DNA of 64,000 nt, from the NCBI RefSeq assembly GCF_039541115.1, contig NZ_BAABFP010000004.1, forward strand, positions 360,005-424,004. Reading direction: 5' to 3'. The notes under the pieces were generated by a model, which saw only the letters and a list, made by a program, of their open reading frames with translations, was not told the DNA's origin and did not search any database. Numbering within the stretch: position 1 is the first letter of the stretch; every line of letters begins with the position of its first letter. Position numbers and translations under genes: made by a program. Source of the DNA: Angustibacter luteus (GTDB taxonomy: Bacteria; Actinomycetota; Actinomycetes; Actinomycetales; Angustibacteraceae). Positions 1 through 64,000 of the stretch are shown here, one piece after another.

Positions 1-310
1 CGTCCTCAGCCGCGCCGTCCGCACCCAGCCGACGCGCCGTGGTCTGCGCCTGGGCGTTGCGCAGGGTCGCGGCCTGCGCCTTGCCACGGCCCTCGGCCAC
101 CGCCTCGGCGAGGTTGGCGAACAGCACGGTCGCCCACAGCCAGCCGACGACGGACCAGGCGAACACGTCCGGGTCGGTCACCGCCAGCGCGGTCGCCAGC
201 ACGGCGCCGACCTCGACGACGAACATCACCGGGTTGCGCACCATCGTGCGCGGGTCGAGCTTGCGGGCGGCATCGGGCAGTGCCGCGAGCAGCGTGCGGG
301 CGGTGGTCAA
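1..310 (-). CDS. kdpB: Potassium-transporting ATPase subunit B, N-terminal part
   Basis: Only the first 103 residues of the P-type ATPase subunit of the Kdp high-affinity K+ pump are here; the rest lies beyond the left edge. Visible are the family's N-terminal motif (LDPRT at residues 18-22, then RNPVMFVVE), a first hydrophobic membrane stretch at about 28-45, a second at about 50-66, and AEGRGKAQA at 72-80 ahead of the actuator domain. The start is TTG at 310, whose last two bases form part of the kdpA stop (TTGA), so translation is probably coupled. It is the gene after kdpA, as in the usual kdpFABC order. The TTG start is inferred from this overlap. Confidence 0.9.
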
Positions 311-1968
311 CGCAGTCCCTCCGCGAGAGGTCCCAGCGCGAGCGCGGGGAAGAAAGTGAGACCGGCGACGACGATGACGACGCCGGCGAGCATGGTGACG
401 AACAGGGGACGGTGGGTCGGCAGGGTGCCGGCCGTCTCCGGGACCGGGTGCTGGGCGGCCAGCGAACCGGCCAGCGCGAGGACGAGCAGCATCGGCAGGA
501 AGCGGACGACGAGCATGACCACCCCGAGCGCGACGTTGTAGAACGGCGTGTTCGCGCCCAGCCCGGCGAACGCCGAGCCGTTGTTGTTCCCCGCCGACAG
601 GAACGCGTAGAGCACCTCGGACAGCCCGTGTGGGCCCGGGTTGAGGATCGAGTCCCGCCCCGCGGGCAACGCCATCGCGAGCCCGGCGCCGGCCAGCACG
701 ACCACCGGCATCACCAGGATGTACAGCGACACCAGCTTGATCTCGCGCGCGGTGATCTTCTTGCGCAGGTACTCCGGGGTGCGGCCCACCATCAGCCCGG
801 CGACGAACACCGTGACGATCGCGAGGACGAGCATCCCGTAGAGCCCGGAACCCGTGCCGCCGGGCGAGACCTCTCCCAGCCCCATGCCGACCATCGCCAG
901 CCCGCCGCCCAGCGCGGTGAAGCTGGAGTGGAACGAGTTCACCGCGCCCGTCGACGTCCCGGTCGTCGACGTCGCGAACAGCGCGGACGCGGCCTCGCCG
1001 AAGCGGGTCTCCTTGCCCTCCATCGACGCGCCGGCCAGCCGCAGCGCCGTGCCCGGGTGCGCGGCCTCCAGCGCCCACATCGCGGTGAGCACCAGTCCCC
1101 ACAGGGCGGTCATCGCGGACAGCACCGCGTAGCCCTGCCGCCGGTCGTCCAGCATCCGGCCGAGCGTGTACGTCAGGCAGACCGGGATCAGCAGCAGCAG
1201 GAAGATCTCAAGCAGGTTGCTGAGCGCGTTGGGGTTCTCGAAGGGGTGCGCCGAGTTGGCGTTGAAGAAGCCACCGCCGTTGGTGCCGAGCTCCTTGATC
1301 GCCTCCTGCGACGCGACCGGCCCGCCCGGGAGGGTCTGGGTCGCGCCGCCCAGGGTGCGGGCCGCCGTCCCGCTCGACAGGTTCTGCACCGCGCCGAGCC
1401 CGATCAGCGCGAGCGCGGACAGCACGGACAGCGGCAGCAGGATGCGCAGGCAACCGCGCACCAGGTCGACCCAGAAGTTGCCGAGCCGGTCGGTGCGCGA
1501 GCGCACGAAGCCGCGGATCAACGCCACGGCGACGGCCATGCCGACCGCGGCGGACACGAAGTTCTGGACGGCGAGCCCGCCCATCTGGGTCAGGTGCCCC
1601 ATCGCGGACTCACCCGAGTAGGACTGCCAGTTCGTGTTGGTCACGAACGAGGCCGCGGTGTTGAACGCCTGCTCCGGCGGGATACCGGGGAAGCCCAGGC
1701 TGAGCGGCAGGTGCGGCTGGAGGCGTTGCAGCGCATAGAGTCCGACGACGGAGACGGCCGAGAAGGCCAGCAGCGAGCGTGCGTACACGGGCCACCGCTG
1801 GTCGGCGGCGGAGTCGACGCCCATCACGCGGTAGAGCCCGCGTTCGACCCGCAGGTCGCGCTCGCTCGTGTAGACCCGGGCCATGTAGGCGCCGAGCGGT
1901 CGGTAGCAGACGGCGAGGGCCGCCAGCAGCAGTCCGAGCTGCAGCAGCCCGGCGGTGAGGTCGTTCAT
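307..1968 (-). CDS. kdpA: Potassium-transporting ATPase subunit A
   Basis: 553 residues, the usual length for KdpA, the channel-like subunit that selects and conducts K+ in the KdpFABC membrane complex. About ten hydrophobic segments are visible. The filter-type loops of the family are present: [10 protein letters not shown] at residues 111-120, GTNGGGFFN at 228-236, and a later AGNNNGSAF. Starts at ATG 1968, two bases after the kdpF stop, and ends overlapping the kdpB start. The operon is normally induced by low K+ through KdpDE; those genes are not in the window, so regulation here is inference. Confidence 0.96.
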
Positions 1969-1970
1969 GG

Positions 1971-2060
1971 TCAGAAGCGCTCCGGGAAGATCAGGGCGGC
2001 CAGCAGGTAGCCGACCAGCAGCACGGCCGCGGCGAGGCCGACGGCGTTCTCGACGCTCAC
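1971..2060 (-). CDS. kdpF: Potassium-transporting ATPase subunit F
   Basis: A 29-residue single-pass membrane peptide, GTG start at 2060 and TGA at 1971-1973. The sequence begins [20 protein letters not shown] and ends ALIFPERF, which is the typical KdpF pattern: one transmembrane helix ending in FPERF. KdpF stabilises the Kdp complex. Its start overlaps the stop of the upstream micro-ORF by four bases (GTGA) and its stop lies two bases before kdpA, so it is translated within the kdp operon. Confidence 0.9.
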
Positions 2061-2140
2061 AGCCGCTCGACCCCCTTGAGGGCCAGCGCGCTGAGCGCGA
2101 AGAAGGTCACGACGACGAGAAGCATCAGCAGATCGGTCAC
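2057..2140 (-). CDS. Micro-ORF, single-helix membrane peptide at the head of the kdp operon
   Basis: A 27-residue ORF from GTG 2140 to TGA 2057-2059. It reads [20 protein letters not shown] followed by LKGVERL: one hydrophobic helix with a short basic/acidic tail. It overlaps kdpF by four bases (GTGA), the same coupling used by the other genes of this operon. From memory, similar short peptides with a KGVE(R/K)L tail occur before kdpF in other actinobacteria, usually left unannotated or called hypothetical. Function unknown; an accessory helix of the Kdp complex is a guess. It could also be only a translated leader. Confidence 0.6.
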
Positions 2141-2338
2141 GGCGTCAGTCTCGGCACCGGATCGGCCCGGTCGCGCCGTCCTCACGGGTTCCTAACGGGT
2201 GCGCCGGTGTTCCATGCGCCGTCCATGCACGGGGTTCGGCGGCCGCGGTGTTGGGACGGCGTGAGGATCCGGTGCTGCGGTGTCAGGAAGGCGCAAGGGC
2301 CGGGGTCGATCGGGCTGCGGCGGGCGCACGATCAGGGC

Positions 2339-2758
2339 ATGACCTGGACCGAGCTTCGACGAGGGTGGGACGGTGCGGCACCCGCGGTGCTGCTGGCGGC
2401 CGGGCTGCTCCTCGCGCCCGCGCTGCACGGTCAGGGCATCGGCGTCGCGACCGGTGTGGTCGGTGCCCTGTCGCTCGCCTGCTGCGTCGGTGTGCGGCTG
2501 CCCACGGCGGTGCTGGTCGCCGTCCTCGGCTGGCTGCTGGTCACCGGCTTCGACGGGCACCGCTGGGGTCAGCTCACCCCGGTGACCGGAACCGACGTCG
2601 TCCGGCTGCTCGCGCTCACCGGGGGCTCGGTCGGCGCCGCCCTCGCGTCACGGCTGGTGCGACGTCACCGGGGGACCGCGTCCTGGACCAGCGCGACGGT
2701 CGACGTCGACCGGGCGCCGAGGCGGGCGATCAACCACGGTGCGACATCGGTCCGGTAG
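2339..2758 (+). CDS. Small multi-pass membrane protein of unknown function
   Basis: 139 residues from ATG 2339. Hydrophobic stretches at about residues 14-28, 32-50, 52-66 and 84-100 suggest three or four membrane helices, followed by a charged tail (SRLVRRHRG) and about 35 polar residues. The pattern recalls the membrane part (DUF4118-like) of KdpD-type sensors but there is no kinase domain, and I do not claim homology. It is transcribed divergently from the kdp operon with about 200 bp between them. An in-frame extension to 1955 exists but runs antisense over kdpF and the micro-ORF, so I prefer the internal ATG. No strong ribosome-binding site is seen. Confidence 0.5.
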   Translation: MTWTELRRGWDGAAPAVLLAAGLLLAPALHGQGIGVATGVVGALSLACCVGVRLPTAVLVAVLGWLLVTGFDGHRWGQLTPVTGTDVVRLLALTGGSVGAALASRLVRRHRGTASWTSATVDVDRAPRRAINHGATSVR

Positions 2759-2924
2759 TCGTAGACGGAGGCCACCACCGGGTCGCTGACGCCCGTCCCC
2801 GACTCGCTCTGCGGGACGTCCGACCACGCTGGCCAGGGGCGCTGCCGTCCCAGTCCGTCCGGGTCCGCGCACGCGCACGGGCCAGCACACCCTAACCGCG
2901 GGGGGCACGACTTGGGCGGGAATG

Positions 2925-3842
2925 TCAGAGGTTGTGCCCGGTGCGCGCGGGCGGGCGCCAGCCGAGGATCGACTCGGTCATCCGGGCCGCGTGCACCGCG
3001 CCGGCGACGTCGTGCACGCGCAGGATCCGCGCGCCCTGCAGGATGCAGAACACGTGGGTGGCCGTGGTCCCGGCCAGGAGGCGCTCCTTGGGCAGGTCGA
3101 GGGTCTCCTGGATGAAGTCCTTGTTGGAGACCGCCGCCAGCAACGGGTAGCCCAGCGTGGCCAGCTCGCCGAGCCGCCGGGTGATCTCGAGCGAGTGGAA
3201 GGTGTTCTTGTTCAGGTCGTGCCCGGGGTCGACGACGATCCGCTCGGGTGCGAGCCCCTGCGCCAGGGCGAGCTGCACCCGGTCGGCGAGGACGCCGCGC
3301 ACCTCGGTGACGACGTCCTCGTACTGCGGGCTGGGCAGCTTCGTCAGCGGCGCCGCCTTGCTGTGGCACACGATCAGCGTGCCGCCCTGCTCCTGCGCCA
3401 GCCGCGCCATCGTCGGGTCGTGCAGGCCGGAGGTGTCGTTGATCGCGTCCGCTCCGGCGCGGAGTGCCTCGCGCGCCACCGCGGCCCGGAACGTGTCGAC
3501 CGAGATGACCGCGTCGGTGACGCCGCGGGTCGCCTCGACCAGCGGGACGACGCGCTCGACCTCCTCCTGCTCGCTGACCGGCCCGGCGATGGGGGAGAAC
3601 GGCACCCCGCCGATGTCGACCCAGTCCGCGCCCTGCTCGACCGCTTCCTCGACGCGCCGAAGCGCCGGCCCGAAGTCGAAGGTGGACCCGTTGTCGTAGA
3701 AGGAGTCCCGGGTCCGGTTGACGATCGCCATGATCGCGACCTGGCGGCTGAAGTCGAAGGTGCGGGCGCCGATCGTGCGGACCGGCCCGGACGGCCCCAG
3801 GTCGGGGACGACGAGGGTCAGGTCCGGCGTGGGGGTGCTCAC
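2925..3842 (-). CDS. folP2: FolP2-type dihydropteroate synthase homologue
   Basis: 305 residues from GTG 3842. TIM-barrel pterin-binding fold. The first family motif reads IMAIVNRTRDSF (residues 37-48) where active enzymes usually have IVNVTPDSF. Other motifs are INDTSGLHDP, DPGHDLNKNTFH, SNKDF (in place of SRKRF) and a conserved RVHDV near the C terminus. These variants match the mycobacterial FolP2 group, which is reported to lack dihydropteroate synthase activity, so a role in folate synthesis should not be assumed. It starts 14 bp after paaE on the same strand and is probably co-transcribed with the paa operon. Family placement is confident; substrate is unknown. Confidence 0.75.
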   Translation of the reverse strand: MSTPTPDLTLVVPDLGPSGPVRTIGARTFDFSRQVAIMAIVNRTRDSFYDNGSTFDFGPALRRVEEAVEQGADWVDIGGVPFSPIAGPVSEQEEVERVVPLVEATRGVTDAVISVDTFRAAVAREALRAGADAINDTSGLHDPTMARLAQEQGGTLIVCHSKAAPLTKLPSPQYEDVVTEVRGVLADRVQLALAQGLAPERIVVDPGHDLNKNTFHSLEITRRLGELATLGYPLLAAVSNKDFIQETLDLPKERLLAGTTATHVFCILQGARILRVHDVAGAVHAARMTESILGWRPPARTGHNL

Positions 3843-3856
3843 CGCGTCATTCTGGC

Positions 3857-4987
3857 TCAGGCGTCGTAGTCGACGACGAGCCGGTCGGATGTCGGGACGG
3901 ACTGGCAGGCCAGCGCGAAGCCGTCGGCGATCTCGTCGGGCTCGAGCGCGAAGTTGCGGCTCATCTCGACGTCGCCCTCGACGACCTTGATCCGGCACGT
4001 GCCGCAGACGCCGCCCTTGCAGGCGAACGGGGCGTCGGCGCGGACCGCAAGGGTCGCATCGAGCACCGAGCCCTCGTCCGGCATCGAGAAGGTGGTGGTG
4101 CGGCCGTCCAGGCGGACCGTCACCTGGCAACCGGCGTCCGTGCCCTCGGTGCGCGGTCGGGCCAGCCGCGGGGACTCGCCGTCCACGTGGAACAGCTCGA
4201 GGTGGATCGCCGCGTTCTCGACCCCGCGGTCGACCAGGGCGGCCCGGACCTGCTGCACCAGCTCGAACGGCCCGCACAGCAACCAGTCGTCGATGACCTC
4301 GGGCGGCACGACGGAGGTGAGCAGCACGTCCAGCTTGGCGTCGTCGATCCGGCCGGTGAGCAGCTCGGCGTCCTGCGGCTCGCGGGAGAGGACGTGCACG
4401 AACTGCAGCCGGTCCGGGTAGCGGTCCTTCAGGTCGGCGAGCTCCTCGACGAACATCACGGACCCGCTGTCCCGGTTGCCGTAGACGAGGGTGAACGTGC
4501 TCTGCGGCTCCGTCTCGAGCACGGCGGGCAGGATCGACATGACGGGCGTGATCCCGCTACCGGCGACGATCGCCGCGTACGCCTTGCGCTGCGTCGGGTC
4601 GAGCGGGACGCCGAACCGACCCGCGGGGGTCATCACGTCCAGGACGTCACCGACCGACAGGCCGGTGCGCGCGTGGCTGGAGAACGCCCCACCCTCCAAC
4701 GACTTCACAGCCACCTGCAGCAGCCCGGACGACGGCGCCGCGCAGATCGAGTAGCTGCGCCGCACCTCCTCGCCGTCGATGGTGGTGCGCAGGGTCAGGT
4801 GCTGGCCCGGGGTGAACCGGTACGCCTCGCGCAGCGCGTCCGGGACGTCGAACGTCAACGTCACGGACGAGTTCGTCAGCTGGCCGATCCCCTTGAGCCG
4901 CAACGGGTTGAAGGACGCGTGGGTGCGCGCCGACACCTGCGGCGCAGTGCTGGTGGTGCCGAAGCCCGGCGCGGACTCGCTGGTCAT
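3857..4987 (-). CDS. paaE: Phenylacetyl-CoA 1,2-epoxidase, reductase subunit
   Basis: 376 residues. Passes electrons from NADPH to the PaaAC di-iron oxygenase in aerobic phenylacetate breakdown. An N-terminal FAD/NAD(P) reductase part shows the flavin motif RRSYSIC and the nucleotide motif GSGITPVMSI. The C-terminal plant-type 2Fe-2S ferredoxin shows CKGGVCGTC with a final cysteine in ACQSVPTSD. Start ATG 4987 overlaps the paaD stop (ATGA). Longer in-frame extensions run through paaD and are not used. Last gene of paaABCDE. Confidence 0.94.
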   Translation of the reverse strand: MTSESAPGFGTTSTAPQVSARTHASFNPLRLKGIGQLTNSSVTLTFDVPDALREAYRFTPGQHLTLRTTIDGEEVRRSYSICAAPSSGLLQVAVKSLEGGAFSSHARTGLSVGDVLDVMTPAGRFGVPLDPTQRKAYAAIVAGSGITPVMSILPAVLETEPQSTFTLVYGNRDSGSVMFVEELADLKDRYPDRLQFVHVLSREPQDAELLTGRIDDAKLDVLLTSVVPPEVIDDWLLCGPFELVQQVRAALVDRGVENAAIHLELFHVDGESPRLARPRTEGTDAGCQVTVRLDGRTTTFSMPDEGSVLDATLAVRADAPFACKGGVCGTCRIKVVEGDVEMSRNFALEPDEIADGFALACQSVPTSDRLVVDYDA

Positions 4988-5517
4988 CAGATCGCCTTGA
5001 AGTGGTCGAACGGCTCGCGGCAGGACTCGCACCGCCACAACGCCTTGCAGGACGTCGAGCCGAACCGGGTCAGCTCCGTGGTGCGCGTCGACCCGCACTG
5101 CGGGCAGGCCACGACGTCCGGGCGCACGCCCAGGGTCAGCGCCACCGGGCCGCCGGGACGGGCGCCCGAGGTCGGGTTGGGGGGTGCGATGCCGTACTCG
5201 CGCAGCTTGCGGCGGCCGTCCTCGCTCATCCAGTCCGTGCTCCACGCGGGGGACAGCACGGTGCGCACCCGGACCGTCGGGTGGCCGGCGTCGCGCAGCG
5301 CGGTGCAGACGTCGTCCTCGATGGTCTGCATGGCCGGGCAGCCCGAGTAGGTGGGGGTGATCGTGACGTCGACCGAGCCGTCGTCGCGGACCTGTACCTC
5401 GCGCAGCACGCCGAGGTCCTCGATGGTGAGCACCGGGACCTCCGGGTCCAGCACCGCGGCCGCGGCGGCGTAGGCGGCGCGCTGGTCGAGGGCTGGGTCG
5501 AGCGTGCCGGTCACCAC
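4987..5517 (-). CDS. paaD: Phenylacetate degradation protein PaaD
   Basis: 176 residues. An N-terminal MIP18/DUF59 domain (conserved TPTYSGCPAMQ and EDLGVLREV) is followed by a C-terminal zinc-ribbon-like segment with CPQCGS and CESC pairs. PaaD proteins are thought to help metal-centre assembly or maturation of the PaaABC(E) epoxidase. Two GTG codons in a row (5517 and 5514) can serve as start; both overlap the end of paaC. Ends in an ATGA overlap with paaE. Confidence 0.93.
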   Translation of the reverse strand: MVTGTLDPALDQRAAYAAAAAVLDPEVPVLTIEDLGVLREVQVRDDGSVDVTITPTYSGCPAMQTIEDDVCTALRDAGHPTVRVRTVLSPAWSTDWMSEDGRRKLREYGIAPPNPTSGARPGGPVALTLGVRPDVVACPQCGSTRTTELTRFGSTSCKALWRCESCREPFDHFKAI

Positions 5518-6275
5518 GTCGCCCCCGGGTGCGCGCGGTGCAGGCCCTGCATCTCGTCGAGCAGCTTGGTGAGGGCGGGCGTGTGCTCGCCGCGTCGTCC
5601 GCGAGCGGTGTCCGGCGCCTGCACGGGCTCGGTCAGGGTCGCGCGGGTCAGCACGTCCAGAACCGTTGCGTGCCAGTCGTCCTGCAGCGTCGAGGGGTCG
5701 ACGGCCACGCCGGCGGCGACCAGCTCGGGATCCACCGTGGAGGGGTCGAACAGCTCGGCGACGTACGGCCAGACCAGCTCGAGGCCCGCCTGCATCCGGC
5801 GGTGGCTCTCGTCGGTGCCGTCACCGAGCCGCAGCACCCACTCCGCCGCGTGGTCGACGTGGTACGTGACCTCCTTGACGGCCTTGGCCGCAACGCCCGC
5901 GATCGTCTCGTCGGCGCTGCCGGCCAGGCCGGTGTACAGCCCGAGCTGGTACGTGGAGAAGGCGAGCAGCCGAGCCATCGTGACGGCGAAGTCGCCGTTG
6001 TCGAGCTCGACGAGCCGGACGTTGCGGAACTCGTCGGCGTCGCGCCGGTAGGCCAGCTCGTCCTCACCGCGGCCCTCGCCCTCGAGCGAGCCCGCGTGCT
6101 CGAGGAGCGCCCGGCCCTGGCCGAGCAGGTCGAGCCCGATGTTGGCGAGGGCGACGTCCTCCTCGAGCTGTGGGGCGCGGGTGATCCACTGCCCGCAGCG
6201 CTGGGCCAGGACCAGGGCGTCGTCCCCCAGCGCCAGGGCGTAGCGGGCGACGTCGGCGTCGGTCGGCACGCTCAC
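5511..6275 (-). CDS. paaC: Phenylacetyl-CoA 1,2-epoxidase, structural subunit
   Basis: 254 residues from GTG 6275. Ferritin-like, mostly helical partner of PaaA; PaaC has the fold but not the full di-iron site. Family features are the N-terminal YALALGDDALVLAQR stretch and the LLDEMQGLHR-HPGATW C terminus. Start overlaps the paaB stop (GTGA), and the end overlaps the paaD start, so the order A-B-C-D-E is tightly coupled. Confidence 0.93.
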   Translation of the reverse strand: MSVPTDADVARYALALGDDALVLAQRCGQWITRAPQLEEDVALANIGLDLLGQGRALLEHAGSLEGEGRGEDELAYRRDADEFRNVRLVELDNGDFAVTMARLLAFSTYQLGLYTGLAGSADETIAGVAAKAVKEVTYHVDHAAEWVLRLGDGTDESHRRMQAGLELVWPYVAELFDPSTVDPELVAAGVAVDPSTLQDDWHATVLDVLTRATLTEPVQAPDTARGRRGEHTPALTKLLDEMQGLHRAHPGATW

Positions 6276-6558
6276 AGGTGCTGCACCTCGTCCGGGATGT
6301 CGTAGAACGTGGGGTGCCGGTAGACCTTGTCGGCGGCCGGGTCGAAGAAGGAGTCCTTCTCGTCCGGGCTGCTCGCGGTGATCGCCGTGCTCGGCACGAC
6401 CCAGATGCTGACGCCCTCACCCCGGCGGGTGTAGAGGTCACGGGCGTTGCGCAGGGCCATCTCGGCGTCCGGTGCGTGCAGCGACCCGACGTGCCCGTGC
6501 GAGAGCCCACGACGAGCCCGGACGAAGACCTCCCAGAGCGGCCACTCGCGACGGTCGC

Positions 6559-6562
<4 letters not shown>
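6272..6562 (-). CDS. paaB: Phenylacetyl-CoA 1,2-epoxidase, subunit B
   Basis: 96 residues from GTG 6562. Small subunit of the epoxidase complex that bridges PaaAC dimers. Typical motifs are [20 protein letters not shown] near the N terminus and [15 protein letters not shown] in the middle. Overlaps paaA by four bases (GTGA) and paaC likewise. Length agrees with the family. Confidence 0.94.
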
Positions 6563-7506
<944 letters not shown>

Positions 7507-7524
7507 CGTTGACTGCTCCCTCGA

Positions 7525-7544
7525 AACCGACCGATCGGTCGGTT
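7525..7544. promoter_or_regulatory. TetR-type operator upstream of paaA
   Basis: A perfect 20-bp palindrome, aaccgaccgatcggtcggtt, begins 19 bp upstream of the paaA start. The form accgaccg/cggtcggt is typical of TetR-family operators. The likely binder is the TetR gene at 8448-9032, which resembles regulators of phenylacetate genes. Sequence is certain; the regulator assignment is inferred. Confidence 0.7.
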
Positions 7545-7589
7545 CCAAGTATGCCCGGCCCGCCCCACCCCCGCAACCACGCGCGCCCA

Positions 7590-7660
7590 CCCCCGCACCA
7601 TTCGCGCTACACGTGCCTATGGGGCCCTGAAAACCACGTCGAGCGCGAATGGTGCGGGGG
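7590..7660. repeat. Long intergenic inverted repeat (19-bp arms)
   Basis: Left arm 7590-7608 (cccccgcaccattcgcgct) and right arm 7642-7660 are exact reverse complements; the 33-nt loop contains a further acgtg/cacgt pairing. No T tract follows. It lies between the divergent starts of paaA and the VOC gene, so it cannot be a terminator for either. It resembles, in architecture but not sequence, the structures at 37361-37421 and 41374-41432. Confidence 0.85.
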
Positions 7661-7703
7661 AGGCCGGCGATGAGTTGGTGGGGCGGGGGCCGTCTACCGG
7701 GGC

Positions 7704-8459
7704 ATGACCGACAACGGAGCGCCTTGCTGGATGGACCTGCGATCTTCTGACACCGACCGGGCCCGGGAGTTCTACGGCCAGCTCTTCGGCTGGACGGCCC
7801 ACACGACCGGACCCGAGTTCAACGACTACGTGAACTTCACGCTGGACGGCGACCTGGTCGCCGGCCTGGTCGCGAACGACCCCGCGAACGACCAGCCCGA
7901 CGCCTGGACGACGTACCTGACCGCCTCGCACGCCGGCGCCACCGCGCGGGCGATCGTCGCGGCGGGAGGGCAGGTGCCTTTCGGTCCGCACCCGGTGGGG
8001 GAGATCGGCGTGCTGGCGGCAGCGATCGACGTCGCGGGCGCGCCGTTCGGGCTGTGGCAGGACGTCACCGGCAGCCGCGCGTGGGCCCAGGTGCGGCCCG
8101 GAGCGGCGAGCTACCACGAGCTGCACACCAACCGGTACGACGAGGTCGTCGCCTTCTACGCCTCGGTGTTCGGTCGCGAACCCAAGACGGTCGGCGACAC
8201 CGACGAGTTCCGCTACACCCAGCTGCTGGCGGACGACGGCACCCCGGTCGCGGGGATCATGGACTTCTCGTCGTGGTCGCCCGACCTGGCCGAGTGGTTC
8301 TGCTACTTCGGCAGCGCGGACGTCGACGCCACCGTCGAGCGGGTCGAGGAGCTCGGCGGCGCGGTGCTCGAGCCGGCGCAGGACACCCCGTACGGCCGGT
8401 TGGCCAAGGTCGCCGACCCGACCGGCGCGGTCTTCAAGCTCACCTCGCTACCCGGGTGA
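7704..8459 (+). CDS. VOC-superfamily protein with two glyoxalase-like domains
   Basis: 251 residues from ATG 7704. Two tandem VOC half-modules: the first (about residues 1-125) starts [20 protein letters not shown], the second (about 130-250) starts [18 protein letters not shown]. The [13 protein letters not shown] and [10 protein letters not shown] motifs are typical of the glyoxalase/bleomycin-resistance fold. Substrate unknown; proteins of this kind are often annotated as hydroxylases or resistance proteins without evidence. Its end overlaps the end of the convergent TetR gene by 12 bp. GC3 and codon use match the neighbours. Confidence 0.85.
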
Positions 8460-9032
8460 GCGCAGGCCGTCGAACGCCTGGAACACCACGGCGTCAGCGA
8501 GAGCCGATGCGTCCAGCGCCGAGGACGCCTTCGGGTCGTACCACTCGACCAGCGAGTTGACCATGCCGAACAGCAGCCGCGAGACCAGCCCGGGGTCGAC
8601 GTCCGCGCGCACGTCGCCCTCGACCGCCGCCTGGGCGACGAGGGCGGCGACGACGTGGTCGAACTCGCGCCGCCGGTCCAGCGCCCAGCGTTCGGTCTCG
8701 GAGTTCCCGCGCACCCGCAGCAGCAGCGTGACGTAGGGCAGCCGGTCCACGAGCACCTCGACCTCGCGCCGCACCACGTGCTCGAGCCGGTCGATCGCCC
8801 GCCCCGCAACGGACTCCGGCTCCTCGATGACCGCGAACAGCGGCTCGACGGCCCGGTCCAGCGCGAGCCGCAGCAGCTGCTCCTTGGACTCCACGTGGTG
8901 GTACAGCGAGGACTTCGACAGCCCGGCAGCCGCGGCCAGGTCGCCCATGCTGGTGCCGTCGAAGCCGCGCTCGGTGTAGACGCGGACGGCGACCTCGAGC
9001 AGCGACTCGAGGTCGTGGCGGCGCCGGGTCAC
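8448..9032 (-). CDS. paaR: TetR-family regulator, probable PaaR
   Basis: 194 residues from GTG 9032, which has ggggtgag a few bases upstream; an ATG at 9062 would overlap the previous gene. The N-terminal helix-turn-helix reads TSMGDLAAAAGLSKSSLYHH. The ligand domain contains YVTLLLRVRGNSETERWALDRR, a stretch I associate with actinobacterial regulators of phenylacetate genes. Together with the palindrome before paaA this suggests a repressor released by phenylacetyl-CoA. It is convergent with the VOC gene and starts four bases after the ketopantoate-reductase-like gene. Family sure; PaaR identity moderate. Confidence 0.7.
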   Translation of the reverse strand: MTRRRHDLESLLEVAVRVYTERGFDGTSMGDLAAAAGLSKSSLYHHVESKEQLLRLALDRAVEPLFAVIEEPESVAGRAIDRLEHVVRREVEVLVDRLPYVTLLLRVRGNSETERWALDRRREFDHVVAALVAQAAVEGDVRADVDPGLVSRLLFGMVNSLVEWYDPKASSALDASALADAVVFQAFDGLRSPG

Positions 9033-9036
9033 CGGC

Positions 9037-10041
9037 TCACCCCGGGTAGAGGCCGCGAGCACGGGCGGCGACCCGGGTGAGGCCGAGCAGGGCGTCCGTG
9101 GAGGGCGTGGGGACGTCGACGGCCTGGCCGAGCTCGCGGACCGCGCTCACCAGGGCGTCCAGCTCGATGGACCGGCCGGCCTCGGCGTCCTGCAGCATCG
9201 ACGTGCGCATCGGCCCCATCGAGCGGGTGATCTCGAGCCGCTGGTCGACGTCCTGCTCGACCGGGGTGCCGATCCGCGCGCCGATCTCGCGGGCCTCCAG
9301 CATCACCGCGCGCAGGAAGCCGACCACCAGCTCGTCCGCGACGATCTTGTCCATCGTGGTACCGGTCAGCACCGAGATCGGGTTCATCGTCATGTTGCCC
9401 CAGAGCTTGAACCAGACGTCGGTCTGGATGCGGTCCGAGGTGGTGATGTCGAAGCCGGCGGCCGTCAGCAGGCCGGCGACGTGGTCGAGCCGCTCGGTCC
9501 GCGCGCCGGACGGTTCACCCAGGATGAGCGAGTGCTTGGTGCCGTGCACGGTGACCCCGGGCGCGGACGTGCTCGCGCTGAGGTGCACGACGCAGCCCAC
9601 CACGGACGTCGCGGGCAGCGAGGCTGCGATCGCGCCGTCCGGGTCGACACTGGTCAGCCGGCGGCCGTCCACCGGGCCACCCAGGCCCTCGCAGAACCAC
9701 CACGGCACCCCGTTCATCGCGGGCAGCACGACGGTGTGCGGGCCGATCAGCCCGGACAGCCGCGGCGCCAGCTCGGTGAGCGACTGCGCCTTCACGGCGA
9801 GGACGACGACGTCGGGCTGGCCGAGGTCCTCGGGGTCGTTGCTCGCCACGACCGGGCCGCTGATCAGGTCGCCGCCCTCGTGCAGCTGCCACCCGTTGTC
9901 CTGCAACGCTTCCAGCGTCGCACCACGGGCCAGCGCGGACGTCGTCGTGCCGGCTGCCGCCAGGCGCGCACCGATCATGCCGCCCACCGCCCCGGCGCCG
10001 ACGACGCAGACCTCGGCCGGGGCTCTCGTCGTTCCGCTCAC
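9037..10041 (-). CDS. 2-dehydropantoate 2-reductase family protein
   Basis: 334 residues. An N-terminal Rossmann motif VVGAGAVGGMIGARLAAAG binds NADP. KAQS (about residue 87) and the C-terminal helical domain with KLWGNMTMNPISVLTG fit the ApbA/PanE family. The true substrate may differ from ketopantoate, since actinobacteria have several such paralogues and no other pantothenate gene is nearby. It precedes the TetR gene by four bases and may be co-transcribed with it. Confidence 0.85.
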   Translation of the reverse strand: MSGTTRAPAEVCVVGAGAVGGMIGARLAAAGTTTSALARGATLEALQDNGWQLHEGGDLISGPVVASNDPEDLGQPDVVVLAVKAQSLTELAPRLSGLIGPHTVVLPAMNGVPWWFCEGLGGPVDGRRLTSVDPDGAIAASLPATSVVGCVVHLSASTSAPGVTVHGTKHSLILGEPSGARTERLDHVAGLLTAAGFDITTSDRIQTDVWFKLWGNMTMNPISVLTGTTMDKIVADELVVGFLRAVMLEAREIGARIGTPVEQDVDQRLEITRSMGPMRTSMLQDAEAGRSIELDALVSAVRELGQAVDVPTPSTDALLGLTRVAARARGLYPG

Positions 10042-10168
10042 CAGGGGAGGCTATCTCCCAGGCTCGGCTGACGCCGTCGACCGCGGGCTGCCCCGAGGAT
10101 CTCGGACCGACCAGGCGTCCGACCGCACCCGGTGACCACGATCAACACGGCGCCGGCACCCTGCTGGA

Positions 10169-11719
10169 CTAGCGAGGGTGTCCGCCCGCCTCAGAGGTCT
10201 CGGATGGGTCCGTCCGGTCGATGAACCGCAGGTGCGGCGGCACGTACTGCTCGATCAGTGCCTGCGCTCGATGACCGTCCTTGAACCAGACCGGGTCGAA
10301 CGGAACGTGTCCACCGTCGTACGAGAGGACGTCAAGCGACTCGCCGTCCTGCTCGTAGGCGAGGCCAACGACGTCGTCCCAGAGCACAGTGTTCGGTCCC
10401 TCGGGGTCGGTCACCGTGATGCCTCGCTCGCCGATGATCGCTCGAGTGCCGCGGGGGACGCCGAATCGGAACCCCGCCAGGTGGCTGCGGCCGAAGCTCG
10501 TGCCCTCGACCACATCAGCGCTGTCGTTGGACCGGACCGGCGGAACCACACCGGCTAGCTCCGTATCAGCGGGCATTCCCACGACGAGCGTGGTCTCAAC
10601 CCGCCGCAGCACCGATCGGCAGTCCTCGGCCGTCAACGCGTCCCTCAGGGCGAGCCGTGCACTGACGTCGACGATCTGCCGGCCGCGCAGGTGTGCTGCG
10701 GCGCACTCGGAGAGCGACTCGGAGAGGCCGCGCGGATCCTGAAGGTGCTGGTGCGCAGCTTCGCGGTCTGCCGCGAGCTCCTCCGATGTTGGCCCCCGGT
10801 CGGCGAGGTCGCGCAAGATCCGGAGCAGCCCGTCGCGCACGTCGCACGCGTGCGCCGCAGGCGGGTCCGCACGAAAGCAGGCAATGGCGTCATCGGACGG
10901 CCCGACGATCTGGAAGTCGACGTCGTACAGCCAGCCACGCTGGTGCCGGAGCTCATCCTCCGCTCGCTCGAGGGCGATGCGCAGCACCGTGAGAGCAGCC
11001 TCGCGCTCGGCTGGCTCCTGAGCCACGAGCCCGAACGAGACACTGACCTCGGGGCCCTCGCTCTCGAACGTCCAGGGTGCGGTGGCCAGCGGGACGTCGA
11101 TGGGCACCGGAAGCAACCGCCCGGGCGGGAGCGCCAGGTCGAAGTCGGCGGGTGGCTCGCTCGTCAGCACGAGGACACAGTTCTGCTGGGTGAAACCGGA
11201 GGCGGCGTAGTCGCGCACCTGCTCCGGCTCGACCTGGTCCAGGGCGGGCGGGCTCACGAGCGCCAGCCCGACGCCGCGCAGACCGTAGCGGTGAAACAGG
11301 TGCTCGGCGATGCTCGGGTGCATCGTCGATCCACCCTCGGCCTCCAGGACCTTGACTTCGGTCTCGAGCCGCTGCAGCGGCAGGGCCATCAATGACGCGC
11401 ACACGTCCGTGACGAAGCCGAGCACCTGCTCCTTGGTGCCGGTGGCGGTGAACTCGGTCATCGTGAGATCCACCGAGGCGTTGTGCTCGAACCGACGACG
11501 CTTCAGGCCGCCCATAGCCAGGTGTTCCACGAGATGAGTCAACCCGGCGTTGCGGAAGGTCTCGTCGCGGACGCCGACTCGAAACAGGAGGCTAGCCGTG
11601 ACGGGGCCGGGGGCTTGCGCCCAGAACACCGGCACACCGCTGGGGAGCAAGGTCAGGTGCACGATTGCATAGCGTAGCGGCGGGTTGCTCTGTGTGCACA
11701 CGCTTGATGGGACAGCCAT
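10169..11719 (-). CDS. M16-like zinc peptidase with C-terminal PH-like domain
   Basis: 516 residues from ATG 11719. The zinc motif HxxEH appears as THLVEHLAM, with a downstream acidic helix VKVLEAEGG at the spacing expected for the third ligand, so catalysis is plausible. The middle is the insulinase/processing-peptidase fold. The last 80 or so residues (ERGITVTDPEGPNTVLWDDV onward) look like a small PH-like beta domain, an unusual end for this family. No signal peptide, so probably cytoplasmic. Codon use is a little less GC-rich than its neighbours. An upstream in-frame extension runs through the next gene and is not credible. Confidence 0.7.
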   Translation of the reverse strand: MAVPSSVCTQSNPPLRYAIVHLTLLPSGVPVFWAQAPGPVTASLLFRVGVRDETFRNAGLTHLVEHLAMGGLKRRRFEHNASVDLTMTEFTATGTKEQVLGFVTDVCASLMALPLQRLETEVKVLEAEGGSTMHPSIAEHLFHRYGLRGVGLALVSPPALDQVEPEQVRDYAASGFTQQNCVLVLTSEPPADFDLALPPGRLLPVPIDVPLATAPWTFESEGPEVSVSFGLVAQEPAEREAALTVLRIALERAEDELRHQRGWLYDVDFQIVGPSDDAIACFRADPPAAHACDVRDGLLRILRDLADRGPTSEELAADREAAHQHLQDPRGLSESLSECAAAHLRGRQIVDVSARLALRDALTAEDCRSVLRRVETTLVVGMPADTELAGVVPPVRSNDSADVVEGTSFGRSHLAGFRFGVPRGTRAIIGERGITVTDPEGPNTVLWDDVVGLAYEQDGESLDVLSYDGGHVPFDPVWFKDGHRAQALIEQYVPPHLRFIDRTDPSETSEAGGHPR

Positions 11720-11727
11720 CCGGGCGG

Positions 11728-12057
11728 CTAGGGGCCGCCGAGCAGCCCGTAGCTCACGATGCGAGCCCCGTCCTTGGCGTACAGGCCGGTCGGCAAGCCC
11801 GACGTCTCGTAGGCGTACAGCTCCGCGCCGCCCGGGTCGTGGCCCACCAGGTGCACCCCCGCCGGCAAGGTCGTGAGCGTCTCGCCGACCGTGTAGCTGC
11901 GCTGCTGCACCATGATCTTCTCCGGGATGGCCCGCGGCTGCAGCCGCCACTCCCAGGTCCGGTCGTGCACCCAGACCAGCCGCAGCGCGAGGCAGCAGAC
12001 GAGCACCGAAAGCAGGGTCAGCGCGAGCGGCTTGCGGTACCGCCACACCACGGTCAT
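11728..12057 (-). CDS. Single-pass membrane protein, unknown function
   Basis: 109 residues from ATG 12057 (an ATG at 12078 is possible). A basic N terminus (VVWRYRKPL) leads into one hydrophobic helix, LALTLLSVLVCCLALRLVWV, then about 75 residues that should face outside. The soluble part contains no motif I recognise. It lies between prs and the M16-like gene on the same strand, 25 bp after prs and eight bp before the peptidase, suggesting co-transcription. Confidence 0.6.
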   Translation of the reverse strand: MTVVWRYRKPLALTLLSVLVCCLALRLVWVHDRTWEWRLQPRAIPEKIMVQQRSYTVGETLTTLPAGVHLVGHDPGGAELYAYETSGLPTGLYAKDGARIVSYGLLGGP

Positions 12058-12082
12058 GGCGGGAGTGTGCCAGGCCAACCGG

Positions 12083-13039
12083 TCAGCCGGTGGTGACCAC
12101 GTCCGAGAGCAGGCTGCTGACGGACTCGCCGCGGTTGATCCGGCCGATGGCGTCGGCGAACAGCGGTGCGATGGAGCGCACCTCGAGGTTGGGCAACCCG
12201 TAGTGGTCGCCCTGCGGCACCGTGTTGGTGGTGACGATCTCGGCGATGTCCTTGCGGGCCGAGAGTCGCTCGATGGCCTTGCCGGTGAACAGCCCGTGCG
12301 TGCAGGCCAGAGACACCTTGCGGACGCCGTGCGCCTTCAGCACGTCGAGCAGCTCGCACACCGACCCGCCGGTGGCGATCTCGTCGTCCAGCACGATCAC
12401 GTCCTTGCCGTCGACGTCCCCGACGATCGCGTCGATCACGACCGTGTCGTCGGCCAGCCGCTGCTTGCTGCCGGCCGCGACCGGGACGCCCAGCAGCCGC
12501 GCGAAGCGGGTCGCCGGCTTGGCGTTGCCCAGGTCCGGCGAGACGACGACCGTGTTCGACAGGTCGGTCTGCTTGTAGTGCATGGCGATCTCGTCGATGG
12601 CCGACAGGTGGTCGACGGGCACCGAGAAGAAGCCGTGCACCTGCGGCGCGTGCAGCGCCATCGTGAGCACCCGGTCGGCGCCCGCGGTCGCGATCAGGTC
12701 CGCCACCAGCCGGCCGCCGATCGAGATGCGCGGCGCGTCCTTCTTGTCCGAGCGGGCGTACGCGTAGTGCGGGATCACGGCGGTGATCTGCGCGGCGGAG
12801 GCCCCGCGGGCGGCGTCCAGCATGAGCAGGAGCTCGACCAGGTTGTCCTGCACCGGGGTGACCAGCGGCTGCACGATGTACACGTCGCGCTGGCGGCAGT
12901 TCTCGCGCAGCTGGACCTGGATGCAGTCGTTGCTGAACCGGGTGATGTTCGTGGGGGCGAGGTCGACGCCGAGATCGGAGCAGATCTCCTCGGCGAGCTC
13001 GACGTGGGCGCTACCGGTGAAGACGACGATGTCGCCCAT
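12083..13039 (-). CDS. prs: Ribose-phosphate pyrophosphokinase
   Basis: 318 residues. Makes PRPP from ribose 5-phosphate and ATP for nucleotide, histidine and tryptophan synthesis. Class I features are the catalytic flexible-loop region HYAYARSDKK, the PRPP-binding loop VIVLDDEIATGGS, and the N-terminal VFTGSAH. Length agrees with the family. Start ATG 13039. It is set between a cupin regulator and a small membrane protein, and the usual glmU neighbour is absent, so this may be a second prs copy; the rest of the genome would decide. Confidence 0.92.
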   Translation of the reverse strand: MGDIVVFTGSAHVELAEEICSDLGVDLAPTNITRFSNDCIQVQLRENCRQRDVYIVQPLVTPVQDNLVELLLMLDAARGASAAQITAVIPHYAYARSDKKDAPRISIGGRLVADLIATAGADRVLTMALHAPQVHGFFSVPVDHLSAIDEIAMHYKQTDLSNTVVVSPDLGNAKPATRFARLLGVPVAAGSKQRLADDTVVIDAIVGDVDGKDVIVLDDEIATGGSVCELLDVLKAHGVRKVSLACTHGLFTGKAIERLSARKDIAEIVTTNTVPQGDHYGLPNLEVRSIAPLFADAIGRINRGESVSSLLSDVVTTG

Positions 13040-13081
13040 GCCGCTCCTCGCGGGTCGGGTGCTGATCAGGCCGCCCTCAGA

Positions 13082-13711
13082 CTATGCGCTGCCCGATCGG
13101 TCGCCGACCTCCGGCGTCGCCGTCTGAGCAGCGGACCGCGGCCGGGCCCGCACGTGCGCCCGCTCGCCCTGCGGACCGAACAGGCTCAGGAACTCCGTCG
13201 GACGACGGTCCGCGCTGCCGAACCAGTGCGGCGTCCGGGTGTCGAACTCGGCCGCCTCACCGGCCTTGAGCACCAGGTCGTGCTCACCCAGGACCACCCG
13301 TAGGCGACCCGAGAGCACGTACAGCCACTCGTAGCCCTCGTGGGTGCGCAGGGCCGGCTCGGCGTCCGAGGTGCTCGCCGCGATCAGGTGCTTGAACGCC
13401 TGCAGCCCGCCGGGGTTGTTGCTCAGCGGCACGATCGTCTGGCCACCGCGGGTCACCGGCCGGCCGTGCACCCGCGGGTCGTCGGTCTGCGGGGCCCCGA
13501 CCAGCTCGTCCAAGGGCACCCGGTGCGCGGCCGCCAGCGGCAGCAGCAGCTCGAGCGTCGGTTTGCGACCCCCCGACTCGAGCCGGGACAGCGTGCTCAC
13601 CGAGATGCCGGTCCGCTCGGACAGTGCGGCGAGGGTCAGTCCACCGTCCTGGCGCAGCGCGCGCAGGCGTGGGCCGACCCCGCGCAGGACGTCATCGTTG
13701 CTGGTCGTCAC
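13082..13711 (-). CDS. XRE-family regulator with cupin domain
   Basis: 209 residues from GTG 13711. The N-terminal helix-turn-helix (LRALRQDGGLTLAALSERTG, then SVSTLSRLESG) is followed by a C-terminal cupin barrel (EGYEWLYVLSGRLRVVLGEH and AGEAAEFDTRTPHWF). Such regulators usually sense a small ligand through the cupin and control a nearby gene. The divergent DinB-family gene starts 53 bp away, so it is a likely target. Confidence 0.85.
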   Translation of the reverse strand: MTTSNDDVLRGVGPRLRALRQDGGLTLAALSERTGISVSTLSRLESGGRKPTLELLLPLAAAHRVPLDELVGAPQTDDPRVHGRPVTRGGQTIVPLSNNPGGLQAFKHLIAASTSDAEPALRTHEGYEWLYVLSGRLRVVLGEHDLVLKAGEAAEFDTRTPHWFGSADRRPTEFLSLFGPQGERAHVRARPRSAAQTATPEVGDRSGSA

Positions 13712-13764
13712 CCAGCCAGTATCGGGTGGCTCGGCGCGCCTGCGACCTGGTAGACACGTCGCCC

Positions 13765-14271
13765 GTGACCGACACCCGCATCGACCCCCCACTCGTCGGC
13801 CCGGAACGTGAGTCGCTGCGCGCGTGGCTGGACTGGCACCGCGGCACCCTCGAGCACAAGTGCGCCGGGCTGACCGACGAGCAGCTTCGACTCCAGGCGG
13901 CCGTCCCGTCCCGACTGTCGCTGCTCGGGCTCGTGCGGCACCTGGCCGAGGTGGAGCGCACCTGGTTCCGCCGGGTCTTCGCCGGCGAGGCCGTGCCGCT
14001 GGTCTGGTCCGCGGACGGGGACTTCCAGGCCGCCTACGACGCCACCGACGCCTCGGTGGACGAGGCGTGGGCGGCCTGGCGTTCCGAGGTCTCGCGCGCC
14101 CGAGAGATCGAGGCCGCAGCCGAGTCGTTGGACGTCACCGGGCACCAGGCCAAGTGGGGCGAGGACGTCTCGCTGCGCTGGATCCTCGTGCACATGATCG
14201 AGGAGTACGCCCGGCACAACGGCCACGCGGACATCGTCCGGGAGGCGGTCGACGGGGTCACCGGCGAGTAG
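13765..14271 (+). CDS. DinB-family (DUF664) protein
   Basis: 168 residues from GTG 13765. A four-helix-bundle fold with the metal-binding histidine pattern: LVRHLAEVER near residue 60, then VHMIEEYARHNGHADI near the C terminus. In actinobacteria such proteins are often mycothiol-dependent transferases or detoxification enzymes. A -10-like tagaca (13751-13756) lies eight bases before the start, so the mRNA may be leaderless. Divergent from the XRE-cupin regulator. Confidence 0.82.
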   Translation: MTDTRIDPPLVGPERESLRAWLDWHRGTLEHKCAGLTDEQLRLQAAVPSRLSLLGLVRHLAEVERTWFRRVFAGEAVPLVWSADGDFQAAYDATDASVDEAWAAWRSEVSRAREIEAAAESLDVTGHQAKWGEDVSLRWILVHMIEEYARHNGHADIVREAVDGVTGE

Positions 14272-14324
14272 GGCAGCGTCGGCCCGCCGCCTCAGGATCC
14301 GGCCGAGGTGGTCGATATGTCGTC

Positions 14325-14999
14325 GTGACCACCGGTTCCTGGCTGAGTAGCCGACCGCGCAACGCCCCACCGCGCCGCACGCACCCGGTCGGCCCGCTGT
14401 TCGGCACGTATCGGATGCGCCACCTGGTGCTGTACTACCGCGTCGGGGTGTTCGCCGTGCTGGGCATCGTGGCGTCGGGTTGGTGGGCGGCCTGGACGAA
14501 CATCGACGTCAATCGTGAGTCCGGGCTCCCGGCCACGACCGGCCTGCCCGGCATCGTCCTGGTGACCGCCGTGATGCTGCTCGTGGTGTGGCCGGCTCTC
14601 TGGCTGGCGACCGTCCGTCGCCGGCTGGACGTCGACGACGCAGGTGTTGTCACGGTGGGCTACGTCGGTCGTCGAGCCATCCCCTGGCACGAGATCCGAC
14701 GGTTCGACAACAGCAGTGGACTGGTCGTGGAGACGACTACCGGGCCTGTCCGCGTCGACGCGTTTCCCTCCGCGTCCTTCGACGGCGCTCGCTACCGGCG
14801 CGTCGAGGTCGACCCCTTGACGGAGCAGCTCAACCGGCACGTCGGCCAGTTCCTCGTCGCGGCCGGAACGCCGCCGTCGGTCGACTCGGCCTCCGCAGCC
14901 GGACCCACGAGGGCGGTCCTGCTCGCCTCGATGGTGACCACGGCACTCATCCCAGGCCTCGTACATCTGGTCGGAGAGCTCTGGACCCGCCGACACTGA
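14325..14999 (+). CDS. Membrane protein with PH-like domain
   Basis: 224 residues from GTG 14325; an internal ATG at about 14415 would also give a complete protein. Two hydrophobic helices at roughly residues 40-58 and 78-98 are followed by a small beta domain with VTVGYVGRRAIPWHEIRRFD, typical of bacterial PH (bPH) domains in two-helix actinobacterial membrane proteins. A last hydrophobic stretch lies near the C terminus. Function unknown. Ends at the left arm of a hairpin. Confidence 0.6.
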   Translation: MTTGSWLSSRPRNAPPRRTHPVGPLFGTYRMRHLVLYYRVGVFAVLGIVASGWWAAWTNIDVNRESGLPATTGLPGIVLVTAVMLLVVWPALWLATVRRRLDVDDAGVVTVGYVGRRAIPWHEIRRFDNSSGLVVETTTGPVRVDAFPSASFDGARYRRVEVDPLTEQLNRHVGQFLVAAGTPPSVDSASAAGPTRAVLLASMVTTALIPGLVHLVGELWTRRH

Positions 15000-15038
15000 C
15001 GCAGATCGACACCCGTGACAACTCGGTCGATCTGCGTC
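14998..15038. terminator. Hairpin between convergent genes
   Basis: Exact 13-bp inverted repeat: gacgcagatcgac at 14998-15010 and its complement at 15026-15038, with a 15-nt loop. It sits between the converging ends of the PH-like gene and the alcohol dehydrogenase, consistent with a bidirectional terminator lacking a T tract, as is common in high-GC actinobacteria. Confidence 0.7.
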
Positions 15039-15048
15039 CGGCCGACGG

Positions 15049-16098
15049 CTACGGCGTGAGCAGGGTCTTGATCGCCGTGCGCTCGTCCATCGCCCGGTAG
15101 GCGTCGGCGACGTCGGCCAGGGCGAAGGTCGCGTCGAAGACCTTGCCCGGGTCGATCGCGCCGGACAGCACGTCCGTCAGGAGGTCGGGGATGTACCCAC
15201 GCACCGGCGCGACGCCGCCACCCACGGAGATGTTGGACGAGAACAGCTTCCCGATCGGCAGCTCGGAGCCACCAGCCGGCACGCCCACGTAGCCGATCCG
15301 TCCGCCGGGCCGAGTCGAGCCGATGGCCTGCGCCATGGACTCCTTGGTGCCCACGCACTCCAGGACGGCGTCGGCGCCGACCCCGCCGGTGAGCTCCTTG
15401 ATCCGCTCGACACCCTCGTCCCCGCGCTCGGCGACGATGACGTCGGCGCCGAACTGGCGCGCCACGGCCTGCCGGTCCGCGTGCCGGGACATCGCGATGA
15501 CGCGCTCCGCGCCCAGCCGTCGCGCGGCGAGCACCCCGCACAGCCCGACCGCGCCGTCCCCGACGACCACGACGGTCTGCCCCGGCCCCACCCCGGCGGA
15601 CACCGCGGCATGGTGCCCGGTACCCATCACGTCGGACAGTGTGAGCAGCGACGGGACCAGCGCGTCGTCCGGCACCTCGGGGGTCGCCACGAGCGTGCCG
15701 TCGGCCATCGGCGCTCGCACGTACTCGCCCTGGCCGCCGTCCACCAGGAAGCCGTTCTTGTCCTGGCTGCCCCACCACTGGCCGTGCACGCACGAGGTGT
15801 GGATCCCGTTGCGGCAGTGCGGGCACGTCCCGTCACTGAGCGCGAACGGCGCGATCACGAAGTCACCGGCCTTCACCGTCCGGACGTCCGCGCCGACCTC
15901 CTCGACGATGCCCACGAGCTCGTGACCGATCCGGGTGGGCTCCTTCACCGGGCGGACCCCGCGGTAGGGCCACAGGTCGGAACCGCACACGCAGCTGGCG
16001 ACGACGCGGATGAGCGCATCGCCGGGCAGCTGGATCTGGGGGTCGGGAACGTCCTCGAGGCGGATGTCACGGGAGCCGTGGATCAGGGTTGCGCGCAT
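15049..16098 (-). CDS. Zinc-dependent alcohol dehydrogenase family protein
   Basis: 349 residues of the medium-chain dehydrogenase/reductase type. Catalytic zinc motifs SCVCGSD and GHELVG, a cysteine-rich structural loop DGTCPHCRNGIHTSC (three cysteines in the usual cluster rather than four), and the nucleotide motif VVVVGDGAVGLCG are present. Substrate is not evident. Stands alone on the minus strand, 22 bp downstream of the methyltransferase start region's end, with its own stop next to the hairpin. Confidence 0.85.
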   Translation of the reverse strand: MRATLIHGSRDIRLEDVPDPQIQLPGDALIRVVASCVCGSDLWPYRGVRPVKEPTRIGHELVGIVEEVGADVRTVKAGDFVIAPFALSDGTCPHCRNGIHTSCVHGQWWGSQDKNGFLVDGGQGEYVRAPMADGTLVATPEVPDDALVPSLLTLSDVMGTGHHAAVSAGVGPGQTVVVVGDGAVGLCGVLAARRLGAERVIAMSRHADRQAVARQFGADVIVAERGDEGVERIKELTGGVGADAVLECVGTKESMAQAIGSTRPGGRIGYVGVPAGGSELPIGKLFSSNISVGGGVAPVRGYIPDLLTDVLSGAIDPGKVFDATFALADVADAYRAMDERTAIKTLLTP

Positions 16099-16120
16099 GC
16101 GCCCACCCTGCCACGCACGG

Positions 16121-16858
16121 TCAGGAGCGGGTGATCCGGTACGTCGTGGTGACGTAGGGGACGTCGACGACGTCGCGCCCCGCGGTGTCGGGGTCGGTCG
16201 CGAGCAGGTCGCGGACGGCGGCGTAGACGTCCGCGGCGTCGGGGCGCAGCCGCACGAACGAGATGGTGCTGATCAGGCCCACGACCTCGTCGGGTGTCTG
16301 CGGCACCGAGTGCTCGAAGCGCGCGCCCTCGACCGCGGGCAGCACCGACGCGACCTCCTCGAGCGGGTCCGCGCGGTCGTCGCGTCCGATCAGCTCGTTG
16401 AGCGCGGCGACCCAGGGCACCCGGACGTCCCGGAAGTTCCACAGGAGTCCGATCACGCCGCCCGGACGCAGCACCCGGGTGAACTCGGCGGCCGCCGCGG
16501 GCTTGTCGAACCAGTGCCACGCCTGACCGACGGTGACCGCGTCGACGCTGGCGTCGGCGAGCGGCAACGACTCCGCGGTCGCGAGCTGCCGGGGGACCTG
16601 GGGCAACGCCCGCTCCAGCTCGGTGAGCATCCCGGCGTCGGGCTCGAACGCCGTCACGTGCTCGGCCAGGGTCACCAGAGCGCGGGTCAGTGCCCCCGTG
16701 CCGGCCCCGACGTCCGCGACGTCGACGACCGGGTGGGTGGCGCCGTCGAACACCCAGCGCACCGCTTCGGCTGGGAACCCGGGGCGGAAGCGTGCGTAGT
16801 CCTGGGCCGCGGCGCCGAACGAGAGCTTGCGGTCGTCGAACGACGGTCGCGCGGCCAC
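16121..16858 (-). CDS. Class I SAM-dependent methyltransferase
   Basis: 245 residues from GTG 16858. Motif I is DVGAGTGALTR, followed by FEPDAGMLTEL (acidic residue for the ribose of SAM), DAVTVGQAWHWF, and FTRVLRPGGVIGLLWNF. This is the broad UbiE/Methyltransf_11 type; the substrate cannot be named. It starts two bases after the CoA-transferase B stop, so it may be co-transcribed. Confidence 0.85.
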   Translation of the reverse strand: MAARPSFDDRKLSFGAAAQDYARFRPGFPAEAVRWVFDGATHPVVDVADVGAGTGALTRALVTLAEHVTAFEPDAGMLTELERALPQVPRQLATAESLPLADASVDAVTVGQAWHWFDKPAAAAEFTRVLRPGGVIGLLWNFRDVRVPWVAALNELIGRDDRADPLEEVASVLPAVEGARFEHSVPQTPDEVVGLISTISFVRLRPDAADVYAAVRDLLATDPDTAGRDVVDVPYVTTTYRITRS

Positions 16859-16860
16859 GG

Positions 16861-17493
16861 TCAGCCCGCGACCACGGGCGCACCGGTGGCCCGCTGGAGC
16901 TGCTCCAGGCTCACGCCGTCCGCGAGCTCGACGAGCTGGAAGTGGTCGCCGGCCACGTCGAGCACGCCGAGGTCCGTGATGATCCGGTCGACGACGCCCT
17001 TGCCGGTCAGCGGCAGGTCGCACTCGCCGAGCAGCTTGTGGCTGCCGTCCTTGGCCACGTGCTCCATCAGGACGACAACCTTCTTGGCGCCGTGCACGAG
17101 GTCCATGGCCCCGCCCATGCCCTTGACCATCTTGCCGGGGATCATCCAGTTGGCGATGTCACCCGACGTCGAGACCTGCATGGCGCCGAGCACGGCCGCG
17201 TCGATCTTGCCGCCGCGGATCATGCCGAAGCTGAGGGCGGAGTCGAAGTACGACGACCCGGCCTGCACGGTCACGGTCTCCTTGCCGGCGTTGATCAGGT
17301 CGGGGTCGACGGCGTCCTCGGTCGGGTAGGCGCCGACGCCGAGGATGCCGTTCTCCGACTGGAGCACGACGTGCACGCCGTCCGGCAGGTGGTTCGGGAT
17401 CAGGGTGGGCAGACCGATGCCGAGGTTCACGTAGGAACCGTCGGTCAGCTCGCGGGCCGCCCGGGCGGCCATCTGCTCGCGGTTCAGCGGCAC
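16861..17493 (-). CDS. scoB: 3-oxoacid CoA-transferase subunit B
   Basis: 210 residues from GTG 17493. Carries the catalytic glutamate of the family in [10 protein letters not shown]. With subunit A it transfers CoA from succinyl-CoA to a 3-oxoacid (acetoacetate or 3-oxoadipate). The start lies immediately after the subunit A stop. Which oxoacid is used cannot be told apart by eye; acetoacetate (SCOT) and 3-oxoadipate (PcaIJ) enzymes are alike. Confidence 0.9.
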
Positions 17494-17494
17494 G

Positions 17495-18292
17495 TCAGGC
17501 CTCCTGGTTCGGGACGGGCTCGGTCGCGGCGCGGACGGTGCGCTTCTCGATCCGCTTGTCGGCGGCCTGCTCGGGCGTGAGGGCGACGACGCGCCGGACG
17601 TAGACCCCGGGCAGCTGGACGTCGTCCGGGTCGATCTCGCCCGGCTCGACGAGCCGTTCGACCTCCGCGATCGTGATCCGGCCGGCCATCGCGACGACCG
17701 GGTTGAAGTTGCGGGCGGACTCGTGGAAGACGAGGTTGCCGTGCCGGTCGCCGACTGCGGCGCGCACGAGGGCGAAGTCGGTGACGATCGACTCCTCCAG
17801 GACGAACTCGCGCGTCTGGCCGTGCACGGTGAACTCGCGGACCTCCTTGGCCGGCGACGCCTTCGCGATCCCGCCGGTGGAGTCGTAGCGCCAGGGCAGG
17901 CCGCCCTCGGCGATCTGGGTGCCGACGCCGGTTGGGGTGAAGAACGCGGCGATGCCCGCCCCACCCGCCCGCAGCTTCTCGGCGAGCGTGCCCTGCGGCG
18001 TGAGCTCGACCTCGAGCTCGCCGGCCAGGTACTGGCGGGCGAACTCCTTGTTCTCCCCGACGTAGGACGCCGTCACCCGGCTGATCCGGCCGGCCCCCAG
18101 CAGCACGCCCAGCCCGACGCCGTCCACCCCACAGTTGTTGGACACCACCGACAGGTCCGTGGCGCCCTGCGCGTGCAGGGCGTCGACGAGCACCGACGGG
18201 ATGCCGCACAGGCCGAAGCCGCCGACGGCCAGGCTGGCGCCGTCCCTGATGTCGGCCACGGCCTGTTCGGCGCTGGCTACGACCTTGTCCAC
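17495..18292 (-). CDS. scoA: 3-oxoacid CoA-transferase subunit A
   Basis: 265 residues from GTG 18292. The N-terminal [19 protein letters not shown] and the [14 protein letters not shown] and YVGENKEF motifs are typical of the alpha subunit. Forms the two-gene transferase with the next gene, one base apart. Function in ketone-body or oxoadipate use fits the other acyl-CoA genes of the window. Confidence 0.9.
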
Positions 18293-18319
18293 GTCGCTAC
18301 TCCTCGTCGTTGAGGTCCT

Positions 18320-18359
18320 GCAGGTCCGGTGGCGTCACCCTAACTGCCACCGGACCTGC
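18320..18359. terminator. Hairpin after the metallopeptidase gene
   Basis: Exact 14-bp inverted repeat, gcaggtccggtggc at 18320-18333 and its complement at 18346-18359, 12-nt loop. It lies between the peptidase stop (18375) and the CoA-transferase start (18292), both on the minus strand, so it probably ends peptidase transcription before the next operon. Confidence 0.7.
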
Positions 18360-18374
18360 CAGCGACGAGCGGGT

Positions 18375-19877
18375 TCAGCCGAGGATCTTGCGGATCACGA
18401 AGGCCTGCCGGACGGCGGCCGCCGCGTTGGCGCCGTACATCACGCGGGCGGTCTGCACGGTGTGCTGGGCGGCAGCGGCGAAGGTGGTGGTCGGCGAGAT
18501 CCCGAACTGCGACTCGATGATCACCTTGTTCGCCTTGGTGCGGCCGAGCGCGTTGTGGATGTCCCAGAGGGCCCGCGACCAGATCTCACCGTCGTCGTGC
18601 ACCTCGCCGTCGATGTCGTCCGTGGTCTTCGGCCCGTCGACCCGACGCAGGCAGTGCGAGGGGCCGTCGGTGTAGGACGTCGCGTCCCAGTCCATGACGC
18701 ACGGCACGTCGAAGCCCTTGCCGACCGGCTCCGACATGGTGACGGCCCAGTAGTCGCCGAAGGCCTCGCCGATCGCGCCGCCCTCCTCGCTCTCGCCGAA
18801 GCCGGGCACCTGGTCGTCCTGGATCGCGTGGCCGAGCTCGTGCCAGACGACCTCCTGGTCCTCGGCGTCGTCCACCCCGCCGTTGCCGAACGTGATCATG
18901 TCGGTCGACGGGTCGTAGAAGGAGTTGTCGTCCGGGATCGTGTTCGTCTCGACCTTCTGCGGCTCGGCGTTGACGTCCGTGAAGCCGAGGCTGCGCAGGT
19001 ACAGCTGGGCCTGGGTGATGTCGTAGTAGGCGCTGACCTGCTCGAACCCTTCGGCGTGCCGCTTGAAGGTGAAGGTGCGGGTCGGCGACGTCACCGCGTC
19101 GGCGTTCATGATCCGCGCGTAGGCGCCCTGCAGCTTCCCGCTGGTGTCGAGGTTGGTGAGCTTCACCTTCCGGTACGCCCTCGCCGGGACGGCCGCGTTC
19201 GAGTCGTCCTGGTCGGTGAGGTTCTCGTCGTGCAGGCCGGCCACGGGGTTCGGCGAGAAGACGCTGCCCGTGCCGCTGGCGTGCTTGACCAGGCTGCGCT
19301 GCGACAGGACCTTGCCGGTGCTCGCGTCCACGACCGACTGCATGCTGCCGGCGGTGCCCGTACCGGTGACCTGCCAGACCAGCCGGGCGCCGGCGCCGCC
19401 GAGCACCGCCAGGGTGGTCCGCTGGGACGTCGTGGGGCTGAGCTGGGCCGGGCTGTCCTTCGCCGGACCTGACCGGCGCGTGGCCTGCGCCTTCGCGGCG
19501 GCCGTGGCCAGCGAGGTCTTCGCGGTGCCGGCGGCGGCGGCCGCGGCCACCGTCGGGGTGGTGGACAGGGAGGTCGGCACGGCCAGCCGCCCGTCGTCCA
19601 CGGTCACCCGACCGGCCTTGTCGGTGTGCTTGGCGTAGTAGCCGTTCAGCACTGGCAGGCCGTGGAACGTCTGGGCGTACCAGGTGTGCGTCCCCAGCAG
19701 CGAGTGCCGGGTCTGGACGCGGACCAGCTCACCCCGGGTCGTCGGTGTCGTCGTCTTCGAGGTCTTCGAGGTCGTCGAGGCCGACGACGACGGTGCCGCC
19801 TGAGCGACAGGCGAGATCAGCATCGCGGTGGTCAGCGCTGCGGCGCCCACCCCGGCGATCGTGCGGTATCGGTGCAT
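18375..19877 (-). CDS. Secreted M36/M4-like metallopeptidase
   Basis: 500 residues from ATG 19877 with gggaggg upstream. A Sec signal peptide is clear: HRYRTIAG, hydrophobic AAALTTAMLI, then PVAQAAP. A Thr/Ser/Lys-rich linker and a propeptide of about 200 residues follow. The zinc site HExxH is in VVWHELGHAIQDD, and the third ligand lies downstream in GGAIGEAFGDYW, the fungalysin/thermolysin arrangement. Exported protease for extracellular protein. Monocistronic; ends at the hairpin 18320-18359. Confidence 0.85.
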   Translation of the reverse strand: MHRYRTIAGVGAAALTTAMLISPVAQAAPSSSASTTSKTSKTTTPTTRGELVRVQTRHSLLGTHTWYAQTFHGLPVLNGYYAKHTDKAGRVTVDDGRLAVPTSLSTTPTVAAAAAAGTAKTSLATAAAKAQATRRSGPAKDSPAQLSPTTSQRTTLAVLGGAGARLVWQVTGTGTAGSMQSVVDASTGKVLSQRSLVKHASGTGSVFSPNPVAGLHDENLTDQDDSNAAVPARAYRKVKLTNLDTSGKLQGAYARIMNADAVTSPTRTFTFKRHAEGFEQVSAYYDITQAQLYLRSLGFTDVNAEPQKVETNTIPDDNSFYDPSTDMITFGNGGVDDAEDQEVVWHELGHAIQDDQVPGFGESEEGGAIGEAFGDYWAVTMSEPVGKGFDVPCVMDWDATSYTDGPSHCLRRVDGPKTTDDIDGEVHDDGEIWSRALWDIHNALGRTKANKVIIESQFGISPTTTFAAAAQHTVQTARVMYGANAAAAVRQAFVIRKILG

Positions 19878-20002
19878 GTCCACCCTCCCCTGGGGCGCCG
19901 CCGGCCGGTCCGGGACGCCGTGGCGCCGGCTTCGCGCCAGCGTCGAGAGCGAACCTAGCGCTCGGTGCCGACAAAGGCTCGGGGCAATTCTGCCGAAATA
20001 CC

Positions 20003-21193
20003 TCAGGCGTGCAGGACGACTGCGATGCCCTGGCCGACCCCGATGCACAGCGCGGCCAGGCCCCAGCCGCCGCCGCGGGCGCGCAGGCTGTGCGCCAGGT
20101 GGCCGAGGACCCGGCCGCCGGACGCGCCGAGCGGGTGGCCGATCGCGATCGCGCCCCCGTGCGGGTTCACGACCTCGGGGTCGAGGCCGTCCCACGCGGC
20201 CAGGCAGGCCAGCGACTGGGCGGCGAACGCCTCGTTGAGCTCGACCTGGGCGAGGTCCGCCCACCCGATGCCGGCGCGCTCCAGCGCCGTGTTCGCCGCC
20301 TGCACCGGACCGATGCCGAACACGTCCGGGTCGACGCCGCTGACGCCGGACGAGACGACCCGCGCGATCGGGTCGCGCCCGACCCGCTCGGCCCCAGCGG
20401 CGGAGCCGAGGAGCACCGCGCTGGCTCCGTCGTTCAGCGGTGAGGAGTTGCCGGCCGTGACGGTGCCGTCGGTGCGGAAGACCGGCTTGAGACCGGCCAG
20501 CTTCTGCGGGGTCGAGCCGGCGCGGATCGACTCGTCCCGCTCCAGGTCGGTGCCGGGCACGGGGACGACCTCGGCGTCGTACGCGCCGCTGGCCCAGGCC
20601 TCGTCGGCGAGCCGGTGGCTGCGGGCGGCGAACTCGTCCTGCGCCTCGCGCCCGATCCCCTTGAGCTCGGCGAGGTGCTCGGTGGACTCACCCAGGGAGA
20701 CGGTCCAGGCCGACGGCATCTCGGGGTTGACCATCCGCCAGCCCAGCGTCGTCGAGTGCAGCGTCTCGTGGCCGCGCGGGTACGGAGTGGCCGGCTTGGT
20801 CAGCACCCAGGGCGCGCGGCTCATCGACTCGACACCGCCGGCGACGACGACGTCCGCGTCACCGACGGCCACGGCCCGGCGGCCCTGGATGGCCGCCTCG
20901 AGTCCGCTGCCGCACAGCCGGTTCACGGTCGCGCCGGGTACGGAGGTCGGCCAGCCCGCCAGCAGCACGGCCATGCGCGCGACGTCGCGGTTGTCCTCCC
21001 CGGCGCCGTTCGCCAGACCCAGCAGGACGTCGTCCACGTCGGCGGGGTCCAGGCCCGGGCTGCGCTCACCGAGCGAGCGCAGCACGTGTGCCGCCAGGTC
21101 GTCCGGACGGACGTCGGCCAGCGCGCCGCCGTAGCGGCCGAACGGGGTGCGTACGGCGTCGAGGACGTAGACGTCGTTGAGGGTCTGGGTCAC
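20003..21193 (-). CDS. Acetyl-CoA acyltransferase, PcaF/PaaJ-like thiolase
   Basis: 396 residues from GTG 21193. Thiolase catalytic residues are visible: Cys94 in NRLCGSGLEA, the histidine in GHPLGASGG, and the second cysteine in CIGVGQG. The NRLCGSG form and overall pattern are closest to 3-oxoadipyl-CoA thiolases (last step of phenylacetate or protocatechuate degradation), but a general beta-oxidation thiolase is possible. It overlaps the upstream PaaI-like thioesterase by GTGA, supporting a phenylacetate role. Confidence 0.85.
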   Translation of the reverse strand: MTQTLNDVYVLDAVRTPFGRYGGALADVRPDDLAAHVLRSLGERSPGLDPADVDDVLLGLANGAGEDNRDVARMAVLLAGWPTSVPGATVNRLCGSGLEAAIQGRRAVAVGDADVVVAGGVESMSRAPWVLTKPATPYPRGHETLHSTTLGWRMVNPEMPSAWTVSLGESTEHLAELKGIGREAQDEFAARSHRLADEAWASGAYDAEVVPVPGTDLERDESIRAGSTPQKLAGLKPVFRTDGTVTAGNSSPLNDGASAVLLGSAAGAERVGRDPIARVVSSGVSGVDPDVFGIGPVQAANTALERAGIGWADLAQVELNEAFAAQSLACLAAWDGLDPEVVNPHGGAIAIGHPLGASGGRVLGHLAHSLRARGGGWGLAALCIGVGQGIAVVLHA

Positions 21194-21621
21194 GCGTTCG
21201 ACCCGCGAGCGGCCATGTTCTGCAGCCGGACCTGCCCGCGCGCGATCAGCCGGTCACCGGCGTCCCGGGTCTCCACGACCCACACCTGCTGGGAGCGCCC
21301 GCGGTGCAGCGGGGTGCCGGTCGTCGTCATCTCCCCGTCGCTGACGGCGCGGAAGAAGTCGGTCTGGTTGGAGACGCCGACGACGTAGCCCTGGTCGCCG
21401 AACCACACGGTCGCCGCGACGCTGGCCACGGTCTCGTGGATCCAGGCGTGGATGCCGCCGTGCAGGATGCCGTGCGGCTGGTGCACGGCGGGCACCACGT
21501 TCCAGCGTGCCCGCATGCTGTCACCGGTCAGCTCGTCGACCGTGAACCCGATCGTGTCGCCGACAATGCCGAAGGCGCCGTCGGGGAACTGGTCAGCGAC
21601 CGAGTCGGCGATGGACGACAT
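21190..21621 (-). CDS. paaI: PaaI-type hotdog-fold thioesterase
   Basis: 143 residues from ATG 21621. The hotdog motif HGILHGGIHAWIHETVAS contains the catalytic region; the C-terminal VVGVSNQTDFFRAV and VWVVETRDAGDRLIARGQVR strands fit the PaaI/4HBT family. It probably hydrolyses stalled aryl-CoA intermediates. Overlaps the thiolase start (GTGA). The paa epoxidase operon is 14 kb away, so this is a split arrangement. Confidence 0.82.
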   Translation of the reverse strand: MSSIADSVADQFPDGAFGIVGDTIGFTVDELTGDSMRARWNVVPAVHQPHGILHGGIHAWIHETVASVAATVWFGDQGYVVGVSNQTDFFRAVSDGEMTTTGTPLHRGRSQQVWVVETRDAGDRLIARGQVRLQNMAARGSNA

Positions 21622-21673
21622 GGGACCTCCCGGGGTGACGATCTCTGGCCGCCCCGAGCATGCCACCCGGGGG

Positions 21674-22093
21674 TCAGCCGGTCGTGGGCAGGCCCGCGGC
21701 GCGCCAGGCCAGGAAGCCGCCCTCGACGTCCGTGGCCCGGTGCAGCCCGAGCTCGACCAGCGCTGCCGCAGCCAGGCTGGACGTGTACCCCTCCGAGCAC
21801 AGCACGAGGATGCGGACGTCGTACCCGACCGCCTGCGGCAGGCGCGCGTCGCTGGTGGGGTCCAGGCGCCACTCGAGCACGTTCCGCTCGATGACGAGGG
21901 CGCCGGGCACCTCACCCTCGATCAGCCGCTGGGCGGCCGGCCGGATGTCGACCAGCAGGGCGCCGTCCACGTGCTCGGCGGCGGCCTGCGCCGGCGTGAC
22001 CCGCCGGATCTGGGTGCGGGCGCGGGCCAGCACCTGGTCGATCGTGAGGGCGGTGGGCGGCCCCGGTGGCCGGGTGGCGACCGCGGTGCTCAT
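21674..22093 (-). CDS. Rhodanese-like sulfurtransferase
   Basis: 139 residues from ATG 22093, overlapping the cysteine dioxygenase stop by ATGA. One rhodanese domain with LLVDIRP at residues 46-52 and active-site Cys99 in LVLCSEGYTSS. The coupling to cysteine dioxygenase and the cysteine leader peptide indicates sulfane-sulfur handling during cysteine breakdown. Confidence 0.88.
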   Translation of the reverse strand: MSTAVATRPPGPPTALTIDQVLARARTQIRRVTPAQAAAEHVDGALLVDIRPAAQRLIEGEVPGALVIERNVLEWRLDPTSDARLPQAVGYDVRILVLCSEGYTSSLAAAALVELGLHRATDVEGGFLAWRAAGLPTTG

Positions 22094-22587
22094 GCCTGGA
22101 GCTCGGGCTCGCTCGACCAGACCGTGCGGGACTCGACCAACGAGCCCTGCTCGTCGATGTCGTAGAAGCGCATGCGCTCCAGGCGCGGGCCGTAGGCGTG
22201 GATGCTGACGGCCGGCTTGACCAGGTCGTTGCGCACGTCGTGCACGATGCCCGGCTCGACGACCCGGACCGCGGGAGCGTGCAGGGTGGTCGACCAGACG
22301 CCGAGGACGTCGTCCGCGCGCACCTCGGTGAGGGCGCCCTCGACGACTGCGAAGGCCGCGGAGGAGTCGCCGTGGTCGTGCAGGTCGGTGGCCTGCGACG
22401 GCAGCCAGGTGAGCAGCCACACGTCGACGCCCTCCGGACCGGGCAGGCGGGCCCAGTAGCGCTCGGCGGTGAACTTGATCTTCGGTCGCCAGAGGTGGGG
22501 CTGGCTGGCGACGCGGCGGACGACCAGGGCGAGGTCGTGCGTCGTCCACTCGGACTGAGCGGGACGAGGGGTGGCGATGAGAGTCAT
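22090..22587 (-). CDS. Cysteine dioxygenase family protein
   Basis: 165 residues from ATG 22587. A cupin with iron ligands His70 and His72 in TDLHDHGDSS and a third histidine in EPGIVHDVRN. Oxidises cysteine (or a related thiol) to its sulfinic acid. The next gene is a rhodanese, overlapping by four bases. Upstream lies a short cysteine-containing leader ORF, so expression may respond to cysteine supply. Confidence 0.88.
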   Translation of the reverse strand: MTLIATPRPAQSEWTTHDLALVVRRVASQPHLWRPKIKFTAERYWARLPGPEGVDVWLLTWLPSQATDLHDHGDSSAAFAVVEGALTEVRADDVLGVWSTTLHAPAVRVVEPGIVHDVRNDLVKPAVSIHAYGPRLERMRFYDIDEQGSLVESRTVWSSEPELQA

Positions 22588-22644
22588 GGTGAGGCTTTCG
22601 AGGCGGCCGCCTCGCATCGTGCGGGCGGCGGGGGCTGGGGGTCG

Positions 22645-22740
22645 TCAGGCGAGAGCGAGACGACACGCAGCACTGCACAGCCGCATGAGGTCGACGTGCC
22701 GACGCACGACCAGACCTCGCTGCTGCTGTACCTCAGCCAT
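22645..22740 (-). CDS. Cysteine-type leader peptide
   Basis: A 31-residue ORF from ATG 22740 to TGA 22645-22647, ending 57 bp before the cysteine dioxygenase start. The second half reads RRHVDLMRLCSAACR and LALA. This RRHVDL-x-R-x-x-S-x-x-CR pattern matches the short putative leader peptides found upstream of sulfur-metabolism genes in actinobacteria. Two cysteine codons (tgc, tgt) near the end would stall ribosomes when Cys-tRNA is scarce. Sequence match strong from memory; the attenuation mechanism is inferred. Confidence 0.75.
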   Translation of the reverse strand: MAEVQQQRGLVVRRHVDLMRLCSAACRLALA

Positions 22741-22813
22741 GAGACCGAGAGTGACGGCGGTCCAGGCCTGTGTCAACACTTGGGCACCCGCTGTCCACCA
22801 TCCGGACAGCCGT

Positions 22814-24754
22814 CTACGGGAGGGGGTGGAGGAGCGGGGCGGCGAGCCAGGCGTCCGGGATGCCGAAGCCGTCGACGAGGTCGAGGGCGTCCGGACGGAG
22901 CTGAGCGCAGGCGGTGTTGACCAGGCCGGTCACCGTGCGGCTGCGCGCCGCGGTCAGCCGGCCGTGCTCGACGTACCAGGCGCGCTCCTGCTCGAGCCCG
23001 TGCAGCAGGTGCACCGTGCACAGCCGGTCGAGCAGCGCGCGGGCGGCGGGGTCGGGGCACTCGTCGACGCCGCGGGCGAACGACTCCGCCACCACCCGCT
23101 CGACGTGCGCGCGGGCGGCCAGCAGCACGTGATCCTGGGCGTCGTTGAACACGGCGAACAGGTCGGCACCCGGCTTGGCGGCGGCGCGCATCCGGCGGGC
23201 GAGGCCGCCCAGCACGTGCTGCTCGCGATCGGCCAGCAGCCGCAGCAGCACCGCCCGGTCGAGCAGGTTGCCCTCCTCCGGACGGCGCGGCCGGGCGTCG
23301 GCCAGGCGCATGCCCCAGGTGCGGGCCGACGTCCGCTCCGCGACGGTCGAGGCGACCTGCCGGGCCACGAACCGCAACGTGCCCAACGCGTCCAGGTCGC
23401 CGAAGGCGTCGCGGTAGCTGGTCAGCAGACCCTTCGCGACGAGCTGAAGCAGCACTACGTTGTCGCCCTCGAACGTGGTGAACACGTCCGTGTCCGCCTT
23501 GAGCGAGGGCAGCCGGTTCTCCGCCAGGTAGCCCGCCCCGCCGCAGGCCTCGCGGCACTCCTGGATCGTGCGGGTCGCGTGCCAGGTGCTCATCACCTTC
23601 ACCCCCGCGGCCAGCGCCTCGAGCTCGCGCTGACGGTGCTCGTCCGGCGGGGTGTCGGACAGCAGCGCGGACTGCACGTCGTGCATCAGCGACACGAGGT
23701 CGTTCTGCGCGTAGGCGAGGGCGTAGGACGTCGCCAGCGCGGGCAGCAGGCGACGCTGGTGGGTGCGGTAGTCGAGCAGGCAGACCTCGTCGTCCGATCC
23801 CGGCGCGGCGAACTGGGTGCGGACGTCGGCGTACCGGATCGCGATGGACAGCGCCGTGCGCGTCGCCGCGCCCGCACCGCCGGCGACACTGATCCGACCG
23901 CGCACCAACGTGCCGAGCATCGTGAAGAACCGTCGGGTCGGGTTCTCGATCGGGCTCGTGTAGGAGCCGTCGGGGCCGATGTCGCCGTACCGGTTGAGCA
24001 GGTTGGTGCGCGGCACCCGCACCTGGTCGAAGGTGAGCCGGCCGTTGTCGACGCCGTTCAAGCCCATCTTGGGCCCGCAGTCCTCGATGGTGATGCCGGG
24101 CAGGGCGGCGCCGGTGTCGTCGCGCAACGGCACCAGCACACCGTGCACGCCGTGCCGCAGCGGCTCGTCCGGCGTCCCGGTGACGAGCTGGGCGAACACG
24201 ACTGCCATCCGGGCGTCCCGGGCTGCACCGCCGATGTAGTCCTTGCGCGCGCTCGCGGTCGGCGTGTGCACGACGATCTCGTCGGACGTCGGGTCGTACG
24301 TCGCGGTGGTGCCCAGGGACTGCACGTCGCTGCCGTGACCGGTCTCGGTCATCGCGAAACAGCCGGGCAGCTCGAGCGAGATGATCTGTGGCAGAACGGT
24401 CTCGTGGTGTCGCGTGGTGCCGAGGTTGGTCACGGCGCCGCCGAACAGCCCCCAGTGGACGCCGGCCTTGACCAGCAGTGACAGGTCCGTGTGGCCGAGC
24501 ATCTCGAACGCGGTCACCGAGGCGCCGATGTCGTCGCTCCCACCTGCGACAGCGGGGAACCCGGCGCGGGCGTACTGGCTGCCGGCCAGCATCCGCATCT
24601 GCTCGTTGACCCGGTCGCGCTGCGCCTCGATGCTCAGCGACGGGTCCGGCAGCAGGAGCTCGGCGTCGAACTCCTTGCGGGTGTGCTCGCGCACGTGGGC
24701 CCACCGGCCACCGAGGCTCGCGCGCAGGGCGGTGACGAGGTCGGTGCTGGTCAT
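22814..24754 (-). CDS. fadE5: FadE5-like acyl-CoA dehydrogenase/oxidase
   Basis: 646 residues. FAD enzyme for the first step of fatty acid beta-oxidation. Flavin-site motifs CFAMTETGHGSD and KDYIGGAARDA, and the C-terminal TFEGDNVVLLQLVAK and CGGAGYL, match the long acyl-CoA oxidase-like dehydrogenases. Overlaps its TetR gene by ATGA. Divergent fadA2, fabG4 and htdX lie beyond, which mirrors the mycobacterial fadE5-fadA2-fabG4-htdX region; the symbol rests on this synteny. Ends with a Pro/Leu-rich tail. Confidence 0.8.
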   Translation of the reverse strand: MTSTDLVTALRASLGGRWAHVREHTRKEFDAELLLPDPSLSIEAQRDRVNEQMRMLAGSQYARAGFPAVAGGSDDIGASVTAFEMLGHTDLSLLVKAGVHWGLFGGAVTNLGTTRHHETVLPQIISLELPGCFAMTETGHGSDVQSLGTTATYDPTSDEIVVHTPTASARKDYIGGAARDARMAVVFAQLVTGTPDEPLRHGVHGVLVPLRDDTGAALPGITIEDCGPKMGLNGVDNGRLTFDQVRVPRTNLLNRYGDIGPDGSYTSPIENPTRRFFTMLGTLVRGRISVAGGAGAATRTALSIAIRYADVRTQFAAPGSDDEVCLLDYRTHQRRLLPALATSYALAYAQNDLVSLMHDVQSALLSDTPPDEHRQRELEALAAGVKVMSTWHATRTIQECREACGGAGYLAENRLPSLKADTDVFTTFEGDNVVLLQLVAKGLLTSYRDAFGDLDALGTLRFVARQVASTVAERTSARTWGMRLADARPRRPEEGNLLDRAVLLRLLADREQHVLGGLARRMRAAAKPGADLFAVFNDAQDHVLLAARAHVERVVAESFARGVDECPDPAARALLDRLCTVHLLHGLEQERAWYVEHGRLTAARSRTVTGLVNTACAQLRPDALDLVDGFGIPDAWLAAPLLHPLP

Positions 24755-25416
24755 GCGTCCTCCGGGAGGTCGAGGACGGCGGTCAGCCCGCCGCCGATCA
24801 GGGTGCTGAGCTGACGGGTCAGCTCGTTGCGGGACAGGGGCTCTGGCGAGGCGAGCCAGTGGTCGGCGGCGGCGCGCACGAGTCCGACGACGCCGTGCGC
24901 CAGGGCTCCGGCGGCGGCCGGGTCGCGCCCGCTGCCGGTGAGGCCGGCGGCGATCAGCGCGGCGAGGTCGTTGCCGATCCGACTCGTCAGCCCGCTCACC
25001 GGGTCGTCGCCGACCGGCCGGTCGAGGAGCGGGTGGGCGACGACGAACCGGTACACCTCGGGGTCGCGCTCGACCAGGGCGAGGTAGGAGTCGACGGCCG
25101 AGCGGACCACCTCGTCCGACCGGGCGAGCTCGGGACTGGTGTCGGCGGCCCCGAGGGCCCGCTGCAGGTCGCCGGCGACGAGGCGGTCGACGGACTCCAC
25201 GACGGCCAGGTACAGCCCGGCCTTGTCGCCGAAGTGCCGGTACAGCACGGTCTTGCTGGTGCCGGCCTCGGCGGCGATCTCGTCCATCCCGACGCCGGCG
25301 CCGTGCCGGCGCACCGCCCGCAGGGTGGCCTCGACGAGCTCAGCCCGGCGGGCGAGGCGGTGCTCGGCCCAGCGGGTGTCGCGACCGTCGGGTCGGCTGC
25401 TGCGGGAAGAGCTCAT
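24751..25416 (-). CDS. TetR-family regulator of the fadE5 block
   Basis: 221 residues. N-terminal helix-turn-helix VGMDEIAAEAGTSKTVLYRHF, with a helical ligand domain behind it. Translationally coupled to the acyl-CoA dehydrogenase and divergent from fadA2. An imperfect inverted repeat in the 83-bp intergenic space (25432-25462) is its likely operator. A long-chain acyl-CoA effector is inferred from context. Confidence 0.85.
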   Translation of the reverse strand: MSSSRSSRPDGRDTRWAEHRLARRAELVEATLRAVRRHGAGVGMDEIAAEAGTSKTVLYRHFGDKAGLYLAVVESVDRLVAGDLQRALGAADTSPELARSDEVVRSAVDSYLALVERDPEVYRFVVAHPLLDRPVGDDPVSGLTSRIGNDLAALIAAGLTGSGRDPAAAGALAHGVVGLVRAAADHWLASPEPLSRNELTRQLSTLIGGGLTAVLDLPEDA

Positions 25417-25431
25417 GAAGGGAAAGTATCA

Positions 25432-25462
25432 GGTACGGTAAGTTCCTGCTACTGTCGGTATC
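25432..25462. promoter_or_regulatory. Candidate operator between TetR gene and fadA2
   Basis: Imperfect inverted repeat: ggtacggtaag at 25432-25442 against ctgtcggtatc at 25452-25462 (8 of 11 positions match as a dyad, shared core gRtacSg). It lies in an AT-richer patch in the only divergent space of this block, 16 bp from the TetR start and 38 bp from fadA2. Confidence 0.5.
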
Positions 25463-25499
25463 GAGTGATCAGCCCACCCGCGAACGAGGAGCCGTCCCC

Positions 25500-26780
25500 A
25501 TGGCAACTGCCCGCCGAGCCGCCGTCGTGGGCGGCAACCGCATCCCGTTCGCCCGCAGCGGCGGGCCCTACGCGCAGGTCGGCAACCAGGACATGCTGAC
25601 CGCGGCCCTCGACGGCCTCGTGGCTCGCTTCGGCCTGGCGGACGAGCAGGTCGGTGAGGTCGCCGCGGGGGCGGTGCTGAAGCTGAGCCGCGACTACAAC
25701 CTGACCCGCGAGTCCGTGCTCGGTTCCCGGCTCTCGCCCTGGACGCCCGCCTACGACGTCCAGCAGGCGTGCGGCACCGGGCTGGAGGCGACGATCCTGG
25801 TCGCCAACAAGATCGCGCTCGGCCAGGTCGAGTCCGGCATCGCGGGCGGCGTGGACAGCGCCAGCGACGCCCCCATCGCCGTCAACGAGGGCCTGCGCCA
25901 GACCCTGCTCGAGCTGAACCGCGCGCGCACCCTCGGCCAGCGGGCGAAGGCCGTGTCGCACCTGCGGCCCGGGCACGTCCTGCCGGAGATCCCCCGCAAC
26001 ACCGAGCCGCGCACCGGCCTGTCCATGGGCGACCACATGGCCATCACGGCCGCTGAGTGGGGCGTTAGCCGGGAGGCGCAGGACGCGCTCGCCGCCGCGA
26101 GTCACCGCAACCTGGCCGCCGCGTACGACCGCGGCTTCCAGGACGACCTGGTCACCGCCTACCTCGGCCAGACCCGGGACCAGAACCTGCGCCCGGACTC
26201 CAGCGTCGAGAAGCTGGCGAAGCTGAAGCCCGTGTTCGGCGACGGCCCGGACGCGACGATGACCGCCGGCAACTCGACCCCGCTGTCGGACGGCGCGAGC
26301 GCGGTGCTGCTGGCCAGCGACGAGTGGGCGGCGGAGCACCGCCTCCCCGTGCTGGCGCACGTGGTGGATGCACAGACCGCCGCCGTGGACTACGTGCACG
26401 GCGGCGAGGGACTGCTGATGGCCCCGGCGTACGCGGTCGCGCGGCTGCTGCAGCGCCAAGGCCTGACGCTGCAGGACTTCGACTACTACGAGATCCACGA
26501 GGCGTTCGCGTCCACGGTGCTCGCCACGCTCGCGGCGTGGGAGAGCGACACGTTCTGCCGCGAACGGCTGGGACTGTACGGCGCGCTCGGCCCGATCGAC
26601 CGGGACCGGCTCAACGTCAACGGCTCGTCGCTGGCGGCCGGGCACCCGTTCGCCGCCACCGGCGCCCGGATCGTCGCCGGGCTCGCCAAGCAGCTGCACG
26701 AGAAGGGTTCTGGCCGCGGGCTGATCTCGATCTGCGCCGCCGGCGGCCAGGGCGTCGTCGCGATCCTGGAGGCAGCGTGA
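25500..26780 (+). CDS. fadA2: FadA2-like acetyl-CoA acyltransferase
   Basis: 426 residues from ATG 25500, with aacgaggag just upstream. Thiolase residues: Cys91 in QQACGTGLEAT, the histidine in AAGHPFAATGARI, and the C-terminal cysteine in SICAAGGQG. The longer form with FDYYEIHEAFAST fits FadA2-type enzymes. First gene of a three-gene operon; its stop overlaps fabG4 (GTGA). Confidence 0.85.
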   Translation: MATARRAAVVGGNRIPFARSGGPYAQVGNQDMLTAALDGLVARFGLADEQVGEVAAGAVLKLSRDYNLTRESVLGSRLSPWTPAYDVQQACGTGLEATILVANKIALGQVESGIAGGVDSASDAPIAVNEGLRQTLLELNRARTLGQRAKAVSHLRPGHVLPEIPRNTEPRTGLSMGDHMAITAAEWGVSREAQDALAAASHRNLAAAYDRGFQDDLVTAYLGQTRDQNLRPDSSVEKLAKLKPVFGDGPDATMTAGNSTPLSDGASAVLLASDEWAAEHRLPVLAHVVDAQTAAVDYVHGGEGLLMAPAYAVARLLQRQGLTLQDFDYYEIHEAFASTVLATLAAWESDTFCRERLGLYGALGPIDRDRLNVNGSSLAAGHPFAATGARIVAGLAKQLHEKGSGRGLISICAAGGQGVVAILEAA

Positions 26781-28102
26781 CCACCGACCGGTACACCGGC
26801 TTCGTCAGCAGCGGCTTCGGCAAGACGCTGAGCCGCCGGCTCGGCCTGCCGCAGCCCGTCGAGCTGCGCCGGTTCGAGCCCGAGCAGCCGCTGTTGGACG
26901 GCCCGATCGGCCTGTGGGGCAACGACCAGCCGCTGGACGTCGTCACCGACCTGATCCGGGCCGAAGGCATCGAGGACGCCTCGGACGGGGACGCCCGGCT
27001 CGGCGCGATCGTGTACGACGCCTGTGGGGCATCGGATCCGGCGTCCCTCGACGTGTTCCCGGCGAGGATTGGGCCGGCCCTGAAGCGGCTGCGCCCCAGC
27101 GGGCGCGTGGTCGTGCTCGGTCGGCCGCCCGAGTCGATCGACGACCCGGCCCGGGCCGCCGCCCAGCGTGCGCTCGAAGGTGTCGTCCGCTCCATCGGCA
27201 AGGAGCTCCGCGCCGGCGCCACCGCCAACCTCGTGCTCGTCGAACCCGGCGCCGAGGCTCGCGCCGAGTCCGCCCTGCGGTTCCTGCTCTCGTCCCGATC
27301 GGCGTACGTCGACGGCCAGGTGGTCCGGGTCGGGCCGGCCGTGCTGCCCAGCACGGACTGGCAGAAACCGTTGCAGGGCAAGGTCGCCGTGGTCACGGGC
27401 GCCGCCCGCGGTATCGGCGCGGCCATCGCCGACGTGCTGGCCCGCGACGGTGCCACCGTGGTCGCGGTCGACGTCCCGGCGGCCGGCGAGGCGCTGGCCG
27501 CCGTGGCCAACCGGGTCGGCGGTACCGCGCTGCAGGTCGACGTGACCGCGCCGGACGCCGGACGCCGGATCGCCGACCACGCCCACGGCCGCCACGGGGG
27601 GCTGGACGTCATGATCCACAACGCCGGCATCACGCGGGACAAGCTGCTGGTCAACACCGACGTCGAGCGCTGGAACAGCGTGCTCGCGGTGAACCTGGAG
27701 TCCCAGCTGCGGATCGACGACGTGCTGCTGGCCGAGGGCGGCCTCGCTGACGGCGGTCGCGTCGTCTGCCTGTCGTCCACCAGCGGGCTGGCCGGGAACC
27801 GCGGCCAGGCCAACTACGCCGCCAGCAAGGCCGGCGTGGTCGGGATGGTGCAGGCCCGGGCCCGTCAGGTCGCGGAGCGGGGGATCACGTACAACGCCGT
27901 CGCTCCCGGCTTCATCGAGACCGTGCTGACCGCGCGGATCCCGCTGGCCACCCGCGAGGTCGGACGGCGGATCAACAGCCTCAGCCAGGGCGGCCTGCCG
28001 GTCGACGTCGCCGAGACCGTCGCGTGGTTCGCCCAGCCGGGCAGCGCCGGGGTCACCGGTCAGGTGCTGCGGGTGTGCGGGCAGAGCCAGCTGGGCGCCT
28101 GA
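26777..28102 (+). CDS. fabG4: High-molecular-weight 3-oxoacyl-ACP/CoA reductase
   Basis: 441 residues from GTG 26777. Two Rossmann-like halves: a degenerate N-terminal one (about 1-200) and an active SDR C-terminal one with VTGAARGIGAA, NAG, and the SS-YAASKAG serine/tyrosine/lysine site. This is the HMwFabG (FabG4) architecture of mycobacteria. It reduces 3-oxoacyl-CoA or works in reverse during beta-oxidation. Coupled to fadA2 by GTGA; htdX starts four bases after it. Confidence 0.88.
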   Translation: MTTDRYTGFVSSGFGKTLSRRLGLPQPVELRRFEPEQPLLDGPIGLWGNDQPLDVVTDLIRAEGIEDASDGDARLGAIVYDACGASDPASLDVFPARIGPALKRLRPSGRVVVLGRPPESIDDPARAAAQRALEGVVRSIGKELRAGATANLVLVEPGAEARAESALRFLLSSRSAYVDGQVVRVGPAVLPSTDWQKPLQGKVAVVTGAARGIGAAIADVLARDGATVVAVDVPAAGEALAAVANRVGGTALQVDVTAPDAGRRIADHAHGRHGGLDVMIHNAGITRDKLLVNTDVERWNSVLAVNLESQLRIDDVLLAEGGLADGGRVVCLSSTSGLAGNRGQANYAASKAGVVGMVQARARQVAERGITYNAVAPGFIETVLTARIPLATREVGRRINSLSQGGLPVDVAETVAWFAQPGSAGVTGQVLRVCGQSQLGA

Positions 28103-28106
28103 GCCG

Positions 28107-28973
28107 ATGCAGACCATCACCGTGGACGACGACCCGAGCCTGCTCGCCCTGACCGCACGCGGTGCGCTGCGCAGGGCCCGGGGCGACGCGCTGCCCGACG
28201 TCGAGCTGGCGCGATCTGACGTGCGCGCCTCGGGCGCCTCGCTCGCCGCCTACTCACGGGTCTGCGGCTTCACGGTGGACGGCCGGCTGCCCACGACCTA
28301 CCTGCACGTGCTGACGTTTCCGCTGCAGACCGCGCTGATGGGACGGCCGGACTTCCCCCTCGCCCTGCCCGGACTGGTGCACGTCGAGAACCGGCTCGAG
28401 CTGCGTCGTCCGGTCGGCGTCGACGAAGCGCTGCAGCTGGCCGTCCGGGCCGCCGACCTGCGCCCCCACTCGCGCGGGCGGCAGGTCGACCTGCTCAGTG
28501 AGGCACGGGTCGACGGCGAGCTCGTCTGGCGGGGCCGCAGTACCTACCTGGCCAAGCAGGCGACGTCCCCGCCCTCCCAGCCCGCCCAGCACAGGGCGCG
28601 GTCGACGTCCGCGATGACCGGCCCCCCGGACGCCCGCTGGCGGCTGCCCGCCGACCTGGGACGCCGGTACGCCGCGGTCAGTGGCGATCACAACCCGATC
28701 CACCTGAACCCGCTGGCGGCCAAGGCGTTCGGCTTTCCCCGGACCATCACGCACGGCATGTGGAGCGTCGCGCGATGCGTGTCCTCCCTGGCCGGGTGGG
28801 GTCCGGCAACTGGGGTGGTGGAGGTCGAGTTTCGCCGTCCGGTGCTGCTGCCCTCGACGGTCGAGCTGCGCACGACGGCAGCCGACGGCGGGTGGGACCT
28901 GCAGCTGAGCTCGCGCCACCGCCACGGCGCCGAGCCGACCGAGCACCTGCGGTGCACCGTCCGTCCCGGGTGA
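28107..28973 (+). CDS. htdX: MaoC-like (R)-specific enoyl hydratase
   Basis: 288 residues from ATG 28107. Two hotdog units: the N-terminal half is degenerate, and the C-terminal half carries the hydratase motif YAAVSGDHNPIHLNPLAAKA and FPRTITHGMWSVAR. Works with FabG4 and FadA2 on acyl chains. Gene order fadA2-fabG4-htdX is that of mycobacteria. Substrate chain length is unknown. Confidence 0.83.
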   Translation: MQTITVDDDPSLLALTARGALRRARGDALPDVELARSDVRASGASLAAYSRVCGFTVDGRLPTTYLHVLTFPLQTALMGRPDFPLALPGLVHVENRLELRRPVGVDEALQLAVRAADLRPHSRGRQVDLLSEARVDGELVWRGRSTYLAKQATSPPSQPAQHRARSTSAMTGPPDARWRLPADLGRRYAAVSGDHNPIHLNPLAAKAFGFPRTITHGMWSVARCVSSLAGWGPATGVVEVEFRRPVLLPSTVELRTTAADGGWDLQLSSRHRHGAEPTEHLRCTVRPG

Positions 28974-28988
28974 CGGGTCGAAGTACGA

Positions 28989-29074
28989 GACAGAGATCTA
29001 CAGCCTTGTCGCCGCCGGGCGCCTCAGACCTGTCATCGCGTCACAGCCGTGACACAACGTTGGAGATCTCTGTC
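28989..29074. repeat. 11-bp inverted repeat with long loop
   Basis: gacagagatct at 28989-28999 and its exact complement at 29064-29074, separated by 64 nt, between htdX and the antiporter (both plus strand). May be a weak terminator or operator; the loop is long. Confidence 0.4.
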
Positions 29075-29112
29075 GGAGGCGCAGGCTGCGCAGCTCCCTG
29101 CCGGGACTGGCT

Positions 29113-29118
29113 TAGGGT
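29113..29118 (+). promoter_or_regulatory. Probable -10 element of a leaderless gene
   Basis: tagggt six bases before ATG 29125. In actinobacteria this TANNNT-six-ATG layout typically gives a leaderless mRNA; no ribosome-binding site is visible. Confidence 0.5.
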
Positions 29119-29124
29119 TGGGCG

Positions 29125-30228
29125 ATGAGCGCCACCGATGAGATGACGCTGCCCCGCTGGAGCATCTGGCTGCCGCCGGTCGTGCTCGTGATCCTGGCGG
29201 TGACCTGGGGGCGCCACCTCGAGGGCGTGCTGCTGGTCTTCGAGTTCGCCGCGCTGGTGGCCGCGATCACCGTGGCCGTGCACCATGCCGAGGTCGTCGC
29301 GCACCGGGTCGGCGAGCCGTACGGCACGCTGATCCTGGCGATCGGCGTCACCGTCATCGAGGTCGGCCTGATCGTCACGCTCATGGTGTCCAGCCCGGAC
29401 AAGACGGCGGCACTGGCCCGCGACACCGTGTTCTCCGCGTTCATGATCGCGGGCAACGGGGTCGTCGGGATCTGCCTGCTGGTGGGTGCGCTGAAGCACC
29501 AGGTGGTGTCGTTCCGGCCCGAGGGCGTGGCCGGTGCGGTGGCCACTCTCGGCGCCGTCGCGACACTCAGCCTGGTGCTCCCGACGTTCACGACGTCGTC
29601 GTCCGGCCCGACGTTCTCGGGGGCGCAGCTGGTGTTCGCGGGGCTCGCGTCGCTGGTGCTGTACGGCACGTTCGTGCTGGTCCAGACGGTCCGGCACCGC
29701 GAGTACTTCCTGCCGATCGACGACGCGGGCACGCCCGACGACCCGGACGACGACCACCTGCTGCTGCCCAGCAACCGGACCACGTGGCTGAGCCTCGTCC
29801 TGCTGCTCGCGGCGCTGGTCGCGGTGGTCGGCCTGGCCAAGACGGTCTCGCCGGCGATCGAGGACGGCGTGCGGTCGATCGGCGCGCCCGAGACCGCCGT
29901 CGGCGTCGTCATCGCCCTGCTGGTGCTGGCCCCCGAGACGGTCGCCGCGGTGCGGGCCGCGCTGCACAACCGGATCCAGACCAGCCTGAACCTGGCGCTC
30001 GGCTCGGCGCTGGCCAGCATCGGGCTGACCATCCCGGTGATCGCGCTGGCCTCGATCTGGCTGTCCGGTCCGCTGGAGCTCGGCCTCGGCCCGAAGGACA
30101 TCGTGCTGCTCGCGCTGACGCTGGTGATCAGCACGCTGACCACGGTGATGGGGCGGGCGAACGTCCTGCAGGGGGCGATCCACCTCGTCGTGTTCGGCGC
30201 CTTCATCTTCCTCGCGGTCACGCCCTGA
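29125..30228 (+). CDS. chaA: ChaA-type calcium/proton antiporter
   Basis: 367 residues with about ten or eleven membrane helices. Family motifs are the acidic GVTVIEVGLIV in the first half and LLVLAPETVAAVRAALHNRI with GSALASIGLTIP in the second, the paired alpha-repeats of CaCA exchangers. A soluble acidic loop with DDPDDDH lies in the middle. Exports Ca2+ (or Na+/K+) against protons. Start appears leaderless. Confidence 0.88.
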   Translation: MSATDEMTLPRWSIWLPPVVLVILAVTWGRHLEGVLLVFEFAALVAAITVAVHHAEVVAHRVGEPYGTLILAIGVTVIEVGLIVTLMVSSPDKTAALARDTVFSAFMIAGNGVVGICLLVGALKHQVVSFRPEGVAGAVATLGAVATLSLVLPTFTTSSSGPTFSGAQLVFAGLASLVLYGTFVLVQTVRHREYFLPIDDAGTPDDPDDDHLLLPSNRTTWLSLVLLLAALVAVVGLAKTVSPAIEDGVRSIGAPETAVGVVIALLVLAPETVAAVRAALHNRIQTSLNLALGSALASIGLTIPVIALASIWLSGPLELGLGPKDIVLLALTLVISTLTTVMGRANVLQGAIHLVVFGAFIFLAVTP

Positions 30229-30238
30229 GGAGTCCCCG

Positions 30239-31324
30239 GTGGACGCCCTGCAGATCGCCCACCGCCGGCTCCGTGCCCAGCACCTGACCGGGCCGCCCGC
30301 CCCCGACGTGGCGGCCGTCGTCCGGGATCTCGGTGCGGTGCAGGCACAGGAGTTCGCGCCCGCGCTGTGGTCGGTGGCCCAACGCACGGCCGGGTATGAC
30401 CAGGACGCCGTCATGCGGGCCTACGACGCCGGCGTCCTGCTGCGCTCGCACGCGCTGCGCCCGACCTGGCACTTCCTGCTGCCCGAGGACATCGGCTGGG
30501 TGCAACGGCTGACGGCACCGCGCGTGCACGGCGTGAGCCGGTACTACTACCGGCAGGTCGGGATCGACGACGCCGTGGCGGGACGCGCCGGTGAGGTCAT
30601 GCTCCAGGCTCTGGACGGGGGCGCGTTCCTGACCCGTGCGGAGCTGTCCCAGGCGTTGGCGCGCAGCGGGATCCAGGCGTCCGGCGTCCGGCTGGCGTAC
30701 CTGGTCATGCACGCCGAGCTGGAGGGTCTCATCGCCAGCGGCGCCATGCGCGGCAAGCAGCACACGTATGCGGCGCTGTCTGAGCGTGCCCCGGCCTCGG
30801 TCCGCTGGGAGCCGGACGACCCGCTGCGCGAGCTGACCCGTCGGTACCTGAGCGGGCACGGGCCGGCGACGGTCAAGGACCTGTCCTGGTGGGCCAGCCT
30901 CACGCTGACCCAGGTGCGCGACGGGATCGCTCGGCTCGGTGACGAGGTGGCGAGCATCGACGTCGACGGGCTCACCTACTGGTTCGTCGGACCGACGACG
31001 GACGAGCGCGAGGCGTCGCCGAGCGTGCGACTGCTGCAGGCGTACGACGAGTTCGGTGTCGCGTTCACCGAGGGGCGGGCGGTGACGAACGTGGCCGGCC
31101 ACAAGCTGGTGCCGCCCAGCGCGAACACGGTCGTGCACCTCCTGGTGCTGGACTCCCAGGTGGTCGGACTCTGGCGCCGGGTCGTGCGCAAGGGGGGCCT
31201 GGACGCCGAGCTGACGACCGCCGTCCGGCTCGGTACCCGACAGCGGAAGGCCGTCGAGACGGCGTTCGCGGAGTATGCGCAGTTCACCGGCCAGCCCGTC
31301 GACGTGCACTGGACGGAGCCCTAG
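30239..31324 (+). CDS. AlkZ/AlkX-like winged-helix DNA glycosylase family protein
   Basis: 361 residues from GTG 30239 with gaggag upstream. Belongs to the HTH_42 winged-helix family. The catalytic QxQ motif of AlkZ (crosslink-unhooking glycosylase) is present in LGAVQAQEFAP. Three winged-helix units run through about residue 200, followed by a beta region ending in DVHWTEP. The presence of QxQ supports base-excision activity on bulky or crosslinked DNA; the exact lesion is unknown. Another glycosylase gene, alkA, lies 3.4 kb downstream. Confidence 0.78.
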   Translation: MDALQIAHRRLRAQHLTGPPAPDVAAVVRDLGAVQAQEFAPALWSVAQRTAGYDQDAVMRAYDAGVLLRSHALRPTWHFLLPEDIGWVQRLTAPRVHGVSRYYYRQVGIDDAVAGRAGEVMLQALDGGAFLTRAELSQALARSGIQASGVRLAYLVMHAELEGLIASGAMRGKQHTYAALSERAPASVRWEPDDPLRELTRRYLSGHGPATVKDLSWWASLTLTQVRDGIARLGDEVASIDVDGLTYWFVGPTTDEREASPSVRLLQAYDEFGVAFTEGRAVTNVAGHKLVPPSANTVVHLLVLDSQVVGLWRRVVRKGGLDAELTTAVRLGTRQRKAVETAFAEYAQFTGQPVDVHWTEP

Positions 31325-31361
31325 CCGCAGCGGGCCCGCACCGCCCTCGGGTCCCGAATCG

Positions 31362-31841
31362 CTAGCGGTTGCGGCGCCAGACGGCGGCGGACAGCACGGT
31401 CGCGAACGTGCACCAGGCGGCGTAGGCACCCAGTCCCGCGGCGGCCCGCCGGTCGACCGGCGCGGCCCGTCGGGCGAGGTCGGCACTGCTGGCGGCCAGC
31501 GCGCCGGCGACGGCGATGGCCGGGCCGAGCCGGTGGCCGCGGAAGAACACCCAGGTCCAGGACGCGTTGAGGGCGAGGTTCGCGGCGAGGGCGCCCTCGA
31601 AGCGCCGGGCCTGCTCGGGCTTCCCCTCGCTGCGCCAGGCCTCGATGGTGCTCGCGGACGACAGGGCGACGTCGGCGTACAGGGCGGTCCAGACGATCGG
31701 GAAGACCACGGGCGGTGGCTGGATCGCGGGCTTGGACAGCCGGCGGTACCAGCCGGTGCGCACGTCCTGGCTGGCCTTGCCGCCGACGAGGGCGGTCGCG
31801 ACGACGGCGGAGCCTGTACCGGCAAGCGTCCTGAGGAACAT
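31362..31841 (-). CDS. tspO: TspO/MBR-family membrane protein
   Basis: 159 residues from ATG 31841. Five membrane helices are expected; the family's aromatic motifs are visible: WYRRLSKPAIQPPPVVFPIVW near residue 31 on, and ALNASWTWVFF in the fourth helix region. Such proteins bind porphyrins or hydrophobic ligands. Convergent with the AlkZ-like gene. Confidence 0.82.
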   Translation of the reverse strand: MFLRTLAGTGSAVVATALVGGKASQDVRTGWYRRLSKPAIQPPPVVFPIVWTALYADVALSSASTIEAWRSEGKPEQARRFEGALAANLALNASWTWVFFRGHRLGPAIAVAGALAASSADLARRAAPVDRRAAAGLGAYAAWCTFATVLSAAVWRRNR

Positions 31842-31900
31842 GCTGGGAGCACAGCACGGAATGTTCGGGCTCACCACCAGGGTTGACGCGATAGGATATA

Positions 31901-31914
31901 GTTGAAGTCTCAAC
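31901..31914. promoter_or_regulatory. Palindromic operator before a VOC gene
   Basis: gttga-agtc-tcaac, with 5-bp arms, in an AT-rich patch 14 bp upstream of the VOC start and adjoining its ribosome-binding site (aaaggag). The form resembles MarR-family sites. No regulator gene is next to it; the MarR gene at 35632 is one candidate but its own operator differs in sequence. Confidence 0.5.
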
Positions 31915-31927
31915 AAAGGAGCCCAGC

Positions 31928-32434
31928 ATGCCGGTCACCCGCCTCAACCACGCCGTCCTCTTCGTGCGCGACGTCGAGCGCAGCGTCACCTTCTACGGCG
32001 AGGCCCTCGGCTTCCGCCCCGTCCACCAGCTGCCGGGTGCCGCGTTCCTGCAGGCCGACGGCAGCCAGAACGACCACGACCTCGGCCTCTTCGAGATCGG
32101 CTCGCAGGCGGGACCGTCCGGAGCCGGCCGCAGCACGGTCGGGCTGTACCACCTGGCCTGGGAGGTCGACACCCTCGACGAGCTCGAGCGGATCGGCCGC
32201 AAGCTCACCGAGCTGGGGTCGCTGGCCGGCGCCTCGGACCACGGCACGACCAAGGCGCTCTACGCCAAGGACCCGGACGACATCGAGTTCGAGGTGTCCT
32301 GGCTGGTGCCCGCCGAGCTCATCACTGACGACCTGGAGATGACGACGGCACCGCTCGACCTCGCCGCGGCCAAGGAGCGGTACGGCGCCACCACCCGCGG
32401 TGGGGTCGGCGTCTCGTTCCCCGCTCGCGTCTGA
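31928..32434 (+). CDS. VOC-family dioxygenase-like protein
   Basis: 168 residues from ATG 31928 with aaaggag seven bases upstream. Opening motif LNHAVLFVRDVERSVTFYGE, a metal-type histidine and acid in LYHLAWEVDTLDELER, and the C-terminal KALYAKDPDDIEFEVSW are typical of catechol 2,3-dioxygenase-like VOC proteins. Substrate unknown. Next to a palindromic operator. Confidence 0.85.
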   Translation: MPVTRLNHAVLFVRDVERSVTFYGEALGFRPVHQLPGAAFLQADGSQNDHDLGLFEIGSQAGPSGAGRSTVGLYHLAWEVDTLDELERIGRKLTELGSLAGASDHGTTKALYAKDPDDIEFEVSWLVPAELITDDLEMTTAPLDLAAAKERYGATTRGGVGVSFPARV

Positions 32435-32466
32435 GGATCTGACCGGCAGCCTGCGACACTGTCGCC

Positions 32467-33201
32467 GTGGCGGCCATCGACCTCAACTGCGACCTCGGCG
32501 AGGGGTTCGGACGCTGGGCGCTGGGTGACGACGAGGCGCTGCTCGACGTCGTCACCAGCGCCAACGTCGCCTGCGGGTTCCATGCTGGTGACCCGACGAC
32601 GCTCGCCCGGGTGTGCGCGGGGGCGGTCGAGCGCGGCGTGAGCATCGGCGCCCAGGTCGGCTACCGCGACCTGCCGGGCTTCGGGCGGCGGTTCATCGAC
32701 ATCGGGTACGACGACCTGCGGGCCGACGTGATCTACCAGATCGGTGCGTTGCAAGGGCTTTCGCGGGCGGGTGGGGGCCGGGTCGACTACGTCAAGCCGC
32801 ACGGCGCGCTGTACCACGCCACGACCACCCACGAGCGGCAGGCGGCCGCCGTGGTGGATGCCGTCCGCGCGGTCGACCCCGACCTCGCCGTCCTCGGCTG
32901 GCCGGGGTCGCTGCTGCTCCAGGCGGCCGCGTCGGCCGGACTCCGTTGCGTCACCGAGGGTTTCGCCGATCGCCGGTACGGCGACGACGGCAGGCTCGTG
33001 GACCGCAGCCGCCCCGACGCACTCCTCACCGATCCGGCGGAGGTGACGGCGCAGGCGCTGTCCCTCGTCGGATCCGTGGACTCCCTGTGCCTGCACGGTG
33101 ACACCGACGGCGCCGCGGCGTTGGTGCTGGCTGTCCGGGCCGCGCTGACGGGCGCCGGGCACACGCTGCAGCCCTTCTGCGACACCGGCTCCGGGCGGTG
33201 A
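32467..33201 (+). CDS. pxpA: 5-oxoprolinase subunit PxpA
   Basis: 244 residues from GTG 32467. LamB/YcsF family: DLNCDLGEGFG at the start, ANVACGFHAGDP near residue 40, VKPHGALYH near 117. With PxpBC it hydrolyses 5-oxoproline (pyroglutamate) to glutamate using ATP. No ribosome-binding site; a gacact six bases before the start suggests a leaderless mRNA. Overlaps pxpB (GTGA). Confidence 0.93.
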   Translation: MAAIDLNCDLGEGFGRWALGDDEALLDVVTSANVACGFHAGDPTTLARVCAGAVERGVSIGAQVGYRDLPGFGRRFIDIGYDDLRADVIYQIGALQGLSRAGGGRVDYVKPHGALYHATTTHERQAAAVVDAVRAVDPDLAVLGWPGSLLLQAAASAGLRCVTEGFADRRYGDDGRLVDRSRPDALLTDPAEVTAQALSLVGSVDSLCLHGDTDGAAALVLAVRAALTGAGHTLQPFCDTGSGR

Positions 33202-33845
33202 GCGCGCGGGCGGTGGACGAGCGGCTGGTGATCCGACCGGTCGGCGACCGGGCCCTCGTCGCCGACCTGGCCGACGCGGTCGGGCTGCGCTCGCTGACCG
33301 CCACCCTGGCCGCTGCCCCACCCCCCGGCACCCTCGACCTGGTCCCGGGCGCGAACAGCCTGCTCCTCACGGTCGCGCGGGGCACCGACCTCGCGGCCGT
33401 CGCGCGCGCCGTCCGCGCCGCCGCCGCTCAGGTTGGTGAGCGGCCGGCGGATCCGGCCCCCGCGACGCCGGTCGTCATCGACGTCCGGTACGACGGTCCC
33501 GACCTCGCGTCGGCGGCCCAGTCGGCCGGGCTGACCCCGGGCGAGCTCGTGGCGCGGCACACCGCGGAGCCGTGGACCGTGGGGTTCATGGGTTTCGCGC
33601 CCGGGTTCGGCTACCTCGTCGGCGGCGACGACTGGCCGATCGTGCCCCGCCGCGAGCACCCGCGCCGCGCCGTCCCGGCCGGCTCGGTCGCCCTGGCCGG
33701 TCGATACAGCGGGGTGTACCCCCGCGAGTCGCCGGGGGGCTGGCAGCTGATCGGGACGACCAGCGCCGCCCTGTGGGACCTCGACCGCGCCCCGCCCGCG
33801 CTGCTCGCCCCCGGGACGCCGGTCCGGTTCCGGGAGAGCGGATGA
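33198..33845 (+). CDS. pxpB: 5-oxoprolinase subunit PxpB
   Basis: 215 residues from GTG 33198. KipI-like fold; conserved TVGFMGFAPGFGYLVG and the segment RAVPAGSVALAGRYSGVYP followed by SPGGWQLIG. Forms the kinase-like part of the ATP-dependent enzyme with PxpC. Overlaps both neighbours by four bases. Confidence 0.92.
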   Translation: MSARAVDERLVIRPVGDRALVADLADAVGLRSLTATLAAAPPPGTLDLVPGANSLLLTVARGTDLAAVARAVRAAAAQVGERPADPAPATPVVIDVRYDGPDLASAAQSAGLTPGELVARHTAEPWTVGFMGFAPGFGYLVGGDDWPIVPRREHPRRAVPAGSVALAGRYSGVYPRESPGGWQLIGTTSAALWDLDRAPPALLAPGTPVRFRESG

Positions 33846-34714
33846 CGACGTTCGAGGTGCTCGCCACCGGACCGCTCGCCACGGTGCAGGACGCCGGGCG
33901 CGCCGGGCTCGCGCACCTGGGCGTCGGGCCCTCCGGGGCGGCCGACCGGACCTCGCTGGGGCAGGTGAACCGGCTGCTCGGCAACGCCGAGGGTGCCGCG
34001 GCGGTGGAGGTCACTCTCGGCGGGCTTCACTTGCGCGCCAACGGTTCTGCCGACGTCGCGGTGGTCGGCGCGCCCGCGCAGGTGCACCTGGGTCGCCGCG
34101 CGATCGGGTCGGGGACGCCGTTCCGGGTCGAGGCCGGCGACGAGCTGACCCTGGCCGCGCCGTCGCGCGGGTTGCGCAGCTACCTGGGTGTCCGCGGCGG
34201 CATCACCACGGACCCGGTGCTGGGCAGCCGGTCCAGCGACCTGCTCGCCGGGGTCGGACCTGGACCACTGCGGCCCGGCGACGTGCTGCCGGTGGGAGCG
34301 GACGTCGGCCCGTGGCCGGGCGTCGACGTCCTGACCTGGCTGACCGACCCCGCCGAGCACCGGCGGCTACGTGCCGTCGCCGGTCCTCGGCGGGAGTGGT
34401 TCAGCGACGCCGCGCTCGATGATCTCGCGGGCGGTCCCTGGCGCGTGTCCGGCGACGCCAACCGCACGGCCGTCGTGCTGGATGGTCCGGCGATCATCCG
34501 TAGCCACGACGGCGAGCTCCCGCCGGAAGGCATGGTGCGCGGCGCGATCCAGGTGCCGCCGAGCGGGCGGCCCACGATCCTGCTCGCCGACCACCCGGTG
34601 ACCGGCGGGTACCCGGTGCTGGCGGTGCTGCTCGCCGAGGACGTCGACTGGCTGGCGCAGCTGCGTCCCGGTGACCCCGTGCTGCTCCAACCAGTAGTGG
34701 CGCCAGTCCTGTGA
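33842..34714 (+). CDS. pxpC: 5-oxoprolinase subunit PxpC
   Basis: 290 residues from ATG 33842. KipA-like: TVQDAGRAGLAHLGVGPSGA near the start, YLGVRGGI at about 115, and TILLADHPVTGGYPVLA near 240. Completes the pxpABC set. Its stop overlaps the alkA start (GTGA). Confidence 0.92.
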   Translation: MTTFEVLATGPLATVQDAGRAGLAHLGVGPSGAADRTSLGQVNRLLGNAEGAAAVEVTLGGLHLRANGSADVAVVGAPAQVHLGRRAIGSGTPFRVEAGDELTLAAPSRGLRSYLGVRGGITTDPVLGSRSSDLLAGVGPGPLRPGDVLPVGADVGPWPGVDVLTWLTDPAEHRRLRAVAGPRREWFSDAALDDLAGGPWRVSGDANRTAVVLDGPAIIRSHDGELPPEGMVRGAIQVPPSGRPTILLADHPVTGGYPVLAVLLAEDVDWLAQLRPGDPVLLQPVVAPVL

Positions 34715-35589
34715 CGGGGGCCGCCACGACGGGGCCGCTGCGCCTGACGCCGATGGGCCGACACGACTCGCCTCGCCTGCTGGCCTTCGTCGGCGCCCAC
34801 GCGGTGCCGGGCGTCGAGGCCTGGGACGGCACGGTCTGGACGTCGTCCCTGCACCTGCCGCACGGCCCCGGCGTCCTGCAGGTGTCCGCGGCCGATCGCG
34901 GTTACGACGTCCGACTGCGCCTGAGCGACCCCGCCGACGAGCCGGTGGCCGTCGCCCGGCTCGTGCGCCTGCTCGACCTGGACCGGGACGTCGCCGCCGC
35001 CGAGGCGCACCTGGGCGCCGACCCCGTGCTGGCCCCGTTGGTGGCCCGCCGGCCGGGGCTGCGCGTCCCCGCGGAGCTGGACGCCTTCGAGACGCTGGTG
35101 CGCACGATCATCGGTCAGCAGATCTCGGTGTCCGGGGCGCGCACCGTGACGGCCCGGCTGGTGCGGGCGGCCGGCACGGCGCTGCCGCCGGCCCTGCAGC
35201 TGTATCCGGACGTGACGCACACGTTCCCGTTGGCGCGCACGGTGGCCGCGCTCGACCCGGACGGCGAGGCGCTGGCGATGCCGCGCGCCCGGGCTCGGGC
35301 GGTGGTGGCGGCGGGGTGGGCGTTCGCCGATCGCGAGCCGGGCGGGGGCGCGCCGAGCCGGGCTGAGCTGCTCGCCCTGCCGGGCATCGGACCGTGGACC
35401 GCGGACTACCTGGACCTGCGGGTCCGGCGTGATCCGGACGTGCTGATGGTCACCGATCTGGCCGTGCGACGAGCGCTGGAGGCGCTGGGTGTGCGAGGCT
35501 CCGCTCAGGTGGCCGCGGTCGGCGAGACCTGGCGCCCGTTCCGCTCGACCGCACTCATGCACCTGTGGGCGGAGTACCTGCACCTGTGA
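34711..35589 (+). CDS. alkA: AlkA-type DNA-3-methyladenine glycosylase
   Basis: 292 residues from GTG 34711. The helix-hairpin-helix/GPD core is visible: LVRTIIGQQISVSGARTV, then ALPGIGPWTADYLDLR and a catalytic aspartate in LMVTDLAVRRAL. Excises alkylated bases. It overlaps pxpC by GTGA, so it is translated from the 5-oxoprolinase transcript, an unusual partner for a repair gene. Confidence 0.88.
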   Translation: MTGAATTGPLRLTPMGRHDSPRLLAFVGAHAVPGVEAWDGTVWTSSLHLPHGPGVLQVSAADRGYDVRLRLSDPADEPVAVARLVRLLDLDRDVAAAEAHLGADPVLAPLVARRPGLRVPAELDAFETLVRTIIGQQISVSGARTVTARLVRAAGTALPPALQLYPDVTHTFPLARTVAALDPDGEALAMPRARARAVVAAGWAFADREPGGGAPSRAELLALPGIGPWTADYLDLRVRRDPDVLMVTDLAVRRALEALGVRGSAQVAAVGETWRPFRSTALMHLWAEYLHL

Positions 35590-35600
35590 CCCCGGCTAGA

Positions 35601-35623
35601 TTTACTTAGGGTTCCTATGTAAA
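35601..35623. promoter_or_regulatory. MarR operator overlapping the -10 element
   Basis: Inverted repeat tttacttagg (35601-35610) and cctatgtaaa (35614-35623), 9 of 10 positions symmetric around gtt. A -10-like taaact at 35620-35625 overlaps its right end and sits six bases before the marR ATG, so binding would block transcription of a leaderless marR-MFS mRNA. Confidence 0.75.
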
Positions 35624-35631
35624 CTGCTGGG

Positions 35632-36117
35632 ATGGACACCTCGACCAGTGGGACCCACAGCGGTTCCTTCGGCACCCCGGACGAGCGCGAGCTGGCCTTC
35701 CAGCTCGTCGCCAGCAGCGCCCGACTGGTGCGGCTCGCCGCCCGGCAGAGCGCGTCCCCGGTGCCGCGCGCCCTGGCCCGGACCCTGAGCGTCGTCAACG
35801 AGCTCGGGGAGCCCCGGATCAGCGACCTCGCTGCCGCCGACCGGATCTCGCAACCCACCGCGACGACGCTCGTCCAGAAGCTCGAGGAGCGCGGCTGGGT
35901 CCAGCGCACCGCCGACCCGACCGACGCTCGCGCCGTCCGGATCGCCATCACCGAAGCCGGACGCGCGGCCATCACCGAGTTCCGGCAGGCCGCCGCCGAC
36001 GCCCTCGCTCCCCGGCTGGCCGCCCTCAGCGCCGCCGACCAGCGGGCGCTGGCCCGCGGCGTCCAGGCGCTCACCACCCTGCTCGACCACCAGCCCCACC
36101 AGGAGGAATCCGTATGA
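35632..36117 (+). CDS. MarR-family regulator
   Basis: 161 residues from ATG 35632. Winged helix with RISDLAAADRISQPTATTLVQKLEERGWVQR and the wing ADPTDARAVRIAIT. Probably represses itself and the overlapping MFS transporter through the operator directly upstream, with release by a compound the pump exports. Leaderless start is likely. Confidence 0.88.
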   Translation: MDTSTSGTHSGSFGTPDERELAFQLVASSARLVRLAARQSASPVPRALARTLSVVNELGEPRISDLAAADRISQPTATTLVQKLEERGWVQRTADPTDARAVRIAITEAGRAAITEFRQAAADALAPRLAALSAADQRALARGVQALTTLLDHQPHQEESV

Positions 36118-37346
36118 CCACCGGCTCCACCCAGTCCTCGATCCTGCACCAGCCCCGCGCCGTCTGGGCTGTCGCGTTCGCCTGCGTCATCGCGTTCATG
36201 GGCATCGGGTTGGTCGACCCGATCCTCAAGCCCATCGCGGAGCAGCTGGACGCGTCGCCCTCCCAGGTGTCGCTCCTGTTCACCAGCTACATGGCGGTGA
36301 CCGGCGTGGCGATGCTGATCACGGGGTGGCTGTCGAGCCGGTTCGGCGCCAAGCGCGTGCTGCTGGCCGGACTGGCGATCATCGTCGTGTTCGCCGCCCT
36401 CGCCGGGTCGAGCGACACCATCGGCCAGATCGTCGGCTTCCGCGGTGGCTGGGGGCTCGGCAACGCGCTCTTCATCGCGACCGCGCTGGCCACCATCGTC
36501 GGTGCCGCCAGCGGCGGGGTCGCCAGCGCCATCATCCTGTACGAGGCCGCGCTCGGCATCGGCATCGCCGCCGGCCCGCTGCTCGGCGGGTTCCTCGGCG
36601 ACATCTCGTGGCGCGGCCCGTTCTACGGCGTCTCCGCGCTGATGGCCGTCGCCTTCGTGGCGATCGCGATCTTCCTGCCGAAGCTGCCGCGCCCCGAGCG
36701 CACCACCAGCCTGCTCGACCCGTTCCGCGCCCTGCGCCACCGCAGCCTGCTGACCATGGCCATCACCGCGCTGCTCTACAACTTCGGCTTCTTCACGCTG
36801 CTCGCCTTCACGCCCTTCCCGCTCGCGATGGGCGCCCACCAGATCGGCCTCATCTTCTTTGGCTGGGGCGTCTGCCTGGCGGTCGCGTCCGTGTTCGTCG
36901 CGCCGCGGCTGCAGCGCCGGTTCGGCACGCTGCCCGTGGTCGCCGCCGCCCTGACCGCCTTCGCCGTCGACCTCGCCGTCATGGCCGTCTACACCGACGA
37001 CAAGTCGGTGCTCGTGGTCTGCGTCGTCGTCGCCGGGGTCTTCCTGGGCATCAACAACACGCTGGTCACTGAGGCCGTCATGCTCGCCGCCCCCGTCGAG
37101 CGCGGCACCGCCAGCGCGGCGTACAGCTTCGTCCGCTTCGGTGGCGGCGCCATCGCGCCGTACCTCGCCGGCAAGCTCGGCGAGGAGGTCAACGTGCACG
37201 TGCCGTTCTGGGTCGGCGCGGGCGCGACGGCGCTCGCGGTCGTCGTCCTGCTGTCCGGACGTCGGGTGCTGGCCCACGTGGACGACCACGAGCCCGCGGC
37301 GCACAGCGTCGACGAGGCCCGCGTCCTGGTCGCCGCCGACGCCTGA
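36114..37346 (+). CDS. MFS efflux transporter
   Basis: 410 residues from ATG 36114, overlapping marR by ATGA. Twelve membrane helices are expected. The loop 2-3 motif A appears as GWLSSRFGAKRVLLAG, and IILYEAALGIGIAAGPLLGGFLG matches the drug-antiporter motif C type. Drug:H+ antiporter by family and by the MarR partner; substrate unknown. Confidence 0.87.
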   Translation: MTTGSTQSSILHQPRAVWAVAFACVIAFMGIGLVDPILKPIAEQLDASPSQVSLLFTSYMAVTGVAMLITGWLSSRFGAKRVLLAGLAIIVVFAALAGSSDTIGQIVGFRGGWGLGNALFIATALATIVGAASGGVASAIILYEAALGIGIAAGPLLGGFLGDISWRGPFYGVSALMAVAFVAIAIFLPKLPRPERTTSLLDPFRALRHRSLLTMAITALLYNFGFFTLLAFTPFPLAMGAHQIGLIFFGWGVCLAVASVFVAPRLQRRFGTLPVVAAALTAFAVDLAVMAVYTDDKSVLVVCVVVAGVFLGINNTLVTEAVMLAAPVERGTASAAYSFVRFGGGAIAPYLAGKLGEEVNVHVPFWVGAGATALAVVVLLSGRRVLAHVDDHEPAAHSVDEARVLVAADA

Positions 37347-37360
37347 CCCCCGCCCGCCCC

Positions 37361-37421
37361 GCAGATGTCCCGACATCCGGTTCAAAGAAGCCCCTTTGAG
37401 CCCGGATGTCGGGACATCTGC
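37361..37421. terminator. Long hairpin between convergent genes (20-bp arms)
   Basis: gcagatgtcccgacatccgg at 37361-37380 and its exact complement at 37402-37421. The 21-nt loop holds a second 6-bp stem (tcaaag/ctttga). C-rich and G-rich stretches flank the arms. Sits between the converging MFS and GGDEF-EAL genes, so a two-way terminator is likely. Confidence 0.8.
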
Positions 37422-37443
37422 GATGGGGGCGGCGCAGGGATGG

Positions 37444-39636
37444 TCAGGGGGTGATGCGGGCGGCGAGGTCGGCGACGGTCATCGGCCGTCCGAGGTGGAA
37501 GCCCTGCACGAGGTCGCACTGCATCGCCCGCAGCGCCTCGAGCTGGTCCGCGGTCTCCACGCCCTCCGCGATCACGAACAGGTCGTGCGCGTGGGCGAGC
37601 TCGATGACGGCGCGCACCACGGCGGCGGAGCGCCGGTCCCGGCACACGTCGGCCACGAACGACCGGTCGATCTTCATGAAGTCGAGGTCGAACCGGCGCA
37701 GGTAGCTGAGCGCCGAGTAGCCGGTCCCGAAGTCGTCGAGCCCGATCCGGCCGCCGAGCTCGCGCAGCCCGCGCAGGTTCTCGACCAGGGTGGGCGTCGG
37801 CTCGGCGAGCGACCCCTCGGTGATCTCGAACCGCAGCTGGCTCGCGCCGTTGCGGCCGAGCACGGCGGAGATCCGGTCGGCCAGGCCGGCGACCTGCAGC
37901 GACAGCGGAGAGAGGTTGACCGCGATGTTGATGTCCGGCACCAGCGGCTGCCGCAGCACCTGCTCGACGGCGTGCGTGAACACCGCGACGTCGAGGTCGA
38001 CGATCAACCCGGTGGCCTCCGCGACCGGCACGAACTCCAACGGCGGGATGGTCATGCCGTCGACCGTCATCCGGGCCAGCGCCTCGCAGCCCCGCACCCG
38101 GTCGTCGCCGACGGTGGCGCCGAGCTTGATGATCGGCTGGTAGACGGGCAGCACGGTGTTGTCGGCCAGGGCGGTGCGCAGCCGGCTCTCCATGTCCTGC
38201 CGGGTCACCGTGCGCGAACGCAGCTCGGCGTCGAACACCACGACCCGGTCGCCACCGGCCCCCTTCGCGGCGGCGGCGGACAGCTCAGCCTGGCGGTACA
38301 GCTCGGACGAGCTCACGGGTGAGGTCTCATCGACGACCGTGACCCCGATGCTGATGCTGGCGACCACCGGCTGGTCTGCCCCGGACAACCGGTACGGCTC
38401 GGTCAGCTCGCGGTGCAGCCGGTACGCGAGCCGCTCGGCCTCGCCGGCCGTCGTCCGCTCCAGGACGAGGCCGAACTCGTTGCCGCCCAGCCGGGCGGCC
38501 GTGCAGCCGGGCAGGTCGACGGCGGCGAGCCGCCGTCCGAGCTCGACCAGCAGCGCGTCCCCGACGGGGTGGCCGTAGCGGTCGTTGACCGCGTGGAACC
38601 GGTCGACGTCCACCAGCAGCAGGCCGCCCCCCTCGTGCCCTGCCCGGCGCGACAGCGCCTCGTGCAGCAGCTCCTCGGCCTGGGCCCGGTTGGCCAGCTC
38701 GGTGAGGGAGTCGGTCATCGTCAGGCGGCGGACGGCGGCCTCGGCCTCGCGCCGGTCGGTGACCTCCTGGGTGGTCCCCCACAGGCCGGTCACGGTGCCG
38801 TCGGCGTCGACGACGGACTCGGCCCACATGTGCCAGTGCCGCCAGCCGTCCTCCCACCGGTACCGGATGTCGACCTCGGCGGTCTCCTGCCCGGCGAACA
38901 GCGCGCCGAGCATCTGGTCGTGGGCCGGGCGGTCCTCGGGGTGGATGCCGTCGAGGTAGTCCTGCATGGTCTTCTGCTCGCCGGCGATGCCCATGCCGCG
39001 GCCGTCACCGTCGAGCCACTGAACCCCGGTGTCGCCGAGCTGGTAGCGCCACACGGACAGCCGGGCCATCCGCTGGGCGACGCTGAGCAGGTGGTCGCGG
39101 TCCCGGCGGGCGGCGACGTCGGCGTCCGCGTCGGGTCTGCTGATCGTCACGGCGATGGCGTCGGGCGCCCGGACGTCGTCCGCGGCGGAGTCTTCGCCGT
39201 CCGCCGACATGGGCGTGGCCCGGACGGTCAGCCAGCTGACGGTGCCGCCCGAACCGGGCACCCCGACGATGCGCTCGGAGACGAGCCCGGTGACCAGCGC
39301 GACGCGCAGCGGGTTCTCGGCGTCGGTGACGGGTCGGCCCTGCGGCCCGAGGGTGGCGCCCCACACCTGCAGGCCGTCCAGCCCGACCAGGTCGGTGCGT
39401 CCGAGGAGCTCGGCGGCGGCGTGGTTGGCGCGCTCGATGCGGCCGTCGGCGCCGTGCAGGACGAGTCCCTCACGCAGCAGGTCGGTGACTCCGGCGTCCC
39501 AGGCGGACGGCGCGAGGTCGTGGTCTCGGGTGTCGCGGCGCCGGTCTGCCGTCCGCGGGCGTGGCAGATCGCCACGGCGCGCGGGGGCAGGGGGCAGAGC
39601 GGTCACGCCCTTCTGATCGGCATCCGCGGCGGCCAT
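37444..39636 (-). CDS. PAS-GGDEF-EAL protein, probable c-di-GMP phosphodiesterase
   Basis: 730 residues from ATG 39636. An earlier ATG at 39690 would leave only 14 bp to the divergent acyl-CoA synthetase start, so I prefer the later one. Domain order: two PAS-like sensor regions (about 50-150 and 190-300), a GGDEF domain whose signature is GGNEF (substituted), and a C-terminal EAL domain with intact EALAR, NLSP, DDFGTGYSAL, KIDRSFV and AEGVET. The changed GGDEF motif suggests little cyclase activity and a sensory role, with the EAL part degrading c-di-GMP. No membrane segment, so cytoplasmic. Confidence 0.85.
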   Translation of the reverse strand: MAAADADQKGVTALPPAPARRGDLPRPRTADRRRDTRDHDLAPSAWDAGVTDLLREGLVLHGADGRIERANHAAAELLGRTDLVGLDGLQVWGATLGPQGRPVTDAENPLRVALVTGLVSERIVGVPGSGGTVSWLTVRATPMSADGEDSAADDVRAPDAIAVTISRPDADADVAARRDRDHLLSVAQRMARLSVWRYQLGDTGVQWLDGDGRGMGIAGEQKTMQDYLDGIHPEDRPAHDQMLGALFAGQETAEVDIRYRWEDGWRHWHMWAESVVDADGTVTGLWGTTQEVTDRREAEAAVRRLTMTDSLTELANRAQAEELLHEALSRRAGHEGGGLLLVDVDRFHAVNDRYGHPVGDALLVELGRRLAAVDLPGCTAARLGGNEFGLVLERTTAGEAERLAYRLHRELTEPYRLSGADQPVVASISIGVTVVDETSPVSSSELYRQAELSAAAAKGAGGDRVVVFDAELRSRTVTRQDMESRLRTALADNTVLPVYQPIIKLGATVGDDRVRGCEALARMTVDGMTIPPLEFVPVAEATGLIVDLDVAVFTHAVEQVLRQPLVPDINIAVNLSPLSLQVAGLADRISAVLGRNGASQLRFEITEGSLAEPTPTLVENLRGLRELGGRIGLDDFGTGYSALSYLRRFDLDFMKIDRSFVADVCRDRRSAAVVRAVIELAHAHDLFVIAEGVETADQLEALRAMQCDLVQGFHLGRPMTVADLAARITP

Positions 39637-39704
39637 CTGAACCGAAACGCGAGGAGCCGGAAGCAACCCTCGCGTTCGACGGGACGACATGGCAGAGTCC
39701 CCCC

Positions 39705-41339
<1,635 letters not shown>

Positions 41340-41373
41340 GCGCCCCCGCCGTGCCACCTACCCCACCCCCGCC

Positions 41374-41432
41374 GTGATCATGCACGTTCGCCCGACGCGG
41401 AGCAGGTTGCCGGGGTGAACGTGCATGATCAC
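41374..41432. terminator. Long hairpin between convergent genes (16-bp arms)
   Basis: gtgatcatgcacgttc at 41374-41389 and its exact complement at 41417-41432, loop 27 nt. Beyond the arms a C-rich stretch on the left and G-rich stretch on the right can extend the stem with mismatches. Lies between the converging acyl-CoA synthetase and LCP genes. Confidence 0.8.
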
Positions 41433-41463
41433 CGCGGGAGCGGGGGGTGCGGGCGGGGAGGAG

Positions 41464-43002
41464 CTAGCAGACCTCGGCGAGGTCCTGGGCGTCCTTGCTG
41501 TCCGTGGAACCGAGACTGGGCGTCGGGGTGCTCGTCTTCGTGCTCGTCTTGGTGGACGTCGGGGTGGACGTCGACGCCGGGGCGCTCGGCTTCTTCGGGT
41601 TCAGCGCGGTCTGCACGTACTCGCGGATCGCCGGGAAGTCCGGGTGCACGGTGCTGATGACCTTGCTCGTCAGCGGCAACGAGTTGATCTCGCCCTTCTT
41701 CATCCGCTGAGCGAGCACCACCCACGCCTGCAGCTGGTCCTGCTTGATGTCGGTCGTCAGGTTGTGCTTGAAGACATCGGCCAGGTCGGCGTACTTGCCG
41801 AGCATGCGCACCGGGTTGACCTGGTCCACGAGGTCGCCGACCAGGCAGCGCTGGCGGCGCATGCGGTCGTAGTCGTCCGTGCTGTGCCGGGACCGGGCGA
41901 ACCACATGGCCTTGTACCCGCTGAGGTGCTGCTTGCCGGGCTCGATCCACCCGGTGATCGCTCGCTGGGTGTGGTTGGTGGCGCTCACCTCGCCGCCGCC
42001 GATCGGCAGTCGCTGGTGCACGGTGACGTCGACGCCGCCCATCGCGTTGACGAGGCCCTGGAAACCGGCCATGTCGATGGTCACGTAGTTGTCGATCCGC
42101 AGGCCGGTGATCTCGCTGATCACGTCGCGGGTCGAGGTCAGCCCGGGGTTGTTGTTGCCCTTGAACAGGTCCTTGTGCTGGACGGCGGCCTGGTTCCAGA
42201 CCGCGTTGAGCAGGCACTCGCTGCCGCAGTTGAAGCCGTTGGGCCAGTAGGCGTGCAGCGGGTTGGACTCCGGGAACGGCGCGTTCTGCAGGCTGCGCGG
42301 CAGGCCGACCAGCGTCGCGTCACCGGTCTTGGTGTTGATGCTCACGACCATCATCGAGTCCGTGCGGACGCCGGTGCGGTCGGCCCCGGAGTCGGAGCCC
42401 AGCAGCAGCAGGTTGACCCGCGGGATGTTCTTCCACGGGTCCTTGGCCTTGGACTTCGGCTTGGCGGCCCCCGCGGCGGAGGGGGCCGCACTCGAGTCGG
42501 AGAAGACCGTGGTGACCAGGTCGCGCTGCACCATCGCGAGCTGCGCGCCCTTGGCACTTGGTGCGGCGACGATCATGCACAGCGCGAAGACGAGAACGAA
42601 GCCGACGATGCCCTGGAACGGCGACGGCCGCTCGGGACGGGCCCGCCACGCGGTCGCCATGATCGTCAGGCACCAGATGGCGCCGATGGCCAGGGCCAGC
42701 CCGGCGAGGGCGAGCAGACGGCCAGGGCTGACGGCCACGGTGAGGACCCGGTTGACCACGCCGCCGGAGACCGCGATCACCGCGAGCGAGGCGAGCACCA
42801 CGGCGGCGAGCAGCAGCAGGAGGAAGCCGACCTTGCGCCGTCCGGTCGCGACCAGCCCGGCGCCAGGCAGCAGGGCCAACGTGGTGATCCCGGCGAACCG
42901 GCCGAACCCGTCGCCGTAGCTGCTGGCGTGCCGACCACGCTGACGGGCGCTCGCGTGCCGCGTCTTGGCACCGCGGTGCTTCGGGTTCGGCGAGGTCGGC
43001 AT
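41464..43002 (-). CDS. LytR-CpsA-Psr (LCP) family cell-wall ligase
   Basis: 512 residues. Basic N terminus, four membrane helices (about residues 35-145), then the extracellular LCP domain with RTDSMMVVSI, VGLPRSLQ and RMRRQRCLVGDLVDQV, which contact the polyprenyl phosphate substrate. A Thr/Ser/Pro/Lys repeat tail (about 478-502) precedes a C-terminal cysteine. Attaches glycopolymers (arabinogalactan- or teichoic-type) to peptidoglycan. Four helices rather than one is a variant seen in actinobacteria. Confidence 0.88.
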   Translation of the reverse strand: MPTSPNPKHRGAKTRHASARQRGRHASSYGDGFGRFAGITTLALLPGAGLVATGRRKVGFLLLLLAAVVLASLAVIAVSGGVVNRVLTVAVSPGRLLALAGLALAIGAIWCLTIMATAWRARPERPSPFQGIVGFVLVFALCMIVAAPSAKGAQLAMVQRDLVTTVFSDSSAAPSAAGAAKPKSKAKDPWKNIPRVNLLLLGSDSGADRTGVRTDSMMVVSINTKTGDATLVGLPRSLQNAPFPESNPLHAYWPNGFNCGSECLLNAVWNQAAVQHKDLFKGNNNPGLTSTRDVISEITGLRIDNYVTIDMAGFQGLVNAMGGVDVTVHQRLPIGGGEVSATNHTQRAITGWIEPGKQHLSGYKAMWFARSRHSTDDYDRMRRQRCLVGDLVDQVNPVRMLGKYADLADVFKHNLTTDIKQDQLQAWVVLAQRMKKGEINSLPLTSKVISTVHPDFPAIREYVQTALNPKKPSAPASTSTPTSTKTSTKTSTPTPSLGSTDSKDAQDLAEVC

Positions 43003-43179
43003 GGGCGGTTCGTGCTCCTGGCGTGGGACGGTCGGGTGGCGGGCAGGGGTTCACGCCGTCGCCGGCGGGAGCCAGGCGCAAACGTGCTCGTCTATTTCAC
43101 CACCTCCGCGCCGCTGGAGCGGGACGCCGAGTCATGACCGTGGCGAGGTCTGGTGGAGAAGTTGTGAAGGCGGGGCATT

Positions 43180-43209
43180 TTGGAGGTCCGCCGGTCGCCC
43201 CGCTAGGCT
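43180..43209 (+). promoter_or_regulatory. Promoter of tRNA-Ser
   Basis: -35 ttggag (43180-43185), 18-bp spacer, -10 taggct (43204-43209), 41 bp before the mature tRNA end. Fits an actinobacterial SigA-type promoter. Confidence 0.55.
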
Positions 43210-43250
43210 GGAGCGGCTCTGGACCCGGTCAGCCGGTGTCCGAGCCTCCT

Positions 43251-43340
43251 GGAGGTGTCGCATAGTGGCCTAGTGCGCCCGCCTGCTAAGCGGGTTGAGG
43301 ATAAAACCTCTCGCGGGTTCAAATCCCGCCACCTCCGCCA
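43251..43340 (+). tRNA. tRNA-Ser (anticodon GCT)
   Basis: 90 nt including an encoded CCA. Acceptor arms ggaggtg/cacctcc pair fully; the anticodon loop ctgctaa sits on a cccgc/gcggg stem; a long variable arm (gagg/cctc stem) marks a class II serine tRNA; the T arm contains gttcaaat. Followed at once by a terminator hairpin. Confidence 0.96.
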
Positions 43341-43342
43341 CC

Positions 43343-43381
43343 GCGAGGCCCCGGACCGATGACGTCGGACCGGGGCCTCGC
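43343..43381 (+). terminator. Terminator of tRNA-Ser
   Basis: gcgaggccccgg (43343-43354) pairs exactly with 43370-43381; after one A-A mismatch a further ccga/tcgg closes a 5-nt loop. No T tract. It also lies beyond the end of the convergent penicillin-binding protein gene, so may serve both. Confidence 0.75.
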
Positions 43382-43424
43382 GCCGGTTGGCGCGAGGCGG
43401 GGCGGTGGCCCAGGTGGCGAGACG

Positions 43425-45365
43425 TCAGCCCTTCGCGAGGTTGGTCAGGAACGTCGCCGCGACCGGACCGGCCACCGTGCCGCCGCTCTTGCCCTCCTCG
43501 ACCAGCACGGCGAACGCGATGTCGCCCTGCCAGCCGGTGATCCAGGCCCGCGTCCTCGGCTGCCCGCCACCGCTGGCGCTGCCGAACTCCGCGGTGCCGG
43601 TCTTCGCGTACACCGGGCCGCCCGGCACGGACTTCAGCGCCGTGCCGGTGCCGCTCGTGACGACGTCACGCATCAGCGAGTGCAGGGTGGCGACGGATCC
43701 GGCGTCCAGCTTGGTGGCGGCCGCCTTGTCCTTGCCGGTCACCACCAGGGTGGGTGGCAGGTAGCTGCCTCGGGCGACCGAGCCGGTCGCGACCGCGACG
43801 GCCAGCGGGGACACCTCGGTGCGCCCCTGCCCGAACGCGGCGGCCGCCTTGTCGACGTCCGAGGTGTTCGTCGGGATGCTGCCGGTGAAGGCGTTCGTGC
43901 CGAGGTCCCACGTCTGGCCGATGCCGAGCGCCTGCCCGGCGGTGGCGAGGTCCCCGTCGTCGAGCTGCTTCGACAGGCCCACGAAGGCCGTGTTGCAGGA
44001 CTTGGCGAAGTCCACCCGGAAGTCCACCGTGCCGAACTCCTCCTTCTCGTAGTTCTTGAAGGAGCGCCCTCCGACCGTGGCCGTCTTCGGGCAGGCCACG
44101 GGGTCGGACGGCTTCAACCCGTCGCCCAGCAGCGAGTACGTCGTCACGACCTTGAACGTCGACCCCGGCGCGTACTTGCCGACCAGCGCCCGGTCCAACC
44201 CGCTCGTCGGGCTGTTCGCCACCGCCAGCACCGCGCCGGTCCTGACGTCGACCGCGACCAGCGCGCTCGGCTGCTTCTGCCCGGCCAGCGCCGCGTCCGC
44301 AGCCATCTGCACCGTGGGGTCCAGGGTCAGGGTCAGGGGCTTGCCCGGCTCGGCGTCCTGCTCGAGCAGTGAGCGCGCGCTGCCGTCGGTCCCCACCGCC
44401 TCGACCGTCGTGCCTGCCGTCCCACCCAGCTGCTCGTCGTACTCGCGCTGCAGGCCCGAGACCCCCGCGACGTCACCGGCGGCGTAGCGGCCCTTGCCCT
44501 GCTGCACGATCTCGGCCGTGACCGGACCGACCGTGCCCAGCAGCGCGCGGGCGAACTCCCGCGACGGCGCCAGCGGCTGCTTGCGCTCGCGGAACACCAC
44601 ACCGGGCAGCGGCCGCAGCTTCGAGCGCACAGCGTCGTAGTCGCTGCGCCGCAGCGTGATCACGTCGACGAACGCGTCCTTCTGCGCGGCGCTGATGCGC
44701 TTGGCCAGCGCCCCGCCGTCCACGTCGACGATGCCGGCCACCTTGGCGGCCAGCGCGGGCACGCTGCCCGTGACCCGACTGGGCTGCACCCCGACGTCGA
44801 CCACATCGCCCATGGCGACGATCTTCGCGCCGCTGGTGCTCGTGATCTCGGCCCGCTCCGGCTGCGTGCGGCTCACCTTCAGGGTCTCGCCGGTGGCGAG
44901 GTCCGGGTGCACCAGGCGGGAGTCAGCCGCGAGCTGCCAGCTCGAGCCCTTGCTCATGGCGACCGGCAGGTCGTACTGCCAGGTCACGCCGCCGGGCAGC
45001 GTCCGGGTCACGGCGAGCGTCGCGCTGGCGGTGTCGCCGGTGCGCTGCTCGCTCTTGACGGTCACGGTCGCCTTGCTGGTGCCCAGCCCCTTGAGGGCGG
45101 CGGCGGTGTCCTTCTGCAGGGCGGCGGCGCCGGAGCCGGCGACCGGCAGGCCGGACACGTCACCGGCTGCGACGGCGGAGGCCACCCGGGTGGCCAGCGC
45201 GCGGGCGGCGTCGTCGTCCACCTGCTGCTGGTGCTGGCGGAACAGGTAGCCACCCCCGCCGACGACCACGAGCAGGACCACCACGGCGGCCGCCACCCAC
45301 GGCCATCGGCGCCTACCGGGCCGTGCGGTATCGAGGTCAGGGGACGGGAGTGACATGGGGGACAT
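43425..45365 (-). CDS. Class B penicillin-binding protein (transpeptidase)
   Basis: 646 residues from ATG 45365 (ATG 45356 is equally possible). One membrane anchor at about residues 24-42, a MecA-N-like (NTF2-type) domain to about 145, a dimerisation domain, then the transpeptidase with SxxK in PGSTFKVV, SCN, and KTGTAEF. Cross-links peptidoglycan outside the membrane. The MecA-N-like domain is common in actinobacterial PBPs (such as PbpA/PbpX types). Divergent from the GH13 gene by about 40 bp. Confidence 0.9.
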   Translation of the reverse strand: MSPMSLPSPDLDTARPGRRRWPWVAAAVVVLLVVVGGGGYLFRQHQQQVDDDAARALATRVASAVAAGDVSGLPVAGSGAAALQKDTAAALKGLGTSKATVTVKSEQRTGDTASATLAVTRTLPGGVTWQYDLPVAMSKGSSWQLAADSRLVHPDLATGETLKVSRTQPERAEITSTSGAKIVAMGDVVDVGVQPSRVTGSVPALAAKVAGIVDVDGGALAKRISAAQKDAFVDVITLRRSDYDAVRSKLRPLPGVVFRERKQPLAPSREFARALLGTVGPVTAEIVQQGKGRYAAGDVAGVSGLQREYDEQLGGTAGTTVEAVGTDGSARSLLEQDAEPGKPLTLTLDPTVQMAADAALAGQKQPSALVAVDVRTGAVLAVANSPTSGLDRALVGKYAPGSTFKVVTTYSLLGDGLKPSDPVACPKTATVGGRSFKNYEKEEFGTVDFRVDFAKSCNTAFVGLSKQLDDGDLATAGQALGIGQTWDLGTNAFTGSIPTNTSDVDKAAAAFGQGRTEVSPLAVAVATGSVARGSYLPPTLVVTGKDKAAATKLDAGSVATLHSLMRDVVTSGTGTALKSVPGGPVYAKTGTAEFGSASGGGQPRTRAWITGWQGDIAFAVLVEEGKSGGTVAGPVAATFLTNLAKG

Positions 45366-45405
45366 TGAACATCACCGGACCGACAGGTCGTGGAAAGGTG
45401 GGTGG

Positions 45406-46926
45406 ATGCCTTCGCCCTGGTGGACGGAATGCCTGCTCTACGAGGTGTACGTCCGGTCGTTCGCCGACGCGAACGGCGACGGGGTCGGCGACCTGGCGGG
45501 CGTCGCCGCGCACCTGGACCACCTCGTCGACCTCGGCGTGGACGCGCTCTGGCTGACGCCGTTCTACCGGTCCCCGCAGGCCGACCACGGCTACGACGTG
45601 AGCGACCACCGCGCGGTCGACCCGCTGTTCGGCGACCTGGCCGCCTTCGACGAGCTCGTCGCGCGAGCGCACGCTCGCGGTCTGCGGGTCGTCGTGGACG
45701 TCGTCCCCAACCACGTCTCGGTCGAGCACCCCTGGTTCGTCGAGGCGGTGGCGTCGCCCCCGGGGTCACCGGCACGCCGCCGCTTCCACGTACGGCCGGG
45801 ACGGGACGACGGCGCCGCGCCACCGAACGACTGGCAGTCCATCTTCGGTGGGCCGGCGTGGACCCGACTGCCGGACGGCGAGTGGTACCTGCACCTGTTC
45901 GACCCGGCCCAGCCGGACGTCAACTGGGCCCACCCGGACGTCACTGCGGAGTACGAGTCGATCGTGCGCTTCTGGCTGGACCGCGGGGCGGACGGTCTGC
46001 GGGTGGACGCCGCCGGGGCGCTGTCGAAGCACCCGGACTACCCGGACACCATCGAGGGTGAGCCGAGCCCCTTCTCGGACCGCGCGGAGACGCTCGAGAT
46101 CTACCGGGGCTGGCGTCGTGTGCTCGACGAGTACCAGCCACCGCGCCTGCTGCTCGCCGAGGCCTGGGGGACACCGCAGGTCGTGAGCCGTTACGCCGCC
46201 CCGGGTCTGATGGACGCGACGTTCACCTTCGAGGTGCTCTACACCCCCTTCGAGGCGTCCGCCCTGCGCTCACTGGTCGACGCCTACCTGCGGGGTGCCA
46301 GTGACGGCGAGCACCTGCCGTCCTGGGTGGTCGGCAGCCACGACAGCACCCGCGCCGCCACGCGCTGGCCGGACGGCGCGGACGCGGCCATGCTGCTGCT
46401 CGCTCTCGCCCTCCCCGGCGGGTTCTGCCTCTACGCCGGGGACGAGCTCGGCCTGCCGGAGGTCGACCTGCCGGTCGAGGCGCGCCAGGATCCCACGGTG
46501 CGACGCAGCGGCGGCCAGGACCTCGGTCGGGACGGCGCGCGCGTTCCGTTGCCCTGGAGCGGATCCGGGCGGACGTTCGGGTTCAGTCCGGACGACGCGA
46601 TGACCCCGCCCTGGCTGCCCCAGCCAGGGAGCTGGGGCAGCCGGTCGGTGCAGGTGCAGCGCGCTGACGGCGGGTCGCGGCTGAACCTGGTGCGGGCGGC
46701 GATCTCGTTGCGCCGCAGTCTCTGGCGCGGCGCGGGATCGCTCACCTGGGTACCGGAGCGGTCGGGTCGGGACGACGTCCTGCAGCTGAGTCGAGGCGAG
46801 GTGCACTGCGCCCTCACGACGGGTGAGCGCGGGTGGCCCCTGCCGCCGGGGAGTGAGGTCCTGCTGACCTCACGCCCCTTCGGTGACGGTGTCCTTCCGC
46901 CGCGGTCCGCCGTCTGGTTCCGCTGA
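45406..46926 (+). CDS. GH13 alpha-glucosidase-like enzyme
   Basis: 506 residues from ATG 45406, with gaaaggtggg upstream. TIM-barrel regions I-IV: VVVDVVPNHVS, GLRVDAAGAL (nucleophile Asp), LLLAEAW (acid Glu) and VVGSHDSTR. YEVYVRSFADANGDGVGDL near the N terminus is the oligo-1,6-glucosidase/alpha-glucosidase type. Acts on alpha-glucosides inside the cell. Its last 57 bp overlap the end of the convergent ABC ATPase gene. Confidence 0.88.
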   Translation: MPSPWWTECLLYEVYVRSFADANGDGVGDLAGVAAHLDHLVDLGVDALWLTPFYRSPQADHGYDVSDHRAVDPLFGDLAAFDELVARAHARGLRVVVDVVPNHVSVEHPWFVEAVASPPGSPARRRFHVRPGRDDGAAPPNDWQSIFGGPAWTRLPDGEWYLHLFDPAQPDVNWAHPDVTAEYESIVRFWLDRGADGLRVDAAGALSKHPDYPDTIEGEPSPFSDRAETLEIYRGWRRVLDEYQPPRLLLAEAWGTPQVVSRYAAPGLMDATFTFEVLYTPFEASALRSLVDAYLRGASDGEHLPSWVVGSHDSTRAATRWPDGADAAMLLLALALPGGFCLYAGDELGLPEVDLPVEARQDPTVRRSGGQDLGRDGARVPLPWSGSGRTFGFSPDDAMTPPWLPQPGSWGSRSVQVQRADGGSRLNLVRAAISLRRSLWRGAGSLTWVPERSGRDDVLQLSRGEVHCALTTGERGWPLPPGSEVLLTSRPFGDGVLPPRSAVWFR

Positions 46927-48786
46927 GCCGGACCCGTTGGCGGAGTGGTCCGGCAGGTCCTTGAAGGGGTTGGGGATCGCTTCGAGCAACTGCCTGGTGT
47001 AGTCGTCACGAGCCTCCCGGATGACGGTCAGCGCCGGACCCTGCTCGACCAGGTGCCCCTCGTGCAGCACCAGCACCTCGTCGGCCAGCATCCGCGCGCT
47101 CAGCAGGTCGTGCGTGATGTACAGGACGGCAAGGTCCCGGTCGCGCACCAGTGAGTCGAGCAGCTCGAGGACCTCGGCGCGGATCGACACGTCGAGCATC
47201 GAGATCGGCTCGTCGGCGACGATGATCTGCGGGTTCGGCGCGAGGGCCCGGGCCACGACGACGCGCTGGCGCTGCCCACCGGAGAGCTGGTGCGGCAGCT
47301 TCGCCGCGTACTCCTCGGCCGGCGTCAGCCCGACGGTCTCGAGCAGGTTCAGCACCTCGGTGCGCAGCTCCTGGCCGGACAGGCCGCGATAGTTGCGCAG
47401 CGGCCGGCTGAGCGCGTATCCCAACGTGCGGTTGGGGTTCAGCGCCGAGAACGGGTCCTGGAAGACCATCTGCACGTGCCGGCGGTAGGCGGTCGCGGCT
47501 CGACGTCCGAGCTTGTCGATCCGCTGCTCACCGAAGGTGACCGCCCCCGAGTCCGGTCGCTCGACCGCGGTGATCATCCGCGCCAACGTCGTCTTGCCGC
47601 TGCCGCTCTGCCCGACCAGGGCCGTGACCCGCCCGCGCCGCAACGAGAACGACACGTGGTCGACGGCCTGGACCGGCGTCCCGCCGCGGCGGGCGCTGTA
47701 GGTCTTGCAGACGTCGTCGACGGTGAGGACGACGTCCTCGTCGATCTCGTCCACCAGGTCGGCGGCGGACTTCACGAACACCGGACCGGTGAAGCCGCGC
47801 ACCGGCTCCTCGGTCGCGGACGGCGACCGCTGGGCCTGGGCGACGTGGCAGGCCACCTCGCCGCCGGCCAGCGGTAGCAGCTCGGGGTCCTGCTCGTGGC
47901 AGAGCGCTATCGCCTCCGGGCACCGCGGCGCGAACGGGCACGCGGTCGGCGGCCTGGTCAGGCTCGGCGGGCGGCCCGGGATGTAGGTGATGCGCACCGT
48001 CTCGGCCCGCGGGTCAGCGTAGGACCCCAGCATTCCCTTGGAGTACGGGTGCATCGGGTCACGGAGCATCGAGCCGGCGGGCTGCTGCTCCACGAGCTGC
48101 CCGGCGTACATGACCATGACGCGGTCGGCCGCTTCGAGGACGGTGCCGATGTCGTGGCTGATGAAGAGGACGGCGAAGCCGCGCTCGGCCTGCAGGCGGC
48201 GCAGGTTGTCCAGGATCGAGCGCTGCACGATCACGTCGAGCCCGGTGGTGGGCTCGTCCAGGATGACCAACTTCGGGTCCAGGCACAGCGCCAGCGCGAT
48301 CGCGACCCGCTGCTTCATCCCGCCCGAGAGCTCGTGCGGGTAGAAGCGCAGGAACCGGCGCTCGATCGAGACGAGCTCGAGCAGTTCGGCGGCGCGCTCC
48401 GTGACGGCGTCGCCGCGCAGGTCGGTGTGCATCTCGATGACGTCGCGGAACTGCGCCTCGATCTTCATCACCGGGTTGAGCGAGTTCATGCTGCTCTGGA
48501 AGACGGTCGACATCTGCTGCCAGCGCAGCGGCTGCAGCGCCACGTCGTCGGCCTCGGTGATGTCGGTGCCGTCGAACACGATCGACCCGGAGGTGATCGC
48601 GCCCGGCCGCTCCGTGAGCCGCAGGATGGCGGTCCCGAGCGTGGACTTGCCGCTGCCGGACTCACCGAGCAGGCCGATGAACTCGCCCTCGTCGATGCTG
48701 AACGAGACGTCCCGCACCGCGTGCACGACGGCGACGTCGCGTGGTGCGTAGTCCACGCTCAGGTTGGTGACCTCGAGCAGTGCCAC
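46870..48786 (-). CDS. Peptide/oligosaccharide ABC importer, fused double ATPase
   Basis: 638 residues from GTG 48786 with gagagggg upstream. Two ABC domains in one chain: the first with GESGSGKSTLG, LSGGMKQRV and ILDEPTTGLD; the second with GQSGSGKTTLA, LSGGQRQRV and VADEPISMLD. Each has the C-terminal extension of oligopeptide-type (DppD/DppF) ATPases, including a cysteine-rich CPFAPRCPEAIALC segment in the first. Energises import through the two permeases upstream. Because the operon begins with a LacI gene and faces glycosidases, sugar oligomers are a more likely cargo than peptides. End overlaps GH13. Confidence 0.88.
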   Translation of the reverse strand: MALLEVTNLSVDYAPRDVAVVHAVRDVSFSIDEGEFIGLLGESGSGKSTLGTAILRLTERPGAITSGSIVFDGTDITEADDVALQPLRWQQMSTVFQSSMNSLNPVMKIEAQFRDVIEMHTDLRGDAVTERAAELLELVSIERRFLRFYPHELSGGMKQRVAIALALCLDPKLVILDEPTTGLDVIVQRSILDNLRRLQAERGFAVLFISHDIGTVLEAADRVMVMYAGQLVEQQPAGSMLRDPMHPYSKGMLGSYADPRAETVRITYIPGRPPSLTRPPTACPFAPRCPEAIALCHEQDPELLPLAGGEVACHVAQAQRSPSATEEPVRGFTGPVFVKSAADLVDEIDEDVVLTVDDVCKTYSARRGGTPVQAVDHVSFSLRRGRVTALVGQSGSGKTTLARMITAVERPDSGAVTFGEQRIDKLGRRAATAYRRHVQMVFQDPFSALNPNRTLGYALSRPLRNYRGLSGQELRTEVLNLLETVGLTPAEEYAAKLPHQLSGGQRQRVVVARALAPNPQIIVADEPISMLDVSIRAEVLELLDSLVRDRDLAVLYITHDLLSARMLADEVLVLHEGHLVEQGPALTVIREARDDYTRQLLEAIPNPFKDLPDHSANGSGSAEPDGGPRRKDTVTEGA

Positions 48787-48790
48787 GGCC

Positions 48791-49747
48791 TTACCCCTCT
48801 CGCAGGTGCGGGTTGCTGAGTGCGTCCACACCGAAGTTGATGAGTGTCAGGGACGTGATGAGCAGGGCGAGGCAGATGCCGGGGGTGAACAGCCAGATCC
48901 ACTGCCCGGTCAGCATCGCGGACCCGTTCTCGGCGAAGTAGAGCATCGTGCCCCAGCTCACCGTGCTCGGGTCGCCCAGGCCCAGGAAGGCCAGACCGGC
49001 CTCGGCGCCCACCGCTGCCGTGGCCGCGCCCATGAAGCCGGCGACGACCAGCGAGGTCATGTTGGGCATGATCTCGCGGAAGATGATCCGCATCGTGCCG
49101 TCGCCGGCGAACTTGGCGGCGGTGACGTAGTCCCGGGTGCGAAGCGTGATGATCTGCGAGCGCTTGACCCGCGCGCCCCACGCCCAGCCGGTGATGGCGA
49201 TGATGAACACGATCAGACCGATGCCGCGCACCGGCGAGTACGCCGCGAGCACGATCATCAACGGCAGCACCGGGATCACCAGGGCGAGGTTGATGAAGAA
49301 GGACAGGCCCTCGTCGACCCAGCCCTGCAGGTAGCCCGCGGTCATCCCGACGATCAGGGCGATGAGGGTGGCGAGCAGGCCACCGAGCAGCCCGACGATC
49401 ATCGACGTCCTGGCGCCGTAGACCAGCTGGGAGAAGATGTCCTGGCCCTGGGACGTCGTCCCGAGCCAGTGCGCGGCGCTGACGGGCAGCGACGGGTCGA
49501 ACTCCTGGCTCTTCGGGTCGTACGGCGCGATCCAGGGCGCGAAGACGGCCACGAAGGTGAACACGCCGAGCATGATGATGCCCGCCCGCGTCTTGCCGTT
49601 GACCCACAGGATCTGGAACCACAGGGGTCCGCGTCGCTTCTTCAGCCTCGGCGTCGCCTCGTCGTCGCCGGAAACGGGCCGGACGGCGCCGGCGACGGCT
49701 CCGGGCTGGGCGGCGGCCGAGGCGGCTGCCGGTTGCTGGGTGGCCAT
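48791..49747 (-). CDS. ABC importer permease (DppC-like)
   Basis: 318 residues from ATG 49747. A Pro/Ala-rich cytoplasmic N terminus, an N-terminal helix at about 55-72, then the BPD_transp_1 domain with HWLGTTSQGQDIFSQLVYGAR and the EAA-like coupling loop YVTAAKFAGDGTMRIIFREIMP. Overlaps the other permease by ATGA; the ATPase starts four bases after it. Confidence 0.9.
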   Translation of the reverse strand: MATQQPAAASAAAQPGAVAGAVRPVSGDDEATPRLKKRRGPLWFQILWVNGKTRAGIIMLGVFTFVAVFAPWIAPYDPKSQEFDPSLPVSAAHWLGTTSQGQDIFSQLVYGARTSMIVGLLGGLLATLIALIVGMTAGYLQGWVDEGLSFFINLALVIPVLPLMIVLAAYSPVRGIGLIVFIIAITGWAWGARVKRSQIITLRTRDYVTAAKFAGDGTMRIIFREIMPNMTSLVVAGFMGAATAAVGAEAGLAFLGLGDPSTVSWGTMLYFAENGSAMLTGQWIWLFTPGICLALLITSLTLINFGVDALSNPHLREG

Positions 49748-50739
49748 CAGGCGGCTCCTCGTCGGACGCGCGGGTCCAGGACCCCGTAGAACATGTCGGC
49801 CAGCAGGTTCGCCAGCAGCACGCCCACGGTGGTCAGCAGGAACAGCGCCTGGATCAGCGGGTAGTCGCGGTTGCCGAGCGCGTCGAACATCAGCTTGCCC
49901 ATGCCCGGGTAGCCGAAGATCTGCTCGATCAGCACCATGCCGCCGAGGATGCTGCCCAGCGCGATGGCGAACCCGGTGATGCTCGGCAGGATCGCGTTGC
50001 GGGCGCCGTAGCGCAGGGCGATGGTGCGCTGGCGCAGGCCCTTGGCGCGCGCCAGCCGGATGTAGTCCTCGCCGAGGACCGTGACCATGGTGTTGCGCAT
50101 GCCCATGATCCAGCCGATCGGCGCGGTGACCAGGATCGCCATCGCGGGCAGGATGCTGTGGTAGCCCGCCGAGTACAGGAAGCCCCAGTTCAGGCCGGGC
50201 GTGAAGCCCTGCCCGTACCCGCCGCTGTCCGGCAGCCAGCCGAGCACGAAGGCGAAGACGTACAGCAGCAGCAGCGCGACCCAGAAGAACGGCAGCGTGC
50301 CGATGAACGTCGAGGTCAGCGTGACGGTGGAGTCGAACTTGCCGTTGCGCTTCCACGCCGCCCAGGAGCCGACGATCGTGCCGAACGTGAACGCGATGAT
50401 CTGGGTGACCCCGACCAGCACGATGGTCCACATGAACTTCTGCGCGATCAGGTGGCTGACGCTGTAGGGAAAGCTGCCGTAGGAGATGCCCAGGTCACCG
50501 TGCGCCAGCCGCCCGAGGTAGTCCCAGTACTGCGAGATGAGACTGCCGTGCGGCAGGCCCAGGTAGAGCTGGATGGCGTGCAGCTGGGCAGGGTCGGGCG
50601 CCTTGTTCTGCCCAGCCAGCTTCTGCACGATCGCCTCCGCCGGATCCCCCGGCTGGAGCCGGGGGATCAGGAAGTTGAGGGTGATCGCAGCCCACAGGGT
50701 GAGGAAGAAGAACGCGATCCTTCGGGAGAAGTAGGCCAT
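49747..50739 (-). CDS. ABC importer permease (DppB-like)
   Basis: 330 residues from ATG 50739. Six membrane helices. The N-terminal RRIAFFFLTLWAAITLNFLI and RLQPGDPAEA, and the EAA-like loop EDYIRLARAKGLRQRTIALRY, are typical of DppB/OppB permeases. Seven bases after the binding-protein gene, in one operon. Confidence 0.9.
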   Translation of the reverse strand: MAYFSRRIAFFFLTLWAAITLNFLIPRLQPGDPAEAIVQKLAGQNKAPDPAQLHAIQLYLGLPHGSLISQYWDYLGRLAHGDLGISYGSFPYSVSHLIAQKFMWTIVLVGVTQIIAFTFGTIVGSWAAWKRNGKFDSTVTLTSTFIGTLPFFWVALLLLYVFAFVLGWLPDSGGYGQGFTPGLNWGFLYSAGYHSILPAMAILVTAPIGWIMGMRNTMVTVLGEDYIRLARAKGLRQRTIALRYGARNAILPSITGFAIALGSILGGMVLIEQIFGYPGMGKLMFDALGNRDYPLIQALFLLTTVGVLLANLLADMFYGVLDPRVRRGAA

Positions 50740-50746
50740 GGCTCGC

Positions 50747-52417
50747 TCACCCCTTCGGCGGGGTCAGCTTGGTGATGATGAGCAGGGCGTCGTCCGGCGC
50801 CGCGTACGGGTCCTTCTCGTTCGGCCAGTTCTCGGCGTTCTTGGTGCGGTACTGGAACCACTTGGCGCCGTACCAGAGCGGGATCGTCGGCAGCTGGTCG
50901 ACGAACACGTCCTGCAGCTGCTGGACGATCTGCTTCTGGTCCGCCTCCTTCGTGGCGACCTTCAGCTGCCCGAGCAGGTCATCGGTCTTGGCGTCGTTCC
51001 AGCGCACGAAGTTGGCGTCGGCCTTCTTGCCGATCGGCGCGCTGCGGTCGCTGCCCAGCGGGTCGTCGAAGTTCGTGTACATGTTGCAGGTGCCGCCGTG
51101 CACGCCGAACGTCATCTCGTAGTTGCCCACCGCGCGGTCGTTCTCCACGTCCGTCGGCGCGGCGGTTCGCACGTCGATCTTGATCCCGGCCTTGGCCAGG
51201 TTCGCCTTGATGATCTGCGCGGCCGAGACCCAGTCGAGGTAGCCGGCCTGGACCTTGAAGGTGAACTGCATCGGCTTGCCGGACTTGTCGAGCAGCTGGC
51301 CGGCGTCGTTGTACGTGTAGCCGGCGTCGGTGAAGGCCTGCTTCGCCTTGGCGGTGTCGAAGGGGTAGACCTCCCCGTCGGTGTACTTGGGCGAGAGCCA
51401 GTCCTTCTGCCCGGGCAGCACCAGGCCCGTCTGCGACGCAGGCTCGACGTAGCCGTACTCGGCCTTCTTCGAGATCTCCTGACGGTCGATCGCGTAGGCC
51501 ATGCCCTTGCGGAAGCCGACGTCGCTGAAGGGCTTCTTGGTGAGGTTCATGTACAGGCTGATGTCGGCGCCGGCCGGGAACCAGTACTTGTTGTGCTCGG
51601 GGTCCCGGGACACGAACGTCTTGTCGATGTCCGCGACGAACATCGAGTTGAAGTCGTAGTCGCCGCGCGCGAGCCGGAGCTTGTCGGTGTCACCGCCGCC
51701 GCCGTTGGAGCTGAAGGTCAGCTGGTTCACCTTGACCTTGTCGGCCTGCCAGTAGTTGGGGTTGCGGGCCAGCAGGAGCTGCTGGCCGTTGAACGACTTG
51801 ACCGTGTAGGGCCCGGTGCCGATGGCCTGCTCGTTGGTGAACTTGACCGGGTCGGCGACCTTGGACCAGATGTGCTGCGGCACGATCTTGGTATTCGCCA
51901 GCTTGACCAGGGTCGGCGAGGACGGCTCGGAGAACGTGAAGGTGACCTTGTCGCCACTGGCCTCCACCGACTTCAGCGGCGTCAGCCAGACGCCCTCCAT
52001 GTCGAACTCCGGGTGCTGCTTGAGCAGGTTGAACGTGTAGGCCACGTCCTGCGCCGAGAAGGCTTGCCCGTCGCTCCACTTCACTCCCGGCCGGGTGGTG
52101 ACGACCAGGTGGGTCGGGTCGGAGTAGTCGTACTTGGTGGCCAGCCACGGCGTGACGTCGCAGTTGTACTTGTTCACCTGGAACAGCGACTCGTACGTGT
52201 AGTCCGTGGTCAGCCGGGACGGCGAGTACGGGTTGAAGTTCTTCTGCGGGTTGTCCCCACCCCCGAAGCCGCCACCGTTGAGGTTGGCGATCATGCCGCC
52301 CGTGGACGTCGTCGCCGCGTTCTGGTCGGGGTTGCAGGCTGCGATGGCGGGCACCAGCGCGGCGACCGCCAGGGCAGCGGTGAGTCGGGTGCTGCGGGAC
52401 TTGTGTCGGGTGGACAC
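50747..52417 (-). CDS. ABC importer substrate-binding lipoprotein
   Basis: 556 residues from GTG 52417, with an exact aaggagg upstream. A lipoprotein signal: basic KSRSTR, hydrophobic core, and lipobox IAAC with Cys28. Family SBP_bac_5 (cluster C), the peptide/nickel and oligosaccharide type; WSDGQAFSAQDVAYTF is the family signature. Binds cargo outside the membrane. It is preceded by the LacI gene at 40 bp, so cargo is probably a glycoside. Confidence 0.9.
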   Translation of the reverse strand: MSTRHKSRSTRLTAALAVAALVPAIAACNPDQNAATTSTGGMIANLNGGGFGGGDNPQKNFNPYSPSRLTTDYTYESLFQVNKYNCDVTPWLATKYDYSDPTHLVVTTRPGVKWSDGQAFSAQDVAYTFNLLKQHPEFDMEGVWLTPLKSVEASGDKVTFTFSEPSSPTLVKLANTKIVPQHIWSKVADPVKFTNEQAIGTGPYTVKSFNGQQLLLARNPNYWQADKVKVNQLTFSSNGGGGDTDKLRLARGDYDFNSMFVADIDKTFVSRDPEHNKYWFPAGADISLYMNLTKKPFSDVGFRKGMAYAIDRQEISKKAEYGYVEPASQTGLVLPGQKDWLSPKYTDGEVYPFDTAKAKQAFTDAGYTYNDAGQLLDKSGKPMQFTFKVQAGYLDWVSAAQIIKANLAKAGIKIDVRTAAPTDVENDRAVGNYEMTFGVHGGTCNMYTNFDDPLGSDRSAPIGKKADANFVRWNDAKTDDLLGQLKVATKEADQKQIVQQLQDVFVDQLPTIPLWYGAKWFQYRTKNAENWPNEKDPYAAPDDALLIITKLTPPKG

Positions 52418-52457
52418 GGTCTACCTCCTTGTAGACGGGCGATCCGGTGGGCGACTT

Positions 52458-53573
52458 CTAGGCCCGAGCGGTTGCCCTTCTTGGCCGCGAGGGAGCGCGG
52501 TGGGACGTGCGGGGCCGGGTGGCCCCCGCAGGGTGGTCAGGGGCACAGCCGCAGCTGGCCCGAAGGACGACCTCCGCCGGAAGCTCGACTTCCGATGGCA
52601 GGTCGGTCCCCCCGTCGATGGCGGTACGCAGCATGCGCACCGTGCATGAGCCGAGCTCACGCATCTGCTGCCTCACGGACGTGAGGCCAGGAGCAGTCAG
52701 TGCCGCGGCGGGCAGGTTGTCGAACCCCGTGAGGGCGACGTCCTGCGGCACGCGGATTCCCCTGCCCAACAACGTGATCAGCATGCCGATGGCGATCTCG
52801 TCGTTGACGCACACGGCGGCGCGGGGGCGGTTGCGCATGCCCAGCAGGTCGTCCGCGGCAACCAGACCACCGGCCTGGTCGTGCGCGGCCCGCAGCGGGG
52901 TGCGCGGCAGCGGGAGACCGAGATCGCGGTGTGCCTGACGGAAGCCGTTCCACCGGTCCTCGCCGTCCGGGGATCCGGTGGGGTTGCCGACGAAGACCAG
53001 CCGGTCGTAGTCGTGGTCCTCGATCAGGTGCCGGGTGAGCTGGCGGACCGGCTCCGCGCCGGCCGTCCGCACGGTCGGCACCGCGGCGCCGGGGGAGCCG
53101 GCGAGCTGGACGACGGGGCAGCGGGCCTTGGTCAGGGCGTCCAGGACGTCCTGCGGCACGCTGCCGCCCATGACGGCGATGCCGTCGACGCGGTCGGCCA
53201 TGTCGAGCACGAGGCGCCGGGAGTGCTCCAGCAGGTGCGTCCCGAGGATCAGCACGGACAGCTGGGAGGCAACGGCTTCCTCCTCGAAGCCCGCGATGAC
53301 CTCGGAGTAGTACGGGCCGGCCAGGCCGGGGAAGACCACGCCCACGGCCTGGTGCCGGCGAGTGGCGAGGGCCCGACCGCGCAGGTTCGGGCGGAACCCG
53401 AGCTCGAGGACGGCCGCCTGGACGCGGGTCGTGGTCTCGTCGCTCACGGCGTCGACGCCGCGGACGACGCGGCTGACGGTGGCGATGGACACGCCCGCCC
53501 GCTCAGCGACCTGACGGAGGGTGGCCGGGTCGTCGGCGGTGCGTCGAGAACGCCTGGGGGCCAACGGTTTCAC
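52458..53573 (-). CDS. LacI-family regulator of the glycoside locus
   Basis: 371 residues from GTG 53573. N-terminal headpiece TLRQVAERAGVSIATVSRVVRG, then a periplasmic-binding-protein-like sugar domain (VGVVFPGLAGPYYSEVIAGF and CVNDEIAIGMLITLLGRGI). First gene of the importer operon, divergent from the GH35/GH39 operon. A LacI-type half-palindromic site, aaacgttt, overlaps the -10 of the divergent promoter. Likely represses both operons until an oligosaccharide binds. Confidence 0.88.
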   Translation of the reverse strand: MKPLAPRRSRRTADDPATLRQVAERAGVSIATVSRVVRGVDAVSDETTTRVQAAVLELGFRPNLRGRALATRRHQAVGVVFPGLAGPYYSEVIAGFEEEAVASQLSVLILGTHLLEHSRRLVLDMADRVDGIAVMGGSVPQDVLDALTKARCPVVQLAGSPGAAVPTVRTAGAEPVRQLTRHLIEDHDYDRLVFVGNPTGSPDGEDRWNGFRQAHRDLGLPLPRTPLRAAHDQAGGLVAADDLLGMRNRPRAAVCVNDEIAIGMLITLLGRGIRVPQDVALTGFDNLPAAALTAPGLTSVRQQMRELGSCTVRMLRTAIDGGTDLPSEVELPAEVVLRASCGCAPDHPAGATRPRTSHRAPSRPRRATARA

Positions 53574-53643
53574 CGCCTCTCGTCATCGAGCTGGCTATCG
53601 CGCTCACCATCGAGCGGATTGTGGTCCGGATCCCCTGCAGCCG

Positions 53644-53672
53644 TTGACAACGATTACAGGAAACGTTTACAT
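53644..53672 (+). promoter_or_regulatory. Promoter and LacI operator before the GH35 gene
   Basis: -35 ttgaca (53644-53649), 17-bp spacer, -10 ttacat (53667-53672). The palindrome aaacgttt (53661-53668, extended ggaaacgtttac) overlaps the -10, a classical LacI-repressor position. A related half-site, caacgatt, lies inside the spacer. The first coding base is 53754, giving a leader of about 75 nt with gggagg before the start. Confidence 0.75.
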
Positions 53673-53753
53673 GAACATAGAACGGACAGACCGACATGAC
53701 AACCCCAAATTTCGTGATCGTGGCGAAAGACCGCCTGGGAGGCGAACTCGCAC

Positions 53754-56153
53754 ATGCTCGAGATCCAACGCCGGCAGCTGCTGGTGGACGGCGAACCGCG
53801 CCTGCTCGTGGGGGGTGAGGTGCACTACTTCCGGGTCCCGCGCGACGAGTGGCCCGATCGGGTGCGCTCACTCAAGGCGGCCGGCTGCAACCTGCTGGCG
53901 TCGTACATCCCGTGGCTGCTGCACGAGCTGCCGGACGGCAGCTTCGACGTCACGGGTCGCACCCGGCCCGAGCGAGACGTCGCCGCGTTCATCGACCTGT
54001 GCCGCGACGAGGGTCTGTACTTCCTGGCCCGCCCCGGCCCGTTCGTGATGGCCGAGCTGAAGAACGAGGGGCTGCCGTACTCGGTGTACCGCGACCACCC
54101 CGAGATCGTGCCGAGCGGTTGGGACGACGTCCCCGCGCCGACCCGCACCGTGGACTACCTCGCGCCGTCGTTCCTGGCGGCCAACCGGCGCTGGTACGAG
54201 GCGATCATGCCGATCCTCGCGCCGCGGCTGCAGCCCAACGGCGGCAACGTGATCGGCGTCCAGCTCGACAACGAGGTGGGCATGCTCGCGTGGGTCACCA
54301 ACTCGCCCGACCTCACGGACCACCTGCTGTCCGACCTGCGCGACTGGGTGCGGACGACGCACGGCGACGAGACCGCGCGCCGCTATCCGTTCGACCTGGC
54401 GGACGACGCGACCTGGGCGCGCGCCGTCCGCTCACCCGACGAGCAGTGGGCCGCGGCGCTGCGGGTCGACCTCGGGCGCTTCATGCGCACCCGGTTCGCC
54501 CACTACGTGCAGGCTCTGCGGGCCGATGCCGAGGAGCTCGGCATCCGCGACGTCCCGTTCGTGGTCAACATCCACGGCACCGAGGGTGGTTCCGGAGCGC
54601 CGTTCCCGATCGGGATCAGCCAGCTCGTCGAGACCTATGCCGGCGTGCCCGGCATGCTGTCTGGCTCGGACCACTACATGGGCGACATGACGCTGGGCAC
54701 CACCACGGACCTGCACATGATCAACGCGTTCATGGCCGCCGTGCACGACGCCGACCAGCCGATCACCTCGGTCGAGTTCGAGGCCGGCTCCGGCGACTAC
54801 GGCGGCGGGCTGGACATGCAGTACGACCCGTCGACCGTCGAGCTGAAGACCCGGCTGTGCCTGGCCCAGGGCAACCGGCTGATCAACTACTACCTGTTCG
54901 CCGGCGGCATCAACCCGCCGCTGGACGAGCCCGTCGGCGACGGCAACGACCGGATCAGCTTTACAGGCGAGCGGCACGGCACCGCGGCCCCGGTCGGCCC
55001 CGAGGGCCAGCACGGCCTCACCTACGCGCCGACCGCACGGGTCACCCAGGCCGCGATGATCCACGAGCGCTGGCTCGCCTCGACCGACGAGGAGCACGAC
55101 GACCTCGCGCTCGGCTTCGTCCTCGACCACTACCTGACCGAGTACCACCACCCGGGCAGCCCCTTGATGACCGAGATCGTCGAGCACCTGCAGGCGCATC
55201 GCGGGGCCGGGGCCCGTCGCGCGCTGTGGCGGTCCCTGCTGCTGGCCGGCTACCGGTTCGGTGCGGTGGACCTGCAGTCCGCGGACGTCGAGCTACCGCA
55301 CGTCGTCGCGCTGGCCACCACCCGCTACCTGGACGCGGACGTGCAGCAGCGGCTGGTCGACCACGCCAGCGCCGGTGGAAGCCTGCTGCTGCTGGGTCCG
55401 GTACCCGAGCTCGACCTCGAGGGCCGCCCCTGCTCGCTGCTGGCCGACGCGCTGGGCGTCAAGCCCGGCGAGCTCGTGCACGGCGAACGCGACTACTGGC
55501 CGACCCTGGTGGCGCACGGCTGGGCCGCGCCCTGGCCGCAGACCACTGCGGGCTGGCTGCAGCCGTTGCAGGTCACCGACGGGGACGTCGTCCTGACCGA
55601 CGCGCACCTCGACCGCCCCTGCGGGGTCGACGTCCGGATCGGGTCCGGTCGCGCCATCGTGCTGGCCGCCGAGCTGCCCAGCGACCCCGCCCTGTTCGCC
55701 ACCGCCGCGCGCGAGCTGGGCGTCACCCCCGGTGTGGGCCTGACGGCCGACGTCCCGGGAGTGGTCGCGACGACGTCCGCGAACGCCGACGGCGAGCGGC
55801 TGCTGCACCTGCTGAACGTGTCCGGCTACCCGGCGCACGTGACGGTCTCGACCGACCCCGGAGCGGACGTCAGCCACGAGCTCGAGGTACCCGCGCGCAG
55901 CGGTCACTGGCTCGCCCTCGGACTCGAGGTCGGCGGTGCCCGGTTGGCCTGGGCGGACGCCGAGCTCACCGAGGTCGGTGCCGGCCGGCTGTCCCTGGGG
56001 CCGGGCCTGTCGACCCGCGGGGACGCCGTCCGCGCTGTGCTGCAGTCGGATCGGCCGGTCGCGGTCGAGGGCGACAGCCACCAGATCAGTACCGAGGGAC
56101 GCCAGGTCGTGGTGACCGGCGACGACTCCCCCCTGACCCTGACCTTCTCCTGA
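53754..56153 (+). CDS. GH35-family beta-galactosidase-like enzyme
   Basis: 799 residues from ATG 53754. The N-terminal VGGEVHYFRVPRDEWPDRV is characteristic of GH35. The proton donor is Glu174 in VQLDNEVG, and the nucleophile is probably Glu341 or Glu343 in ITSVEFEAGSGD. C-terminal beta domains follow from about 480. No signal peptide, so cytoplasmic. It acts on imported beta-galactosides (or related beta-glycosides), together with the GH39 gene 12 bp downstream. Exact sugar unknown. Confidence 0.82.
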   Translation: MLEIQRRQLLVDGEPRLLVGGEVHYFRVPRDEWPDRVRSLKAAGCNLLASYIPWLLHELPDGSFDVTGRTRPERDVAAFIDLCRDEGLYFLARPGPFVMAELKNEGLPYSVYRDHPEIVPSGWDDVPAPTRTVDYLAPSFLAANRRWYEAIMPILAPRLQPNGGNVIGVQLDNEVGMLAWVTNSPDLTDHLLSDLRDWVRTTHGDETARRYPFDLADDATWARAVRSPDEQWAAALRVDLGRFMRTRFAHYVQALRADAEELGIRDVPFVVNIHGTEGGSGAPFPIGISQLVETYAGVPGMLSGSDHYMGDMTLGTTTDLHMINAFMAAVHDADQPITSVEFEAGSGDYGGGLDMQYDPSTVELKTRLCLAQGNRLINYYLFAGGINPPLDEPVGDGNDRISFTGERHGTAAPVGPEGQHGLTYAPTARVTQAAMIHERWLASTDEEHDDLALGFVLDHYLTEYHHPGSPLMTEIVEHLQAHRGAGARRALWRSLLLAGYRFGAVDLQSADVELPHVVALATTRYLDADVQQRLVDHASAGGSLLLLGPVPELDLEGRPCSLLADALGVKPGELVHGERDYWPTLVAHGWAAPWPQTTAGWLQPLQVTDGDVVLTDAHLDRPCGVDVRIGSGRAIVLAAELPSDPALFATAARELGVTPGVGLTADVPGVVATTSANADGERLLHLLNVSGYPAHVTVSTDPGADVSHELEVPARSGHWLALGLEVGGARLAWADAELTEVGAGRLSLGPGLSTRGDAVRAVLQSDRPVAVEGDSHQISTEGRQVVVTGDDSPLTLTFS

Positions 56154-56165
56154 CGAGAGGACACC

Positions 56166-58013
56166 ATGAGCACCGACGCACGGTCCACCACAGCCGCCGA
56201 CGCCAAGCGTGACTGGGACGAGCGGATCTACCGACGCACCGAGACCGGCGGTGGCAGCGACATCCAGCTGCCCGCCCCGGACGACGTCACCGCCGAACCC
56301 GGCTGCGGGCACATCGCCCTGCGCTGGCGACCGGTCGCGGGCGCCGCCGGCTACATCGTGTCGCGGGCCGAGTCACCGGACGGTGAGTTCGTCGTCCTCG
56401 ACCACGGCAACAGCGACGTCCCGGCCTCGCCCGACCCCTGGTACTCCGACGCCGTCACCGAACCCGGTGTGGCGTACTCCTACCGCGTCCAGGCATCGCC
56501 GTCCCCGGACCTGCAGCCCGGGCCGCCCTCGGCGGTGGTGAGTGCGGCGGCCACCGACGAGGTGGTCGAGCCGATCACGGTGGAGGTGGACGCGGCCACC
56601 ACGACCGGTGCGCTGCAGCGGGTCTGGGAGATGGTCGGCTCCGAGCGGCTGTCCCAGCTGTGGCTCAAGAGCGACGACAACGGCAACCCCGTGGCCGAGG
56701 AGTTCGACACCGCGTTGCGCCGCGCGCACGACGAGCTCGGCGTGCGCCGGGTCCGCGCGCACGCGATCTTCCACGACGACGTCCAGGTGCTCACCTGGCC
56801 CGAGGGCGGCAAGCCGGCGTTCGACTTCGCAGGTGTGGACCGGATCGTGGACCAGGTCATCTCGACGGGGCTGCGACCGGTGCTGGAGCTGGGCTTCATG
56901 CCCCGCGACCTGGCGAGCGACGCCAGCAAGACGTGCTTCCAGTACGAGGGGATCGTCTCGCCGCCGAAGGACTGGCAGGTGTGGGCGGACCTCAACGGCG
57001 CCCTGGCGGCGCACCTGGTCGAGCGCTACGGCATCGAGGACGTGGCGACCTGGGGCTTCGAGGTCTGGAACGAGCCGAACCTCGAGGTCTTCTGGACCGG
57101 CACGAAGGCCGAGTACCTGCGGCTCTACGAGCTGGCCGCCCACGCCATCAAGGCCGTCGACGCGCGGCTGCTGGTCGGCGGCCCCGCCACTGCGGCGTCT
57201 GAGTGGGTCGAGGACATCTGCGCCTACTGCGCGGAGCACGACGTCCCGCTGGACTTCGTCTCGACGCACACCTACGGCAACGCGCCGGTCGACGTCCACC
57301 CGTCGTTGCGCCGGCACGGCTTCGAGGACGCCGAGGTCTGGTGGACCGAGTGGGGTGTCGGGCACACGCACTTCCACCCGGTGCACGACACCGCGTTCGC
57401 TGCACCGTTCGTGCTGCATGGGTTCAAGTCCGCGCAGGGCCGGGTGGACGCGCTGGCCTACTGGGTGGTCAGCGACCACTTCGAGGAGCTCGGCCGTCCG
57501 CCGAAGCTGCTGCACGGCGGTTTCGGCCTGCTCACGGTCGGCAACCTGCGCAAGCCGCGCTGGTGGGCCGTCTCGCTGGCCGCGGAGCAGGGCGACGCGG
57601 TGCTCGCGTCGACGGTGACGGGGGACGGCGCGCAGACGCTCGTCGAGTCTTGGGCCACCAAGCACGACGACGGCACGGTCGACGTCCTGCTGTGGAACGT
57701 CTGCCCGGACGCGTCGCAGTTCGCCGGACGCCCCGACCTGGACCGTTGGGTCACCGTCACGGTGTCGGGCCTCGGCGCGGGCGTGTACGACGGGCGGCTG
57801 GCGCGGGTGGACAACGCGCGGTCCAGCATCGACGTGCACGTCGACCCGGACACGGTCTGGCCCGATGAGGACGAGTGGCAGCGGCTGCACGAGGTCGACC
57901 AGCTGCACGAGGAGGGACTCGACGTCCACCTCGACGAGAACGGGCAGGTCACGGCGATCGTCGACCTGCCGATGCCCGGCATCGCCAGGTTGCGCCTGAC
58001 GCCGCGTGGCTGA
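56166..58013 (+). CDS. GH39-family beta-xylosidase-like enzyme with Fn3 domain
   Basis: 615 residues from ATG 56166 with gagagga upstream. An N-terminal fibronectin III-like domain (about 35-130) precedes the GH39 barrel. Acid/base Glu303 is in FEVWNEPNLEVFW and the nucleophile Glu395 in VWWTEWGVGH. C-terminal beta domain ends in GIARLRL. Cytoplasmic. GH39 enzymes cleave beta-xylosides or related beta-glycosides; with the GH35 enzyme this suggests mixed plant-wall oligomers. Confidence 0.82.
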   Translation: MSTDARSTTAADAKRDWDERIYRRTETGGGSDIQLPAPDDVTAEPGCGHIALRWRPVAGAAGYIVSRAESPDGEFVVLDHGNSDVPASPDPWYSDAVTEPGVAYSYRVQASPSPDLQPGPPSAVVSAAATDEVVEPITVEVDAATTTGALQRVWEMVGSERLSQLWLKSDDNGNPVAEEFDTALRRAHDELGVRRVRAHAIFHDDVQVLTWPEGGKPAFDFAGVDRIVDQVISTGLRPVLELGFMPRDLASDASKTCFQYEGIVSPPKDWQVWADLNGALAAHLVERYGIEDVATWGFEVWNEPNLEVFWTGTKAEYLRLYELAAHAIKAVDARLLVGGPATAASEWVEDICAYCAEHDVPLDFVSTHTYGNAPVDVHPSLRRHGFEDAEVWWTEWGVGHTHFHPVHDTAFAAPFVLHGFKSAQGRVDALAYWVVSDHFEELGRPPKLLHGGFGLLTVGNLRKPRWWAVSLAAEQGDAVLASTVTGDGAQTLVESWATKHDDGTVDVLLWNVCPDASQFAGRPDLDRWVTVTVSGLGAGVYDGRLARVDNARSSIDVHVDPDTVWPDEDEWQRLHEVDQLHEEGLDVHLDENGQVTAIVDLPMPGIARLRLTPRG

Positions 58014-58027
58014 TCCCCGGGACAGCG

Positions 58028-58063
58028 AAGGGCCCTGCGACCACCGGTGGTCGCAGGGCCCTT
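58028..58063. terminator. Perfect 36-bp palindrome between convergent genes
   Basis: Arms of 18 bp (aagggccctgcgaccacc on the left) are exact complements with no spacer, followed by cttt-cgtct on the plus strand and preceded by a short A-rich stretch, so either strand gives a GC-rich hairpin. It lies between the ends of the GH39 gene and pckG: a two-way terminator. Confidence 0.85.
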
Positions 58064-58088
58064 TCGTCTGGGAGGGCTACCGAGCTCG

Positions 58089-59936
<1,848 letters not shown>

Positions 59937-60128
59937 GGGGGTGGCATCCCTTCGCGCGGTCACCGTTGACCTGTTCGGCTCGGCCGTCGGAATCTCCGGC
60001 GGCCCCCGGACTGCTGGTCCGGTGAACCCGCCTCGGCTCGAACACGTCCGGTTCGCGCCGATGGGCGGGTTCTTCGTCACGGTAGCCCCTCGTCTCAGGT
60101 GTTGGTACGCCGAAGTGGGCAACGAGTT

Positions 60129-60144
60129 CGTGAAATCCCTCACA
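60129..60144. promoter_or_regulatory. CRP/GlxR-like site upstream of pckG
   Basis: cgtgaaatccctcaca. Read from the minus strand it is tgtga-N6-tcacg, one base off the CRP/GlxR consensus TGTGA-N6-TCACA. About 195 bp upstream of the pckG start. Control by a cAMP-binding regulator is inferred from sequence only. Confidence 0.5.
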
Positions 60145-60162
60145 AGGACGAGGATTGTTGCG

Positions 60163-60194
60163 GGCTTCTTGCGAGGGGGTGCTGGCTTCTTGCG
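60163..60194. repeat. 11-bp direct repeat upstream of pckG
   Basis: ggcttcttgcg at 60163-60173 and again at 60184-60194, 21 bp apart (two helical turns), which is a common spacing for tandem regulator sites. No regulator can be named. Confidence 0.55.
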
Positions 60195-60470
60195 GACGTC
60201 GTCGGATCCGTTGTGTCGGTGCGGGTTCCGGGCTTGCGGCCGCGTCGGGTATTTGTTGTGGGCGGCAACTTTGATTCGTGCTCAAGATCGGCTTGGCGGG
60301 CGCGATTGTCGCCTCAACGCGTCTCCTGCCCGATCGTGGCACCCCCGCATCGTCGGCGATGCGACGTTGCCACGTTGACGGCGCTCAGGACGGCGGACGC
60401 TGGGCTGCAGGCGACCGATTTCAGGTCAGCCGTGGTGCTCCGGTACTATCGTTCGCGGCCACCAGGCCGG

Positions 60471-60543
60471 GCGCCCGTAGCTCAACGGATAGAGCATCTG
60501 ACTACGGATCAGAAGGTTAGGGGTTCGAATCCCTTCGGGCGCG
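60471..60543 (+). tRNA. tRNA-Arg (anticodon ACG)
   Basis: 73 nt without an encoded CCA. Acceptor gcgcccg/cgggcgc pair; anticodon loop ctacgga on a tctga/tcaga stem; T arm aggggttcgaatcccttc. The -10 tactat lies 21 bp upstream. The integrase gene ends 26 bp beyond its 3' end, and a 12-bp piece of its anticodon arm is repeated there, so this tRNA is a probable integration site. Confidence 0.95.
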
Positions 60544-60579
60544 CACCGTCTTGAGACAGCGGTACTTACTACGGATCAG
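60501..60579. repeat. 12-bp direct repeat linking tRNA-Arg and the integrase end
   Basis: actacggatcag occurs at 60501-60512 (anticodon arm of tRNA-Arg) and at 60568-60579 (over the integrase stop codon). Such identity blocks mark att cores of tyrosine recombinases; some use the anticodon loop. The close spacing of 67 bp is odd for attL/attR, so one copy may be a remnant. Confidence 0.5.
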
Positions 60580-61846
60580 GCCCCTGACCTGCGGAAACGC
60601 GGTCGGGGGCCTTGTTCGTGCCGCCGTTGTGAGCCTCGGCCGCCCCAGCGGTCCGGCCGCTCGGCGCTAACTTCTCGCTAACTTCCGCCCCTCGGGAACG
60701 GCCCCGAGGCAGTACGGCGGCGATCTGGTCCGCCGCCTCCTGGCCGACCACGGGGCTCACGTGCGTGTACAGGTCGGCCGTGATGGCCGTTTGAGAGTGG
60801 CCCAGGCGATCAGACACGACCTTCAGCGGGACGCCTGCCTGCAGGGCCAGGCTCGCGTTGGTGTGGCGCAGGTCGTGGAGTCGAATCGTGGGCAGACCAG
60901 CTCGCTTGGCTAGGACCTTGAAGTGCTTGGTCACGAACTCTGGGCGCAGCGGACGACCATCCGGCTGCGTGAAGACCAGTCCGTGCTCCTTCCAGACTGG
61001 CCCAGCGGCCTCACGCTCGAGCTGGTTGGCGATCCGGTGTTCGCGCAGTCGTCGAGCGGTCTCGATATCAAGGGCCACGCCGCGGACGCCGCGCTTGGTC
61101 TTGGGCGTCCCGATGGTGAGATGGCCGCCCACGTCGACGATCTGCTGCACGACCATCACGGACATGCAGTTGACGCCCACGGCATCCCATCGCAGCCCCA
61201 CCGCCTCGCCGCGCCGCAGGCCGGTCACGATGAGCAGCTCGTAGAGGCAGGACAACCTGTCCCCTTCGATGCTGACAAGGAACGTGCCGCACTGCTCGGC
61301 GGTCCAAGGCTTGGGCCGCTTGGGGTTCTCCGACGCGAGCTCGATGTGGTCGGCAGGGCTGTAGGGGATCAGGCGTCGTTTGACCGCGGCATCTTGGGGA
61401 GCGGCTCGGTGATGTGGTCGACGGGTCCCCAGGGTCCTTGAGGACTGGAAGGCTTTCCGGGATGCTGACGGCCTGGTCGAGCAGGGCGGGCGCGCTCGCC
61501 GAGTTGGCGAACCGGGATGTTTCACCTGCAGAGCGCCTGGGACGAGTACACCGCCAGCGACCGCCTCGCGCGAAGTGCTCCGCCGGAGCCGGATCGATCC
61601 TCGTTGGGGGCCATGACCGGCGCAACTGAGGGTGTGGGTGAAGCAGGCGGCGCCGAGTCTGCGCCCGCCGGCGACGTCTACCTGGTCTGGGTCAACCGGG
61701 GACCTGCAGGGCGTCTTTGCCCGGGAGGTGGACGCCAACGAGGCAGCGAACAGAGCCAGAGCCGAGTGGACCTCAGGGCTGGGATCGGACGCCACTAGTA
61801 CCGTCGCGGTGGAGCACGTAGCGGTCTGGTGACGCTGCGGATCCAC
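60569..61846 (-). pseudogene. Tyrosine recombinase/integrase, N-terminal part degraded
   Basis: The frame is open for 425 codons, but only the last 273 (from about 61390, beginning AAVKRRLIPYSPADHIELAS) look like an actinomycete phage-type integrase. The catalytic residues are there: Arg in TGLRRGEAVGLRW, HDLRHT, LGHSQT and the Tyr in ADLYTHV. The first 150 codons show no core-binding domain and read like random high-GC sequence, so the gene was probably truncated or rearranged at its 5' end and is likely inactive. It is immediately downstream of tRNA-Arg, the standard site for such elements. Confidence 0.75.
61613..61832 (+). pseudogene. Frameshifted small ORF
   Basis: Two frames share one apparent protein. 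The first, from ATG 61613, reads on to DVYLVWVN; after a +1 slip at the run cggggacc (about 61697-61704) the next frame gives DLQGVFAREVDANEAANRAR and continues to a TGA at 61830-61832. The joined product of about 70 residues would look like a small soluble accessory protein. It overlaps the degraded 5' part of the integrase frame on the other strand. Seen: coherent residues in both halves. Inferred: one indel. Confidence 0.4.
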
Positions 61847-62029
61847 GCTGGGTAGTCACAGGGTTCGACTGCAGAGGCGCTCTCGAGGCAGCGACGGCGG
61901 ACCCCGCCGCGCCCAGTTGGAGCGACGGCCCCGGCGAACAATCTGGCCGGACGATGCGAAGCGCACGGTGAGTGGGCCATGTAGCCCTCAGGTGTCGCCC
62001 TACAGCTAACGCCTCTTCATATTGCACCC

Positions 62030-62058
62030 TTGGCAATCTGATATATCACCAGTAATGT
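62030..62058 (+). promoter_or_regulatory. Promoter-like element in an AT-rich patch
   Basis: ttggca (62030-62035), 17-bp spacer with a gatatatc dyad, taatgt (62053-62058). It is one of the few AT-rich stretches of the window and lies 40 bp upstream of a small ORF. Confidence 0.45.
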
Positions 62059-62097
62059 TTGCGACATCAGGGCAGCCAACATTGTGAGGGCAGCGCA

Positions 62098-62316
62098 GTG
62101 ACGCAGAACGTCGCCCGGGTGCACCACCGGCCCTTGCTGTTCGCTTGCCACTTCGCCCTGTGGTGGCTGCTCGTCGGCTGTGAGGCGTACGGCCGGTGCT
62201 CCCGCCTGGCCTTCGCGCCAACCTCAGGGCCAGCGCTGGCAGCACCAAGACCTGTTTGGTGGCGCGAGGAAACCCGTGGCCTCAACGACCTGGAACGCTA
62301 CCTAAATCAGGTGTGA
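62098..62316 (+). CDS. Putative small protein, unknown
   Basis: 72 residues from GTG 62098, with gtgaggg at a proper distance and the promoter-like element above. A hydrophobic stretch (PLLFACHFALWWLLVGC) suggests one membrane helix; the C terminus LNDLERYLNQV is polar. No family recognised. Codon bias is weaker than in the core genes, so this may be a decayed or foreign ORF. An antisense frame of similar size exists. Confidence 0.3.
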   Translation: MTQNVARVHHRPLLFACHFALWWLLVGCEAYGRCSRLAFAPTSGPALAAPRPVWWREETRGLNDLERYLNQV

Positions 62317-62408
62317 GCCTCGCCCAAAGTGCTGGCTCGAGGGTAGCCCTGCGATCTCCGTGCCGTCGCCTCCAGTGCGGCCGCGGCGTCCCGACTACGT
62401 ATCTGCGC

Positions 62409-63548
62409 TCAGGCAAAGGCCCTGGCGACGGCTGCCTCGATGTCGCGCTGCACTCCGATATCGGGTGCGAAGTAGAACAGTGACCAGCCGGCCGCCGGAC
62501 AGACCCAGAATCTGCGAGTTCCGACACCGTCCCAGCCGAACGAGCCAGCGGGGAGTGCCTCGTGTGCCGCAGTTGGATCATCGAGCACCGCAACCCCTAG
62601 ACCGAACCCGACTCCGCCCGCAGGTTCGCGGCCGTTCAGCCCCGTACACAGCTCGCCCACCTGATTGGTCGTCATTCGGGCAACGGTTTCCTGCTGCAGC
62701 AGTCGCCTGCTCCCGTGCACACCGCCATTGCGCAGCATCTCGGCAAAGATCAGGTAGTCGTGGGCTGTGCTCCACAACCCCGCTGATGTGCTGCGGAACG
62801 TGCGCCCGGCGATGACCTCGTTGTCCAACAGTGCGGCAGCCAGCGGCTGGGCGGCGGCGTGGCTGGCGCACCCGAACCCGGTCTGCCGCAGCCCCATCGG
62901 TTCGAAGAGACGCTCCGCCAGGAACTCGTCGAGTTCCTGGCCGGAGGCGATCTCGACCACTCGCGACAGCACGTCGAACGATGCGCCGTTGCTGTATGCC
63001 CAGCCCTGGCCGGGTTGAAAGTCACGGACCAAGCGCGCCAGCTTGGGTGCATACCCGCGGAGTGTCTCCCCTTGAGCGGGCATGACGTACTCCGGATTCC
63101 ACATGAAGATGCTCTGCAGCCCACCGGTATACGTGAGCAGGTCCAAGAGTGTGAGCTCCCTAAGTGCGGGAACGATGTCGAAAACGGGAGCGGGGTCCGG
63201 CGGAGGTCCAAACGGCGGCCCGAACGGTGATGGCGAACCTGGTGTTAGGACTCTCACTCGCCCGGGCTCAGCGAACTCTGGCAGGTAGGCGCTCACGGCG
63301 TCCTCGAGCCGAACCCGGCCCTCGTCCACCAGGCTCAACAGGGCTACGGCCCCGAATGGCTTTGAGAGCGAAGCTAGCCACAGCAGCGTGTCGGGACGCA
63401 GGCCAGATGCTGAGTGATGGTCAACGCTGCCATGAGCGGAGTGGTGCACCAACTCGCCGTCGGCACGCACGGTGACGATCGCACCAGGGATACGACCCGA
63501 CGCGGTCGCCTCCTCGACGACGGCGGTGATCATGGCATTCTCGGGCAC
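62409..63548 (-). CDS. Class C beta-lactamase-fold serine hydrolase
   Basis: 379 residues from GTG 63548. SxxK is Ser60-Lys63 in WLASLSKPFG, and the YxN motif appears as WAYSNGASF; FGWDGVGTRRF near the end is in the KTG-equivalent region. A Pro/Gly-rich insert (about 102-120) is unusual. No signal peptide, so probably a cytoplasmic esterase or peptidase (EstB/LipE-like) rather than a beta-lactamase. It follows the WS/DGAT gene by 17 bp, so the pair may share a transcript and lipid substrates. Confidence 0.82.
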   Translation of the reverse strand: MPENAMITAVVEEATASGRIPGAIVTVRADGELVHHSAHGSVDHHSASGLRPDTLLWLASLSKPFGAVALLSLVDEGRVRLEDAVSAYLPEFAEPGRVRVLTPGSPSPFGPPFGPPPDPAPVFDIVPALRELTLLDLLTYTGGLQSIFMWNPEYVMPAQGETLRGYAPKLARLVRDFQPGQGWAYSNGASFDVLSRVVEIASGQELDEFLAERLFEPMGLRQTGFGCASHAAAQPLAAALLDNEVIAGRTFRSTSAGLWSTAHDYLIFAEMLRNGGVHGSRRLLQQETVARMTTNQVGELCTGLNGREPAGGVGFGLGVAVLDDPTAAHEALPAGSFGWDGVGTRRFWVCPAAGWSLFYFAPDIGVQRDIEAAVARAFA

Positions 63549-63565
63549 GGAAATCCCTGCCCTGA

Positions 63566-64000
63566 TTAGGCTGACTGCGAGAGATAGGCCAGCTGGGACA
63601 GCGCCTCATCGAAACCGAGCTTGAACGGTTCCAGGTCGGGCACGTGGGTCCCGTCGGCGCTCAGTCCGACGCTGAGTCGACCGGCATATGACTCGACTGC
63701 AACGTTCAGCGCCAGCTGGTTCGCGATCGGCACCATCGGGTTTAGCTCAAGCATTCTGGCGCCCAGTACGAACAGGGGCTTGCGGGGTCCCACGACGTTC
63801 GTCACGGTCAAGTTCATGAGGTGTCGCTGGTTGCGCACGCTAGGACCGACCAGCTCAAGGAGAGCGGCGGGGAGCAACTCGACCGCGTCAAGGAGGAGCG
63901 AAAACCCTCGCGGTTGATGACCGGCCTTGAGAGCAACCATCGACTTCTGGATCGCGATCAGCCGTTCCTGATCATCGGCCAACTCGACAAGCAGCGGAGC
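63566..64000 (-). CDS. Wax ester synthase/diacylglycerol acyltransferase, C-terminal part
   Basis: The last 144 codons of a gene that starts beyond the right edge (reading APLLVELADDQERLIAIQKS at the edge). The WS/DGAT C-terminal domain is clear: NLTVTNVVGPRKPLFVLGAR, then NPMVPIANQLALNVAVESYA and GLSADGTHVPDLE. These enzymes make triacylglycerol or wax esters for storage in actinobacteria. The catalytic HHxxxDG is in the missing part. Confidence 0.85.
   Translation of the reverse strand, partial: APLLVELADDQERLIAIQKSMVALKAGHQPRGFSLLLDAVELLPAALLELVGPSVRNQRHLMNLTVTNVVGPRKPLFVLGARMLELNPMVPIANQLALNVAVESYAGRLSVGLSADGTHVPDLEPFKLGFDEALSQLAYLSQSA

Follow-up and report, generated by a model that had tools for sequence, protein, structure and literature searches.

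Attenuator leaders are known for operons that make or import the amino acid they count, and the locus studied here raises the question of what such a leader does on the gene for an enzyme that would destroy cysteine. In the window, i.e., the whole 64-kb stretch of DNA that was analysed, an upstream ORF (uORF) of 31 codons lies on the minus strand at 22645..22740, with its start ATG at 22740, its stop TGA at 22647-22645 and the product MAEVQQQRGLVVRRHVDLMRLCSAACRLALA. The first Cys codon (TGC, 22675..22677, minus strand) is found 10 codons ahead of the stop and the second (TGT, 22663..22665, minus strand) 6 codons ahead, and a 57-nt spacer with a C-rich beginning (22588..22644, minus strand) leads from the leader stop to the ATG of cdo at 22587. 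The preliminary description, with two Cys codons near the stop 57 bp before cdo, was therefore right about the geometry. The cdo gene (22090..22587, minus strand) belongs to the CDO_I family; its product scores 54.4 bits with PF05995, above the Pfam cut-off of 23 bits, and has the HxH metal site in the form HDH. The in-frame alternative ATG at 22617 is a less likely start, because the homologue in the sister species G001 shares its first 15 bases with the start at 22587 and lies equally far, 57 nt, behind its leader. The cdo stop is overlapped (ATGA) by the start of a gene for a rhodanese-domain protein (21674..22093, minus strand; PF00581, 41.3 bits).

The uORF is situated in a 226-nt intergenic gap (22813-22588) flanked by genes of the same strand, the upstream one, acyl-CoA oxidase-like, ending at 22814. 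TTGACA at 22771..22776 (minus strand), 30 nt ahead of the uORF ATG, is a candidate -35 hexamer kept in G001, and CACTCT at 22748..22753 (minus strand), 7 nt ahead, may serve as a weak -10, where G001 has CACGAT; the spacing of the two to the ATG predicts a leaderless uORF transcript. The spacer contains a perfect 16-nt palindrome (22599-22614) adjoining GAAAG (22595-22599), the presumed weak Shine-Dalgarno of cdo. Within 22400-23000, a generic promoter scan found no sigma-70 consensus and a terminator scan no intrinsic-terminator-like site, and an Rfam scan of 22000-23000 gave one match, far under the gathering score. With its profile matches, its motif, which occurs once in the six frames of the window, and its core kept in G001, the uORF is confirmed as a genuine Cys-codon leader ORF, and it shows a recognised feature of Cys-responsive attenuators, Cys codons close to the stop of a short ORF ahead of a sulphur gene.

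The peptide had been matched to a recurring actinobacterial leader pattern. Such a family is indeed described, in the models NF042934 ("putative leader peptide", cis_reg_atten) and NF042936 ("Ms4527A family Cys-rich leader peptide"), and both share with the window leader the RRHVDLxRxxSAxC core, but the window copy stays under both curated cut-offs, with 23.1 bits against 27 for NF042934 and 30.1 bits (E 2.7e-7) against 45 for NF042936. In the 4.16-Mb genome it nevertheless ranks first for NF042936 (E 7.3e-6; three matches at E up to 10). NF042934 gives the G001 leader 26.4 bits, a Frankiales MAG leader 38.6 and a cdo leader of the high-scoring f37 group (f37hi) 39.0, the last two being above the cut-off, as are the f37hi cdo leaders in 12 of 12 genomes. 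A search of the window genome with NF042934 at E up to 10 yielded 12 matches in all, weak chance-like ones included. A second leader among them (33 bits, above the cut-off) precedes a gene for an SsuE-type FMN reductase (TIGR03567, above the cut-off), after which come genes for an ABC transporter ATPase and a luciferase-like monooxygenase; a third and weaker one (20.1 bits, under the cut-off) precedes a nitrite/sulphite reductase (NIR_SIR). NIR_SIR proteins can reduce nitrite or sulphite, and we read this one as a sulphite reductase because of the leader in front of it. Further leaders in G001 stand ahead of cysD and, by recognition, the reductase. The 12 f37hi genomes have 6-13 NF042934 matches each at E up to 0.05, and in the 30 loci fetched other leaders precede, by recognition, a MoaD-like gene together with a cysteine-synthase-like one, an FMN-reductase-like gene and others. 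At L062 (G184) and L070 (G079), RHxDL leaders stand ahead of a membrane protein that resembles a TSUP/TauE-type permease by recognition only.

G001 was the only other species of the genus searched. Its leader, MAQVQPTELVVRRHVDLMRLCSAACRYPAA, is followed by the same 57 nt and a CDO-like ORF. In the 17-codon core VVRRHVDLMRLCSAACR the two species differ at four bases and all four differences are synonymous, which has a probability of about 0.005 given that 26.8% of random changes are synonymous. Conservation of the peptide, on which the preliminary description had let its claim depend, is thus seen as a core with synonymous changes only. With 22.6 bits the CDO-like ORF falls just under the Pfam cut-off of 23, a search of the G001 genome with PF05995 listed no match, and no rhodanese was found in the translations between this ORF and the next; the gene is either decaying or has changed its function. 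In the same ORF (L056 587-1054), behind the conserved leader, HDD replaces the HDH metal motif.

Whether Cys-ending uORFs precede other cdo genes was surveyed by scanning the 500 nt that precede the domain match at 128 CDO-family loci (29 order-level, 9 named, 30 top-scoring and 60 further class-level). At class level 194 genomes had a match, from which 90 places (30 given and 60 fetched) and later 16 more were used; G077, G072, G093 and G075 are outside the locus set, and L024, cut by the contig end, was excluded from the uORF counts. Criteria A and B accepted ORFs 8-60 codons long that had HxD[LFMIV] and then Cys near the end, or at least three Cys in the last nine residues. By these rules, which like the split of a YADELRP-like subfamily were partly post hoc (the looser ones were written after some loci had been seen), uORFs occur at 29 of 30 f37hi loci, at 24 of the 79 remaining cdo loci and at none of the 19 YADELRP-like loci, leaving 55 of the 79 without one; in the same sets of genomes, crude gene starts gave 2 of 172, and random windows from 20 stretches gave 14 of 1560. 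The difference between 24/79 and 2/172 has a Fisher value of 1e-11, or 5e-7 without the low-scoring f37 loci, which supply 10 of the 24 (10 of the 11 such loci are positive). At least one positive locus was found in 11 of 21 families (by handle). In a later set (f22 and f38), uORFs whose last nine residues include three or more Cys occur at 7 of 16 loci, and an NF042934 match is listed beside cdo in none of the 16. The survey of other cdo genes proposed in the preliminary description thus supports a recurrence of such uORFs (24/79 and 29/30 versus 2/172).

The distribution is patchy. Under criteria A and B, the sampled loci of f14 (5), f35 (12), f36 (6) and f47 (4) had none, six Dactylosporangium and Planosporangium loci had no such uORF, and among named plasmid records one of six did. 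A strict motif scan of L002-L039 returned nothing, and a further criterion C (two Cys in the last eight residues) was set aside because as many as 16 of 172 control genes also passed it. The peptide sequences before the different cdo genes are in part unrelated and are of two sorts, an RHxDL type (VTDTCVRLWRRVHMDLVRYAGCVCRPSC, MANRASLLVGRLHVDLCRVASAACPA and others) and a poly-Cys type ending in, e.g., RCCCCCSSC, MCCRCCR, MRCCCCA or CECCRP. TTGAC lies 26-34 nt ahead of the leader start in 34 of 55 cdo leaders, whereas 160 of 46920 random positions have it. Of the 34, f37 supplies 33; among the 16 leader starts of other groups, only the window's own has TTGAC at this leaderless spacing. Several loci have unusual arrangements. 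Read by eye, L004, L005 and L007 (G107, G019, G163) have tandem uORFs upstream of cdo, the first poly-Cys (end MRCCCCA or MRCRCCA) and the second with an RIHLDL motif, further Cys codons and a frame that heads towards the cdo start; one of these uORFs was scanned and matched no NCBIfam model. In L154 (G412), near base 650, a second RHxDL leader on the minus strand, pointing away from cdo, stands ahead of an ORF recognised as FMN-reductase-like, which places two leaders in one short locus. In L003 (G065), from about base 1260, the frame of an RHxDL leader extends beyond the cdo start, so that the two overlap and there is no spacer.

In a tree of 103 CDO rows, with f37hi represented by its first six rows only, the leader label changes at least 11 times, seven of the changes being forced by well supported branches; the label was assigned by hand to 35 of the 103 rows and is wider than criteria A and B. 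The well supported group of the window CDO has seven rows, L001, L031, L006, L011 and L015 labelled and L135 and L139 unlabelled. L006 and L011 have just two Cys near the stop, a level reached by the controls in 16 of 172 cases. Leaders within this clade differ in sequence form. In the alignment, from which (as from the tree) L093 and L115 were excluded, the window CDO has an Arg, at a position that we take to be rat Arg60, where all 19 rows of the subfamily with the YADELRP-like tail have Ser or Cys. The 19 YADELRP-like loci may encode ergothioneine dioxygenases, which our literature search neither supported nor denied. This subfamily resembles the solved structure 8qfl, which the PDB names cysteine dioxygenase. 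The Arg versus Ser/Cys split only hints at a link between leader and substrate, since the Arg is also common in CDO rows without a uORF and absent from 8 of the 58 rows labelled with a leader.

Taken together, the uORF is very probably a Cys-responsive leader of cdo. We put a probability of roughly 0.5 on the whole of our best reading, that it is a leader of the Cys-attenuator type at which a stall caused by scarcity of Cys-tRNA raises cdo. The uORF would probably be translated from the 5' end of a cdo-rhodanese transcript, and the speed of the ribosome at its Cys codons would read out the Cys-tRNA supply and set the expression of cdo. A ribosome that stalls when Cys-tRNA is short would keep the downstream start site open, so that cdo would be raised along with the sulphur-acquisition genes, perhaps making sulphite or sulphane sulphur from thiols. 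Induction under cysteine limitation is favoured because of the other members of the Cys-leader family and of the masking of the Shine-Dalgarno in f37hi; as the likeliest single direction for the window locus, we would place it somewhat under even odds. It would be physiologically odd for an enzyme that oxidises cysteine to be induced by its scarcity, and this speaks against our reading.

The f37hi loci (genus g91) provide the clearest view of how such a leader could work. We take g91 as Streptomyces because Streptomyces sp. BHT-5-2 (NZ_CP081497.1) has a CDO 79% identical, whose leader is VTDHSSRFWRRVHLDLLRYAGCMCRPSC, with the same CAGGACGGT ahead of the start. The Shine-Dalgarno is CAGGACGG in 29 f37hi loci (CAGGAACGG in one), and its complement is formed by the last codons of the leader, with CCG in 23, TCC in all 29 and either TGC or TGT in 25 of these loci. 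When folded, these 29 loci, for which the Shine-Dalgarno motif was itself the entry condition, show it unpaired with a mean of only 0.07 and paired with the last leader codons with a mean of 0.84. RNAalifold recovered the same helix (CCGUCCUG-CAGGACGG), with compensatory changes at none of its 33 predicted pairs. A 31-nt mask gave the highest access when placed about -24 to +12 of the stop, which predicts that the start site is open when a ribosome is near the end of the leader. With the footprint edge at +12, i.e., 12 nt past the start of the A site, the Shine-Dalgarno is unpaired to 0.16, 0.26 and 0.31 for ribosomes at the three Cys codons (the third is present in 25 of 29) and to 0.29 for one at the stop. 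Ribosomes at the stop and at the Cys codons thus open the site to the same extent, and the helix therefore does not fix the direction; that the opening follows cysteine scarcity is what we infer. The modelled architecture can accommodate the usual direction of control.

The same leader could also work with inverted output, switching cdo on when cysteine is plentiful: ribosomes that reach the stop would cover the masking sequence (or exclude Rho), and those parked at the first Cys codon would leave the mask free. This would suit a catabolic gene. The opening by a ribosome at the stop in f37hi fits it, as does a +9 footprint at the first Cys codon, with which the Shine-Dalgarno is hardly more accessible than in the free RNA (0.098 versus 0.071; medians 0.007 and 0.004), but with the edge at +12 or +15 a first-Cys stall already opens these loci (0.16, 0.22). 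At the window, modelled stalls at the two Cys codons reduce the unpaired fraction of the ribosome-binding region from 0.71 in the free RNA to 0.52 and 0.57 and that of the cdo AUG from 0.43 to 0.34 and 0.31. These values lean weakly against induction by limitation at this locus and for that reason hold down our confidence in the best reading. Since the genes after the other leaders of the family, where recognised, mostly serve acquisition or synthesis, we regard the inverted output as unlikely. Still more doubtful is its extension to unrelated Cys-codon uORFs placed repeatedly before cdo with the output inverted there, by which one sensor would govern both arms of cysteine homeostasis with no regulator protein.

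Folding at the other loci is equally mixed. In G001 the ribosome-binding region is unpaired to 0.64, and the AUG is paired (0.05) and not opened by stalls. At both the window and G001 loci, the folding leaves the ribosome-binding region unpaired to the Cys-to-stop part of the leader, and masking of the Shine-Dalgarno by the leader was absent from the folds of the window, G001 and ssuE loci and of the cysO leaders in the f37hi genomes. At the nitrite/sulphite reductase of the window genome, the ribosome-binding region pairs with the spacer and the AUG, unpaired to 0.08 in the free RNA, reaches 0.80 when a ribosome stalls at the last Cys codon and 0.75 when it is at the stop; this was set aside as evidence since the G001 reductase reverses (0.90 to 0.11). 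The switch at the window could be Rho-dependent or translational, the former option being suggested by the C-rich beginning of the spacer. Of the original proposal that the uORF controls the operon, the conserved Cys-codon leader before cdo stands, and the scan and the folding revealed neither a terminator-like site nor a resolved switch; regulation of cdo by the uORF is thus inferred. Its idea of a use opposite to that in biosynthesis holds for the kind of gene, oxidation and not assimilation, and is not supported for the direction, as f37hi can work in the usual one and the window folding leans only slightly to the other.

A different mechanism would be nascent-peptide arrest, in which the RRHVDLxR motif itself halts the ribosome and may respond to a different signal such as redox state or sulphide. 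The motif exceeds the needs of a Cys counter, and in 28 distinct leaders its third codon positions vary most (0.32 versus 0.17 and 0.10) and the His is invariant; the rows were, however, chosen by a peptide pattern that fixes the Asp and nearly fixes the His, so this conservation is largely built in. Moreover, the poly-Cys uORFs of many cdo loci lack the motif, and in f37hi the motif codons lie in a predicted strong hairpin, for which a constraint on the RNA is the alternative, so that we consider the arrest very unlikely. Least probable of all is an ordinary small ORF without regulatory effect, or the leftover leader of another operon after rearrangement: the scores of the window copy under both cut-offs, the 55 of 79 loci without a uORF and the leader that G001 retains ahead of a degenerate cdo would agree with it, but the recurrence relative to the controls, the synonymous-only core and the varied leader forms in the window's cdo clade argue against it.

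If our reading of induction by Cys-tRNA scarcity holds, the oxidation of cysteine would be part of a starvation response, e.g., with sulphite breaking disulphides and freeing cysteine; otherwise the sensor can be wired both ways. The closest known systems are the polycysteine leaderless sORFs of mycobacteria (Canestrari et al. 2020), at which stalled ribosomes reportedly free the ribosome-binding site on cysteine limitation. Like the window uORF, they are short and placed before a sulphur operon, with Cys codons near the end, and they are apparently leaderless, as is predicted for the window uORF; they are cited for cysteine biosynthesis, whereas the window gene putatively oxidises cysteine and the folding resolves no switch there.

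In their accessible sections, PMC4633059 describes mycobacterial Cys-codon uORFs ahead of cysA2 and Cys-metabolic genes, PMC13236596 cites translation attenuation of cysteine biosynthesis and PMC9094748 sORFs predicted to be Cys-responsive. Among the matches listed in our literature search, which mostly covered papers outside subscription, no title or abstract dealt with a leader before cdo, and the papers containing both "cysteine dioxygenase" and "leader peptide" included none on bacterial cdo control by title. The available part of PMC7181669 reports that growth on feather raises cdo1 and cdo2 of Streptomyces SCUT-3 50.2- and 8.3-fold and is accompanied by a release of sulphite into the medium. 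These genes are of the same enzyme family by name and that part mentions no leader; the induction is compatible with both directions because growth on feather does not separate cysteine scarcity from excess. Of the eight S. lividans leaders in the accessible text of PMC8079986, none is called Cys-dependent. In Table 4 of that paper, the metNIQ leader MSTTSDRTPATEATTTPGARCMCRRMCAF is termed methionine-dependent, yet it has three Cys near its end and, judged by its peptide, may be a Cys leader.

PMC1262725 presents, in its accessible part, candidate Cys leaders before cys operons and a LEU element before leuA in Actinobacteria. As at the window, these leaders have runs of Cys codons near the stop and no terminators; they are named for cys and cbs operons, and the term cysteine dioxygenase does not occur in the paper. 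The kind of leader is thus already known, the NCBI models naming such peptides, and its placement before cdo is the new part.
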